NCBI GenBank assembly: GCA_002773985.1
Contig: PEZW01000014.1
Coordinates: forward strand, 6,477-47,958
DNA: 41,482 bases
DNA from: Candidatus Berkelbacteria bacterium CG10_big_fil_rev_8_21_14_0_10_43_13
Lineage (GTDB): Bacteria > Patescibacteriota > UBA1384 > XYA2-FULL-43-10 > 1-14-0-10-43-13
Reading direction: 5' to 3'
In this document: positions 1-41,482 of the stretch, in pieces
How positions within the stretch are numbered: the stretch's first letter is position 1
How the letters are laid out: every line of letters begins with the position of its first letter
Notes under the pieces: generated by a model
What the model was told of the DNA's origin: nothing
Database searches by the model: none
The model's input: only the letters and a program-made list of their open reading frames with translations
Made by a program: the position numbers and the translations under genes

Positions 1-36
1 CAATTTCATTTATCGTGTGTTGTAATCATGAACTCC

Positions 37-303
37 TTATTTTTTCCATCTTTCTAATTTAGGAATTCCACGGGTTAATATCCATGCCAAGATTCCGTTC
101 ATGCCGTCTTTTTTCATTTCTTGAATACAAAAATTTTGGAACTTTTTGGCAGTATTAATTTCTGGTGGGCTTAGAAATTTTCCATTTCTGTAACACATTG
201 AGCAGTACTTTTCACTCAATGAACCATCGGCGTTTGTACCACCACCATTTTTATCCTTTTCCATTGGGTAGCCACAACTTTGACAAAAATTATTCTTTTC
301 CAT
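37..303 (-). CDS. Small putative zinc-ribbon protein
   Basis: An 88-residue protein with two CxxC pairs near the N-terminus (C7/C10 in FCQSCGYP and C34/C37 in YCSMCYRNG), spaced as in the putative zinc ribbon family often paired with small regulators (Pfam zinc_ribbon_12 type). The remainder is helical and basic and ends in KLERWKK. The pattern supports zinc binding; partner and role cannot be read from the sequence. It diverges from the recombinase gene across about 140 bases and stands alone on its strand. Family assignment is from memory of the cysteine pattern. Confidence 0.75.
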   Translation of the reverse strand: MEKNNFCQSCGYPMEKDKNGGGTNADGSLSEKYCSMCYRNGKFLSPPEINTAKKFQNFCIQEMKKDGMNGILAWILTRGIPKLERWKK

Positions 304-447
304 AGTAATTATCCTTGATAATTAAAAAAATATTTTTTTGTTGCGTCTAACTAGTTTATTGACGCATAGTTTATGCCACATCTAGATCATGTTGTATATT
401 AAACGTCAAATATGTACAATAATAATATATTACTCTTATTATACTAT

Positions 448-1263
448 ATGAACGATTATTTGCAACAAAATACCACTGAATTGAAAGTCAGAAACTATAG
501 TCCGCGGACGATCAAGGCGTATACAAACTGTCTGCGAGAATATTTTGAGTATAAAAAAATTGATTTAGACCGAGTCGACGAGACAAAGATCAAAAGCTTT
601 CTGATCGACAAACAGGATAGAAAATATGCACCGCAAACCATAAACCTATATTTAAACGCTATTAAGTTTTTTTATCGCGAAGTTATAAAAAATTACCACC
701 AAAAAATAAATATTAAATTTGCCAAAAGAAACAAAAGTTTACCGGTGGTTCTTTCTAGATCAGAGATCGCCAAAATTATTGATGCAACCAATAATCTCAA
801 GCACAAGCTGATTATTTCGCTTGCCTATGGTGCTGGGCTTCGAGTAAGTGAAATTATCAACCTAAAAGTGCAAAATATAAATTTAGACGAGTTAACTATC
901 CATATCAAAGAAGCAAAGGGTAAAAAAGATCGGATTACGCTACTGCCAGAGAAATTGGTCAATGACCTTAGAGTAATCCTGTCTGGAAAAAATACTGACG
1001 AAGTTGTCTTTATTAGCGAGAGGGGAGGTAAATTGGCGGAGAGAACCGCACAAAAAATCTTTGAAAATGCATTGAGTAAAACCGATATTACAAAAAAAGC
1101 AACTTTTCATAGTTTGCGCCACAGTTTTGCCACCCATCTGCTTGAAAACGGTACCGATATTCGCTACGTGCAAGAGCTACTTGGTCATTCGAATATTCGA
1201 ACAACTCAAATCTACACTCACGTCACTAATCCCAGTCTGAAAAATATTAAAAGTCCATTATAA
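448..1263 (+). CDS. Tyrosine recombinase (XerC/XerD-like)
   Basis: A site-specific tyrosine recombinase of about 271 residues, near the usual Xer size. The N-terminal SAM-like DNA-binding domain (NYSPRTIKAYTNCL) is followed by the catalytic domain with arginine in GAGLRVSEI, a lysine in the KGKKDRITLLP hairpin, HSLRHSFATHLLENG carrying HxxR, LLGHSNIRTTQ with the second histidine and the nucleophilic tyrosine in QIYTHV. The frame is open to an ATG at 412, but the extra residues are hydrophobic and unlike the family, so the ATG at 448 is preferred. It may resolve chromosome dimers or act as an integrase; no attachment site was identified. miaB starts three bases after its stop, so the two are probably cotranscribed. 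Confidence 0.9.
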   Translation: MNDYLQQNTTELKVRNYSPRTIKAYTNCLREYFEYKKIDLDRVDETKIKSFLIDKQDRKYAPQTINLYLNAIKFFYREVIKNYHQKINIKFAKRNKSLPVVLSRSEIAKIIDATNNLKHKLIISLAYGAGLRVSEIINLKVQNINLDELTIHIKEAKGKKDRITLLPEKLVNDLRVILSGKNTDEVVFISERGGKLAERTAQKIFENALSKTDITKKATFHSLRHSFATHLLENGTDIRYVQELLGHSNIRTTQIYTHVTNPSLKNIKSPL

Positions 1264-1265
1264 AA

Positions 1266-2369
1266 ATGAAGTTTTTTATCAAAATTTTTGGTTGCCAATA
1301 CAATGAGTTTGATGCTGTCACTTTAGCAAACGAGCTCAAGTTTCGCGGACTTGTTGAAACTAATCTCGATGAGGCGGATTTTGTTTTTGTCCTAAATTGC
1401 TCAGTCAGGAAAACAGGCGTCGATCGGGCTCTTGGCTTTATCAGAAATTTAGAGAACAAAAAGGTTTTTTTGTCCGGTTGTGTGCTGGAAAATGACAAGG
1501 AAAGATTTGCCAAAAAGGAAGTAGAGTTTTTCAGCCTGGAAAATCTCAACAAAAAATTTAATAAAAAATCACCAACTCCCAGTCACCAACTACTAACAAC
1601 TTCAAAATATATACCGATTATGAAGGGCTGTAATAACTTTTGCTCGTATTGTGTCGTTCCCTATACTCGCGGTCGTGAACAATCTAGAAAATATGATAAT
1701 GTCATACTCGATGTCAAAAAGGCAATAAAGTCTGGACATAGAGAGATTTGGCTCCTCGGGCAAAATGTCAATAGTTATCGAGGCACTCGCTCTTCTTGTG
1801 CTGTCATTCCCGCGGAGGCGGGAATCCAGGACTCATCGCATGGATCCCCGGGCACCACTCTCAAGAACACCGCTGGTCCCGAGGATGACATTTTTGTTGG
1901 TTTTACTGAACTATTAAAAAAAATCAACGAGTTGCCCGGCGACTTCACAATTTATTTCACTTCCAATCATCCCAAAGACATGACTGATGAAATTATCTCA
2001 GCTGTTGCAAATTTACCAAAAATCGCAAAACAAATTCACTTGCCAGTTCAGTCCGGCAGTGACAAAGTATTACGAAGTATGAACAGGCCTTACACCGTCA
2101 GTCAATATCTCAAATTAGTACGAAAGATCAAAAAAGAAATTCCGAAAGTAAAAATTACCACCGATGTTATTGTCGGTTATCCTACAGAAACAGAAGATGA
2201 TTTTGCAAAGACCGTCGAAGTTTTCAAGAAGGTTAAATATTTCCAAGCTTATGTCAACAAGTACTCTCCTCGCGAAGGCACCGCCGCTCACAAGCTTGGA
2301 GACCCCATCCCGTGGAGTGAGAAACAGCGTCGTTGGCGGATTCTAAATGAGATTGCAAACAAGAAGTAG
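1266..2369 (+). CDS. miaB: MiaB-like tRNA methylthiotransferase, TRAM-less, with in-frame repeat insertion
   Basis: A radical-SAM methylthiotransferase that adds the 2-methylthio group to modified A37 of tRNA. The N-terminal UPF0004 domain has its three cluster cysteines (FGCQYNEFD, LNCSVRK, LSGCVLEND) but is shorter than usual. The radical-SAM cluster motif is KGCNNFCSYCVVPYTRGR. After LLGQNVNSYRG there are about 30 residues encoded by a palindromic intergenic-type repeat (1802-1890; it reads VIPAEAGIQ), after which FTELLKKINELPGDF resumes the family sequence. The protein ends at ILNEIANKK, about where the TRAM RNA-binding domain would begin in the roughly 440-residue family, so TRAM is missing. 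MiaB versus the related MtaB cannot be settled by eye. Confidence 0.85.
   Translation: MKFFIKIFGCQYNEFDAVTLANELKFRGLVETNLDEADFVFVLNCSVRKTGVDRALGFIRNLENKKVFLSGCVLENDKERFAKKEVEFFSLENLNKKFNKKSPTPSHQLLTTSKYIPIMKGCNNFCSYCVVPYTRGREQSRKYDNVILDVKKAIKSGHREIWLLGQNVNSYRGTRSSCAVIPAEAGIQDSSHGSPGTTLKNTAGPEDDIFVGFTELLKKINELPGDFTIYFTSNHPKDMTDEIISAVANLPKIAKQIHLPVQSGSDKVLRSMNRPYTVSQYLKLVRKIKKEIPKVKITTDVIVGYPTETEDDFAKTVEVFKKVKYFQAYVNKYSPREGTAAHKLGDPIPWSEKQRRWRILNEIANKK
1802..1890 (+). repeat. 89-bp palindromic repeat element inside miaB
   Basis: It begins TGTCATTCCCGCGGAGGCGG and ends GAGGATGACA, with TGTCAT/ATGACA termini and an internal hairpin of the ATTCCCGC/GCGGGAAT type. A relative of exactly the same length, in opposite orientation, is at 8837-8925, and a shorter one is at about 20198-20276. 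This copy is translated in frame within MiaB. Confidence 0.85.
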
Positions 2370-2384
2370 CTTGGGATTTTCAAA

Positions 2385-4097
2385 TTATTTAAACTGCTTT
2401 AGGAGTTCGGTAATTTCAACCTGACCCTTGTCACCATCTCCATATCTGCGGACGGCAACTTTATTGGCCTCGATCTCTTTGTCGCCAACTATCAGCATAT
2501 ATGGAATTTTTTGCATCTCAGCGTCACGAATTTTGCGACCGACGGATTCCGTCCTGCTGTCTAGCTCGACACGAACTCCAGCATCAAACAATTCTTTTTT
2601 AATCTTCTCAGCATATTCCAGATGTTTGTCAGAAATCGGCAAAATAATCGCTTGCACCGGCGCCATCCAGACCGGAAATGCTCCAGCAAAATGTTCGATG
2701 ATGATCCCGATAAATCGCTCGACTGATCCAAGTATGACACGGTGTAACATCACTGGTCGTTTTTTCAAACCATCTTCAGCGATGTATTCGAGATCAAACC
2801 GTTCGGGCATCTGAAAATCAAGCTGGATGGTCCCAAGCTGCCAAGTACGACCGATCGCATCCTCAATGTGAAAATCAATTTTTGGTCCATAAAAAGCACC
2901 ATCGCCAGGGTTTAGTTTGTATTCAATGTTTTTCGATTTCATCGCGCTGATTAGTGCCGCTTCGGCTTTTTGCCACATCTCATCTGACCCCATCGAATTA
3001 TCCGGCCGAGTTGATAATTCGAGATGATATTTCAAGCCAAGCTTCTTGTACATCCGATCGATCAGAGCCATCAAATCGACAACTTCGTTCTGAACCTGAT
3101 CCTCAGTACAGAAAATATGAGCATCGTCTTGATGAAATTGTCTCACTCTCAGTAAGCCGTGCAAGACGCCGGCTAGTTCATGGCGATGGACCAAACCAAT
3201 TTCTCCCATCCGTATTGGCAAATCTCGATAAGAATGAAGATTTGTTTTGTAAATCAAAATTCCGCCAGGGCAATTCATCGGCTTGATTGCAAAATCACGA
3301 TCGTCAATTTTAGTAAAATACATATTTTCTTTGTAGTGGTCCCAGTGACCGGAATTTTTCCAGAGAACTCGGTCGAGAATAATAGGTGTTTTTACTTCGA
3401 CATAGCCGGCAGTCCTGTGTTCACTGCGCCACCATGTTATAATCGCATTCCAAAGCTCTATCCCCTTCGGGTGCCAGAAAGGAAAACCCGGACCTTCTTC
3501 GTGAAAAGAAAACAAATCAAGCTCTTTGCCAAGTTTTCGATGATCTCTTTTTTCCGCCTCGATTATGAGTTTCTCATACTTTTCTAATTCTTCTTCATTT
3601 TCAAATGCCAAACCGTAAATTCGTTGCAACATTGCGTTTTTTTCATCAGCACGCCAGTACGCGCCGGCAATTTTATCCAACTTCCAACCGATGTTTTTTA
3701 AATTTCCGGTTGATTCAACATGTGGTCCTTTGCAGAGGTCAGCAAAAAAGTCGATAGTAAAAAAGCCAACTTTTTCGTCCGGTAAGTCATCAATTAGTTC
3801 AACTTTGTATTTTTGACCGAAATCAGCAAAATGTATCAACGCATCATCACGATTTTTTTCCGAGCGCACGATGGGAAAGTTGCGACTGATAATCTCCCGC
3901 ATTATTTTTTCAATTTTTGGCAGATCTTCTGGACTCAATGATCTTGATAAATCAAAATCATAATAAAATCCATTTTCAATTGCCGGACCGATCGCCAACT
4001 TTGCCTCCGGAAATAATTTCAAAACAGCCATCGCCATAACGTGGCTGAGCGAGTGCCTCGCCATCATAATATCAATATTTTCTTTTTCTTTGTTCAT
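2385..4097 (-). CDS. thrS: Threonyl-tRNA synthetase lacking the TGS domain
   Basis: Charges tRNA-Thr. The 570-residue protein starts essentially at the editing domain: HSLSH is the HxxxH motif and DLCKGPH supplies the other editing cysteine and histidine. The class II core follows, with motif 2 around LLRVRQFHQDDAH and motif 3 in RVILGSVERFIG. The expected zinc ligands are the cysteine in MNCPGG, the histidine in FHQDDAH and the histidine in VMLHRV. The C-terminus is the anticodon-binding domain (PVWMAPVQAIILPI onward). The N-terminal TGS domain of about 60 residues found in most bacterial ThrRS is absent, and there is no room for it because the upstream 235 bases are repeats. A GNAT gene and a T-box-like leader lie upstream on the same strand. 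Confidence 0.96.
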   Translation of the reverse strand: MNKEKENIDIMMARHSLSHVMAMAVLKLFPEAKLAIGPAIENGFYYDFDLSRSLSPEDLPKIEKIMREIISRNFPIVRSEKNRDDALIHFADFGQKYKVELIDDLPDEKVGFFTIDFFADLCKGPHVESTGNLKNIGWKLDKIAGAYWRADEKNAMLQRIYGLAFENEEELEKYEKLIIEAEKRDHRKLGKELDLFSFHEEGPGFPFWHPKGIELWNAIITWWRSEHRTAGYVEVKTPIILDRVLWKNSGHWDHYKENMYFTKIDDRDFAIKPMNCPGGILIYKTNLHSYRDLPIRMGEIGLVHRHELAGVLHGLLRVRQFHQDDAHIFCTEDQVQNEVVDLMALIDRMYKKLGLKYHLELSTRPDNSMGSDEMWQKAEAALISAMKSKNIEYKLNPGDGAFYGPKIDFHIEDAIGRTWQLGTIQLDFQMPERFDLEYIAEDGLKKRPVMLHRVILGSVERFIGIIIEHFAGAFPVWMAPVQAIILPISDKHLEYAEKIKKELFDAGVRVELDSRTESVGRKIRDAEMQKIPYMLIVGDKEIEANKVAVRRYGDGDKGQVEITELLKQFK

Positions 4098-4130
4098 TTT
4101 TTCCTTTCAGTTATAAAATTTTAATTTATT

Positions 4131-4248
4131 ACAGAACTTACGCACCGTAGCGCAAGCTTTAGCTTGTTAGAGCTGGATTAAACAATTTAGTTGTGTGCAA
4201 TCCCAGCACGCTGAAGCGTGATCTACGAGGATTTTGTGTAAGTCCTGT
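4131..4248. repeat. MITE-like inverted-repeat element
   Basis: A 118-bp element bounded by near-perfect 11-base inverted ends (ACAGAACTTAC on the left, GTAAGTCCTGT on the right; 10 of 11 pair). Inside are nested inverted segments CGTAG/CTACG and two small hairpins, GCAAGCTTTAGCTTG and CACGCTGAAGCGTG. No reading frame. It separates thrS from the GNAT gene. Confidence 0.7.
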
Positions 4249-4279
4249 TTATTGCTTATTACTTATTACTCTTCTCTTG

Positions 4280-4323
4280 TTTTTATCCTTTTGACTAACG
4301 ATCGTTAGTCAAAAGGATAAAAA
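4280..4323. repeat. 44-bp perfect palindrome with AACGATCGTT core
   Basis: Two perfect 22-base arms meet at CGATCG, with TTTTTATCC at one end and GGATAAAAA at the other. Neither strand has a T-run after the stem, so it is not a standard intrinsic terminator. A second 44-bp perfect palindrome with the matching core AACGGCCGTT is at 12273-12316. Confidence 0.85.
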
Positions 4324-4332
4324 ATTTATTTA

Positions 4333-4803
4333 TTATAATGTTTTTTTGAACACTACTTGATGTTTATATTTTTTGTATCCCATTTTTTCATAAAACTTAT
4401 GAGAATCTGTCCGAACAACATTGGAATTGACTTTCATTGTTTTCGAACCTTTTTGCTTAGCCCATTTCTCTGCCGTTTGCATAAGTGTTCGTCCCAATCC
4501 GATACCTCTGGCGTTTTTGTCAATGACAAGCCCACCAAGTCTAGCTTGAACACCAGATAGCATTTCATAATGTGCCGTCACGTTGACAAAACCCAGCACC
4601 TTAAATCCTGTGTCCTCGACAACAAAAATCTCCTGATCTTTGACTTTGGAAATATTTTGGATGTGTTTTTTGGCCTCAGCTTGACTTAGTTCGTGATCAA
4701 GCTGAATCGAAAGATCAGCTATTATTTTTGCGTCAGACTGCTCTGCTTCGCGGACAATTAATTCCGCTTTTCTCGTTTCGATTGTAATTTTTTTGGTATC
4801 CAT
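4333..4803 (-). CDS. GNAT-family N-acetyltransferase
   Basis: A 156-residue acetyltransferase of the GNAT fold. The coenzyme A pyrophosphate loop is seen in VIDKNARGIGLGRTLMQTAEKWA (R/Q-x-x-G-x-G/A pattern), followed by the C-terminal half with NVVRTDSHKFYEKMGYKKYKH typical of the family. The frame is open further upstream, but those residues are encoded by the T-box-like leader and its terminator stem, so the ATG at 4803 is chosen; it is preceded by a weak TTGGAG Shine-Dalgarno. The substrate is unknown. It is the first gene after a leader whose features suggest tRNA-Thr sensing. Confidence 0.85.
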   Translation of the reverse strand: MDTKKITIETRKAELIVREAEQSDAKIIADLSIQLDHELSQAEAKKHIQNISKVKDQEIFVVEDTGFKVLGFVNVTAHYEMLSGVQARLGGLVIDKNARGIGLGRTLMQTAEKWAKQKGSKTMKVNSNVVRTDSHKFYEKMGYKKYKHQVVFKKTL

Positions 4804-4831
4804 TTTTACTCCAATATAAAATTTTTTGATC

Positions 4832-4956
4832 AAAAAAGACCCAAAGGCTCGAGAAGCCGAAGGATCGGCTGGTTCCATCTCGATTGGGTCTTAATCTACC
4901 GATTCGCTTCGGTCTGCGCCAAGCCTCCCGGGGTGGTAGCCCGATCAACAGCTTGG
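4832..4956 (-). promoter_or_regulatory. Candidate miniature T-box riboswitch (threonine-type)
   Basis: Read on the minus strand there are three consecutive structures. First, a hairpin with helix CCAAGCU/GGCUUGG, a three-base GUU bulge, tandem G-A and A-G pairs, helix CGGG/CCCG and a seven-base loop CUACCAC: a textbook kink-turn capped by a loop holding ACC, a threonine codon, followed by A. Second, hairpin ACCGA-AGCGAA-UCGGU, in the place of stem III. Third, UCGAGA/UCUCGA and AGCCGA/UCGGCU helices flanking a seven-base 5' bulge UGGAACC, the T-box consensus UGGNACC that pairs with the tRNA acceptor end. An outer helix AAGACCCAA/UUGGGUCUU followed by U6 forms a terminator. The parts match T-box logic; the apical specifier loop does not match the usual internal loop, hence the moderate confidence. 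Confidence 0.55.
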
Positions 4957-4974
4957 ATCATTATCTTATTAACT

Positions 4975-5004
4975 ACTATACCACAAATAATCAAATTAAG
5001 TAAA
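4975..5004 (-). promoter_or_regulatory. Putative promoter of the T-box-like leader
   Basis: On the minus strand TTTACT and TATAGT are separated by 18 bases, placing the transcript start about 15 bases before the kink-turn hairpin. It sits just after the dCMP deaminase stop. Confidence 0.45.
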
Positions 5005-5009
5005 CGGGG

Positions 5010-5567
5010 TTATTTTATTTTGAATCCGCTTTGATTATTGTATTCTTGCATCTCGTTATAAATATATTCAAGGTCGACACCACATTTTTCGAATAAATCT
5101 TCCGAAAGTTTTCCATCATGATATTTACGTTGTGCCACCACTCTCTTAATCCCACAACTAACAATCATTTTAGCACAAACTGCACATGGAGTCATCCGAC
5201 AATAAAGTGTTCCTCCGTCGATAGAGGCGCCCTTCTTGGCAGCTTGGCAGATCGCATTTTGTTCAGCGTGAATTGTACGAACACAATGGTTTGATGTTGT
5301 CCCATCAGGATTTAATCGCTCCTGATAAAGATGCCCGACTTCATCACAATGATCGTCCCCTGGCGCCGAACCAACATAACCAGTAGCTACAATTTGCTTG
5401 TCTTTAACAATGACGCAACCACTCCGACCACGCTCGCAAGTTGCCCGCTTGGAAACAGTTTCCATCACCTCCATAAAATATTCATCCCATGTCGGTCGTT
5501 TGTAATCCGTGACACCATCTGGCTTTTGTCCTTTGTCTTTAGTCTTTCGACCAGATTCTGGGCTCAT
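5010..5567 (-). CDS. Deoxycytidylate (dCMP) deaminase
   Basis: Deaminates dCMP to dUMP, the substrate of thymidylate synthase. The zinc-dependent cytidine/deoxycytidylate deaminase signature is present: HAEQNAICQAA (zinc histidine and catalytic glutamate) and TPCAVCAKMI (PCxxC). WDEYFMEVMETVSKRATCERGRSGCVIVKD is the typical ComEB-like start of the domain; the preceding roughly 25 residues are a charged extension. Its start overlaps the stop of the upstream P-loop kinase by four bases, so the two are translationally coupled. It is the last gene of the dTMP cluster on this strand. Confidence 0.92.
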   Translation of the reverse strand: MSPESGRKTKDKGQKPDGVTDYKRPTWDEYFMEVMETVSKRATCERGRSGCVIVKDKQIVATGYVGSAPGDDHCDEVGHLYQERLNPDGTTSNHCVRTIHAEQNAICQAAKKGASIDGGTLYCRMTPCAVCAKMIVSCGIKRVVAQRKYHDGKLSEDLFEKCGVDLEYIYNEMQEYNNQSGFKIK

Positions 5568-6121
5568 TTGACCTCCGAGATTAATTTGTCTATTTTTGTA
5601 TAAAGTTTTTCAAATGTACCGGAATTATCTACAATAATATCAGCCATCGGAATTACCAAATCAAGCTGTGGAGCATTTTTTTTACCAGATGTTTCCAGCT
5701 GTTCACGTTTTTTAAACTCTTCTATGGTATCTATCGCGTCGTCTTCACCATTTTTATCTCTCTTTCTCATTCTGTCGAAACGAATCTCAATCGGTGCGTA
5801 GATCTCCCACAAGACAAATTCGTTGCTCTTTCTGAGTTCCTCGATCTCACCAACTTGCCGAACAGAAGGAATAATCCAATTTTTTCCTCCTACTTTCTTA
5901 ATTCTTGCTAGCGCCAGCTCGGCCAGATGACCTGTGCCGTGTTTTTCTCTAAGTTCGTTGCCTTTTTTCAGTAGATTTTCGCGGATGACTTCAATCCCCT
6001 CCTCGCGTAATTTTTCTCGCAAAATATCAGAAAGAGAGATTGATTGAAGGCCTTTTTCCTTGAGATAATCTGCGACCGTATCCTTTCCTGAGGCAAACCA
6101 GCCGGTGACTCCGATAATCAT
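5564..6121 (-). CDS. P-loop nucleotide kinase-like protein
   Basis: A 185-residue P-loop protein starting with the Walker A sequence GVTGWFASGKDT. Its overall plan (DILREKLREEG, a lid-like segment with DRMRKRDK, C-terminal DIIVDNSGTFEKLYTKI) resembles the dephospho-CoA kinase, UPF0200 and adenylate kinase-like group. The position inside a dTMP cluster, coupled to dCMP deaminase by an ATGA overlap and one base from folA, favours a (deoxy)nucleoside monophosphate kinase. Dephospho-CoA kinase remains possible; the substrate cannot be read from sequence alone. Confidence 0.75.
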   Translation of the reverse strand: MIIGVTGWFASGKDTVADYLKEKGLQSISLSDILREKLREEGIEVIRENLLKKGNELREKHGTGHLAELALARIKKVGGKNWIIPSVRQVGEIEELRKSNEFVLWEIYAPIEIRFDRMRKRDKNGEDDAIDTIEEFKKREQLETSGKKNAPQLDLVIPMADIIVDNSGTFEKLYTKIDKLISEVK

Positions 6122-6122
6122 C

Positions 6123-6617
6123 CTACTCCTTTACAAGTTCTAAAAATTTAAATTTGTTTTTGCCATTATCGTGGCTTTCTTCGCTGATCACCTTGGTGAA
6201 TATTTTATCATACTCGGGAAAATAGACATCCGCGTCGAAATCACCGTCAACTATAGTTAAGTACAATTTATCAGCAAATGGAAGAGCTGATTTATAGACC
6301 ATGCCACCACCGATCACAAAAATTTCCTCTTCGTCATATTTTGCGGCTGTTTCAAATGCTTCCTCGAGCGAATGAGCAATCTGAGCACCATCACATTTAA
6401 AATTTTGATCCATTGTCAAAATAATATTGGCGCGCTTGGGCAGTAGTCGACCGATCGAACGATATGTCCGCTCTCCCATAATGACCGGATGACCAAGTGT
6501 TTTCTCCTTGAAATGTGCCAAATCCTCTGGAATATCCCAGAGCAATTGATTGTTCTTGCCAATCGCCCGGTTCTCGGCAATGGCAACAATTATGCTAATT
6601 CGTGGTTTCTTTTTCAT
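6123..6617 (-). CDS. folA: Dihydrofolate reductase
   Basis: Reduces dihydrofolate to tetrahydrofolate with NADPH, regenerating the cofactor oxidised by thymidylate synthase, its upstream neighbour. Family landmarks are ISIIVAIAENRAIGKNNQLLWDIPEDLAHFK (Met20-loop region and acidic active-site residue), HPVIMGERTYRSIGRLLPKR and the NADPH-binding IFVIGGGMVYKSALPFADKLYLT. At 164 residues it has the standard bacterial size. It is packed between thyA and the P-loop kinase. Confidence 0.96.
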   Translation of the reverse strand: MKKKPRISIIVAIAENRAIGKNNQLLWDIPEDLAHFKEKTLGHPVIMGERTYRSIGRLLPKRANIILTMDQNFKCDGAQIAHSLEEAFETAAKYDEEEIFVIGGGMVYKSALPFADKLYLTIVDGDFDADVYFPEYDKIFTKVISEESHDNGKNKFKFLELVKE

Positions 6618-6657
6618 GTTTAACTGATTGTTTACTGCTTAAAAGCTTACTGCTTGT

Positions 6658-7557
6658 TTAAACCGCGATCGGTGCTTTGATTCCTGGCTCTGGATCGTAA
6701 TTTTCCAGTGTGAAATCTTCATACTTAAAATCATCGATGTTTTTGACTTTGGGATTTAGCTTTATCGTCGGTAATTTCTTCGGTTTACGGGAAAGTTGAA
6801 GTTTGACCTGGTCAAAATGGTTCTTATAAATATGAACATCACCAAAAGTGTGAATAAATTCACCCGGTTTGTAGCCGGTGACTTGAGCGATCATCATCGT
6901 CAGAAGAGAATATGAAGCAATGTTGAACGGCACTCCGAGAAATGAGTCCGCTGATCTTTGATATAGTTGACAAGATAACTTGTCGCCGTCGACATAAAAC
7001 TGAAAAAGTGAGTGACATAGCGGTGGTGCTGAATTAGTTCCCTTGACTAGGCCCTGTATCTCACCAACATTCCAACCGCTGACGAGGAGCCGACGAGAGT
7101 ATGGTGTTTTTTTGATCTCGTCGATAACCCAGGCAATTTGGTCAAAAGTTTTGCCGTCTTTCATCTCCCAACGGCGCCATTGTTTGCCATAAACCGGTCC
7201 AAGGTCACCCCATTTCCTGGCAAAAATATCATCAGTAACAATCTTCTCGATAAATTCAGCTTGTGATTCGCCGCTAAATGCTTTACTACTTTTATATACA
7301 GCGTATGGCCAATCATCCCAAATATGAACATTTTGCTCGACCAATGGCCTGATATTAGTGTCTCCAGTCAAGAACCAGAGCAATTCAACGATAATGCCAC
7401 GGATAAAAACTTTTTTAGTCGTCAGCAGTGGAAAACCTTTCGAAAGATCCATTCGCATCTGATGACCAAAGATTCCTCTCGTCCCAACACCTGTCCGATC
7501 AGCACGATCACTACCCTCAGCCATAATTTTCTTTAGTAAATCATGATACTGCTTCAT
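6658..7557 (-). CDS. thyA: Thymidylate synthase
   Basis: Methylates dUMP to dTMP with methylene-tetrahydrofolate. Recognisable segments are [16 protein letters not shown], the nucleophilic cysteine in [31 protein letters not shown] and the substrate-binding [14 protein letters not shown]. At 299 residues it is somewhat longer than the E. coli enzyme; C-terminal IKAPIAV is normal. It lies 13 bases after glyA, which supplies its one-carbon unit, and 40 bases before folA, which recycles the folate product. Confidence 0.97.
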
Positions 7558-7570
7558 CTTGCCTCCAAAT

Positions 7571-8815
7571 TTAATTTGGTACCGGAAAAGCTGTTGCTAA
7601 TTTTTTCACCTCACTAGCGATTTTTTTCTTATGTGTGATATCGTCATACTTTTCCAAAGTGCGGACGATTAAACTAGCAATCTTCTGCATCTCACCTTCC
7701 GCCATGCCTCGCGTCGTGATGGCGGCAGCACCCAAACGTAATCCTGAAGTGACAAATGGCTTCTCTGGATCGTTTGGAATTGTGTTTTTATTCACAACAA
7801 TGCCGACTTCTTCTAGGGCTAGTTGGGCGATTTTGCCTGTAATTTTTAGCGGGCGCAGGTCAACTAAGACAAGGTGGTTATCGGTACCACCAGAAACGAT
7901 CCGTAAACCACCTTTTTGTAATTCCTTGGCCAGAGCTTGACAGTTTTTGACAATATTCGCAGAATATTTTTTGAAACTTGCAGTCATCGCCTCGGCAAAA
8001 CAGACTGCTTTAGCCGCAGTGATGTGATCGTGTGGACCGCCTTGAAACCCGGGGAAAACTGCCTTGTCGATCTTTTCGGCTAGCTCGGTCTTGCAAATAA
8101 TAATCGCACTTCTAGGACCTCGCAAAGTTTTGTGAGTCGTCGTCATGGCAATGTCAGCATATGGAAAGCAAGATGGGTGGGCACCGCCAACAATCAGGCC
8201 AGCAATGTGAGAAATGTCGGCCAAAAGCAATGCGCCGACAGCGTCGGCAATTTCGCGAAATTTTTTGAAATCAATAATTCGTGAGTATGCGGTCGCGCCA
8301 CAAACGATCAATTTCGGCTTACACTCCTTGGCGATTTTCAAAATTTCGTCATAATCAAGCTTTTCGGTTTTGGGATCGACCCCGTAGGAGACAAATTTGT
8401 AGGCACGACCGGAAAAACTGATCGGCAAACCATGGGTGATATGGCCACCTTGGTCGAGTCTCATCCCCATGACAGTATCTCCAAACTCGAGTAATGCTAA
8501 ATATATTTCCGCATTGGCCGGCGACCCAGAGTATGGTTGGACATTGGCGTGCCATTTCTCATCGCTGAGACCAAACATTTTCAGAGCTCGTTCTTTGGCT
8601 ATTTCTTCAATCTGGTCGGCATTAATTTGCCCAGCGTAATACCTTTTATGAGGATAGCCCTCGGAGTATTTATTTGTCAGGACTGAACCAATCGCCTCTC
8701 GCACCGCGGCTGAACAATAATTTTCTGAGGCAATCAGACAGATAGTTTCCTTTTGTCTTTTTTCTTCGGATTTGATTAAATTGAATATTTTGGAATCGGT
8801 TGTTTTAAGAGACAT
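7571..8815 (-). CDS. glyA: Serine hydroxymethyltransferase
   Basis: A PLP enzyme that moves the serine hydroxymethyl group to tetrahydrofolate, giving glycine and methylene-tetrahydrofolate for ThyA. Landmarks are [56 protein letters not shown] and the PLP lysine in [14 protein letters not shown]. Full length at 414 residues. The upstream 135 bases hold a palindromic repeat element, so transcription probably continues from tmk or starts near that element. Confidence 0.97.
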
Positions 8816-8836
8816 AGCTAACTCCTTGTTTTATCC

Positions 8837-8925
8837 TGTCATCCCAGACTGTGGCTTGAGATCTGGGATCCAGGAAGTTTGGTTGCATTTATCCTGCCTA
8901 GATTCCCGCCTCCGCGGGAATGACA
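8837..8925 (-). repeat. 89-bp palindromic repeat element, intergenic copy
   Basis: Read on the minus strand it begins TGTCATTCCCGCGGAGGCGG, identical to the start of the copy inside miaB, has TGGATCC in the middle and ends GGGATGACA. Same length as the miaB copy and opposite in orientation. It lies between tmk and glyA. Confidence 0.85.
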
Positions 8926-8952
8926 CAGAAATAAATTGTCATTTATCTCTAA

Positions 8953-9705
8953 TCATTTCAATTCTTTTTTTACTAGCGAATAAACCTTTTTTGCAATTTC
9001 ATCAATCAACATTATCTGACCGTTTTCGACGCAGTCAATTTTGCGCCACTCTGGATATTTTTCCGCCAGCATTAAATATGACTTTTCGACACGCGACAAA
9101 AAGTCAGCATCCTTTTCATGGATGTCGCGCACAAGATTAGTGTATGACCTTTTGGCTTTTTTATCAACGAGTGCTTGGCTTATTCGGAATGGAACATAGA
9201 GATAAATAACAAGATCTGGCTTTGGAATTTGATAAATTTGAAATTCCAATTCAGACAACCATTTTAGATATTTATCTTTTTCTGCTTTTGTCTTGAATTT
9301 TGCTGTCTGGTAAGCCATATTTGACTGGATGTAGCGATTGGCAATGACAACTTTACCAGCGTCTAAATCGTTTTTGATTTCCTGACTCGCTTGCCAACGA
9401 TCACCTGCATAAAGAACCGAGACCAAATAGGGATCGACTTCATCTGCCTGTCCAAACTCACCGTTCAGATATCGGCCAATCATCTTGCCGAAAAAGGAAT
9501 CGTAAACCGGAAAATCATAAGCGGCAATTTTGTGACCATCTTTTTTCAATCTGGTTATCAACAAATCAGACTGTGTCTTCTTCCCCGCGCCGTCTGAACC
9601 ATCGATGACGATAAAATGCCCAATTGTTTTGTTGCCTGCCCCTCGTAACCCAACGGGCGAAGTGGGGTTCAATTGTTCAATTGTTCGATTGTTGCATTGT
9701 TGCAT
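8953..9705 (-). CDS. tmk: Thymidylate kinase
   Basis: Phosphorylates dTMP to dTDP. The P-loop is VIDGSDGAGKKTQ; the dTMP-binding and lid segments include YAGDRWQASQEIKNDL, VIANRYIQSNMAYQ and PDLVIYLYVPFRISQAL. The core begins at about residue 29 (IGHFIVIDG). The first 28 residues are encoded by a repeat block of tandem ATTGTT units and a CCCCTCGTA hairpin element, and no ATG, GTG or TTG with a good ribosome site lies between. The true start may be the ATG at 9705, a TTG 33 bases later, or a non-standard ATT at IGHF. The C-terminal ORF end is firm. Confidence 0.92.
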   Translation of the reverse strand: MQQCNNRTIEQLNPTSPVGLRGAGNKTIGHFIVIDGSDGAGKKTQSDLLITRLKKDGHKIAAYDFPVYDSFFGKMIGRYLNGEFGQADEVDPYLVSVLYAGDRWQASQEIKNDLDAGKVVIANRYIQSNMAYQTAKFKTKAEKDKYLKWLSELEFQIYQIPKPDLVIYLYVPFRISQALVDKKAKRSYTNLVRDIHEKDADFLSRVEKSYLMLAEKYPEWRKIDCVENGQIMLIDEIAKKVYSLVKKELK

Positions 9706-9763
9706 TGTTTTGGTTTAATTCTTAATTCTACCTGCCCCTCGTAGCTTTGGCGGAATAGGGTTT
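9635..9763. repeat. Paired CCCCTCGTA hairpin repeats with ATTGTT tandem units
   Basis: Two copies of a short hairpin-forming unit start CCTGCCCCTCGTA at 9635 and 9731 and end GGGGTTC or AGGGTTT. Between them (about 9669-9712) are irregular 8-10 base ATTGTT-type tandem repeats. A related hairpin unit is at 31339-31383. The first copy overlaps the 5' end of the tmk frame. Confidence 0.7.
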
Positions 9764-9823
9764 GATTGTTCCATTGTTTTAAACTGATTAGCTTACCAGC
9801 TGACAAACTGATGAGCTGATAAG

Positions 9824-10246
9824 CTACTTCCCCGTTGACCCGTATCGGTTCACTCCGCGTTTGCTGTTGCTCAATTCGTCTACTTGAACGATTTCCGGAT
9901 GTTCGACTTTTTGAATCAGTATCTGCGCAATTTTGTCGCCAGCGTTCACAACATAGTCAGATTTACTGAGATTAATAACACTGGCAGTGACTTCGCCGCG
10001 ATAACCAGCATCGATCACACCACCGACAGTTTTGATTCCCTTGAGGGAAATACCACTCTTGTCCCAGATCAGCCCGACAAAGCCAGTCGGAATTTCAAAG
10101 GCGATGCCAGTATCAATTTTATAAACTTGGTTGTCTGGTTTGACGACATATTCCTTGCGACTATATAAATCCAGCCCGGCATCATCAGCGTGCGCAAAAC
10201 TGGGTAATTTAGCTGTCGGATCGATTTTTTTGACCTTTATCTCCAT
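9824..10246 (-). CDS. dut: dUTP diphosphatase
   Basis: Hydrolyses dUTP to dUMP, keeping uracil out of DNA and feeding thymidylate synthase. The trimeric dUTPase motifs are in order: HADDAGLDLYS (motif 1), WDKSGISLKGIKTVGGVIDAGYRGE (motifs 2 and 3), NAGDKIAQILIQKV (motif 4) and the glycine-rich C-terminal RGVNRYGSTGK (motif 5). 140 residues, standard. It is the promoter-proximal gene of the dTMP cluster; on the minus strand TATAAT ends seven bases before its ATG, implying a very short leader. Confidence 0.96.
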   Translation of the reverse strand: MEIKVKKIDPTAKLPSFAHADDAGLDLYSRKEYVVKPDNQVYKIDTGIAFEIPTGFVGLIWDKSGISLKGIKTVGGVIDAGYRGEVTASVINLSKSDYVVNAGDKIAQILIQKVEHPEIVQVDELSNSKRGVNRYGSTGK

Positions 10247-10464
10247 AAATCAAATTATAAAGGAATTGTTTTGCAAATATAATACCTCGACGGTCCTTCT
10301 GACTTTATAAATGGTCAAGTGCATTTATTTTCATAAATTCAATCCCATATTTTACAACGGCCGTTGTTATTTTGGGGACTGAAAATTACATTTTCTTCCT
10401 GACGCATTGAAAGTAGCCCCCAATTTTGCTAAAATAATCCTGTCCATTCAAAAAACTGATGAAT
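10247..10464. other. Intergenic region with a degenerate palindrome
   Basis: About 220 bases between dut and tRNA-Val without a supportable gene. At 10354-10367 is ACAACGGCCGTTGT, the same core as the 44-bp palindrome at 12273, inside an imperfect inverted region (10343-10378). The dut -10-like TATAAT is at about 10254-10259 on the minus strand; no good -35 is seen at 17 bases. Confidence 0.5.
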
Positions 10465-10541
10465 GGGGCTGTAGCTCAGTTGGTTAGAGCGCTTCGTTGA
10501 CATCGAAGAGGTCTGCAGTTCGAGTCTGCCCAGCCCCACCA
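10465..10541 (+). tRNA. tRNA-Val(GAC)
   Basis: Acceptor GGGGCTG pairs with CAGCCCC; the D-arm is AGCTCAGTTGGTTAGAGC; anticodon stem CTTCG/CGAAG carries loop TTGACAT, giving anticodon GAC; the T-arm is CTGCAGTTCGAGTCTGCCC-like. Discriminator A and CCA are encoded. A trailer hairpin begins within the CCA. Confidence 0.93.
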
Positions 10542-10568
10542 TCCTTCGCCTTATCAGGCTACGGATGG
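10539..10568 (+). repeat. tRNA trailer hairpin starting in the CCA of tRNA-Val(GAC)
   Basis: CCATCC at 10539-10544 pairs with GGATGG at 10563-10568; the first three bases are the tRNA CCA end. The same unit, ending GGCTACGGATGGCA, follows tRNA-Lys on the minus strand at 35885-35910. Confidence 0.7.
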
Positions 10569-10593
10569 CACGGCCATCAGTTTTTTTAATGCC

Positions 10594-11418
10594 TTATCGA
10601 TCGTAATGTGTCAGTTTGATTGCACTCAAAACTTGCTCATGTACAGAGGTGCCATTGCTCAAGATAAACGCTGTCGACTGGTCGTCATCTTTTTCACCAG
10701 ATAAATCAGTTGATCTCGCCCCAGCTTCTTTCGCAATCAATTTTCCAGCAGCAAAATCATGCAACTCAAGACCCTTCATTACCATAATTTCTGCTCTACC
10801 GTCAGCGACAAGGCAACAGTCCATTGCGACAGCCCAATTCTCAGCCCAACGCTTCAGACCCTGCGCCTTTGGACCAGAAAGATTATATCGTAAAATCTGA
10901 CGTTCTTTGAGATTGTTGTCATAGCCGACGCAGGAAAAAAGTGTTGATTTTGGCAATTTATTTTCAGAATTCACACTTAATTTTTTACTATTGTTCCAAG
11001 CACCACGTCCTAATTCCGCCCAGTAAGTTTCCATTGTAATCGGTTGGTGAATAACACCAAAAATGGTCCTCTCATTTTGCTGAAGTGCTATCGAAACTGA
11101 AAAATTTGGGATTCCAAGGGAAAAGTTATTTGTGCCATCAAGTGGGTCGATAACGAATTGAAATTCCGACTTTTGACCGTTGTGACCAGTCTCTTCTGAT
11201 AAAATGCCATAGTCGGGATATTCTTTTGCTAAGATCTCCAGAATCTTTGCCTCTGCATCGACATCAGCCTTTGTCCGAAAGTCTGCCGCCATCGTTTTTT
11301 CCTCAACTTCCAAAAGCTCGCCAAAATACCGCCGGATAATTTCTCCAGCCTCCTCCGCTGCCTCGATAACTTTTGGAAATCTTGTATTCACAAATCTATC
11401 ATAAACTAGTATTATCAA
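10594..11418 (-). CDS. Inositol monophosphatase-family phosphatase
   Basis: A lithium-sensitive, metal-dependent sugar-phosphatase family protein of 274 residues. Metal-binding motif 1 is FVIDPLDGTNNF, preceded by the glutamates of GILSEETGHNG; the C-terminal metal motif appears in LELHDFAAGKLIAKEAGA, where the usual W-D is replaced by H-D. Related proteins dephosphorylate inositol phosphate, fructose bisphosphate or 3'-phosphoadenosine phosphate; the substrate is unknown here. It lies alone on the minus strand between two plus-strand tRNA genes. Confidence 0.88.
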   Translation of the reverse strand: MIILVYDRFVNTRFPKVIEAAEEAGEIIRRYFGELLEVEEKTMAADFRTKADVDAEAKILEILAKEYPDYGILSEETGHNGQKSEFQFVIDPLDGTNNFSLGIPNFSVSIALQQNERTIFGVIHQPITMETYWAELGRGAWNNSKKLSVNSENKLPKSTLFSCVGYDNNLKERQILRYNLSGPKAQGLKRWAENWAVAMDCCLVADGRAEIMVMKGLELHDFAAGKLIAKEAGARSTDLSGEKDDDQSTAFILSNGTSVHEQVLSAIKLTHYDR

Positions 11419-11430
11419 AAATGGAACTGT

Positions 11431-11505
11431 GGCCGCTTAGCTCAGCGGTAGAGCGCTGCATTCACATTGCAGATGCCACTGGTTCAAATCCAGTAGCGGC
11501 CACCA
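11431..11505 (+). tRNA. tRNA-Val(CAC)
   Basis: Acceptor GGCCGCT pairs perfectly with AGCGGCC; D-arm AGCTCAGCGGTAGAGC; anticodon stem CTGCA/TGCAG with loop TTCACAT gives anticodon CAC; T-arm ACTGG-TTCAAAT-CCAGT; ACCA is encoded. A damaged copy of its 5' half begins exactly 640 bases downstream. Confidence 0.92.
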
Positions 11506-11544
11506 CGATATTTTTGTTTAGTGCTATTTAGTAATATACATGAT

Positions 11545-12063
11545 ATGAAACATACTAATATTGAAATCAAAGCAAGGTGCACTGATCACAAAAAAATCCG
11601 GTCTGTTTTGAAATCTAAACGAGCAAATTTCAATGGCACAGATCATCAAATTGATACGTATTTTAAGGTAAACAGCGGTCGACTAAAACTGCGTGAGGGA
11701 AATATTGAAAATTTTCTAATCTATTACGACAGGAAAAATGAGAATGGCCCGAAAATGTCAAAAGTTACTTTATATAAAACTGACCCTGACCCTTCATTGA
11801 AAGAAATTTTGATTAAATCAATTGAAACCTTGGTAATTGTTGATAAAAAACGAGAAATATATTTTATTGACAACGTCAAATTTCATATTGATACAGTAAA
11901 AAATTTGGGTACTTTTGTTGAAATTGAGGCAATCGACCAAGAAGGAATTATCAGTGAAGACAACTTGCGTAAACAGTGTCAGAAATACCTTGACTTGTTC
12001 ACGATTTCAAAAAACGATCTAATATCTTGTTCATATAGTGATATGCTATTAGAAAGTTCATAA
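11545..12063 (+). CDS. CYTH-domain protein (class IV adenylate cyclase-like)
   Basis: A 172-residue triphosphate-tunnel protein. The N-terminus has NIEIKARC, the class IV adenylate cyclase variant of the ExExK motif, followed by QIDTYFKVNSGRLKLREG, typical of CYTH proteins, and a C-terminal FVEIEAID strand. Members bind organic or inorganic triphosphates with divalent metal; CyaB-type cyclase and triphosphatases cannot be separated by sequence reading. The ATG at 11545 is preferred over the upstream GTG because the domain starts there. The gene is bracketed by tRNA-Val(CAC) and its chimeric copy, suggesting acquisition or duplication at a tRNA. Confidence 0.82.
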   Translation: MKHTNIEIKARCTDHKKIRSVLKSKRANFNGTDHQIDTYFKVNSGRLKLREGNIENFLIYYDRKNENGPKMSKVTLYKTDPDPSLKEILIKSIETLVIVDKKREIYFIDNVKFHIDTVKNLGTFVEIEAIDQEGIISEDNLRKQCQKYLDLFTISKNDLISCSYSDMLLESS

Positions 12064-12070
12064 ATAGCAT

Positions 12071-12145
12071 GGCCGCTTAGCTCAGCGGTAGAGCACTGCA
12101 TTCACATTGCAGGGGTCATTGGTTCGAGTCCAGTAACGCCCACCA
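12071..12145 (+). pseudogene. Chimeric or degenerate tRNA-Val(CAC) copy
   Basis: The first 43 bases match the tRNA-Val(CAC) at 11431 except for one base, including the anticodon arm. The 3' half differs (GGGTCATTGGTTCGAGTCCAG) and its 3' acceptor strand AACGCCC mispairs at two positions with GGCCGCT, but would pair perfectly with GGGCGTT. It therefore looks like a join of the 5' half of tRNA-Val with the 3' half of another tRNA. ACCA is retained. Confidence 0.75.
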
Positions 12146-12171
12146 AGTTTCTTGGTATATACATTATCCAA

Positions 12172-12267
12172 ATGAAGCAATATATCGATAAAACAATTAA
12201 GTGTAAGATTATCATTGAATATCTGAACGAGTTTCTTCTTGAGTGGGATGAAAAGGATATCAAATAG
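12172..12267 (+). CDS. Possible 31-residue ORF after the tRNA copy
   Basis: ATG at 12172 to TAG at 12265, reading MKQYIDKTIKCKIIIEYLNE and a short acidic tail. No clear ribosome site and no family recognised. It could be a remnant of a larger gene displaced by the tRNA rearrangement. Confidence 0.2.
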   Translation: MKQYIDKTIKCKIIIEYLNEFLLEWDEKDIK

Positions 12268-12272
12268 TCAAC

Positions 12273-12316
12273 ACAATCCCTGTTTTTGCAACGGCCGTTG
12301 CAAAAACAGGGATTGT
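12273..12316. repeat. 44-bp perfect palindrome with AACGGCCGTT core
   Basis: Two perfect 22-base arms (ACAATCCCTGTTTTTGCAAC and its complement) centred on GGCC. No T-run follows on either strand. Same length and core pattern (AACGNNCGTT) as the palindrome at 4280-4323; a decayed relative is at 10354. Confidence 0.85.
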
Positions 12317-12338
12317 AAAATTAAAAATTGGTAATAAC

Positions 12339-12372
12339 AAAAAATCCCCTCTCATCAGACGGGGGATTTTTT
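12339..12372. terminator. Bidirectional intrinsic terminator after the Hsp20 gene
   Basis: AAAAAATCCCC and GGGGGATTTTTT form an uninterrupted stem around CTCATCAGAC. On the minus strand it ends the XRE-Hsp20 transcript about 50 bases after the stop codon. Confidence 0.85.
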
Positions 12373-12423
12373 GTCTCAAGTCTTTCAACTTTATGAACTT
12401 TACAAACTTTTTACTTTACTAGC

Positions 12424-13164
12424 TTATTTCTTTTTGATCTCAATCTTCTTAGCCTTCTTTGGCTCGATCTTCGGCACGGTAATGACGAGTATGCCTTTCT
12501 TCACGTCGGCAACTGCGTCCTCAGCTCTGACGTCAGCGGGTAGAGTGAAACTACGGGAAAAGACACCTGAGTGGCTCTCTTTATAAAAGTAGCCCGTCTT
12601 CTCATCAGACTCCTCTTTTTCCTCTTTTTTCTCGCCAGAAATCGTCATGACATTGTCGAGAATTTCCAGACTGATATCTTCTTCATCGACACCAGGTAGC
12701 TCGGCTTTTACAACTATATTGTGGCCCTTGTCCTGAATATCGATCTTGGGCATACCACCCCCAGATCTAGCTGGTGTGATAATACTGTCCTCAAACAGCC
12801 GATCCATTGCATCATGCAAGGAAACGGCCTCACGAAATGGTCTCCATGGTTGAATTTCCATTTTTGTCTCCTTCCCCGATTCTGTCTCAGCTTCCCGAGT
12901 CGAATCGGAAATATTAATTTTAATATTATTACTTATAACTTCGTCAATCTCCCGTTCAAACTCAAACATCTCTTCAAAAGCAGAATCAAAAAATTGACAA
13001 ATCGCTACCGCTAGCGGTAAAGATGGCATCGTTTTGCCAGTCTCAAGCGAAATGATTGATTGGCGAGAAATACCAAGAGCATCAGCCAAATCTTCCTGAC
13101 TCAATTTTCTGCTCTTGCGCAGATCCCTAACTCGGTTCTCAATTGAAAATTCTTTATCATCCAT
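12424..13164 (-). CDS. XRE-family HTH fused to Hsp20/alpha-crystallin chaperone
   Basis: A 246-residue fusion. Residues 10-65 are an XRE/Cro-type helix-turn-helix (RVRDLRKSRKLSQEDLADAL, GISRQSIISLETGKTMPSL). A roughly 35-residue charged linker follows. Residues 102-246 are a complete small heat-shock protein (IQPWRPFREAVSLHDAMDRL, AELPGVDEEDISLEIL, core GILVITVPK, lysine-rich tail). Met102 has an excellent internal Shine-Dalgarno (GGAG, six bases before ATG at 12861), so a normal-sized 145-residue Hsp20 could also be made from the same mRNA. The promoter contains an inverted repeat suited to an XRE repressor and lies so close to the ATG that the full-length mRNA would be nearly leaderless. 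The simplest reading is a chaperone that carries its own repressor domain; this is inference. Confidence 0.92.
   Translation of the reverse strand: MDDKEFSIENRVRDLRKSRKLSQEDLADALGISRQSIISLETGKTMPSLPLAVAICQFFDSAFEEMFEFEREIDEVISNNIKINISDSTREAETESGKETKMEIQPWRPFREAVSLHDAMDRLFEDSIITPARSGGGMPKIDIQDKGHNIVVKAELPGVDEEDISLEILDNVMTISGEKKEEKEESDEKTGYFYKESHSGVFSRSFTLPADVRAEDAVADVKKGILVITVPKIEPKKAKKIEIKKK
12859..12875 (-). promoter_or_regulatory. Internal ribosome binding site for stand-alone Hsp20
   Basis: Minus-strand GGAAGGAGACAAAAATG: AAGGAGA lies at optimal distance before Met102 of the fusion, exactly where an ordinary Hsp20 would begin. Confidence 0.65.
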
Positions 13165-13169
13165 ACTAA

Positions 13170-13199
13170 AAATGTAAAGTAAACTTTACATTTTGTCAA
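13170..13199 (-). promoter_or_regulatory. Promoter and palindromic operator of XRE-Hsp20
   Basis: On the minus strand TTGACA, 17 bases, TACATT. The spacer and -10 are covered by an inverted repeat with 11-base arms, AAATGTAAAGT/ACTTTACATTT, two bases apart (13170-13193). The predicted transcript start falls at or next to the ATG at 13164, so the mRNA would have essentially no leader. Confidence 0.8.
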
Positions 13200-13221
13200 G
13201 ACCCACTATTTTTTTAAGACT

Positions 13222-13779
13222 TTATTTGAGATAAAGTCTGGCTTTTGTCTCTTTGCCCAAAGTAATTGTCTTGTCTTCCGCAGCTGACTTGTGTGCTACA
13301 AACTCAAAGGCGAGTGAGACGACCCGAGATTTAGCCGGAACAACATCGAAAAACCATTGTTCAATCTGCTCCAGCGTCGAAGGCAGAAGGTAAAGATAGA
13401 TCACGTCGGCCTGCTTTATTTCTCTTTCGGCCGTTTCAAATGATTTGCGATAAATTTTAATATTACCTGATTGGCCGGCTAAATAGACATTTAGTCGCGC
13501 CTTGAGAACGCAAAAAAGTGATCGATCGACACCGATACCCTTGGCGCCAAATTCTCTAGCAGCAACGATCAGTGCTCGACCACTGCCACAACCAAGATCG
13601 ACGACCATCTCCCCTTTTTTTAATTTCGCTAAGTGAAGAGAGTCTCTGATTGCAATCGGATTTGAATAAACGATCGGCGAACCGGTCACAGCGGCGATGA
13701 GAAGAGAGCTTTGCCAGAAGATTATCCAGAGCAAAAAGAGAAGAATTATGTAAACAATAAAATAGAGAAATGTATGCAT
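13222..13779 (-). CDS. Membrane-tethered class I SAM methyltransferase-like protein
   Basis: A 185-residue protein with one N-terminal membrane helix (FLYFIVYIILLFLLWIIFW) and a Rossmann methyltransferase core. Motif I is VVDLGCGSGRALIVA, followed by the acidic end of beta 2 in GIGVDRS and a motif II/post-I segment around ADVIYLYLLPSTLEQI. This matches small class I methyltransferases often annotated as hypothetical in reduced genomes. The catalytic side resembles that of protein-lysine methyltransferase-like proteins, but the substrate is unknown. The stop is about 23 bases beyond the XRE-Hsp20 promoter, so it may read into that gene. Confidence 0.82.
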   Translation of the reverse strand: MHTFLYFIVYIILLFLLWIIFWQSSLLIAAVTGSPIVYSNPIAIRDSLHLAKLKKGEMVVDLGCGSGRALIVAAREFGAKGIGVDRSLFCVLKARLNVYLAGQSGNIKIYRKSFETAEREIKQADVIYLYLLPSTLEQIEQWFFDVVPAKSRVVSLAFEFVAHKSAAEDKTITLGKETKARLYLK

Positions 13780-13830
13780 GGATTTATTCTACCATTCTTT
13801 GTTTTTATATAAAATTCCGCCTCGTCTCAA

Positions 13831-13859
13831 TTGACACATCTCATTTTTTATGTTACTAT
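13831..13859 (+). promoter_or_regulatory. Promoter of the GC-rich two-gene cassette
   Basis: TTGACA (13831-13836), 17 bases, TACTAT (13854-13859), followed by AAAGGAGG before the ATG at 13885. Confidence 0.75.
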
Positions 13860-13884
13860 TTGAATAGGTGAAAGGAGGCGGCAG

Positions 13885-14139
13885 ATGCCGCAAGTACTGA
13901 TCAATTGGTTGAATCTCGAGCGATTCTTCAAGCTCGGTGGTCTGGTCGACCAGATCATCGACACCGGGAATCGTGTCGAGTTCGATGTCGACGACGTCCT
14001 CGACATCTTCGGCTATGAATGGGCCGAACTGAGTGACGACGACCAGAATCGTCTTGGGACGATCGTGACGGAGTTCGCTTCACCTCATGAGCTGATCATC
14101 CAGCGGACGGAAGAGAAGTGCATCATCCTGACCGACTGA
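13885..14139 (+). CDS. Small acidic protein of unknown function (GC-rich cassette, first gene)
   Basis: 84 residues, not recognised. It has a near-perfect ribosome site (AAAGGAGG, seven bases before ATG). The sequence is acidic with VEFDVDDVLDIFGYEWAELS, a predicted helical middle and a beta-like end KCIILTD. Codon choice is strongly GC-ending (for example GTC GAC GAC GTC CTC GAC), unlike the AT-rich neighbours. It is related to the next gene: both share a VDD(V/A) segment, W-(A/S)-(E/D)-LS, and a final C(I/V)I(L/V)T(D/N). No function is claimed. Confidence 0.8.
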   Translation: MPQVLINWLNLERFFKLGGLVDQIIDTGNRVEFDVDDVLDIFGYEWAELSDDDQNRLGTIVTEFASPHELIIQRTEEKCIILTD

Positions 14140-14151
14140 AAGGAGACGGCC

Positions 14152-14409
14152 GTGCTACAGATCGCGAAGCCAGACATGGATGCGATCTGCTACTTCATCG
14201 AGAGTGACAACCTCGACGGAGTGACACAGGATGTGACGCAGGTTGATGTCGATGATGCCATACTCCGAACGTATGGCGGCGGGTTCTTCTGGTCTGATCT
14301 CAGTCAGACCGAAAAGGAAGATCTCTGCAACTGGCTCGAGGAGTATGTCGCCCGAAAGGGTTACCGCCTCGAGATCAAAGACGGACACTGTGTCATCGTG
14401 ACCAACTAG
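14152..14409 (+). CDS. Small acidic protein of unknown function (GC-rich cassette, second gene)
   Basis: 85 residues starting at GTG, 12 bases after the previous stop and with GAAAGGAG seven bases upstream. It has the same GC-ending codon bias and the same layout as the preceding protein: VDVDDAILRTYGGGFFWSDL then a helix and KDGHCVIVTN at the end, so the pair looks like a tandem duplication. A strong hairpin follows 37 bases downstream. No family recognised. Confidence 0.78.
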   Translation: MLQIAKPDMDAICYFIESDNLDGVTQDVTQVDVDDAILRTYGGGFFWSDLSQTEKEDLCNWLEEYVARKGYRLEIKDGHCVIVTN

Positions 14410-14445
14410 CCTTCCTTTCTCCGGCCACCAGCCGGAAAGAGTCGT

Positions 14446-14483
14446 GCGAGGGGGACGGATAGGTGAACAACCGTCCCCCTCGC
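14446..14483 (+). terminator. GC-rich hairpin closing the small-gene cassette
   Basis: GCGAGGGGGACGG pairs perfectly with CCGTCCCCCTCGC across a 12-base loop. No T-run follows, so it may act as a 3'-end stabilising stem rather than a classical terminator. A smaller stem TCCGGC/GCCGGA precedes it. Confidence 0.6.
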
Positions 14484-14532
14484 TATTGAAACATTAGTAT
14501 GTAAAAATTGATATAATATGAATAAGTGTCAG

Positions 14533-14660
14533 TGTTGTGTAATTCGGATCGAAGTGTCATTCTGAGGTAACGAAGAATCCGTTCGACTTCACTCAGGACA
14601 GGTCTCTCTAGATCCTTCGCCTCCAAACTACATTGGCTCAGGATGACAATTACACAACAG
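14533..14660. repeat. MITE-like repeat with 12-base inverted ends
   Basis: Outer inverted ends TGTTGTGTAATT and AATTACACAACA enclose a TGTCATTCTGAGG ... CTCAGGATGACA unit (14555-14648). No coding frame. The inner TGTCAT/ATGACA ends resemble those of the 89-bp family but the interior differs. The stretch from 14661 to the tmRNA has only short A/T-rich repeats and AAGGCCGCAGGCCGCCTT just before ssrA. Confidence 0.7.
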
Positions 14661-14821
14661 TGGTGAATAAGTGTATATTTGATGCAAGCCGCAAAAAAAA
14701 TATTATTCTAGTGATTCCCGACATCATTGAAAATTGTCGATTCTAATCGTTCCCAACAGCAAATCCAATTTTTTAGAGTTCAGAATTTAGGACTTAGGAT
14801 TTGAAGGCCGCAGGCCGCCTT

Positions 14822-15208
14822 GGGGGTGTATTAGCTTCGACAGAAGGTACTTTAAAAATATATCGCAAGTAAGTAAGCTCGGTCGCTTCAAAGTGCCGGC
14901 AAATTTCAAGTGCAAATACACTTGTTAGCAAAGTGAAGAACGCTTTTGCGTCCCTCTCCTTTGCGCCAGCTTTAGCCTAAACGCTTTAGCCATCTGTCCT
15001 TTGCTTTTCGACGAAGGGTTGCAGGTGTCATATTCGAAATGCGGCATACTTTATTCGCTAGGAAGTATGAATAAGTATTACTCACGATAGAGCAAAAGTT
15101 TCTTGATCTCGTTCCAATCTTCGCTCGAACAAATCGAATGAGAACAAACTTGTAGATGATATATTTTTAACCTTTTGGACGCCGGTGCAACTCCGGCCAC
15201 CTCCACCA
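14822..15208 (+). ncRNA. ssrA: Transfer-messenger RNA
   Basis: The 5' end GGGGGTGTATTAGCTTCGAC and 3' end GGACGCCGGTGCAACTCCGG plus CCACCTCCACCA are the conserved tRNA-like halves; GGGGGTG pairs with CACCTCC (one G-T). The tag frame ends GCG CCA GCT TTA GCC TAA, giving a tag ending APALA. The upstream part reads KNAFASLSF, but the exact resume codon is uncertain. At 387 nt with pseudoknot-like segments it is a normal one-piece tmRNA. Its partner SmpB is encoded at 29865-30302. Confidence 0.95.
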
Positions 15209-15313
15209 AACTTCGCCACAATAAAAAAGTACTCTTTTTTTGCACACCGCACAATTCACATTGATCATGTGAGCAGTCCCACCCCGAGCTCTGAGATATT
15301 TGTCTTTTTTCAT
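15209..15313 (-). pseudogene. Truncated small cysteine-pair protein cut at the tmRNA 3' end
   Basis: From ATG at 15313 the frame reads DKYLRARGGTAHMINVNCAVC then KKRVLFY, resembling the N-terminal part of small CxxC proteins seen in CPR genomes (recalled, not checked). The expected C-terminal half is missing: about 12 bases later the frame runs antisense into the tmRNA 3' end and gives meaningless residues. This looks like a gene broken by an event at the ssrA 3' end. The rest of the gap to 15449 holds nothing I can support. Confidence 0.45.
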
Positions 15314-15449
15314 AATCTGAAAATTCTTGATCAGAAGAGGAAGTGTATCACAATCGTTAATTCTGGACAATCAAAAACTAAAGTGGAAACAATAGCCCCC
15401 AACACAAGCTAGACGGACAATCATTCTACTTTTGTAATAGAACTAAATG

Positions 15450-16505
15450 CTATTTCGTTTTGTAAACCATTAGATATGTACCGTCGCTAAGTTTGATTAC
15501 TCCCGGATCTGCAGTCACCATGCCAGCCGATGAGCGAAAACTGTTGTTCGTCGATGTAAATGTTTTACCGTCAGTCGATGTGTAGATGTCTATGCCAGCG
15601 GTGTAGAGAATATATTCCTCACCAGTGTAATAAACATCTGGGACAGCTCCGCCATCAACTGCGACACCCTCGTAAGTGAATGTTAGCCCATCAGAGGAAG
15701 TTGCTGACAAAACCTTATTTGAACCAGTACCGACATAGAGTCGCCAAGTGTCACCAACTTTGATTACATTCGGATCAAAAATTTCTTGTTGTTCAAAGCG
15801 AACACCATCCTCAGCAGTAAAATGAATGCCGTCAGTCGAGATTGCTGAGTAAATTTTGTTTGTTGGCGGCGTTGCTGGCTTGCTTCCCATCATCGATCGT
15901 GCTTCACCTATGTCGAAATAATAAAGTCTGATGCGACCATCAGATAGCAAATATGGATTGGGATCGACCGGCACTTTGCCGTCAATGCCCTGAAATTCGA
16001 CAAACTGCTTGTCGCTCCAAGTCTTTCCATCATCAGTCGACGTAATTAATCCGAGTTTTTCTGGATAGCCGTCGGTCGTGACATCGACAAAATATGCATA
16101 GATCGTACCGTCCTTAATAATCGCGTCAGGAACACTGGCATGGCTGGCAAGAGTTGTACCAGAATCAGTCCAGTTTAGTAGATCAGTACTAGTCGCATAT
16201 GAGACTTTGTCAGCATACGGCCCCTGATTCATTGTTGACCAGTTGAGACTTGGGTCGGATATCGGTGTATCGGCGAGAAATGCCGTAGACGCTGTCGAGC
16301 TTGTATTTGTGGAGTTTGTCGATGGCACCGTCGCAGTATCTTCTACCACAGTATCTGTATCTGAATCGCTCTTACTAGAGTACTGTTGCCAAATAAAATA
16401 ACCGCCAATAATTAAAATTAGCAAAACAGAAACCCACAGCCAACCTTTGGACTTTTTGGTTTGCGCTGGTAGAGTTACCGCGTCAACCTGATTTTGTTCT
16501 TCCAT
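15450..16505 (-). CDS. Membrane-anchored beta-propeller (sialidase/GH43-like) protein
   Basis: 351 residues: a short cytoplasmic N-terminus, one membrane helix (GWLWVSVLLILIIGGYFIW), a Ser/Thr-rich linker to about residue 75, then repeated propeller blades with Asp-box-like turns (STDDGKTWSDKQFV, STDGIHFTAEDG, TSSDGLTFTYEG, STDGKTFTSTN) and DPNPYLLSDGRIRLYYF, as in family 43/32/33 glycosidase-like propellers. It is probably displayed on the cell surface. Catalytic residues cannot be assigned, so it may only bind glycans. It lies 15 bases after the next protein upstream and probably shares its mRNA. Confidence 0.75.
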   Translation of the reverse strand: MEEQNQVDAVTLPAQTKKSKGWLWVSVLLILIIGGYFIWQQYSSKSDSDTDTVVEDTATVPSTNSTNTSSTASTAFLADTPISDPSLNWSTMNQGPYADKVSYATSTDLLNWTDSGTTLASHASVPDAIIKDGTIYAYFVDVTTDGYPEKLGLITSTDDGKTWSDKQFVEFQGIDGKVPVDPNPYLLSDGRIRLYYFDIGEARSMMGSKPATPPTNKIYSAISTDGIHFTAEDGVRFEQQEIFDPNVIKVGDTWRLYVGTGSNKVLSATSSDGLTFTYEGVAVDGGAVPDVYYTGEEYILYTAGIDIYTSTDGKTFTSTNNSFRSSAGMVTADPGVIKLSDGTYLMVYKTK

Positions 16506-16520
16506 ATCCCCTCCATTTAA

Positions 16521-17771
16521 TTATCTCTCAAAAATTTCAGCATTGTTATCAAAGCTACTGACTTGCGCACCAGTTTTGCTCGGAAAAAATTCTGCTTTTA
16601 ATGTGCCATCGGACTGCAATTGGAACAGCGCCACCCCTAAAACACCAGTTGGGTTTTTCGCTCTGATCCCCGGAGTCAACTTGGACCGATCCCATTTTTG
16701 TCCGCTGCTATCAGCCCAGTCTTGTTGGACAAGTTCATACTTTATCATACCACTGGTCACATCAACACTGGCAGGATCCGGTGTATTACCGGAAACTCCA
16801 AACTGCATCGCCTCGCCACCATAATCGCCGGTCGAAATAACAATGCTGGCGGGGTCAAGATAGTCATAAGCAACAGAAAGATGTCCGACCCAATAATTAC
16901 TTTGGTTTACCCCTTTATACCCATTTGTCCCCTGTAAAAACCAGGTACCGACTAATTTACCATCAATGTCATAATCAATCTTGCCGCTTCTTGGTTCAGT
17001 CGTGCGAAGATATTTTGATAATACTTTTGTCTTCAGGTCGTCTGTATAGTAATCAAGTGGGTCCACAGTATGAATTTTCCACGATTCAGAGATATAGTGT
17101 TCCGGCTCTACAAAGCCACTCAGATTTTTATCCATATCCCAGACAGCAAAATCCAGAGTCTGGCCACCAATCCGGCCTATTTCCTCGCCTGCTTTAACAG
17201 AATGCAAGAACGGTCGACTCTTGTTTTGAGCTTCTTGCCACAAAGTCATAAGACTGGGATCGAGACTGGTGACAAGGTCGTAATAATAAAAAAGTTTACA
17301 TGAAATCGAAAAAACCATTCTGTACTCTGTGCCTCGATCGGTTTTCCGTGGTTCGATGTTAACAATCGTGGCATCAGCCATCGCAAAAACTGGATAGGTG
17401 TCGCGAGGAGAATTGAAGACCGTCGGCGAAAAGTACTGATGATCGATTGGTGTGACGTGAGCTCCGATCGTCATGCCATAGGGCAGGATAAAGGCGAAGT
17501 CAGATTCATTCATCGGTAAATTCGTCAACAATGGTTTCTCTGTCCCCTCGCACCGATTACCACTCAGGTCTTGACCAGCCGCGATCGCTGGATCAGATGA
17601 GAGTGCGAGCTGGTTTCCAGTATCTGAATTTGAACCTTGATCAGAGTGGCCGCGCTTTATTTTCTGAGCAGCGACAACTACTATAGCGACAACAACAACA
17701 ATCACCAAAATAATCAGCGGTTTTTTCCGATTCTGATATTTCCCCTCCGATTTTAGTTCTGTTTCCTCCAT
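16521..17771 (-). CDS. Membrane-anchored extracellular protein of unknown function
   Basis: 416 residues with one N-terminal membrane helix (PLIILVIVVVVAIVVVAA) and a long extracellular part. The segment PYGMTIGAHVTPIDHQYFSP ... YPVFAMADATIVNIE and KAGEEIGRIGGQTLDFAVWD resembles the beta fold of M23/lysostaphin-type domains, but the zinc-ligand HxxxD and HxH motifs are not evident, so an inactive peptidase-like domain is the best guess. On the minus strand TATAAT ends eight bases before the ATG, implying an almost leaderless mRNA. It precedes the propeller protein by 15 bases. Confidence 0.7.
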   Translation of the reverse strand: MEETELKSEGKYQNRKKPLIILVIVVVVAIVVVAAQKIKRGHSDQGSNSDTGNQLALSSDPAIAAGQDLSGNRCEGTEKPLLTNLPMNESDFAFILPYGMTIGAHVTPIDHQYFSPTVFNSPRDTYPVFAMADATIVNIEPRKTDRGTEYRMVFSISCKLFYYYDLVTSLDPSLMTLWQEAQNKSRPFLHSVKAGEEIGRIGGQTLDFAVWDMDKNLSGFVEPEHYISESWKIHTVDPLDYYTDDLKTKVLSKYLRTTEPRSGKIDYDIDGKLVGTWFLQGTNGYKGVNQSNYWVGHLSVAYDYLDPASIVISTGDYGGEAMQFGVSGNTPDPASVDVTSGMIKYELVQQDWADSSGQKWDRSKLTPGIRAKNPTGVLGVALFQLQSDGTLKAEFFPSKTGAQVSSFDNNAEIFER

Positions 17772-17805
17772 ACATTACTATTATAGGATATAACTTTATT
17801 TTTGA

Positions 17806-18774
17806 CTACCTCAATACAAAATTAAATAAATATCCAGTAAAGAGAATGCCGAGTCCAACTATTGAGGCGAAAATAACAATCAGCTTGGTTTTCATCACCT
17901 TTTTCAAAATCATAAATTCTGGCAAAGACAGACCGGTTGTTGACATCATAAATGCCAGTGTCGTTCCCATCGAAACGCCTTTTTCGGTCAGGACTGAAAC
18001 AAGCGGGATGACTGCAGCCTCCTTGGCATAAAGCGGGATACCGATCAGGACGGCAATTGGCACCGAATACCATTGGCTACTACCAGCATATTTTGCCAAA
18101 GCATCAGCCGGAATCAAGCCATGAATCAGTGCGCCGATACCGATACCAACGACGACATAGAGCCAAATATCTTTTAGAACGCCGACTGAATAGCTCCAAG
18201 CCCTGTGAGAACGACCACGCCAACTCTGGTCCGCATCATTTTTCAAATTTTTCTTCGACGTGAGAGCATAGCTCTCTACTAAATTTTCAACATTGAGCCG
18301 ACCGATTATGATACCAGAAAAGATGGCAATCAGTAGACCACTTGTCATATAAAGGATAGCAACCTTCCAGCCGAACAATCCCCAGAGGAGAACAAGAGCG
18401 ATTTCGTTGACCATCGGCGAGGCGACTAGAAATGAAAAAGTCACCCCGAGCGGAACGCCAGCTTCTATAAAACCAAGAAAGAGAGGGATCGCGCTGCAGG
18501 TGCAGAAGGGAGCGATGACGCCAAAGAGCGCCGCCAGGATATTGCCGACAAATTGATGTTTGTGCGATAAAATTTTTCTGATTTTTTCTTGTGGCAGAAA
18601 CGAGCGGATAATCGCTACGACAAAAATAATCACCAAGAGCATTATGAAAATTTTGATCGTATCGTAAATGAAAAAGTTGGCCCCATCAGCCACCAGGGTT
18701 TGATGGTCCAATCCAAAAACAGTGTAGGTCAGCCAATCGGCAAACAATTGAACAGGTTGGAATAAGGAATTCAC
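17806..18774 (-). CDS. Permease of the DUF318/ArsP type
   Basis: A 322-residue integral membrane protein with about eight helices. The family hallmark CxC is in IAPFCTCSAIPLFLGFIEAG, followed by LVASPMVNEIALVLL, and the second half repeats the plan with YAKEAAVIPLVSVLTEKG and FMMSTTGLSLPEFMIL. Relatives include ArsP (efflux of trivalent organoarsenicals) and other metal-efflux permeases. An ArsR-type regulator with a CxC metal motif lies 3 kb away, consistent with metalloid or metal stress, but no shared operator was identified. Confidence 0.85.
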   Translation of the reverse strand: MNSLFQPVQLFADWLTYTVFGLDHQTLVADGANFFIYDTIKIFIMLLVIIFVVAIIRSFLPQEKIRKILSHKHQFVGNILAALFGVIAPFCTCSAIPLFLGFIEAGVPLGVTFSFLVASPMVNEIALVLLWGLFGWKVAILYMTSGLLIAIFSGIIIGRLNVENLVESYALTSKKNLKNDADQSWRGRSHRAWSYSVGVLKDIWLYVVVGIGIGALIHGLIPADALAKYAGSSQWYSVPIAVLIGIPLYAKEAAVIPLVSVLTEKGVSMGTTLAFMMSTTGLSLPEFMILKKVMKTKLIVIFASIVGLGILFTGYLFNFVLR

Positions 18775-18909
18775 AGGAGTCTCCTATATTTAACACAACA
18801 TCGCAATAGAACTTACTCATTTTATACAGGTCAGCCATTTTTCAAACGCTTAACAGTTTGATATTATTATATCAGCGTTTTAATAATACCAAAAAAATTA
18901 GGATAAATA

Positions 18910-19416
18910 ATGACCAAAAGACATTTCTGTATTTCTGCAGCACCTTTGATGTATGGGGTTTACAGTAGTGTATGGTCAAACACTTTTTTTACAATCATTT
19001 TGGTATTGTTGTTTGTAATAGTTCGTTTGATCTTCAGAGCTATTTTAAAGAAAACTCCTGTTTTTGATTTTTTCTCAAAATTTATATTTTTTGCCTTACT
19101 GCTTATAATACCTTTTTCTGCTGCTCTTTCTTCTATAGTCACGTACAATAATTATTATCTCGGTTTTATCGCCTATTCGCTCTATATTTCAATTTTGTTT
19201 TTCACATTCTACTTTCACACAAAAATCAAAAAAACTTTGTGGCTTTTAGTTATTCCTGTTTTCTTTCTGATATTGTCAACTGTAGTTTTTTACCAGCTCA
19301 ACAAGATGGCCAACAGTGTTTCAAATAAAACAAATAATAGTGTACCGACAAAAAATATGGGGCCTGTTGATTTTTCTCCTACCCTAGGAGGATGTGGGAA
19401 AGCTAGTACTTTTTAA
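18910..19416 (+). CDS. Hypothetical membrane protein
   Basis: 168 residues, not recognised. Four hydrophobic helices are visible (around residues 24-45, 58-75, 85-103 and 112-131), followed by a polar Asn/Ser-rich tail ending GGCGKASTF. The ATG at 18910 has AGGA eight bases upstream. It precedes the ABC transporter by 47 bases on the same strand, so it may belong to that operon. Confidence 0.65.
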   Translation: MTKRHFCISAAPLMYGVYSSVWSNTFFTIILVLLFVIVRLIFRAILKKTPVFDFFSKFIFFALLLIIPFSAALSSIVTYNNYYLGFIAYSLYISILFFTFYFHTKIKKTLWLLVIPVFFLILSTVVFYQLNKMANSVSNKTNNSVPTKNMGPVDFSPTLGGCGKASTF

Positions 19417-19463
19417 TTTCATTATTTGATAAAATCTTCTTGCCCTAAAATAAATTTCACTTT

Positions 19464-20189
19464 ATGAAAAACATTCTAGAAGTCAAAAATCTTTGTAAGT
19501 CTTACGGCAAATTTGACGCGGTCAAAAGAATAAATTTTAGTGTTGCTCAAGGCGAGATTTTTGCTTTGATCGGACCCAACGGTGCTGGCAAATCGACGAC
19601 GTTAAAAATGGTGGCCTCGATCCTGCAGCCAACAGACGGCTCGATCATAATAGACGGAGTTGATGTTGTCAGGGAGCCAGAAGCTGCTCGCCACAAGATT
19701 AGCTATTTACCAGAGGAAGCAGGAGCTTATAAAAATCTGACCGGGCGGGGCTATCTTCAGTTTATGGCTGGCTTATACGCTGAGACCAAAGCTGATGAAA
19801 AAAAATATCTGGAAAGAGCTATTGAAATATGTGGTCTTGGCCGTCGGCTCAAGGACAAGCTTGGTGCTTATTCGAAAGGAATGACGCGCAAAGTTATGCT
19901 AGCCAGAGCGCTGATGAAAGAGCCAAAGCTGGCCATCCTTGATGAAGCGACCAGCGGCCTAGATGTTATTAACGCGCTCGAAATTCGCGATATTATCAAA
20001 AGTTGCGCCAAGAGCGGTATGACCGTGCTTGTTTCCAGTCACAACATGCTCGAAATAGAATATTTATCCGATCGCGTTGCCATCATCGATCAGGGGAAAA
20101 TTATCGAGACTGGATCAATCGCAGAATTAAAAAAGAGACATCAGGCTGAAAACCTTGAGGTAGTGTTTTTAAAGCTAAGAAAGACATAG
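19464..20189 (+). CDS. ABC transporter ATP-binding protein (NatA-like)
   Basis: 241 residues with a complete nucleotide-binding domain: Walker A GPNGAGKSTTL, Q-loop region LPEEAGAYKNLTGRGYL, signature YSKGMTRKV (a divergent LSGGQ), Walker B AILDEATSGLD and switch histidine in VLVSSHNML. The combination, with an ABC-2 permease next to it, fits NatA-type exporters (Na+ or drug efflux). The permease follows after about 96 bases occupied by a repeat element. Confidence 0.92.
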   Translation: MKNILEVKNLCKSYGKFDAVKRINFSVAQGEIFALIGPNGAGKSTTLKMVASILQPTDGSIIIDGVDVVREPEAARHKISYLPEEAGAYKNLTGRGYLQFMAGLYAETKADEKKYLERAIEICGLGRRLKDKLGAYSKGMTRKVMLARALMKEPKLAILDEATSGLDVINALEIRDIIKSCAKSGMTVLVSSHNMLEIEYLSDRVAIIDQGKIIETGSIAELKKRHQAENLEVVFLKLRKT

Positions 20190-20197
20190 CACCTTAA

Positions 20198-20276
20198 AGT
20201 CATTCTCGACATGATCGGGAATCTATATTAATTTTTTGGATCCCCAGGTCATGGCGTTGCCTACCCGAGGATGACA
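20198..20276 (+). repeat. Palindromic repeat, short relative of the 89-bp family
   Basis: About 79 bases beginning GTCATTCTCGACATGATCGG and ending CCCGAGGATGACA, with TTGGATCCCC in the middle as in the miaB copy. It fills the gap between the ATPase and permease genes. Confidence 0.7.
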
Positions 20277-20285
20277 GGACAAAAT

Positions 20286-21575
20286 ATGAAAAAGTTTTTA
20301 CTTCTACTTAAAAAAGAGTTGCGCGAACTGTTGACGCCACAAATGATCGTGCCGTTTGTACTGATCATGGTTGTCTTTGTTGTTATTGGTAAAACTGCTG
20401 GCAAACAAGTGGCCAGTCAAGCGAGTGCTCAGGACGAAGTTTTGGTACTAGACCACGACACAGGACAGTTATCAAAAATCGCTCTCGGCAGCGCTGGACA
20501 AATCGCAAAAATAACCATGGCCAAGACGACCAATGACGCACAGTTTGTATCAGAAATGAACAAGCGACAGATCGCACTTGGCGTTATTATTCCGGCTGAT
20601 TTCAGTATGAGCGCCTTGAACAAATCGAACGCAACTGTCAAAACATATTCTACATTCAAGGATTTTAGTTTATCTGCCTCGAAAAAATCTTCAACTTTGT
20701 CGAGCGTTGTTATGATGATAAATGATGCTGTCAGCAACGGTCTAATTCAGTTGAATTCTCCTGAAACAAATCCCATAAAGCTGAAAAATCCTGTCTTGGC
20801 AGCGAACTTCGTCTCAGCCAACGGCAAAACAGTTGAGGGCAGTTCTGCTGCGGTCCTCGGATACATCAGCCAGCAAACAAACTTTGTGCCCGTGATTCTG
20901 TTCATTGTGATTGTCTTTGCCGCTCAAATGATCGCAACAGCAGTAGCAACAGAAAAAGAAAACAAAACCCTCGAAACTCTACTCAGTCTGCCGGTTTCTC
21001 GCAAGACGATAGTTTCGGCCAAAATGATCGCTGCTGGTCTCGTTTCACTACTGATGGCAGGAATTTATATGCACGGTATGAAAAACTTTATTGGCGGAAT
21101 CGGCTCAGCAGCTACCGGCAGCACAACTACGGGTGGCAACGTATCGGGAATAGTTTACTCTCTTGGACTCAGTCTGAGCGCCACTGGATATCTCGAGCTA
21201 GGCGTAATTTTATTCCTTGGGATCTTGCTTGCTTTGGCTATGGCGATGATTCTAGGCGCTTTTTCCGAGGACGCTAAAAGTGCTCAAAGTGTCATCACTC
21301 CACTGATGGTCATGGTGATGATACCTTACTTCGCGACACTTCTACTTGATATCAATCAGCTTTCACCGCTACTTCGCGGAATTCTCTACGCGATCCCCTT
21401 TTCACACATTTTCTTGGCAGCACCAAATATTATACCAGGAAACACCACTTTCGTCCTATGGGGAATGCTCTATCTTTTTGTAATGTTTTTGATCTTCGTC
21501 TACGTCGCCGCCAAAATATTTTCTAGCGATTTGATATTGACAATGAAACTCAATTTCTCCAAAAAGAAATCCTAA
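20286..21575 (+). CDS. ABC-2 type permease (NatB-like)
   Basis: About 429 residues. After a short cytoplasmic start (KKFLLLLKKELRELLTPQ) comes one membrane helix, a large extracellular domain to about residue 195, and then five to six helices including AQMIATAVATEKENKTLETLLSLPVSRKTIVSAKM, the classic ABC-2/NatB cytoplasmic coupling segment. The frame is open to an ATG at 20271, but that codon is the ATGACA end of the repeat element, so the ATG at 20286 is preferred. It pairs with the ATPase upstream; likely an exporter of ions, lipids or toxic compounds. Confidence 0.88.
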   Translation: MKKFLLLLKKELRELLTPQMIVPFVLIMVVFVVIGKTAGKQVASQASAQDEVLVLDHDTGQLSKIALGSAGQIAKITMAKTTNDAQFVSEMNKRQIALGVIIPADFSMSALNKSNATVKTYSTFKDFSLSASKKSSTLSSVVMMINDAVSNGLIQLNSPETNPIKLKNPVLAANFVSANGKTVEGSSAAVLGYISQQTNFVPVILFIVIVFAAQMIATAVATEKENKTLETLLSLPVSRKTIVSAKMIAAGLVSLLMAGIYMHGMKNFIGGIGSAATGSTTTGGNVSGIVYSLGLSLSATGYLELGVILFLGILLALAMAMILGAFSEDAKSAQSVITPLMVMVMIPYFATLLLDINQLSPLLRGILYAIPFSHIFLAAPNIIPGNTTFVLWGMLYLFVMFLIFVYVAAKIFSSDLILTMKLNFSKKKS

Positions 21576-21597
21576 ATTATTGATCTAAATTTAAAAC

Positions 21598-21677
21598 TTG
21601 ACAAATGTTTCTCCCTGCGCTATAGTTGGATTTAATTTCAACTATTTTTATTTAATACTTGGATTTAATTCCAACTA
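21598..21677 (+). promoter_or_regulatory. Promoter with two operator copies for the ArsR-type gene
   Basis: TTGACA (21598-21603), 17 bases, TATAGT (21621-21626). Two copies of TTGGATTTAATTYCAA, each a partial inverted repeat, overlap the -10/start region (21623-21644) and the leader just before the ATG (21659-21674). This layout fits autorepression by the downstream regulator. Confidence 0.75.
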
Positions 21678-21679
21678 GT

Positions 21680-21970
21680 ATGAAATCGTCAATAAAAATC
21701 AAACCGATTACCCAAGATATTATCTTTGCTTTCAACGAGCAAAAACTTCTGATTCTCAGAGAGATTTTTATGTGTGATGAAGATATTTGCGGCTGTGATC
21801 TGATCGAAAAAACTGGCCTGTCAAAGGATTTGCTTTCCTACCATATCAAGTCCTTACGTGTCCGTGGTTTTCTCGAAGAGGTCAAATGTGGCGTTCGGAA
21901 AAACTATTCGATCAGTCATGAAAAATATAATTTAGTCAAAGAAATTTTGAAAACTGCAAAAATAATTTAA
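21680..21970 (+). CDS. ArsR/SmtB-family metal-sensing repressor
   Basis: A winged-helix regulator of about 96 residues. ICGCDLIEKTGLSKDLLSYHIKSLRVRGFLEE holds the recognition helix, and CGC in its leading helix corresponds to the CxC arsenic/antimony-binding motif of ArsR (ELCVCDL in the E. coli protein); an additional Cys lies in MCDED. The wing is VRKNYSIS. The ATG at 21680 is chosen over an upstream TTG because the second operator occupies that stretch. It directly precedes a glutaredoxin gene, suggesting a thiol or metalloid stress operon. Confidence 0.85.
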   Translation: MKSSIKIKPITQDIIFAFNEQKLLILREIFMCDEDICGCDLIEKTGLSKDLLSYHIKSLRVRGFLEEVKCGVRKNYSISHEKYNLVKEILKTAKII

Positions 21971-22028
21971 ATGGTAAATTGTAAGTTGCAAACAGTAATT
22001 TATTAGGACAATTTAATTAAGGAGAAAA

Positions 22029-22277
22029 ATGAGCGAGAAAAAAGTTACAGTGTTTTCAACCCCGACCTGTCCTTATTGTGTGATGGTCAAGGATTATCTA
22101 AAAGATAAAAAAATTGAATTCAAAGACGTCAACGTCGCTTCTGATCAAGAGATGGCGATGAAAATGTTTAACCGTTCCCACAATATGGGTGTGCCGCAAA
22201 TCTGGATTAACGACGATGTCGTTATCGGCTTCGATCCCAACACCATCGATGATTTGCTGAAAGCAAAACAAAAATAA
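22029..22277 (+). CDS. Glutaredoxin-family protein
   Basis: 82 residues with the redox motif TPTCPYCVMVK (CPYC) near the N-terminus, the cis-proline in MGVPQIWIND and a C-terminal helix, matching small glutaredoxin/NrdH-like proteins. A strong AAGGAG ribosome site lies six bases before the ATG. No glutathione genes are present here, so the electron donor is uncertain. It follows the ArsR-type regulator after 58 bases and may be controlled by it. Confidence 0.92.
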   Translation: MSEKKVTVFSTPTCPYCVMVKDYLKDKKIEFKDVNVASDQEMAMKMFNRSHNMGVPQIWINDDVVIGFDPNTIDDLLKAKQK

Positions 22278-22300
22278 ATAACTGTTATATGTTTTCATCA

Positions 22301-22328
22301 AAATCAGCCCTCTTCTGGGGCTGGTTTT
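22301..22328 (+). terminator. Intrinsic terminator after the glutaredoxin gene
   Basis: AAAATCAGCCC and GGGCTGGTTTT form a stem around CTCTTCTG with a terminal T-rich side. Confidence 0.75.
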
Positions 22329-22360
22329 GGTTTAGTACGGATAATATTTCAACATTTGAT

Positions 22361-22389
22361 TTGACAGTAAAATCAAAACCGCCTAATAT
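22361..22389 (+). promoter_or_regulatory. Promoter of the cyclophilin gene
   Basis: TTGACA, 17 bases, TAATAT, about 33 bases before the ATG at 22423, with AAGGAA as ribosome site. Confidence 0.7.
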
Positions 22390-22422
22390 GGCAAGGTAAT
22401 CAATTAACACTTAAGGAAATTA

Positions 22423-23046
22423 ATGTCTAGGTTTTATTTTATCTTAATTGTCATAATCGTTGTCACTGCTGGATATTTTGTCTGGCATGACGATGCCAAA
22501 GCGCCGACACAGAAAACACCGCCTGTCACATCAAACACTAATCAAAACAACGATAACAGTAAGGAGAAAACTATGGCGGATTTGAAGTTTCCAGGCGTTC
22601 TACCGGCTGAGCAAATTGAGAACAAAAAAGCGGTCATCGAGACAGACAAAGGAACGATCGAATTTGAGCTTTATGCCGACAAGGCGCCAAAAACAGTTAG
22701 CAACTTCGTCTATCTTGTAGAAAAGGGATATTACGATGGATTGACCTTTCACCGCGTCGTTCCTGACTTCGTCATCCAAGGTGGCGACCCAAAAGGAGAC
22801 GGCACTGGCGATCCTGGCTATAAATTTGAGGACGAGCCGGTTGTGGGTGATTATCTAGCTGGCACAGTAGCAATGGCCAACTCCGGAACAAATACGAACG
22901 GCTCACAGTTCTTCATCTGTTTAACTGACCAGTCAACACTACCAAAAAATTATAATCTCTTTGGTCAAGTTACTACCGGCATGGACGTCGTCAGCAAAAT
23001 CGCCGTCGGCGACAAAATGACCTCGGTAAAAATTGAGAGCAAATAG
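22423..23046 (+). CDS. Membrane-anchored cyclophilin-type peptidyl-prolyl isomerase
   Basis: 207 residues: N-terminal signal/anchor (FYFILIVIIVVTAGYFVW), an Asn/Thr-rich linker, then a compact cyclophilin domain with FELYADKAPKTVSNFVYLVEKGYYDGLTFHRVVPDFVIQGGDP, the catalytic arginine in FHRV, and AMANSGTNTNGSQFFICL. It should assist folding of exported proteins outside the membrane. The C-terminal part is short compared with eukaryotic cyclophilins, as in other bacterial PpiB proteins. It converges on the EamA-RFK gene, leaving 14 bases. Confidence 0.94.
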   Translation: MSRFYFILIVIIVVTAGYFVWHDDAKAPTQKTPPVTSNTNQNNDNSKEKTMADLKFPGVLPAEQIENKKAVIETDKGTIEFELYADKAPKTVSNFVYLVEKGYYDGLTFHRVVPDFVIQGGDPKGDGTGDPGYKFEDEPVVGDYLAGTVAMANSGTNTNGSQFFICLTDQSTLPKNYNLFGQVTTGMDVVSKIAVGDKMTSVKIESK

Positions 23047-23060
23047 TTCGAATCTAGATA

Positions 23061-24335
23061 CTAGGCAATCGCGTTTTCCGGCAATGCTCTGATCATGGCC
23101 ACATCCTCGGCTATTTGGGCACTGAGTTTCTTGGCGTCATCAAATTTGATAATCTCGCGCAAATATAGATTTATTTCAAAGTTGACTATTTTCAAGTTTT
23201 CTGCCGACACCGAATCAAGCAGGTAGACTTCTAAGGACGGTTTTTTGTTTTCGTAAGTTGGCACCGGACCGTAATGAATTGCCGCCGGCATTGCTTTGCC
23301 GCCAATCCAGACACGGCCGGCATATATGCCATGCTTAAAATTAAATTTCCTGGGGATGACTAGGTTTAGGGTTGGAAACCCAATCTTCTCGCCGCGACCG
23401 AAGCCGGTGGTGACTTTTGATATATATATGATGGCTTGATTTAGAAGTGAAAGCCGGTATACTGCAAAAAGCAAAACGATGCCAGACAAATATTGGCTCC
23501 AGGACAGAACATTGTGATAATAGAAAACATCAACCAAAATCCCTGTCAGTGGAAATATTAGTTCGAGAAAGGTAGCTACTCGAACCTCTGTGTGCTGAAG
23601 ACCACGGTAATAAATCCAGATTGCCACCATACCGGTCGAAAGAGCGATGACCATAAAACGTGTCATTTCCGAGGTGGTGATTTGCCCCAGAACTGCAGAA
23701 TTTCCTAAAATATAAACTGTAAGTAATGCTAGCGGTACGGTTAAAACAAACCGAAGACCAGTCGCCAAAGTGTTGGAAATTTTCAAAACTGTCAGCCTCG
23801 ACAACGCGGTAGATGACCCCCAGAAAAAGGCTGCACCAACTGCCAGAAAGGCGGCAATGATAGTACCTTCACCGGTAGCAAGATTGACTTGGCCGTTCTT
23901 AAAAGTGACAAAAAAGGCGGCGACAAAAGCAAGCACTGCCCAGCCGAGATAACGACGATTGATTTTTTCCTTAAGTAATATCACTGCGGCAGCGATGGCA
24001 AAAATCGGTTGGAGTTTCTGGAGTAAAAAAACGACGGAAATCGAAATATAATTGACTTTTACTAGAGCAGCCGTAAACATCAGGGTGCCGATGACTCCGC
24101 TAAAAAGAGCGATCAGTAAAAGAATGAACCATTCTTTTTTTGTCACTTTTTCTCTCTGTAAGGCGATGATGGTCGCTGGCGCGATAATAATCGCGCCAAT
24201 CAGATGTTCATAAAAAACAATGACGCTTGGTGCTAAGGAATATAAACTTCGACGCAAGACACCATCTATACCCCAAAGAAGTGCTGCAACAACAATATAC
24301 ATCGGTCCATATGTTTTCAGCGTTTGTTTTTTCAT
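23061..24335 (-). CDS. EamA transporter fused to riboflavin kinase
   Basis: A 424-residue fusion. Residues 10-300 form two EamA (DMT-superfamily) repeats of about five helices each, including ALLWGIDGVLRRSLYSLAP and AAFFWGSSTALSRLTVLK. Residues 305-424 are a complete riboflavin kinase beta-barrel: GFGRGEKIGFPTLNL (Gly-rich flap and PTxN motif), HGIYAGRVWIGGKAMPAAIH, the catalytic glutamate in SLEVYLLD, and LREIIKFDDAKKLSAQIAED. No FAD synthetase part is present, unlike RibF. The EamA family includes the riboflavin importer RibN, so import followed by immediate phosphorylation to FMN is the natural hypothesis. With ten helices both termini would face the cytoplasm, where ATP is. No FMN riboswitch was found upstream. 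Confidence 0.92.
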   Translation of the reverse strand: MKKQTLKTYGPMYIVVAALLWGIDGVLRRSLYSLAPSVIVFYEHLIGAIIIAPATIIALQREKVTKKEWFILLLIALFSGVIGTLMFTAALVKVNYISISVVFLLQKLQPIFAIAAAVILLKEKINRRYLGWAVLAFVAAFFVTFKNGQVNLATGEGTIIAAFLAVGAAFFWGSSTALSRLTVLKISNTLATGLRFVLTVPLALLTVYILGNSAVLGQITTSEMTRFMVIALSTGMVAIWIYYRGLQHTEVRVATFLELIFPLTGILVDVFYYHNVLSWSQYLSGIVLLFAVYRLSLLNQAIIYISKVTTGFGRGEKIGFPTLNLVIPRKFNFKHGIYAGRVWIGGKAMPAAIHYGPVPTYENKKPSLEVYLLDSVSAENLKIVNFEINLYLREIIKFDDAKKLSAQIAEDVAMIRALPENAIA

Positions 24336-24402
24336 ACTTTTTCATAAATTATTTTTTAAACAACACAAACTTATCACAATTGCTCACAAATTCGCAATAG
24401 CA

Positions 24403-24445
24403 CATATTCAAAAAGATTGCCATGGAAGCAATCTTTTTGAATATG
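24403..24445. terminator. Bidirectional terminator-like palindrome
   Basis: CATATTCAAAAAGATTGC pairs over 18 bases with GCAATCTTTTTGAATATG around loop CATGGAA. GATTGC/GCAATC followed by T5 makes a proper terminator stem in both directions, mainly for the YtxH gene on the minus strand. Confidence 0.75.
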
Positions 24446-24471
24446 CGTTAAAACTCAGATTACCAATCTAA

Positions 24472-24789
24472 TTATTTTAGGGCTTTTTTCACCTCGGCAA
24501 AATTATTTTTCAACTTCGCCAGAATATCCTTGGCATCAGCGGGGGTAATCTTTTTCTCGACTTCATACACCTTCACAATTTTGTCAACGACCTTTTCGTA
24601 GGTTTCCTTAGTCACCTTGCCCGCCTTGTCCAGCTCCTTGGCAATCTTGTTCTTCATTTCATGCATGTATTTTTTCAGATCTTCTTGAGTTTCTTTGCCT
24701 GATTTCGGAGCAAAGAGCAAGCCAGCGATCACACCGGCCAGAGCACCGACGGATGCGCCGATTAGCAGTTCTTTTTCTTTTTTGTCCAT
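24472..24789 (-). CDS. YtxH-domain membrane-anchored protein
   Basis: 105 residues with a Gly-rich N-terminal membrane helix (LLIGASVGALAGVIAGLLFAP), then KSGKETQEDLKKYM, the defining pattern of YtxH (general stress-type) proteins, followed by a charged amphipathic coiled region. AAAGGAAA precedes the ATG. The function of YtxH proteins is not established. A lone gene with its own terminator. Confidence 0.88.
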   Translation of the reverse strand: MDKKEKELLIGASVGALAGVIAGLLFAPKSGKETQEDLKKYMHEMKNKIAKELDKAGKVTKETYEKVVDKIVKVYEVEKKITPADAKDILAKLKNNFAEVKKALK

Positions 24790-24883
24790 AAATTTCCTTT
24801 CACATTATTTTTACAGAAGTTAATTCTATCACAAATGACTTTTTTAGCTATTACGGATAGGCCGCCTCCAACACAATAATTGA

Positions 24884-25387
24884 TTAACCGTTTAATGATT
24901 TCCTAATATTACTAGCCAATTCTTTTAGTTGACTAAAATCGGCCATCGGACCGCTACCGGAAGAAATCCAGCCTTCATATTTGTCAAACCAAAATTTTTT
25001 GTCACTCAAGGTTTGGCGCCATTCTCCTCGTTTGAAATATTCTGTCCCGTGCATCGGAAAAAGTTTGAAGTGGGCATGATTGATTCCGGTGCCCTCCGCC
25101 AAAATACCGACACGTCCGACATCGTCGAAATAGTTTTCTAAAATGTCAGCGGCTTTCTTGGTCGCTATGATGAATTGTGCCAAAACTTCATCCGGCATTT
25201 TCAGCACATCACTGTCATAATGCTTTTTAGGGATGACGCAGGAAAAACCTTTTGTATTCGGATCGATGGACAAGAAGGCCATAAAGTTGTCATCAGACCA
25301 AAAGACTAAATCGGCTGAAATTTTGCCCGCGGCAATTTCACAAAAAATACACTGATCACCATCTGTTTTTAAGCTGTGTTTTATCAT
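24884..25387 (-). CDS. HIT-family hydrolase/transferase, variant triad
   Basis: About 167 residues with the histidine-triad fold: CIFCEIAAGKISADLVFWSDDNFMAFLSIDPNTKGFSCVIPKKHY typifies the family, including the CxxC zinc pair. The triad reads NHAHFKLFP, so the first two histidines, including the nucleophilic one, are kept but the third is lysine. Relatives hydrolyse nucleotide phosphoramidates or dinucleoside polyphosphates. The internal ATG at 25387 has GGAG six bases upstream, while the ATG four codons earlier has no spacing to a ribosome site, so 25387 is chosen. Confidence 0.88.
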   Translation of the reverse strand: MIKHSLKTDGDQCIFCEIAAGKISADLVFWSDDNFMAFLSIDPNTKGFSCVIPKKHYDSDVLKMPDEVLAQFIIATKKAADILENYFDDVGRVGILAEGTGINHAHFKLFPMHGTEYFKRGEWRQTLSDKKFWFDKYEGWISSGSGPMADFSQLKELASNIRKSLNG

Positions 25388-25494
25388 TTTTTTCTCCATC
25401 CTTGTCTACAATTAGCGTACATCTTTTATATTTAAAAATCAAAATGAGAACCCACACAAGTGAATCCTCATTTTTTTACATGTTGTCTAAAAAA

Positions 25495-25677
25495 CTATTT
25501 TGTCTCTTTTCCAGCAAAGAGCAAGTAGAGTGCAGACAGTCCAACCAGATCATAGACGATTCTCGACAATGTCGTCATATCACCAAAAATCTTAGCAACC
25601 AAATCCCAATCAAAGAAGCCGACTAGTCCCCAATTTAAGGCACCGATAATTACCAGCACCCATGCAACCTTCTTCAT
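25495..25677 (-). CDS. DUF378 small membrane protein
   Basis: 60 residues with two membrane helices: KKVAWVLVIIGALNWGLVGFF matches the DUF378 start exactly in style (GALNWGLVG is its hallmark), followed by IVYDLVGLSALYLLF. The ATG at 25677 is preceded by GGAGGG, so the in-frame ATG five codons upstream is rejected. Function unknown. Confidence 0.9.
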   Translation of the reverse strand: MKKVAWVLVIIGALNWGLVGFFDWDLVAKIFGDMTTLSRIVYDLVGLSALYLLFAGKETK

Positions 25678-25776
25678 GAGCTCCCTCCTCATTATTTATT
25701 ACTGTTTTTATTGTAACATAATACTGAAATCATTTGATATAATTACTGGGGATAAATATTTAAAAAAAGGAGTAGA

Positions 25777-26028
25777 ATGTCAGAGAAAGACAAGGCAAGT
25801 GAAGAATCGTTTAAGGTGGGCGGTAAAGATGTTGTCAATAAGATCAAAGAATTGATTGAAGAAGGCAACGCTCGCCGGATTATTATCAAGAACGAAAAAG
25901 GCGAAACAGTAATGGAGTTTCCTGTTACCGCTGGTGTGGTTGGTATCGTCCTTGCGCCAATTCTCGCCGCCGTCGGAGTACTCGCCGCTGTTCTCTCCAG
26001 CGCAACTATCGTCGTCGAAAAAAAATGA
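25777..26028 (+). CDS. DUF4342-domain protein
   Basis: 83 residues. VGGKDVVNKIKELIEEGNARRIIIKNEKGETVMEFPVTAGVVG and a following hydrophobic helix (LAPILAAVGVLAAVLSSATI) match the DUF4342 pattern. AAAAGGAG precedes the ATG. The family is common in bacteria and has no assigned role; the shape suggests a membrane-associated small protein. Confidence 0.88.
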   Translation: MSEKDKASEESFKVGGKDVVNKIKELIEEGNARRIIIKNEKGETVMEFPVTAGVVGIVLAPILAAVGVLAAVLSSATIVVEKK

Positions 26029-26045
26029 ATTTAATCTGAAAATTC

Positions 26046-26762
26046 TCAACCAGCAAAACGGATAGCAGTGTAAATTACTACCATTCCCAGTATTGTCATA
26101 ACGGTCGTTAGAAAAGTAGGATGGCGATGATGGCTTTCTGGCACCAAATCGCTTGCGCCGATGTAAAAGAAAAAACCGGTGAAAAGAGCAAGGATCAAAC
26201 CAAGAACTGATTCGCTGACAGTAAAAAGGTAAGCTGAAGCAACACCAAGAGCTGGAGCAATAGCATCAACCACAAGCCATTTGAAGGCGTCTTTTGGTTT
26301 ACCACAATTCTTCAAAACCATATTTACTGTGTTAATTCCATCAGAAAAATCATGTGCCAAGACGGCTGCCGCAACAACCCAACCGATCGAAGGTGACACC
26401 TTAAATGCTAAGCCGATACCCAAACCATCCAAAAAACTGTGAAGAGCAAGAGTAAGCGCACCAAATTGTCCACGATGACTGGGATTTTCACAATGTTCTT
26501 CATTATGAAAATGCAGCAGAAAAAAACGATCCATAATCATAAACAAAACAAACCCAACTGCAATCAAAAGCATGACACTGCTAATGTCATAGGTCTTCGT
26601 TGCGAGTTCAATTGATTCTGGCAATAGATCAAAGAATGCAACAGCGACGACCGCCCCAGCACTGAATCCCAAGATAAGGTGTAATTTGTCCTTAAATCGC
26701 AAAGCAAAATATCCGCCCAAAAAAGTACAAACTAGCGCCGCCAGACCGATAATTATTGCCAT
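26046..26762 (-). CDS. ZIP-family metal transporter
   Basis: 238 residues with about eight helices and the two metal-site helices of ZIP proteins: HSFLDGLGIGLAFK (helix IV) and LAHDFSDGINTVNMVL (helix V), plus a His-rich cytoplasmic loop (LHFHNEEHCENPSHRGQ). These carry zinc or other divalent cations toward the cytoplasm. The helix V motif has D where classical members have E. The ribosome site GGAAAGGAAC precedes the ATG. Confidence 0.9.
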   Translation of the reverse strand: MAIIIGLAALVCTFLGGYFALRFKDKLHLILGFSAGAVVAVAFFDLLPESIELATKTYDISSVMLLIAVGFVLFMIMDRFFLLHFHNEEHCENPSHRGQFGALTLALHSFLDGLGIGLAFKVSPSIGWVVAAAVLAHDFSDGINTVNMVLKNCGKPKDAFKWLVVDAIAPALGVASAYLFTVSESVLGLILALFTGFFFYIGASDLVPESHHRHPTFLTTVMTILGMVVIYTAIRFAG

Positions 26763-26823
26763 TGTTCCTTTCCTATTTTAATTTAATTTGAGCCACAAAC
26801 TTACACCTAGATTGTTGTCACAC

Positions 26824-27216
26824 TTATTTGAGTTCTGTATCTGGCGCTATGATTTTGCGCATCTTCTCGACTACATCGATCGGCAAAATTTCTGATTTGA
26901 CGATAAAATCAGCGGCACCTAAGGTAAAAGCCTGTCGCCGTTTCTGGTCATCAGCAAGTGCAGTGAGGATAACGATTGGTATTTCGGCTGTGTCAGGATC
27001 AGATTTTAAATCCTTGAGTACCTCAAAACCATTAGTCTTTGGCATCATAATATCAAGCAAAATTATTTGCGGGTGTTCTTCTTTTGCAACCTTGATCGCC
27101 TGTTCACCATTGTTTGCTTCGAGGACAATCGCTCCCTCGGCTTTTATTCGCTCGACATACATATCCAAAAGCGATGGGTCATCATCAACTATTAAAATAC
27201 TTTTATTTTCAAACAT
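26824..27216 (-). CDS. Stand-alone response-regulator receiver protein
   Basis: 130 residues consisting only of a CheY-like receiver: acidic pocket ILIVDDDPSLL, phosphorylation site LLDIMMPKTNGF, threonine in VILTALADD and lysine in AADFIVKSE. No output domain and no histidine kinase is encoded in this window. It starts 32 bases after the end of the large membrane protein upstream, so they may be cotranscribed. Confidence 0.92.
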   Translation of the reverse strand: MFENKSILIVDDDPSLLDMYVERIKAEGAIVLEANNGEQAIKVAKEEHPQIILLDIMMPKTNGFEVLKDLKSDPDTAEIPIVILTALADDQKRRQAFTLGAADFIVKSEILPIDVVEKMRKIIAPDTELK

Positions 27217-27247
27217 TCAGCTCCTTTACCCCGATAATTAAGAGGGG

Positions 27248-28837
27248 TTATAATTCTAAATCTTCTTTCTTAGCATTTACAAACTTAAACCACATATTGG
27301 TAATTTTCAAGATACTTTTTAGCGGCGCCTCGATCAGGAAGTCAAGTGCGATGATAAATGGATTAAAAGCGGCAATTTTGTCAGACAAATAACGTCCCAT
27401 CCGAATAAAGGGTAGAAAAACAAATTCCACTGTTGAGGTCAAAGCGTCGTCTTTTGTCCGCTTCATTGCAAGTTCCAGCGCGATATTTCTGATTCTAAAG
27501 GAAAAAAAGGAAACCGCAGAAACAAATAGAAAAAATAAAATAATACTAATAATATTGAAACCAAGAAACACCAGCAGCCATATCGTGCCGACGAAGACAG
27601 TTAGCGTAAAAAGGAGGTAAATATAATTGAAAATATCTGTCGCAATAGAGCCTTTTCTACTGATTAGCGAAAACTTCTTATCACTAACTTTACTAGTAGC
27701 CAGCAATTTAGTAACTGCGTCAGATACTATCGCGTAGTTTTTTTGCGATGGTGATTTGACAAAAGTGCCTGCGACCAACATCAGAAATGGTGGCAGGAGA
27801 ATATTGATCAATAGTGTCAGATAATTAATTTCGCCAGATGTGATCCTGTCATACGGAATTTCGATAATAAAGGCAAGAGATACTTTTGTAAGCAGGATGA
27901 ATATTAATGCTCTCGTCGTGCCACGCCAGACCTTCTTCCGCGCCTCAACGACAGACTGGCTGTAAGCCTCCATAACTCTCTTATGCAAGAGTTGAGGGTT
28001 TTGACTAATCTTATCAAGATCAATTTTTTCTGTGCTTAACACCTGATAGAGCAAGATAAATGGTGCAATATTTATCTTGGTAAACTGAAAATATCGCCTG
28101 CGGTTTGGGGAATTGAGTATGTTGTTGATTTTATTATAATACGGATCAAAACTGCGAGCGATTTTTTTCATCTCTTCATTTGACATTGTTGTCCAATCAG
28201 GGTGGACGCGACAGAGTAACCAAAATTGGAGAAGATGATAATCTGGCTTCAAAACAAGAGAGTAAATTGCCAACTGCAGTTGATTTTTGTCTTCGTCCGA
28301 AACTTCTCGACCGTTTGGTGGTGAAAAATTCTGTGATAAAACTGAACAAACATAGTCAAGATAAATATCTTTTTCATCTGAGGGATTAAAGAGTCTTTCG
28401 ATTTCACAGGATAACCAATTGACAGCCATCTTCTGCAGATTTTTCTTGGACATTTGGCCAGAACGAACGTTTTTCAAAAAAACCAGATAACGGTCGACAA
28501 TTTTAACCATCAAATCGGTCTGCTGTTTAGTAATTCCCTCTGGATTAATATAGTCAGCCCATGATAATTCAGCGATGAGGTCAGCAACCAGACCATCGGC
28601 TTTCGGATCAAGACCAAGATTGTAGCGACGCCAAAGGATGCGTGCAATCGCGTTTTTAAAAATCAAATGGTCTTCAGCATATTCAAGTGACGAACGAATT
28701 TTTTCGTACACAAAAGCAGGACCGATAACCTTATCATTACCGCTCTTTAAGTTTACATCAGCACCCCGAGCTTTCAAAAAAATTCTAAAGAAAGCATCGA
28801 ATTCAGGCGCTAAAATCAAATTTACCTTTTCATCCAT
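27248..28837 (-). CDS. Large protein of unknown function with C-terminal membrane helices
   Basis: About 529 residues, not recognised. The N-terminal 300 residues are soluble and helical. From about residue 315 there are at least four membrane helices (ALIFILLTKVSLAFIIEIPY, YLTLLINILLPPFLMLVAG, FNYIYLLFTLTVFVGTIWLLVFLGF, IISIILFFLFVSAVSFFSF), and the tail again becomes polar. The ATG at 28837 (MDEKVNLILAP) is preferred to one six codons upstream. A receiver protein follows on the same strand. Function should be treated as unknown. Confidence 0.78.
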   Translation of the reverse strand: MDEKVNLILAPEFDAFFRIFLKARGADVNLKSGNDKVIGPAFVYEKIRSSLEYAEDHLIFKNAIARILWRRYNLGLDPKADGLVADLIAELSWADYINPEGITKQQTDLMVKIVDRYLVFLKNVRSGQMSKKNLQKMAVNWLSCEIERLFNPSDEKDIYLDYVCSVLSQNFSPPNGREVSDEDKNQLQLAIYSLVLKPDYHLLQFWLLCRVHPDWTTMSNEEMKKIARSFDPYYNKINNILNSPNRRRYFQFTKINIAPFILLYQVLSTEKIDLDKISQNPQLLHKRVMEAYSQSVVEARKKVWRGTTRALIFILLTKVSLAFIIEIPYDRITSGEINYLTLLINILLPPFLMLVAGTFVKSPSQKNYAIVSDAVTKLLATSKVSDKKFSLISRKGSIATDIFNYIYLLFTLTVFVGTIWLLVFLGFNIISIILFFLFVSAVSFFSFRIRNIALELAMKRTKDDALTSTVEFVFLPFIRMGRYLSDKIAAFNPFIIALDFLIEAPLKSILKITNMWFKFVNAKKEDLEL

Positions 28838-28915
28838 GCTAAAATGATACACCAAGATAGCAGGGTTGGCAATTTTGTGATAAACTGTCAGAATTAGGAA
28901 TTAGGAATTAGGAAC

Positions 28916-29875
28916 ATGAAACATGTCTCAGTCTTAAAATCTGAAGTACTTGACCAATTCAGCTACCTAAAAGGAAAAGCTGGTATTTTTGTTGACGGCA
29001 CACTTGGGATGGCTGGTCATAGTTTGTCACTCGAAAACATCTCAGACAAATTGAAAATAATTGGCATAGATGCAGATGAAGAGGCACTTGGTTTGGTAAA
29101 AAAGGAATTATCTGTCAGTAAACATTCAAAAAACTTCATACTTGTTCATAACAATTTCAAATCGATAAAGAAAATTCTAGTTGAATTAAATATTGAAAAA
29201 ATTGACGGCGCTCTACTTGATCTTGGAGTTTCTTCAATGCAACTAGACCAAAAAGATCGAGGTTTTTCATTTCAGGATTCAACTCAGTTACTCGATATGA
29301 GGATGGACCAAACTCGAGATTTGACCGCTGCCAAAATTTTGAACTTTTATAAGGAAAATCAACTTAGTCAAATTATATTTAATTATGGTGAAGAAAAGTT
29401 TGCCCGAATAATTGCAAAAAATATTATTGAATTTAGAAAAAAAACACCCATAACAACTATTCATCTCCTTCTCAATATCTTGGACATATCAATTCCAAAA
29501 TCAGTTCAAATGCGATCAAAAACTCACTTCGCCACCAAAACATTCCAAGCTTTGCGAATTGAAGTCAACGGCGAATTAGATGGACTTGACCAAGCAATTA
29601 AGGATTTTGCTTCTGTTTTGAGACCCGGCGGCAGACTAGCAGTAATTTCTTTTCACTCACTTGAAGACCGCATTGTCAAAAAAACATTTAGTTTCCTTGC
29701 ACACCCCTGCCAATGCCCCTCAGAAATGCCTTGTATTTGCGGTTTAGTGCCGGAGATAAAAATTCTGACCAAAAAACCGATAATTCCCTCAGCAGAAGAA
29801 ACTACAAACAACCCTCGCTCGCGTAGTGCAAAATTGCGAGTCCTAGAAAAAATTTCGAACACAACTAACAAATAG
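28916..29875 (+). CDS. rsmH: 16S rRNA (cytosine-1402-N4)-methyltransferase
   Basis: Methylates C1402 in the 30S P site. Diagnostic segments are VDGTLGMAGHS (SAM motif I variant), IDGALLDLGVSSMQLDQKDRGFSF, LDMRMDQ, ATKTFQALRIEVN and GGRLAVISFHSLEDRIVKK, ending with a Cys-rich PCQCPSEMPCICG segment typical of the family. 319 residues is standard. It is normally in the mur-fts cluster; here it stands apart from mraZ and ftsL. Three AATTAGG units precede the ATG and supply AGGA. The 3' end overlaps smpB convergently by 11 bases. Confidence 0.96.
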   Translation: MKHVSVLKSEVLDQFSYLKGKAGIFVDGTLGMAGHSLSLENISDKLKIIGIDADEEALGLVKKELSVSKHSKNFILVHNNFKSIKKILVELNIEKIDGALLDLGVSSMQLDQKDRGFSFQDSTQLLDMRMDQTRDLTAAKILNFYKENQLSQIIFNYGEEKFARIIAKNIIEFRKKTPITTIHLLLNILDISIPKSVQMRSKTHFATKTFQALRIEVNGELDGLDQAIKDFASVLRPGGRLAVISFHSLEDRIVKKTFSFLAHPCQCPSEMPCICGLVPEIKILTKKPIIPSAEETTNNPRSRSAKLRVLEKISNTTNK

Positions 29876-30302
29876 CTCTCCCTGCATCTCTGTCTAGGTC
29901 TTTTTTCTTCATAACCTCGCGTTTGTCGTATTTCTTTAGTCCTTTACAAATACCAACTTCTAGTTTGGCACGGCCTCGCTTCATATAGAGTTTCAGCGGC
30001 ACTAAAGCCAGACCTTTTTCCTGTGACTTGCCGATAAGCTTATCAATTTCTGCAGAATGTAGTAGCAATTTTCGGGTCCGTTGACGATCACCGTCGAGAA
30101 CATCGAAATTACCACCGAGCCAAAAAACTTCACCATTGATAATCTTGACGTATGAGCCCGTAATACTTACTTTTTTTGCTCGCAAAGCTTTTATTTCCAG
30201 ACCGACCAAAGCAATGCCCGCTTCTATAGAATCAAGAATCTGATAATCGAAATAAGCCTTCTTGTTTGAGATTGAGATTGATGTTGGTTTTACCGCTGTC
30301 AT
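29865..30302 (-). CDS. smpB: SsrA-binding protein
   Basis: 145 residues that bind tmRNA and bring it to stalled ribosomes. Hallmarks are ISNKKAYFDYQILDSIEAGIALVGLEIKALRAKKVSITGSYVKI and LLLHSAEIDKLIGKSQEKGLALVPLKLYMKRGRAKLEVGICKGLKKYDKRE. The C-terminal tail is short (KKDLDRDAGRAIC). The matching tmRNA is at 14822-15208. Its start overlaps the end of the AI-2E-like gene by four bases. Confidence 0.96.
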   Translation of the reverse strand: MTAVKPTSISISNKKAYFDYQILDSIEAGIALVGLEIKALRAKKVSITGSYVKIINGEVFWLGGNFDVLDGDRQRTRKLLLHSAEIDKLIGKSQEKGLALVPLKLYMKRGRAKLEVGICKGLKKYDKREVMKKKDLDRDAGRAIC

Positions 30303-31303
30303 TTTGAGAAAATTGCTTTAATCTCACGTCGCTCTTCAAACAAAACGTAAACAATTCCCATAATTGGTACGGCCAATAGTGCACCGATAATCCCCATCAG
30401 CTTACCCATCACCAAAATACCGACAATAATGATAGCTGGGGATAGTCCAATTGCCTTTTGCATGATTTGAGGTACCAGTAGATTGTTTTCGAGTTGCTGA
30501 ATAACGATGTAAAAGACCACAACGATAGCGGCCAAAATAGGCGAAACTGAGTAAGCGATGATAGCAGCGATTATTCCAGAAATGAATGGTCCAACAATCG
30601 GGACTATTTCCAAGACACCGGAGACCACTGCTAGTGTCAGGGCGTAAGGTACTTCCATCAAAATAAGCCCGATGTAACTAATAATTCCAATGATTAATCC
30701 GAGCAAAAGCTGTCCCCGAAGCCAATTACCAAGTTTGACTGAAACCTTTTTTAATACTACCAGTGAATCATCGGCTTTCTCGCTGGTCAAAACATTCTGT
30801 CCTAAATCAGAGAATGATCTGTCATCGAGCAAAAAATAAACAGTCAGGATAATTATGGTGAAAAAAGTAACTACACCGCCGATTACACTAAGAGTAAGAT
30901 TGATTACGTTGCCAACTGAGTTTGAAAGTGTAGCCGAAAAGGAGTCGAGCCATTTCTGGATAGACGGAGTATGGTCCCGAAAAGCGATAAATTTATCAGC
31001 ATATGCTAAAAAATCGGCAACGATCTGCTTTATCTGATCAACCAATAGAGGGACAATCATATAGAAAAAACCTGTAATAATTAGGAGAAAGATTGCAAGC
31101 AAGAGCAGCACTGCTAGTGTTTTGCCAATCTTTTGTGACCATGTTTTGACAATCGGCTGAAATGACGCCGCCAAAATCAGGGAGACAAACACCATCAGTA
31201 AAATATCCCTAACCCAGTAGAGCAGGACAAACATAATCGCCACCAGAAAAACCTTGACGATAGTCAGAAATGAAATTTCGAGTTTTACTCGATTCTCAGA
31301 CAT
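30299..31303 (-). CDS. AI-2E/PerM-family membrane transporter
   Basis: 334 residues, about eight helices, with the typical PerM layout: two N-terminal helices (VFLVAIMFVLLYWVRDILLMVFVSLILAASFQPIV), an extracellular loop, VTFFTIIILTVYFLLDD, LRGQLLLGLIIGIISYIGLIL and GVLEIVPIVGPFISGIIAAIIA, then GILVMGKLMGIIGALLAVPIMG. Substrates of this family are varied (autoinducer-2 export, Na+/H+ antiport), so none is claimed. It overlaps smpB by four bases, indicating translational coupling. Confidence 0.9.
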   Translation of the reverse strand: MSENRVKLEISFLTIVKVFLVAIMFVLLYWVRDILLMVFVSLILAASFQPIVKTWSQKIGKTLAVLLLLAIFLLIITGFFYMIVPLLVDQIKQIVADFLAYADKFIAFRDHTPSIQKWLDSFSATLSNSVGNVINLTLSVIGGVVTFFTIIILTVYFLLDDRSFSDLGQNVLTSEKADDSLVVLKKVSVKLGNWLRGQLLLGLIIGIISYIGLILMEVPYALTLAVVSGVLEIVPIVGPFISGIIAAIIAYSVSPILAAIVVVFYIVIQQLENNLLVPQIMQKAIGLSPAIIIVGILVMGKLMGIIGALLAVPIMGIVYVLFEERREIKAIFSK

Positions 31304-31313
31304 CTTGCCTCCG

Positions 31314-31394
31314 CAACATACTAATTATAAATATTGTCGCGCCCCGCGTAGCTCCGCCAGCTGGCGGAAGCGAAGTGGGGCTTCCAACATACTA
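31314..31394. repeat. Hairpin repeat unit flanked by 10-base direct repeats
   Basis: A unit reading CCCCGCGTAGCTCCGCCAGC then CTGGCGGAAGCGAAGTGGGG folds into a hairpin (31342-31380). Direct repeats CAACATACTA lie on both sides (31314-31323 and 31385-31394), as if duplicated on insertion. The inner TCCGCCAGCTGGCGGA also appears inside the broken tRNA-Glu copy at 35273. Confidence 0.7.
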
Positions 31395-31412
31395 GACTTA
31401 ATTATAACACTT

Positions 31413-31745
31413 TTAAAACATTTTTTCACCAAGTGACACTTCTCGCTCCGGCTCAGCCAAGACGACCCTGCCGTTTTCATCCTTGAAACCGAGGGTTAGC
31501 GCCTCAGAAAGATAGTGCCCAATTTTCTTTGGTTCGAAATTAACGACACACATCACTAATTTACCGGTCAATTCTGCTTTTGAATAATTGGAAACATATT
31601 GACCGAGTGAAATTTTTCGCCCAATCTCCGGTCCAAAATCAATCGTCATTTTGTATGACGGATTTCTCAATCCCGAAGTATCTTCGACATTTATAATCCT
31701 CCCAATCCGAACATCAATTTTTTCAAAATCTTCATACTTTATCAT
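31413..31745 (-). CDS. csaA: CsaA-like tRNA-binding-domain protein
   Basis: 110 residues forming a single OB-fold tRNA-binding domain: YEDFEKIDVRIGRIINVEDTSGLRNPSYKMTIDFG, then GLRNPSYKM-type segments and VVNFEPKKIGHYLSEALTLGF with DENGRVVLAEPEREVSLGEKMF at the end. This matches CsaA, described in B. subtilis as an export-related chaperone, and the C-terminal domain of methionyl-tRNA synthetase. Complete and free-standing. Confidence 0.92.
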   Translation of the reverse strand: MIKYEDFEKIDVRIGRIINVEDTSGLRNPSYKMTIDFGPEIGRKISLGQYVSNYSKAELTGKLVMCVVNFEPKKIGHYLSEALTLGFKDENGRVVLAEPEREVSLGEKMF

Positions 31746-31774
31746 AACGATATTCCGGTCAAATATTTAAATGA

Positions 31775-31829
31775 TGGCTGTGCCACGTGACCGAGCTTGT
31801 TTTACGGTGGCTGTGCCACGTGACCGAGC
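31775..31829. repeat. 22-base direct repeat, period 33
   Basis: TGGCTGTGCCACGTGACCGA plus GC occurs at 31775-31796 and 31808-31829. Between here and 31908 there are further small hairpins (for example ACGTAAAAC/GTTTTACGT) but no gene I can support. Confidence 0.75.
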
Positions 31830-31908
31830 CTGAAGGTGAATGTCTATCCCGCAAAAAGACTTCGTCTTCACGGGACACGTAAAACACTCGCTCTGCTCGG
31901 TTTTACGT

Positions 31909-31965
31909 GGTACCCGCGGCAGGAATTGGTCACTCATAAAATTCTGTTGAATTTTTGTGCGACCC
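31909..31965 (-). pseudogene. Fragment of tRNA-Arg 3' half with an A/T-rich insert in the T-loop
   Basis: GGTACCCGCGGCAGGAATTG matches 19 of 20 bases of the 3' end of tRNA-Arg(CCT) at 32050-32069. After AATTG a roughly 30-base A/T-rich insert containing AAAATTC/GAATTTT interrupts it, and TGCGACC of the tRNA T-arm resumes. A broken tRNA copy with a hairpin in its T-loop. Confidence 0.5.
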
Positions 31966-32009
31966 CGGCTCGGCGCCAGTCGCGCCTCCGCCTTTCAATT
32001 CCTCAGAAC

Positions 32010-32054
32010 GCACCATCTTGTTTCTATCAAAATTTGATAGAAACAAGATGGTGC
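32010..32054. repeat. 45-bp palindrome including the 3' end of tRNA-Arg
   Basis: Arms of 22 bases (GCACCATCTTGTTTCTATCA plus AA, and the complement) flank a single central base. On the minus strand the first six bases, GCACCA, are the last acceptor base and ACCA of tRNA-Arg, so the tRNA trailer can fold back and pair with the mature 3' end. Confidence 0.85.
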
Positions 32055-32125
32055 CCGCGGCAGGAATTGAACCTGCGACCTGCTCGTTAGGAGTGAGCTG
32101 CTCTATCCAACTGAGCTACGCGGGC
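32049..32125 (-). tRNA. tRNA-Arg(CCT)
   Basis: On the minus strand acceptor GCCCGCG pairs with CGCGGGC, the D-arm is AGCTCAGTTGGATAGAGC, the anticodon loop CTCCTAA gives CCT, the T-arm is CGCAGGTTCAATTCCTGCC-like, and ACCA is encoded. The top anticodon-stem pair is A-C, a mild irregularity. Confidence 0.9.
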
Positions 32126-32128
32126 AAA

Positions 32129-32228
32129 CTCCTCCCCTTAGTAAGGGGAGGTTTGGGTGGGGTATGGTTTTGATAATTTAGAAAAAGTCATACCCCATCC
32201 AACTTCCCCTGTCTCAGGGGAAGAGCTG
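32129..32228. repeat. Intergenic repeat with three nested hairpins
   Basis: CCTCCCCTTAGTAAGGGGAGG, GGGTGGGGTATG...CATACCCCATCC and CTTCCCCTGTCTCAGGGGAAG lie in order, giving an overall inverted arrangement about 100 bases long. No coding frame. Confidence 0.7.
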
Positions 32229-32282
32229 TTTGGAATTTGGCATTTTAAACCCCATCTAACTATTTTATATCACTTAAATGCT

Positions 32283-32308
32283 AAAAAAGCCACCTTCAAG
32301 GCGGCTTA
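32283..32308 (-). terminator. Intrinsic terminator of the HU gene
   Basis: Minus strand AAGCCGCCTTGAAGGTGGCT followed by T6, about 12 bases after the HU stop. Confidence 0.88.
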
Positions 32309-32319
32309 ATTAGTTGAAG

Positions 32320-32592
32320 TTATTTAACTTTAACTTTGAGATTTTTGCTCGGCTTGAAACGCGGCATCTTCGTTGCCGGAATCTTGATCGGCTTACCGTT
32401 GCGTGGATTGACGCCGGCACGTTCACGGCGCACTCCGACGTCGAACGTTCCAAAACCTGTCAGGGTGATCTTCTCACCTTCCACCAAGCTCTTGGCAATG
32501 AGATCAAGCATGGTTTGAACCCCGACTTCTGATTCCCGGCGAGAAAGCCCGGTCTTGCGAGCAACTTCCATTATTAACTCGTTTTTATTCAT
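32320..32592 (-). CDS. HU-family DNA-binding protein
   Basis: 90 residues with the complete HU/IHF pattern: MNKNELIMEVARKTGLSRRE, VGVQTMLDLIAKSLVEGEKITLTGFGTFDVG, and the DNA-embracing arm ERAGVNPRNGKPIKIPATKMPRFKPSKNLK. It bends and packages DNA. GGAGGTGGGG lies upstream of the ATG, and a terminator follows, so it is probably a single-gene unit. Confidence 0.97.
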   Translation of the reverse strand: MNKNELIMEVARKTGLSRRESEVGVQTMLDLIAKSLVEGEKITLTGFGTFDVGVRRERAGVNPRNGKPIKIPATKMPRFKPSKNLKVKVK

Positions 32593-32621
32593 GTCTTCCC
32601 CACCTCCTTTCAGAGGTATAT

Positions 32622-33416
32622 TTAATTTATCGTCTCAAAAATTCGGTCAATTCTGACTGCTTTCTTAGTTTTTATATCGAACTCAACTAAGACTGCACTG
32701 AAAATTGCCTCTCCACTTGCTACTTTATGTGATTGAGACGTGCCTGTCAAGAACTGCTTTATAATAATATCTTTCTCAATACCGAGAACTGATTCCTTCG
32801 GCCCAGTCATACCTATGTCTGTGATATATGCTGTCCCCTTTGGCAAAATAGTTTCATCTGATGTTTGAACATGAGTATGCGTACCGAAAACCGCGCTCGC
32901 CTTACCATCTAAATAGTAGCCCATGGCAATCTTTTCGCTTGTCGCCTCGGCGTGAAAATCTAAAATAATAATTGAGTCTGGATGATTATCAATAATTTCA
33001 CCAGCCTTCTCAAATGGATCACTGACCAATATCGGGATGAAAACTCGGCCGAGCAAATTAACAATGGTGATTTTTGTGCCTTTTACTTTTATTTCAATTT
33101 CACCAGCACCTGGAGAATTGTCATCAAAATTGGCTGGTCGCAAAATTTTGGCCGTACCGTCTTTGATATGTGGAATAATGTCGGCCTTGGCCCAAACATG
33201 GTTGCCGGAGGTGAACCAATCAACACCAGCATCGATCATATCTTGGTATGTTTCGAAGGTGAAGCCTTGCCCACCGGCCATATTTTCACCATTGGCAATT
33301 ACAAAATCAATTTTATCAGCCTTTTTGTGCGCAGACAAATACTCCCTCACGGCTCTGCGCCCCGGTCGGCCGACAATATCACCGACAAATAGTATTTTTA
33401 CAATGTTCTCGCCCAT
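32622..33416 (-). CDS. ymdB: YmdB-family metallophosphoesterase
   Basis: 264 residues of the YmdB (TIGR00282-type) family: ILFVGDIVGRPGRRAVREYL, FVIANGENMAGGQGFT, DWFTSGNHVWAK, DFHAEATSEKIAMGYYLDGKASAVFGTHTHVQTSDE and TAYITDIGMTGP supply the metal ligands. B. subtilis YmdB has phosphodiesterase activity toward 2',3'-cyclic nucleotides and affects biofilm and RNase Y-linked pathways. Here, as there, it lies next to the RNase Y gene, immediately downstream. Confidence 0.94.
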   Translation of the reverse strand: MGENIVKILFVGDIVGRPGRRAVREYLSAHKKADKIDFVIANGENMAGGQGFTFETYQDMIDAGVDWFTSGNHVWAKADIIPHIKDGTAKILRPANFDDNSPGAGEIEIKVKGTKITIVNLLGRVFIPILVSDPFEKAGEIIDNHPDSIIILDFHAEATSEKIAMGYYLDGKASAVFGTHTHVQTSDETILPKGTAYITDIGMTGPKESVLGIEKDIIIKQFLTGTSQSHKVASGEAIFSAVLVEFDIKTKKAVRIDRIFETIN

Positions 33417-33521
33417 AAACTAGCTTTCTAAATTGCTAATATTTTCAATATTAAATCTACCTTTTTCAAGTTCCGAGTTCCTAGTTCCGAGTACTCGGTA
33501 CTCGTGCCTCGGTACTTGCGA

Positions 33522-35045
33522 CTACTTTGCGTATTCGACTGTCCGAAGCTCTCTGATAACTTGAATCTTGACCTGTCCAGGATATTGGACTTCTTCCTCG
33601 ACTTTTTTGGCAATTTCTTTGGCCAGCTTGGCCGAGGTCAGATCATCGACCTCCTCCGGTCGAACAAGAATACGAACCTCGCGTCCAGCTTGGATCGCAT
33701 AGGCTTTTTCAACACCAGGAAATGAATTTGAGACTCGCTCGAGGTCTTCAAGACGCTTGATATGAAGTTCGAAAGATTCACGACGCGCACCCGGTCGGGC
33801 TGAGGAAATAGCATCAGCAATCTGAACGATTGCTGCTTCCGGTGTTTCCATCGGCACATCTTCGTGGTGCGCTTCGACAGCGTGGATTAGATCTTTTGGT
33901 AAATTAAACTTGCGCATAATGTCAGCGGAAATGACAGCGTGAGAACCAGGAACTTCATGGTCAACAGCCTTACCAAGATCATGCAGAAGACCTGCTTTCT
34001 TCGACAGTGTGACGTTGGCACCAATTTCTTCGGCAAGTAAAGCACAGAAACGGGCAACTTCAATCGCGTGCTGAAGTTGGTTTTGACCAAAAGAAGTTCG
34101 GTACTTGAGCCGTCCCAAAACTTTCAAAATCTCGACGGGCAAACCAGTCACACCGACTTCATAAGCCGCTTCCTCACCGGATTTTTTAATATCGGCGGCA
34201 ACAAGCTTCTTGGCTTTTTCGAAGGCTTCTTCGATGCGGGCAGGATGGATCCGGCCATCACCGACCAATTCGGCCAATGTTACCTTAGCAACTTCGCGAC
34301 GAACAGGATCAAAGGAGGAAATAACGACAGCATCTGGAGTGTCGTCGATGATGAGATCGACTCCAGTGATTTTCTCAAAAGCCTGGATGTTGCGACCTTC
34401 TCGGCCAATGATTCGGCCCTTCATCTCGTCGTTTGGAATCTGAATTGTGCTGACCGTCGATTCGGCGGCAGTTTCGGCAGCGATTCGCTGCATCGCCACT
34501 ATAATAATTTCTTTGGCCTTCTCATCAGCTGAGTCGCGAACATATTCATCAACTTCTTTGATTTTCTTGACAAGATCTTCTTTGCCCTCTTTCTCGACTA
34601 GGTCGAGCAAAACTTTCTTAGCATCATCCTTGGTCATCTTTGCAATTCGCTCAAGACTGTCTTCCTGTTTCTTTCGCAAATCACGCAGGGTTTGCTTGAT
34701 CTCTTCGATTTCTTTTTGCTTTTTCTCTGTATCCTTACGACTTACCTCGATCGAATCATAACGAGAGTCGACACTAGCTTCGCGTCGACGTAGGTCACTC
34801 TCAATTTTTTCCAACTGACGATTTTTCTCACTCAGTTCTTTCTGGGCAATCTCACGCTCTTTTAGGGCTTCGTTTTTCCCCTCAAGCACGATCTCTTTGG
34901 CCTTTGTCTTCGCCTCTTCGATTTCTTTTTCCGCCCGCACCTCGGCATTACTAACCTTGTTTTTGGCCCGCAAACGGTTGATATAAAAACCCAAAAAACC
35001 GCCAGCGATAAGCGCCACTAGTGTTACGAGTACTGATTCCAACAT
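33522..35045 (-). CDS. rny: Ribonuclease Y
   Basis: 507 residues: N-terminal membrane helix ([18 protein letters not shown]), a long coiled coil to about residue 190 rich in E and K, a KH domain ([34 protein letters not shown]) and an HD domain with [15 protein letters not shown]. This membrane-tethered endonuclease starts mRNA decay. C-terminal [27 protein letters not shown] is standard. It is followed by ymdB, the same order as in B. subtilis. The 210 bases upstream are A/T-rich, with no confident promoter. Confidence 0.97.
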
Positions 35046-35255
35046 TGTTCACCTTTCAGATTCCCATAGACAAAATACGCAGATTAATACTGCCAGATTT
35101 CGAGCTTCGATTTAATTTTGCAATATGGGAAAGTTTTTTTCATTAATTTAAGTCAAATAATTCTCTGCAATCACAAAAATATCATATATTTTTTTAGCCA
35201 GAAATGCAAGCAGTTACTAACAAAAAAATACACCGAAAAATGGTATATTTTTTCA

Positions 35256-35349
35256 TGGTAGCCTCACGGGGATCCGCCAGCTGGCGGAGAACCCCGGTTA
35301 CCACATTGAAAGCCTCCCGGAGGGAGATCCTCCTTTGGGGGACGTGGTG
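35256..35349 (-). pseudogene. Broken tRNA-Glu copy with two inserted palindromes
   Basis: Aligned to the real tRNA-Glu(TTC), ACGGGGA ... AACCCCGGTTACCACATTGAAAGC is retained. The T-loop contains TCCGCCAGCTGGCGGA (35273-35288), a perfect 16-base palindrome, and after GAAAGC a roughly 30-base insert (CTCCCGGAGGGAGATCCTCC and following) interrupts the anticodon stem. GTGGTG of the tRNA resumes, then similarity ends. Confidence 0.75.
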
Positions 35350-35384
35350 ACTTATTCAAACCGCTTGAGAAAAAAGCTGTTTTT

Positions 35385-35508
35385 AAAAGAAAATTTTTGG
35401 TAGCGCCACGGGGAATCGAACCCCGGTTACCACATTGAAAGCGTGGTGTCCTAACCACTAGACGATGGCGCCCTGACTAGGCGGTGGTGCTACCAAAAAT
35501 TTTCTTTT
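35385..35508. repeat. Inverted 20-base repeat bracketing tRNA-Glu
   Basis: AAAAGAAAATTTTTGGTAGC at 35385-35404, which includes the 3' end of tRNA-Glu, recurs as its exact complement at 35489-35508, inside the 3' end of the GIY-YIG gene. The tRNA lies between the arms. Confidence 0.8.
35398..35472 (-). tRNA. tRNA-Glu(TTC)
   Basis: On the minus strand acceptor GGCGCCA pairs with TGGCGCT (final G-T), the D-arm is CGTCTAGTGGTTAGGACA, anticodon stem CCACG/TGTGG with loop CTTTCAA gives TTC, the T-arm is CCGGGGTTCGATTCCCCGT-like, and ACCA is encoded. Confidence 0.92.
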
Positions 35509-35734
35509 TTAAATCTGCCTTTGCAGCCCAATTTTTCTTAATATTAAACTCTCTTTTTCTTGCTTCGGACAACGTATTGTATTTTTCAAAATACAATATT
35601 TTATACGGCGCATTGTACTTAGTCGATTTAACCTTTTTCTCGTTATGGTAAAGCAATCTTTTGCTAAGGTCAGACGTTGAACCGTAATACAAATAATCCT
35701 TTGATATCGATTCTAAAACGTAAAAATAATACAT
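35477..35734 (-). CDS. GIY-YIG endonuclease-domain protein
   Basis: 85 residues forming a minimal GIY-YIG domain: MYYFYVLESISKDYLYYGST (here the second signature is LYYGST), DLSKRLLYHNEKKVKSTKYNAPYKILYFEKY and SEARKREFNIKKNWAAK with the conserved glutamate region. Similar to the small YhbQ/UPF0213 group, which is abundant in CPR genomes. Its last residues, GSTTA, are encoded by an inverted copy of the tRNA-Glu 3' end, so the original C-terminus may have been replaced. Activity is uncertain. Confidence 0.85.
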   Translation of the reverse strand: MYYFYVLESISKDYLYYGSTSDLSKRLLYHNEKKVKSTKYNAPYKILYFEKYNTLSEARKREFNIKKNWAAKADLKKKIFGSTTA

Positions 35735-35884
35735 CTCCCCTTCTTTAATAACCGTCTACTTTAATACAAGTACTGGCCTGCCATGAGCGAACGAAGTGAG
35801 TCGAATGGCTTAAGAGGTTTACCCCATACCGAACTTGTTCTGGTGTGGGACCACTGCCCCCGCACTATATTGGGTCTTGGCTTG

Positions 35885-35910
35885 CCATCCGTAGCCTTGG
35901 CGTAGGATGG
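35885..35910 (-). repeat. tRNA trailer hairpin starting in the CCA of tRNA-Lys
   Basis: Minus-strand CCATCC, beginning with the tRNA CCA, pairs with GGATGG about 20 bases on; the interior TACGCCAAGGCTAC matches the trailer of tRNA-Val(GAC) at 10539. Confidence 0.7.
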
Positions 35911-35983
35911 TGGGCCGCCCGGGACTCGAACCCGGAACCTTAGGCTTAAGAGGCCTCTGCTCTGCCAATTGAGCTAGCGGCCC
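35908..35983 (-). tRNA. tRNA-Lys(CTT)
   Basis: On the minus strand acceptor GGGCCGC pairs with GCGGCCC, D-arm AGCTCAATTGGCAGAGC, anticodon loop CTCTTAA gives CTT, T-arm CCGGG-TTCGAGT-CCCGG, and ACCA is encoded. Both flanks contain inverted copies of CCCCGCACTTATTGGG (one at about 35856, one at 35981-35996). Confidence 0.9.
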
Positions 35984-35997
35984 AATAAGTGCGGGGT

Positions 35998-36016
35998 AAA
36001 TTGAGCTACCGATCCA
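35998..36016 (-). pseudogene. 5' fragment of a tRNA
   Basis: Minus strand TGGATCGGTAGCTCAATTT has the acceptor and D-arm start of a tRNA (GGATCGGTAGCTCAATT) but ends at once. It sits 15 bases upstream of tRNA-Lys, whose own D-arm reads CTAGCTCAATTGG. Confidence 0.45.
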
Positions 36017-36072
36017 AACCGACCGCAATATTTTTCCAATATTACGAAGATAATATTACCAGAAAAGTTGCA

Positions 36073-36101
36073 TTTGAACAAGTCTTGAGAATGTGATATT
36101 G
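36073..36101 (+). promoter_or_regulatory. Promoter of the GC-rich mini-gene
   Basis: TTGAAC, 17 bases, TATTGT, about 28 bases before the ATG at 36129. Positions are within a base or two. Confidence 0.55.
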
Positions 36102-36128
36102 TTTGCTCTGGTTTGAGGAGAAAGACCG

Positions 36129-36317
36129 ATGAAGATCGATCAGCGTCTCAGTGCTCCTGGCCATATCCGATTTGCACTGGCGGTGGCGGAAGGGACCATC
36201 ACCCCTCACGCCCCCTGCCCGCCTACGACGCAGACTCGGACTGTCTGTCTCAAATGGGCTGTTCACCATCGGGACGGTCACGAACCGATCGCAAAACGCC
36301 GCACCATTCCCCGCTGA
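36129..36317 (+). CDS. GC-rich mini-gene of unknown function
   Basis: 62 residues (begins KIDQRLSAPGHIRFALAVAE after Met; Pro/Thr/Arg-rich end), not recognised. It has GAGGAG eight bases before the ATG, its own promoter-like sequence, and a perfect GC-rich hairpin 30 bases after the stop. Composition is much richer in GC than the flanking sequence, like the two-gene cassette at 13885-14409. Overlapping frames on the same strand are equally open, so the reading frame is supported mainly by the ribosome site. Confidence 0.5.
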   Translation: MKIDQRLSAPGHIRFALAVAEGTITPHAPCPPTTQTRTVCLKWAVHHRDGHEPIAKRRTIPR

Positions 36318-36342
36318 CCACCACCATGGCCAGTCACAGCCG

Positions 36343-36374
36343 TACCCCTCGGGTTCTGTAACCAATCAGACCCG
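36343..36374 (+). terminator. Hairpin after the GC-rich mini-gene
   Basis: CCCTCGGGT pairs with ACCCGAGGG around TCTGTAACCAATCAG; a short TTTT follows at about 36388. Confidence 0.65.
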
Positions 36375-36436
36375 AGGGCGACCCCATTTTATTGCAACTT
36401 CTATAGTATTGAACAATTTAATCTCCAGGAAAAAAC

Positions 36437-38230
36437 TTGATCAAAATCCTCAAATTTTTAAAACCATATTGGCTCTGGATCATCACTTTTTTGGTTCTTG
36501 TAGTTATCTATGTTGTGGCGACATTGCAACTCCCCGACTACATGGCCAAGATTATCAACCAGGGTATCTTGCCCCAAGACAATAGCGTCGTCTGGCACAC
36601 CGGGTTGCTGATGCTTGGTGTCTCCCTCCTTGGTGGTATCGCTACAATTGGAGTCAACTACTACGCCTCGCGTATCGGCTCCGGCTTCGCCAAAGATGTT
36701 CGAACGGCAGTATTTTCAAAAGTTGAAGATTTTTCGCTGACAGAGTTCAATCGTTTTTCGACCTCATCACTAATTACTCGATCAACCAACGATATTCAGC
36801 AAATCCAGATGGTTCTGATCATGGTTTTGCGCCAGGTCGTCCAGGCACCACTGATGGGCGCGATCGCTGTCGCCAAGGCCTACCACACCGCCCCGTCTTT
36901 ATCCTGGATTATCGCCCTGGCTGTCATCTTGATGCTTGGTTTGATCATCACAGTTTTCTCGATCGCGATGCCAAGGTTTCAATTACTGCAAAAACTGATT
37001 GATAAATTAAACTTAGTTACCCGGGAGAACCTGACTGGTCTACGCGTCATCCGAGCGTTTAACAATGAAAAGATTCAGGAAAAGAAATTTGATGATGCCA
37101 ATCGCACACTGACCGACACCAATCTTTTCGTCAACCGACTGATGGTGGTGATGTTTCCAGCACTTATGCTGCTGTTTAACTTTGCTGCACTTGGAATTAT
37201 CTGGTATGGCGCTAAGCTAGTTTCAATCAACAATCTGGAAATTGGCAACATGCTCGCCTTTATGCAATACGCCATGCAAATCATCGGTGCCTTCCTGATG
37301 TTCTCCTTCGTCTTCATCATCGTGCCGCGTGCTTCAGTCTCGATCAAACGTGTCATGGCAGTGATCAATACCAAACCAGAGATCAAGGATCCGGACAAGC
37401 CGATCAAACCGACAAAATCGAGCGGGCTGGTCGAATTTAAAAACGTCACTTTTTCCTATCCTGTCGCTGACATTCCAGTTCTTTACGACATCTCTTTTAC
37501 TGCTAAGCCTGGGCAAACAACGGCGATTATCGGCTCGACCGGTAGCGGCAAGTCGACAATGATCAATCTTATTCCTCGCTTTTACGATGTCACCTCTGGA
37601 CACATTCTAATTGATGGTGTCGATGTCCGTGATTACAAACTGGAAAATCTCTACACCAAGATTGGCTATGTCCCACAGCGCGGAGTCTTGTTTTCTGGCT
37701 CAGTAGAAAGCAATATTAAATACGGCGCGCCAAGAGCCAAGGAATCGGTCATGACTGAAGCGGCCAGAATCTCGCAATCAACTGAATTTATCGGCAAACT
37801 TGGCAATTCTTTCGAAGCTCCCGTCAGTCAGGGCGGCGCCAATTTATCTGGCGGTCAAAAACAACGTCTGTCGATCGCTCGAGCTATTGCCATCAAACCG
37901 GAGATTTATATTTTTGACGATTCTTTTTCTGCCCTCGATTTCAAAACTGATTTAAATTTGCGAACAGCATTAGCCAAGGAAGTTAAGCAAAAAACTGTTT
38001 TGATAGTTGCTCAGCGTATCTCGACCATCTTGTCAGCTGACAAGATCATAGTTATGAACGATGGCAAAATTGTCGGCCAGGGCAACCATAAGAAGCTGAT
38101 GAAAGAGAACAAAGTTTATCAGGAAATTGCCGCTTCGCAGTTATCAGAAGAAGAACTCAAGGCTTATCAAGTCGGAGTTGATAGACAAAAGACCGCAAAT
38201 CTTAAAATGGTTGAAGGGGGTGCCAAATGA
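36437..38230 (+). CDS. ABC exporter half-transporter with degenerate ATPase site
   Basis: 597 residues: six membrane helices followed by a nucleotide-binding domain with Walker A IIGSTGSGKSTM, signature NLSGGQKQRLSIARA, Walker B IYIFDDSFSALD and switch segment IVAQRIS. The residue after the Walker B aspartate is D instead of the catalytic E, and the switch histidine is Q, so this protein carries the non-hydrolysing site of a heterodimer but a canonical signature. Its stop overlaps the start of the partner gene by four bases. TM287/288 and YheI/YheH-type multidrug or lipid exporters are the closest known design. Confidence 0.94.
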   Translation: MIKILKFLKPYWLWIITFLVLVVIYVVATLQLPDYMAKIINQGILPQDNSVVWHTGLLMLGVSLLGGIATIGVNYYASRIGSGFAKDVRTAVFSKVEDFSLTEFNRFSTSSLITRSTNDIQQIQMVLIMVLRQVVQAPLMGAIAVAKAYHTAPSLSWIIALAVILMLGLIITVFSIAMPRFQLLQKLIDKLNLVTRENLTGLRVIRAFNNEKIQEKKFDDANRTLTDTNLFVNRLMVVMFPALMLLFNFAALGIIWYGAKLVSINNLEIGNMLAFMQYAMQIIGAFLMFSFVFIIVPRASVSIKRVMAVINTKPEIKDPDKPIKPTKSSGLVEFKNVTFSYPVADIPVLYDISFTAKPGQTTAIIGSTGSGKSTMINLIPRFYDVTSGHILIDGVDVRDYKLENLYTKIGYVPQRGVLFSGSVESNIKYGAPRAKESVMTEAARISQSTEFIGKLGNSFEAPVSQGGANLSGGQKQRLSIARAIAIKPEIYIFDDSFSALDFKTDLNLRTALAKEVKQKTVLIVAQRISTILSADKIIVMNDGKIVGQGNHKKLMKENKVYQEIAASQLSEEELKAYQVGVDRQKTANLKMVEGGAK

Positions 38231-40254
38231 GTAAAGATAACATTTCCATCGACGCTGAAAAGAAAAAGACACCAGCTCATGGCATGGGTCACGGACCGAT
38301 GGGACGGGGTATGGTCGGCATGGCTGAAAAGCCAAAGGATTTCAAGGGCACGATGCGAAAATTAATTGCTTATCTGAAGCCGTACCGAGTCCTAATCTCG
38401 GTTGTATTTGTATTTGCAATTGCCAGCACGATCTTTTCAATTGCTAGTCCGAAGATTCTAGGCAACGCCACCAATCAGATTGTTTCAGACTACGTCAAGG
38501 CAAACGCTTACGACCAGATAACTGCCAAGTTACCAGCAGGGTACCAAATTCCGGCCGGTACGAACGGCAACGATTTTCTGAAAAATTTGCCCGAGGCAAT
38601 GCTTTCAAAGATTCATTCCAACACTCTTGATTCGATTAAATCTCTCGACTTATCACAAAAACCAACCTTTAATTTCGGCAAGATAAGGTATTACGCCATC
38701 ATACTTATTTCCCTATACCTTTTTGCCGCCCTGATGACATATATTCAAGGTTGGATTATGTCTGGCGTCGCTCAAGATATTTCATACAAATTAAGACGTC
38801 AAATTTCTGAGAAAATAAATCGGCTACCACTATCCTACTTCGACAAACGCACTTATGGTGATGTTCTCTCAAGAGTTACCAACGACGTTGACACACTGAG
38901 TCAGACGCTCAACCAAAGCTTGTCTCAAGCAGTCTCTTCCGTCGTCATGATTATCGGTATCTTGGCGATGATGTTTTGGATCAATTGGTTGATGACATTG
39001 GTTTCACTCGTCTTGCTGCCGCTTTCTATCTTAATTATTTCTTTTATCGTCAAACGATCTCAAAAATTGTTCAAGGATCAGCAAAATTCCCTTGGTGATA
39101 TCGACGGACATATCGAAGAAATGTATGCTGGCCACAACGTGATGAGGGTTTTCAACGGCAAAGCTCGATCGATCGCTAAGTTCAATTCGATAAACGACAA
39201 ACTTTATGAAAGTAGCTGGAAATCACAGTTCCTCTCTGGTTTGCTAATCCCAATCACAACTTTTGTTGGCAACTTGAATTTCGTCGGCGTTGCCATCGTC
39301 GGTGGCTGGCTGGCAATCAAGGGCACTATTCAAATTGGTGATATCCAGGCCTTCATCCAGTACGTCAATCAGTTCAATCAACCAGTCAGTCAGGTCGCTC
39401 AAATCACCAATGTCCTGCAATCAGCGGCGGCGGCGGCCGAGCGAGTCTTTGAGTTTCTAGAAGAAAAAGATGAACTCGCCGAACTTGCTAAGCCGGTCGT
39501 TTTGAATGAAGTCAAAGGTGCTGTCGAATTTGACAACGTTGTCTTTGGATATAGTCCTGACAAAACTATCATTCATAAGTTTAATACCAAGATCGAGCCC
39601 GGTGCCAAGATCGCTATCGTCGGCCCGACCGGCGCTGGCAAGACCACAATGGTAAACCTACTGATGCGCTTCTATGATGTCAGCAAGGGCGCGATCAAAA
39701 TTGACGGCGTCGATATTCGAGACATGAGACGAGCAGATTTGCGAAAGCTCTTTGGCATGGTTCTCCAAGACACCTGGCTTTTCAATGGCACTCTCAAGGA
39801 CAATATTGCTTATGGAAAACCTGACGCGACAATGAAACAGATTGAATCGGCTGCGGTAGCAGCATCGGCCAACCACTTCATCCACGCCTTGCCACACGGC
39901 TACAAAATGGAATTAAACGAAGAGGCTGATAATATTTCCTCTGGTGAGAAGCAGTTGCTGACAATCGCTCGGGCCATGCTGGCCAAGACACCGATGCTGA
40001 TTCTCGACGAAGCAACCAGTTCAGTCGATACCCGAACGGAAATCCTGATCCAGAAAGCGATGGAAAAACTAATGAAAGGCAAGACCAGCTTCGTCATTGC
40101 CCATCGACTCTCAACAATCCGTAATGCTGACTTGATTCTGGTCATGCGCGACGGCAACATCGTCGAACAGGGCAAACATGAAGAGTTACTAAAGAAAAAA
40201 GGCTTTTACGCTTCTCTCTACAATAGTCAGTTCGTAACCTCAAAAACAGCCTAA
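38227..40254 (+). CDS. ABC exporter half-transporter with canonical ATPase site
   Basis: 675 residues, partner of the preceding gene. The N-terminal extension is Gly/Met/His-rich (HGMGHGPMGRGMVGMAEKP); between the first two helices is a long extracellular insertion of about 75 residues (from about residue 75 to 150). The nucleotide-binding domain has Walker A IVGPTGAGKTTM, Walker B LILDEATSSVD with the catalytic E and switch VIAHRLST, but a divergent signature NISSGEKQLL. Together with the partner it gives one complete and one degenerate ATP site, as in TM287/288-type heterodimers. The substrate is unknown; stop at 40254. Confidence 0.94.
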   Translation: MSKDNISIDAEKKKTPAHGMGHGPMGRGMVGMAEKPKDFKGTMRKLIAYLKPYRVLISVVFVFAIASTIFSIASPKILGNATNQIVSDYVKANAYDQITAKLPAGYQIPAGTNGNDFLKNLPEAMLSKIHSNTLDSIKSLDLSQKPTFNFGKIRYYAIILISLYLFAALMTYIQGWIMSGVAQDISYKLRRQISEKINRLPLSYFDKRTYGDVLSRVTNDVDTLSQTLNQSLSQAVSSVVMIIGILAMMFWINWLMTLVSLVLLPLSILIISFIVKRSQKLFKDQQNSLGDIDGHIEEMYAGHNVMRVFNGKARSIAKFNSINDKLYESSWKSQFLSGLLIPITTFVGNLNFVGVAIVGGWLAIKGTIQIGDIQAFIQYVNQFNQPVSQVAQITNVLQSAAAAAERVFEFLEEKDELAELAKPVVLNEVKGAVEFDNVVFGYSPDKTIIHKFNTKIEPGAKIAIVGPTGAGKTTMVNLLMRFYDVSKGAIKIDGVDIRDMRRADLRKLFGMVLQDTWLFNGTLKDNIAYGKPDATMKQIESAAVAASANHFIHALPHGYKMELNEEADNISSGEKQLLTIARAMLAKTPMLILDEATSSVDTRTEILIQKAMEKLMKGKTSFVIAHRLSTIRNADLILVMRDGNIVEQGKHEELLKKKGFYASLYNSQFVTSKTA

Positions 40255-40281
40255 GATAGGCTGAGATAAATCAAAGAAACA

Positions 40282-41482
40282 CTAAGCGGTAGCTGGAGGT
40301 GAGACCGGTGACACAGAAGCGGCTGGAGTTGTCACAGGTGGTGTAGTTGGCGCTGTCGGCACATTTTCGCCACGCTCTAGCTCTATTCTCTTACTGAGTA
40401 CGTTTAGGTTTTCGTTGGCTAGAACGGTCTGTGGTATAGACTGGCGATAGCCTGTTTTTGCCGCCAGCATCTTATAGACACCTTTGGATAGTATTGCCTG
40501 GAAGTGGCCCTCTTTGTCAGTGACTGCTGTCTTGACCATTCTTTTGGCATCTTCATCCATAATTCTGATCAAGGTTAGAGGGATACCTTTTGAATCTGCT
40601 GTATCGACAACATCACCAAATGGTGAGACTCTTTTGGCTGATCGCAGATTGAGATACCACAGGAATGGATAAATCGGGGCGATGATAATGTTGGTGCGGT
40701 TTTCTGGATGAGTGATAAGTCCAGAGACTGTAACGTATGAGCCAAAGGCTAGACAGACAAATGAGAAGTAGCGCAATGATTTCTCCAATATATCTGAGCG
40801 GTGTAGTGTAGTTGCCTTTTGTCCGACAACCCCAGTGTTCATACTCAGGGCGATGTCTGGTGCGACCAGACTGTTGTTAACGTCGGCCACATCTATGATT
40901 GTGCCTTCATGATACGCGCTTGAATTAGTGGAAACGTTGTACATATCCTTGTGAATATCGAGAGTATATCTGCCAGGTGGGGCGATAAAGGCATATTGAC
41001 CATCAGCATCTGAATACATTGTTTGGACGATCTTTCGCTCATCACTGCCAGTAATTGTTTTGTCGAGTTTGACTAGATCAATCTTTACCTGTGGTATGGC
41101 TAAACCTGTTCCACTCTCAGTCACCTTGCCCCAGTCTTGCTTATCTTTCTTTGGTCGGATTGCCGATAGGAAGAAGAACATAGTTGATCTAATATACTCG
41201 GGAAAACTGAGGAGTGTCAGTGTATTGGCTAGTGACGCTGCTATGGCAGCGGCTATCGCTGCCACCAGTGATGCAATGATTGACACTGATGATGTTTCAA
41301 CCGGTTTTTCTTTTAGTTGCGTCCAAACTTTTCCAAGCAGAGTGCTTTTTTGAATTGTCTGCAGACCTGTTCCCTGACTGATCACTGGCGACGGCGTCTG
41401 AAGCGTAGCTTGCAAGCCAAAACCTGTGGCAACGTTGTCACCGTTTTCAGCTTTTACCTTGTAGGTGTAGGTGGTTGCAGAA
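40282..41482 (-). CDS. Membrane protein with Fn3 and carboxypeptidase-regulatory-like domains (5' end outside window)
   Basis: The frame is open to the window edge, so the N-terminus is missing. The visible part starts with TTYTYKVKAENGDNVATGFG, the last strands of a fibronectin type III domain. It continues with a membrane stretch (VSIIASLVAAIAAAIAASLANTLTLL), a CarboxypepD_reg-like beta domain (GTGLAIPQVKIDLVKLD ... SDADGQYAFIAPPGRYTLDI), a second hydrophobic stretch (YFSFVCLAFGSYVTVSGL and IIAPIYPFLWYLNL), a second such domain (GIPLTLIRIMDEDAKRMVKT ... DKEGHFQAILSKGVYKMLAAKTGY) and a Pro/Thr-rich tail. Probably a surface adhesion or scaffold protein. A TTG at 41415 is a poor start compared with continuing the Fn3 frame. 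Confidence 0.82.
   Translation of the reverse strand, partial: SATTYTYKVKAENGDNVATGFGLQATLQTPSPVISQGTGLQTIQKSTLLGKVWTQLKEKPVETSSVSIIASLVAAIAAAIAASLANTLTLLSFPEYIRSTMFFFLSAIRPKKDKQDWGKVTESGTGLAIPQVKIDLVKLDKTITGSDERKIVQTMYSDADGQYAFIAPPGRYTLDIHKDMYNVSTNSSAYHEGTIIDVADVNNSLVAPDIALSMNTGVVGQKATTLHRSDILEKSLRYFSFVCLAFGSYVTVSGLITHPENRTNIIIAPIYPFLWYLNLRSAKRVSPFGDVVDTADSKGIPLTLIRIMDEDAKRMVKTAVTDKEGHFQAILSKGVYKMLAAKTGYRQSIPQTVLANENLNVLSKRIELERGENVPTAPTTPPVTTPAASVSPVSPPATA

Follow-up and report, generated by a model that had tools for sequence, protein, structure and literature searches.

Closest described T-box systems

T-boxes of the glyQS type control transcription and are composed of a Stem I, a Stem III and an antiterminator, without Stem II or Stem IIA/B. 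Their Stem I is long, comprises an interdigitated T-loop module (IDTM) and displays the specifier in an internal loop, and terminator and antiterminator exchange strands; in conventional T-boxes these two structures share a strand. The thrS T-boxes of Bacillota have a long Stem I as well. They often occur in tandem, with two or three elements (PMC12452182). In T-boxes with a short Stem I the specifier is located in the apical loop (PMC7583486), and for the ultrashort T-box of ileS a Stem II S-turn and Stem IIA/B were reported to be essential for high-affinity tRNA binding (PMC10651847).

Here a leader from a CPR bacterium, Candidatus Berkelbacteria, is compared with these systems. It lies in a stretch of 41,482 nucleotides (the window) of an 838-kb genome, upstream of a GNAT acetyltransferase gene and of thrS. 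Very probably it is a much reduced T-box with an ultrashort Stem I, through which the charging of tRNA-Thr(GGU) would control transcription of GNAT and thrS. The predicted fold, its covariation, the agreement of codon, UGGN bulge and gene, and the enclosing terminator are demonstrated on the level of sequence; that the leader binds tRNA, senses its charging and switches in the proposed way is inferred, and there are no binding or expression data.

Common to the glyQS-type T-box and the window element are Stem I, Stem III and antiterminator, control of transcription and the lack of Stem II and IIA/B, but the long Stem I, the internal-loop specifier and the strand exchange of glyQS have no counterpart in the window. 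The T-boxes described by RF00230 share with it the UGGNACC bulge, Stem III and an aminoacyl-tRNA synthetase as target. The gene and the regulatory logic are the same as in the thrS T-boxes of Bacillota, whereas the window has a single element of about 110 nt. With the ultrashort class II ileS T-box of Actinobacteria it has in common a kink-turned short Stem I, the apical specifier, the missing IDTM and the UGGN bulge (PMC7583486, PMC10651847). However, the class II element possesses a Stem II S-turn and a IIA/B pseudoknot and acts on translation; the window element is without these, uses ACC for threonine and ends in an intrinsic terminator. According to the initial annotation, known T-boxes display the specifier in an internal loop. 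This does not hold for short Stem I T-boxes, in which it is apical (PMC7583486), so the main claim of novelty made there falls.

Architecture of the leader

The leader is encoded on the minus strand at 4832-4956, and the structured region before the GNAT gene extends from about 4968 to 4804. Read 5' to 3' on the minus strand, it begins with the kink-turn hairpin CCAAGCU-GUU-GA-UCGGG-[CUACCAC]-CCCGG-GA-GGCUUGG. The 5' arm CCAAGCU of the outer (C) helix of Stem I (4950-4956) shows compensatory changes in 7/7 pairs and is followed by the bulge GUU with GA (4945-4949), which was identified by sequence and alignment. Fold and covariation support both the inner helix UCGGG/CCCGG with the apical loop CUACCAC (4928-4944, loop at 4933-4939) and the kink-turn GA (4927-4926) with the 3' arm GGCUUGG (together 4919-4927). 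The kink-turn is of the standard type, with a 3-nt bulge and tandem G.A/A.G pairs beneath a helix of 5 bp and a 7-nt loop containing ACC and A. The specifier ACC (4937-4935) and A4934, i.e. 4934-4937, are complementary to U33 G34 G35 U36 of tRNA-Thr(GGU).

After the spacer CGCAG follows a Stem III-like hairpin, ACCGA[AGCGAA]UCGGU (4898-4913), with a conserved AGNNAA loop and compensatory changes in 5/5 pairs, and then AGAUU. The 3' half of the leader reads AAGACCCAA-UCGAGA-[UGGAACC]-AGCCGA-UCCU-UCGGCU-UCUCGA-GCCU-UUGGGUCUUUUUU. Its first segment, AAGACCCAA (4884-4892), is the 5' arm of the terminator; it is situated upstream of the antiterminator and forms 9 bp with 4836-4844. The antiterminator is built from helix A1 (5' arm UCGAGA at 4878-4883, 3' arm UCUCGA at 4849-4854) and the hairpin of helix A2 (AGCCGA..UCGGCU, 4855-4870), and all three parts are supported by fold and covariation. 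Between the 5' arms lies the T-box bulge UGGAACC (4871-4877), whose UGGA is complementary to U73-C-C-A of tRNA-Thr. Following GCCU, the 3' arm of the terminator, UUGGGUCUU, runs into the U-tract and continues with UUUU (4832-4844; alignment and comparison of arm pairings). A Stem III and a bulged two-helix antiterminator, both supported by covariation, are thus present. The minimum free energy of the leader is −59.5 kcal/mol (z −2.8), lower than that of all 200 dinucleotide shuffles. The initial annotation had already described the kink-turn, the 7-nt loop with ACC and A, the Stem III-like hairpin, the UGGAACC bulge and the terminator, and all are present where it had placed them.

A likely sigma-70 promoter, TTTACT-18-TATAGT with TG before the −10 element, is found at 4975-5004 on the minus strand and ends about 18 nt before the kink-turn helix. 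Within the window taken alone, the number of promoter matches (3) is about that expected by chance (2.8). A promoter-like site is present in all eight leaders of the window type (L040-L047, see below), ending 6-18 nt before the compared stretch of Stem I, and one of them, L043 of G002, carries the perfect consensus TTGACA-16-TATAAT. At this distance a longer Stem I could probably not be accommodated.

The first gene after the leader encodes the GNAT acetyltransferase (4333-4803, minus strand; PF00583, 9e-15). The inferred main target is thrS, the gene of threonyl-tRNA synthetase (2385-4097, minus strand; TIGR00418, 732 bits with a cut-off of 384). That thrS lies downstream on the same strand, as the initial annotation stated, is correct, but the context needs amendment: in G008, a relative of the same order, GNAT and thrS are immediate neighbours, whereas the window has a repeat element and a palindrome between them (about 4116-4323). 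Control of thrS in this genome therefore depends on readthrough, which is inferred only. The repeat element has copies elsewhere in the genome (87% and 82%, on C9 and C20), and the perfect 44-nt palindrome (4280-4323) also recurs in the genome.

Several features of other T-boxes are missing. The window leader does not possess the long Stem I of class I with its interdigitated T-loops; its Stem I is one short hairpin. Stem II, S-turn and IIA/B are absent as well, and there is no room for IIA/B; in the thrS leaders of the window type Stem III is the next element after Stem I. None of the 35 leaders of the thrS cluster, which includes some of proS, shows the S-turn pattern of Stem II, compared with at least 18 of 38 ileS/valS leaders, the pattern being strict. 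A possible reason for this difference from the ultrashort ileS T-box, which we can only infer, is that ACC/GGU contains two G-C pairs and AUC/GAU one. By a similar inference, a contribution in place of Stem II may come from the AGNNAA loop conserved in Stem III. Sequestration of the Shine-Dalgarno sequence, by which class II elements act on translation, is not met, since GGAG is located downstream of the U-tract and outside the T-box fold.

Distribution and covariation

Of 55 genomes in the class, seven are matched at E ≤ 1.3e-14 by a covariance model trained on the leaders of the window and of G008 (R1); its own two training sequences are among the seven. In the phylum R1 matches 16 of 379 genomes at E ≤ 0.01, including G329. 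The six leaders of the window type that were not used for training (n = 8 in total) have E values of 2e-18 to 3e-8 and are located without exception upstream of thrS. The leader directly precedes thrS in four class relatives (G004, G002, G003, G039) and in G329, and one or two genes lie in between in G008, G005 and the window. A second model, R2, which like R1 was trained on ACC leaders only, matches 45 of the 379 genomes. A covariance search with homologous leaders, proposed in the initial annotation as a check, thus yielded further leaders before thrS, at E 3e-8 or better.

In the alignment of the window type, 21 of 27 pairs show compensatory changes and 94.9% of the cells are paired, compared with 69% in shuffles and 52% or less in slid controls. 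Among 28 thrS leaders 25 of 27 pairs covary, with 93.8% paired as against 63% in shuffles. These alignments were fitted to the model and are hence biased toward it, yet the shuffle and slide controls remain far below; a structurally poor MAFFT alignment of the leaders was set aside in favour of the covariance-model alignments. The bulge UGGAACC is invariant among the leaders of the window type, and the ACC loop and the kink-turn are also conserved. The initial annotation would have abandoned its proposal if loop and bulge had not been conserved in relatives; both are kept, as is the kink-turn, and the helices covary.

A pattern scan of the whole genome collection gave nine matches, six of them in CPR relatives. 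Three (L115, L118, L119) have unrelated contexts, were taken as chance and were rejected as leaders. Those carriers of the leader that bear a name are Patescibacteria, which agrees with a placement in the CPR. Two close relatives (G007, G009) lack the leader. The thrS leader of G006 (L121/L086) is a damaged copy, which keeps antiterminator and terminator without a recognisable Stem I, and the thrS reading frame of this genome is broken by an insert.

The element could also be the decayed, non-functional remnant of a T-box in a reduced genome, with a hairpin now serving only as terminator or attenuator. In favour of this, thrS of the window's genome is less firmly linked to the leader because of the insert that separates it from GNAT, and G006 illustrates how an antiterminator can outlast a recognisable Stem I. 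However, the window copy is intact at every conserved position and scores 118 bits with R2, a model whose training set includes it, and the compensatory changes show selection in the relatives. We consider decay very unlikely.

Agreement of specifier, bulge, gene and tRNA

When a strict hairpin rule was applied, the apical codon agreed with the downstream gene in 22 of 27 thrS leaders (ACC), in 21 of 21 ileS leaders (AUC) and in eight of ten valS leaders (GUC). Gene identities behind this tally were checked on about 20 representatives, and proS leaders (L059, L073, L149, L172, L177, L181, L184) were excluded from it. Five thrS leaders were not called by the rule: by eye, L042, L047, L052 and L095 have ACC, and L099 is without a clear codon. 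Typical apical loops are CUACCAA, CUAUCAA and CUGUCA. The ileS and valS leaders were returned by R1 and R2 in spite of the ACC-only training, and RF00230 returns more of them. Nine ileS leaders with an apical AUC were found by RF00230 only (L143, L163, L170, L176, L193, L195, L198, L200, L204); the Stem I architecture is thus connected with T-boxes without recourse to R1 and R2.

The bulge changes in the same manner. Most thrS leaders have UGGA and nearly all ileS and valS leaders UGGU; among the tRNAs encoded in the window's genome and in G324, tRNA-Thr has U73, and tRNA-Ile and tRNA-Val have A73. The last base of UGGN therefore matches the discriminator, UGGA facing U73 (Thr) and UGGU facing A73 (Ile/Val). 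In the window leader, too, the specifier corresponds to the regulated gene and is followed by a purine (ACC and A), and this leader belongs with those of an aminoacyl-tRNA synthetase gene, thrS. Since the anticodon loop of tRNA-Thr(GGU) is AUGGUAA, UACCA is able to pair over five bases. As codon and UGGN follow the gene and the discriminator base, the element is to be regarded as a T-box. The proposal of a much reduced T-box in a CPR bacterium is hence borne out by the fold, by covariation and by a codon and UGGN bulge that shift with the downstream synthetase.

Kink-turns are common protein-binding sites (PMC5061560), and the leader of the window precedes a GNAT gene. It might thus be a conserved leader that serves through its kink-turn as the target of a protein (an L7Ae-like one, or the acetyltransferase or synthetase itself) and resembles T-boxes only incidentally. 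This would leave unexplained why ACC, AUC and GUC go with thrS, ileS and valS and UGGA and UGGU with U73 and A73, and also why UGGAACC is invariant in the window type, so that such an origin appears extremely improbable.

In one CPR family (f41) the thrS T-boxes carry ACGGAA(A/U)C at the position of UGGAACC (L051, L052, L054, L055, L097, L133, L135). The first base of this bulge cannot pair with A76; the two tRNA-Thr recovered from G324 keep the normal U73-CCA end. CPR valS leaders with an apical GUC (L107, L110, L123, L127, L129; L109, L130, L137) have loops of CUGUCA or of 10 nt ending in GUCA, and several possess a Stem II with an S-turn-like motif.

The enclosing terminator

A U-tract follows the hairpin in 8/8 leaders of the window type, i.e. 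an intrinsic terminator is located downstream of the antiterminator. The stem beside the U-tract (AAGAYCC/GGRUCUU and variants, 6-9 bp) encloses the bulged helix in all eight and shows compensatory changes (ACCC/GGGU, AUCC/GGAU, UCACG/CGUGG). A terminator that encloses an antiterminator-like helix is a point that the initial annotation had missed. It is claimed only for the eight leaders checked by hand, because elsewhere automatic calls of a nested or conventional arrangement are unreliable and sometimes misplace the U-tract (L048, L049). No conserved alternative pairing of either arm of the enclosing stem was found in these eight leaders; mutual exclusion of terminator and antiterminator by strand exchange, a class I trait, is not met.

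A T-box with a conventional switch, in which an alternative terminator would use the 3' strand of the antiterminator and the enclosing stem would be secondary, nevertheless has to be considered. The arrangement in which the 3' arm of the antiterminator is the 5' arm of the terminator does exist in thrS mini T-boxes of the phylum (L048, L049, L093, L094, L098, L055). In the eight leaders of the window type, however, the arm next to the U-tract has a single conserved partner, the enclosing 5' arm, with which it forms 6-9 bp, whereas the alternatives for strand exchange comprise 5-7 bp, consist partly of G-U or U-tract pairings and are not conserved in position. We therefore hold a conventional switch to be unlikely. 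An exchange between the 3' arm of Stem I and the 5' arm of the terminator, suggested by the CCAA that Stem I and terminator 5' arms have in common in the window, is not conserved and was rejected. Since the terminator lies around the antiterminator and the two do not compete for a strand, the usual switch logic is not applicable, and the window type must switch otherwise.

Visibility to Rfam

The RF00230 search suggested in the initial annotation did not recover the window element, with no match in its genome even at E ≤ 10, and all Rfam families searched against the leader and its relatives gave nothing relevant. Related ileS and valS leaders, which have a Stem I of this kind, are matched by RF00230. 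At E ≤ 0.01 it has matches in 125 of 361 genomes of the phylum, 13 of them above its cut-off; as a class, T-boxes are therefore found widely in the phylum. Some CPR genomes contain apparently full-length T-boxes found with RF00230 (L058-L077), many others are sub-threshold, and up to six matches occur per genome. In the literature searched, which left out most subscription journals, no paper on T-boxes in CPR bacteria was found. The missing RF00230 match, the missing Stem II and IIA/B, the nested terminator and the members of the order without the leader were counted against the T-box reading.

Proposed mechanism and significance

In the proposed mechanism the apical loop of the kink-turned Stem I would pair with the anticodon loop in a loop-loop contact of at most five pairs (UACCA with UGGUA). 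When threonine is absent, UGGA of the bulge would pair with the free UCCA 3' end of the tRNA. Threonyl-tRNA would be unable to make this second contact, and RNA polymerase would stop at the U-tract hairpin. For the switching step we prefer a model in which the bound tRNA, with Stem III stacked under A1, sterically blocks the closing of the outer terminator stem (AAGAYCC/GGRUCUU); this stem would be kept open while the polymerase passes, in place of a strand exchange. The leader may thus represent a T-box subclass in which the terminator hairpin itself is the site of tRNA action: uncharged tRNA would dock in the bulge that this hairpin contains and, by sterics or stacking, keep the outer stem open, the tRNA being held only by the loop-loop contact of a 7-nt hairpin and by its 3' end, without Stem II, IIA/B or an elbow-binding module. 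The chances that this holds or fails seem to us about even.

An apical specifier by itself is not new, as it is known from translational ileS T-boxes with an ultrashort Stem I. What appears to be new is the combination of an ultrashort Stem I with transcription termination, its use for thrS and valS, a terminator placed around the antiterminator and, in the thrS form, the lack of Stem II and IIA/B. The element would be an exception to two current rules, one generally requiring a long Stem I with an elbow-binding module in transcriptional T-boxes, the other making an ultrashort Stem I dependent on Stem II and a IIA/B pseudoknot. With about 110 nt to the end of the antiterminator, the element would be, if the reading is true, among the smallest tRNA-sensing riboswitches and a compact system for the study of tRNA sensing. 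The family extends across CPR bacteria, serves the synthetases for Thr, Ile and Val and is largely missed by standard models, and it offers a rare view into the gene regulation of host-dependent, mostly uncultivated bacteria.

What the first reader, a model, noticed from the sequence alone, without database searches (positions are those of the whole stretch)
23061..24335. EamA (RibN-type) transporter fused to riboflavin kinase: uptake coupled to trapping as FMN
One open frame joins a ten-helix EamA transporter to a complete riboflavin kinase domain with GFGRGEKIGFPTLNL and catalytic SLEVYLLD. RibN riboflavin importers belong to the EamA family and riboflavin kinase is normally the second half of RibF; a direct link would let an auxotrophic CPR cell import the vitamin and phosphorylate it at the membrane exit. 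The predicted topology puts the kinase in the cytoplasm. I am not aware of a described fusion of this kind, and the FAD synthetase half is absent.
Basis: partly seen in the sequence, partly recalled or inferred. Interest (0 to 1): 0.92.

Follow-up and report, generated by a model that had tools for sequence, protein, structure and literature searches.

The report
Riboflavin importer fused to riboflavin kinase
In a tiny Patescibacteria (CPR) genome that lacks the vitamin-B2 synthesis gene tested for, one protein joins a vitamin-B2 importer of the known ImpX kind to the enzyme that phosphorylates the vitamin, and about 30 relatives keep the same two genes side by side, so uptake and trapping of the vitamin are probably coupled.

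Summary
ORF 23061-24335 (-) encodes 424 aa: a ten-helix EamA transporter (PF00892, 101.7 bits) run directly into a complete riboflavin kinase (PF01687, 82.9 bits). A second species of the genus has the same fusion (426 aa, 80% identical, purifying selection), so it is not an assembly error.

The function is well supported, with one correction: the transporter belongs with ImpX of Fusobacterium, not demonstrably with RibN. It matches an FMN-riboswitch-controlled Fusobacterium protein identified here as ImpX (34%, E 8e-33), whose F. nucleatum ortholog is reported to rescue a riboflavin-auxotrophic E. coli. In Patescibacteria this subfamily sits next to (here, fused to) a riboflavin kinase in 28 of 39 carrier genomes and below an FMN riboswitch in 13. 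Carriers mostly lack lumazine synthase (3/41 have it, against 29/39 of kinase genomes without the transporter).

Most likely mechanism: riboflavin import with trapping as FMN. Direct hand-off is not shown. The missing FAD synthetase is the phylum rule, not special here. I found no description of the fusion in the papers searched. A convergent case exists: in family f44 the kinase is fused to an ABC-transporter ATPase. Verdict: new variant of a known kind.

The parts
23061..24335 (-). Whole fusion gene, 424 aa (EamA/ImpX-type transporter + riboflavin kinase)
   Evidence: same fusion in G001
23448..24335 (-). Transporter half, residues 1-296, ten membrane helices, ImpX-type EamA/DMT
   Evidence: PF00892; model; fold match to LicB 7paf and 5i20; 34% identity to Fusobacterium ImpX
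23427..23447 (-). Junction, residues 297-303 (LLNQAII): almost no linker between helix 10 and the first kinase strand
   Evidence: substitutions in this stretch follow the same pattern as the domains
23085..23426 (-). Riboflavin kinase half, residues 304-417; PTLN Thr322/Asn324 and Glu369 of SLEVYLLD kept
   Evidence: PF01687; PDB sequence matches; conserved columns; model and fold matches
24396..24452 (.). Hairpin-forming inverted repeat between the upstream YtxH-like gene and the fusion, terminator-like; leaves about 60 nt of leader, too short for an FMN riboswitch
   Evidence: sequence read; no Rfam match above gathering score

Best explanation
A riboflavin salvage protein. The N-terminal ten-helix EamA half is an ImpX-type riboflavin importer. 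The C-terminal half is an ATP-dependent riboflavin kinase hanging from helix 10 into the cytoplasm, which turns imported riboflavin into FMN that cannot leave through the transporter. Phosphorylation keeps the inward gradient steep and so pulls uptake (metabolic trapping). Shown here: both domains, intact motifs, conservation, and linkage of this transporter subfamily to the kinase and to FMN riboswitches. Inferred: the transport substrate of this protein, the direction, the activity of the kinase, and the trapping. Not shown: direct hand-off of riboflavin.
For: Domains and folds. Fusion in two species under purifying selection (pS 0.79, pN 0.13). Neighbourhood: 30 of 109 kinase loci from 12 families have this EamA subfamily as neighbour or fused; named genomes show EamA>RFK overlapping (L006), RFK>EamA (L008) and convergent (L005, L007). 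Co-occurrence: 37 of 39 transporter genomes have the kinase against 70 of 341 others, Fisher 1e-20. FMN riboswitch: 13 of 18 found in 380 genomes lie directly upstream of this EamA, also L003. Replacement of synthesis: RibH in 3/41 transporter genomes against 29/39 kinase-only genomes, Fisher 4e-10. Homology to the Fusobacterium protein identified as ImpX: 279 bits to the family profile against at most 72 for other EamA proteins; riboswitch of 118 bits upstream; published ImpX primer site downstream; transport by F. nucleatum ImpX reported in PMC4418817. Tree: the window protein is nested with kinase-neighbour proteins, sister to three riboswitch-controlled ones.
Against: No experiment. No FMN riboswitch at this gene itself. 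Genome counts are not phylogenetically independent. The genome is 91% complete, so absent genes could be missing sequence. 34% identity to ImpX does not fix the substrate. The own genome has two MurB genes (normally FAD-dependent) but no recognised FAD synthetase, so the onward route from FMN is unexplained.
Confidence: 0.86

Rival explanations
1. Fusion without channelling: the two activities are joined only to fix stoichiometry or co-expression; riboflavin diffuses freely to the kinase. This is a variant of the best explanation that differs only in mechanism, so its confidence overlaps with it.
For: In most relatives the pair are separate genes in several orders, including convergent ones, so a physical link is not required; the kinase was also fused to unrelated partners such as 5-formyltetrahydrofolate cyclo-ligase, IPP isomerase and an O-antigen-ligase-like protein.
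Against: The linker is nearly absent, which places the kinase at the cytoplasmic side; transporter-kinase fusion arose at least twice with different transporters.
Confidence: 0.6
2. The transporter half exports a flavin (for example for extracellular electron transfer), and the kinase makes the exported FMN.
For: EamA/DMT proteins include exporters (general knowledge; no tool result).
Against: Carriers mostly lack lumazine synthase (3/41) and so would have no riboflavin to export; FMN riboswitches normally repress supply genes when FMN is plentiful, which fits import; F. nucleatum ImpX supports import (PMC4418817).
Confidence: 0.04
3. The transporter imports another substrate (another vitamin or an amino acid) and the kinase link is accidental.
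For: EamA is a broad family; the closest solved fold is the choline importer LicB.
Against: Flavin links in 34 of 39 genomes (28 kinase neighbours or fusions plus 6 riboswitch-only) and mutual exclusion with RibH.
Confidence: 0.06
4. Assembly or frameshift artefact that joins two adjacent genes.
For: Adjacent genes overlap by one base in a relative, L006.
Against: Same fusion in an independent genome with about 20% protein divergence, no stop inside, purifying selection across the junction.
Confidence: 0.01

Closest known systems
ImpX riboflavin transporter (Fusobacterium nucleatum; FMN-riboswitch regulated; PMC4418817)
   Same: EamA fold, 34% identity over 97% of the transporter half; the Fusobacterium protein falls inside the patescibacterial clade
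   Different: ImpX is a single-domain protein, reported only in bacteria that can make riboflavin (PMC4418817); here it carries a kinase domain, and its relatives sit mostly in genomes without lumazine synthase
RibN riboflavin transporter (alpha- and gammaproteobacteria)
   Different: Kinship within EamA not tested here; RibN orthologs are reported only from Proteobacteria (PMC4418817)
RibF, bifunctional riboflavin kinase/FAD synthetase
   Same: The C-terminal kinase module is homologous and keeps its motifs
   Different: The N-terminal FAD synthetase module (PF06574) is absent; a transporter takes its place
RibXYZ riboflavin ABC transporter
   Same: Family f44 has an FMN riboswitch, ABC permease, substrate-binding-type protein and an ATPase fused to riboflavin kinase
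   Different: Unrelated transporter; a convergent solution, not a relative of the transporter half

Membership tests
Riboflavin kinase (PF01687) | Profile match over the whole domain above the curated cut-off | tested here: met
   82.9 bits, profile 7-122/124
Riboflavin kinase (PF01687) | P-T-x-N motif and conserved Glu | tested here: met
   PTLN (Thr322, Asn324) and Glu369; Thr and Asn invariant, Glu at least 90% conserved in 60 sequences; aligned with S. pombe and human enzymes
Riboflavin kinase (PF01687) | Fold of solved riboflavin kinases | tested here: met
Riboflavin kinase (PF01687) | Catalytic activity | not testable with these tools
   needs an assay
RibF bifunctional FAD synthetase | N-terminal PF06574 domain | tested here: not met
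   not in the protein nor in the genome
EamA/DMT superfamily | Two EamA repeats, ten helices | tested here: met
ImpX riboflavin transporters | Sequence kinship with Fusobacterium ImpX above other EamA proteins | tested here: met
   279 bits for the Fusobacterium protein against at most 72 bits for other EamA proteins; nested in the tree (quick method)
ImpX riboflavin transporters | That the Fusobacterium protein used is ImpX | tested here: met
   FMN riboswitch upstream; published reverse primer site just downstream with 3 mismatches, none expected by chance; forward primer not found
ImpX riboflavin transporters | FMN riboswitch upstream | tested here: not met
   absent at the window gene, present at 13 phylum relatives and at L003; a regulatory feature, not a defining one of the protein
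ImpX riboflavin transporters | Riboflavin uptake | not testable with these tools
   needs complementation
RibN riboflavin transporters | Sequence kinship with RibN of Rhizobium or Vibrio | not tested

The most novel reading that the evidence does not exclude
A one-chain group-translocation device for a vitamin: riboflavin leaving the transporter is passed straight to the kinase active site at the end of helix 10, so that transport and phosphorylation form one vectorial reaction with no free cytosolic riboflavin.
Probability: 0.2. Interest if true: 0.8.

Novelty: new variant of a known kind. Interest (0 to 1): 0.63.

Why it matters
It gives a function to a transporter subfamily found in about a tenth of the sampled genomes of this phylum and shows how these reduced, mostly uncultured bacteria get flavins: import (ImpX-type or ABC) takes the place of biosynthesis, and the kinase is repeatedly tied to the riboflavin source (ImpX-type-kinase, ABC-ATPase-kinase, riboflavin synthase-kinase fusions). 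The fusion is a compact single-gene system in which coupling of transport to trapping can be tested directly in a riboflavin-auxotrophic laboratory strain. It also extends ImpX, reported only from riboflavin-making bacteria, to genomes without lumazine synthase.

Tried and rejected
FMN riboswitch at the window gene: none at gathering score or at E up to 1 in 24200-25000. FAD synthetase in the own genome: no PF06574 match and no RibL-like match; left open. RibN kinship: no sequence to test. In the first fusion model the kinase half had low confidence, put down to its thin alignment; it was remodelled alone. Domain placement relative to the transporter mouth could not be judged from the tool output. 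Literature searches for a described fusion, and for riboflavin transporters in Patescibacteria, found nothing relevant.

Full report
Observation. The ORF at 23061-24335 (-) is real, 424 aa, and carries EamA (two repeats) followed by a full Flavokinase domain. The model has ten membrane helices, residues 10-298, with the first kinase strand at residue 302, so the linker is nearly absent. Lys/Arg counts in the loops are 3, 4, 4, 2, 2, 2 on the predicted inner side and 1, 1, 1, 1, 0 on the outer side, so both ends, and hence the kinase, are predicted cytoplasmic. Fold searches give DMT transporters (LicB 7paf; 5i20) for the first part and riboflavin kinases for the second. The kinase motifs are intact.

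Not an artefact. The window lies in an 838-kb genome, 91% complete. The one other genome of the genus, G001, encodes the same fusion, 426 aa. Between the two species synonymous differences are saturated (pS 0.79) while non-synonymous ones are few (pN 0.13), in both domains; across the junction pN is 0.175. The other two genomes of the family have no flavokinase.

What relatives show. Among 380 genomes drawn from the phylum, 107 have a flavokinase. I fetched the surroundings. Of 109 kinase loci, 30, from 12 families, have an EamA protein of one subfamily next to or fused to the kinase: 25 pairs in the order kinase-transporter, 4 pairs transporter-kinase at 3 loci, 2 fusions. Loci found by similarity in named genomes add overlapping transporter-kinase (Roizmanbacteria, L006), kinase-transporter (L008) and convergent pairs (L005, L007). 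Conserved pairing with changing orientation speaks for a functional link rather than inherited gene order. A profile of the subfamily finds 39 of 380 genomes, with a wide score gap to other EamA proteins. Of these 39, 37 have the kinase, against 70 of 341 other genomes (Fisher 1e-20). The own genome has only two EamA proteins, so neighbourhood by chance is very unlikely.

Riboswitches. The FMN riboswitch occurs in 17 of the 380 genomes, 18 copies. By position 13 lie directly upstream of this EamA subfamily, 2 upstream of an ABC operon (G073, G092) and 3 upstream of riboflavin synthesis genes (G016, G146, second copy of G173). A further one, in G030, lies between the kinase and the EamA gene. 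The window gene has none; a hairpin at 24396-24452 leaves only about 60 nt of leader.

Import replaces synthesis. Lumazine synthase (PF00885) is present in 3 of 41 genomes with the transporter and in 29 of 39 kinase genomes without it (Fisher 4e-10). Genomes are not independent, but the swap is also seen inside families: f109 (G220 against G264), f62 (G278 against G098), f86 (G305 and G320 against G148), f41 (most against G146), f35 (G171 against G064), and mostly f66 (against G273; G173 has both). Family f33 shows no difference. This argues for import and against export.

Which transporter. In the plasmid collection the best match of the transporter half is a Fusobacterium vincentii protein, 34% over 97%, E 8e-33 (the 2.1-Mb record looks like a chromosome). 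It has a 118-bit FMN riboswitch just upstream, and the reverse primer used to clone F. nucleatum impX in PMC4418817 matches just downstream of the ORF with 3 mismatches, none expected by chance; the forward primer was not found. I therefore take it as ImpX, whose FMN riboswitch is described (PMC11014391) and whose transport activity was reported by complementation of an E. coli ribB mutant (PMC4418817). It scores 279 bits against the patescibacterial profile, other EamA proteins at most 72, and a quick tree places it inside the patescibacterial clade. In the careful tree the window protein sits in a supported group of eight whose members all neighbour or carry the kinase, and whose sister group is three riboswitch-controlled proteins (sister grouping 82/91). 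The label RibN-type is therefore better replaced by ImpX-type; RibN itself could not be compared.

FAD. Only one sampled genome (G062) has a strong FAD synthetase match; the other PF06574 hits are near or below the cut-off. So a kinase without this module is normal in the phylum. In families f66 and f98 a small cytidylyltransferase-like protein (GVFDLLHPGH ... ALGYDQ) lies near the kinase and resembles, from memory, archaeal RibL; it could be the FAD synthetase there. No match to it was found in the own genome, which nevertheless has two MurB genes.

Parallel fusions. In family f44 the kinase is fused to an ABC-transporter ATPase, next to a permease and a substrate-binding-type protein; two of the three operons show an FMN riboswitch. 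In family f35 it is fused to riboflavin synthase. The kinase has thus been joined to the riboflavin source at least three times. It has also been joined to unrelated partners, so fusion alone does not prove channelling.

Conclusion. Best reading: an ImpX-type riboflavin importer fused to riboflavin kinase, importing and trapping the vitamin as FMN (0.86). Activity, direction and hand-off remain untested. I found no description of this fusion in the library searched.

Noticed in passing
L084:3127-4305(+), L102:234-1517(-), L103:3096-4367(+): Family f44: ABC-transporter ATPase fused to riboflavin kinase, in an operon with a permease and a substrate-binding-type protein, with an FMN riboswitch in two of three genomes; looks like a RibXYZ system with built-in kinase.
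   Followed up: partly
L069:3259-4374(+), L139:3388-4374(+): Riboflavin synthase fused to riboflavin kinase in family f35.
   Followed up: partly
L090:4748-5161(-), L085:5539-5949(-), L089, L096, L097, L101, L077: Cytidylyltransferase-like protein (GVFDLLHPGH...ALGYDQ) near the riboflavin kinase in families f66 and f98; candidate RibL-type FAD synthetase of Patescibacteria, also found in many other kinase-bearing genomes.
   Followed up: partly
L079:3481-4335(-), L083:3946-4827(+), L111:3514-4413(-), L091:2707-4347(+): Riboflavin kinase fused to other partners: 5-formyltetrahydrofolate cyclo-ligase (L083; L079 looks the same), IPP isomerase, an O-antigen-ligase-like membrane protein.
   Followed up: no
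G000, G002, G003: MurB (normally FAD-dependent) is present although no PF06574 FAD synthetase is found; G002 and G003 also lack riboflavin kinase. The flavin source of these genomes is unexplained.
   Followed up: partly
window 11431-11505 and 12071-12145: Two tRNA-Val genes with the same anticodon CAC, plus a third tRNA-Val (GAC) at 10465-10541, close together.
   Followed up: no
L275 (NZ_CP084075.1): The 2.1-Mb Fusobacterium vincentii record labelled as a plasmid looks like a chromosome.
   Followed up: no
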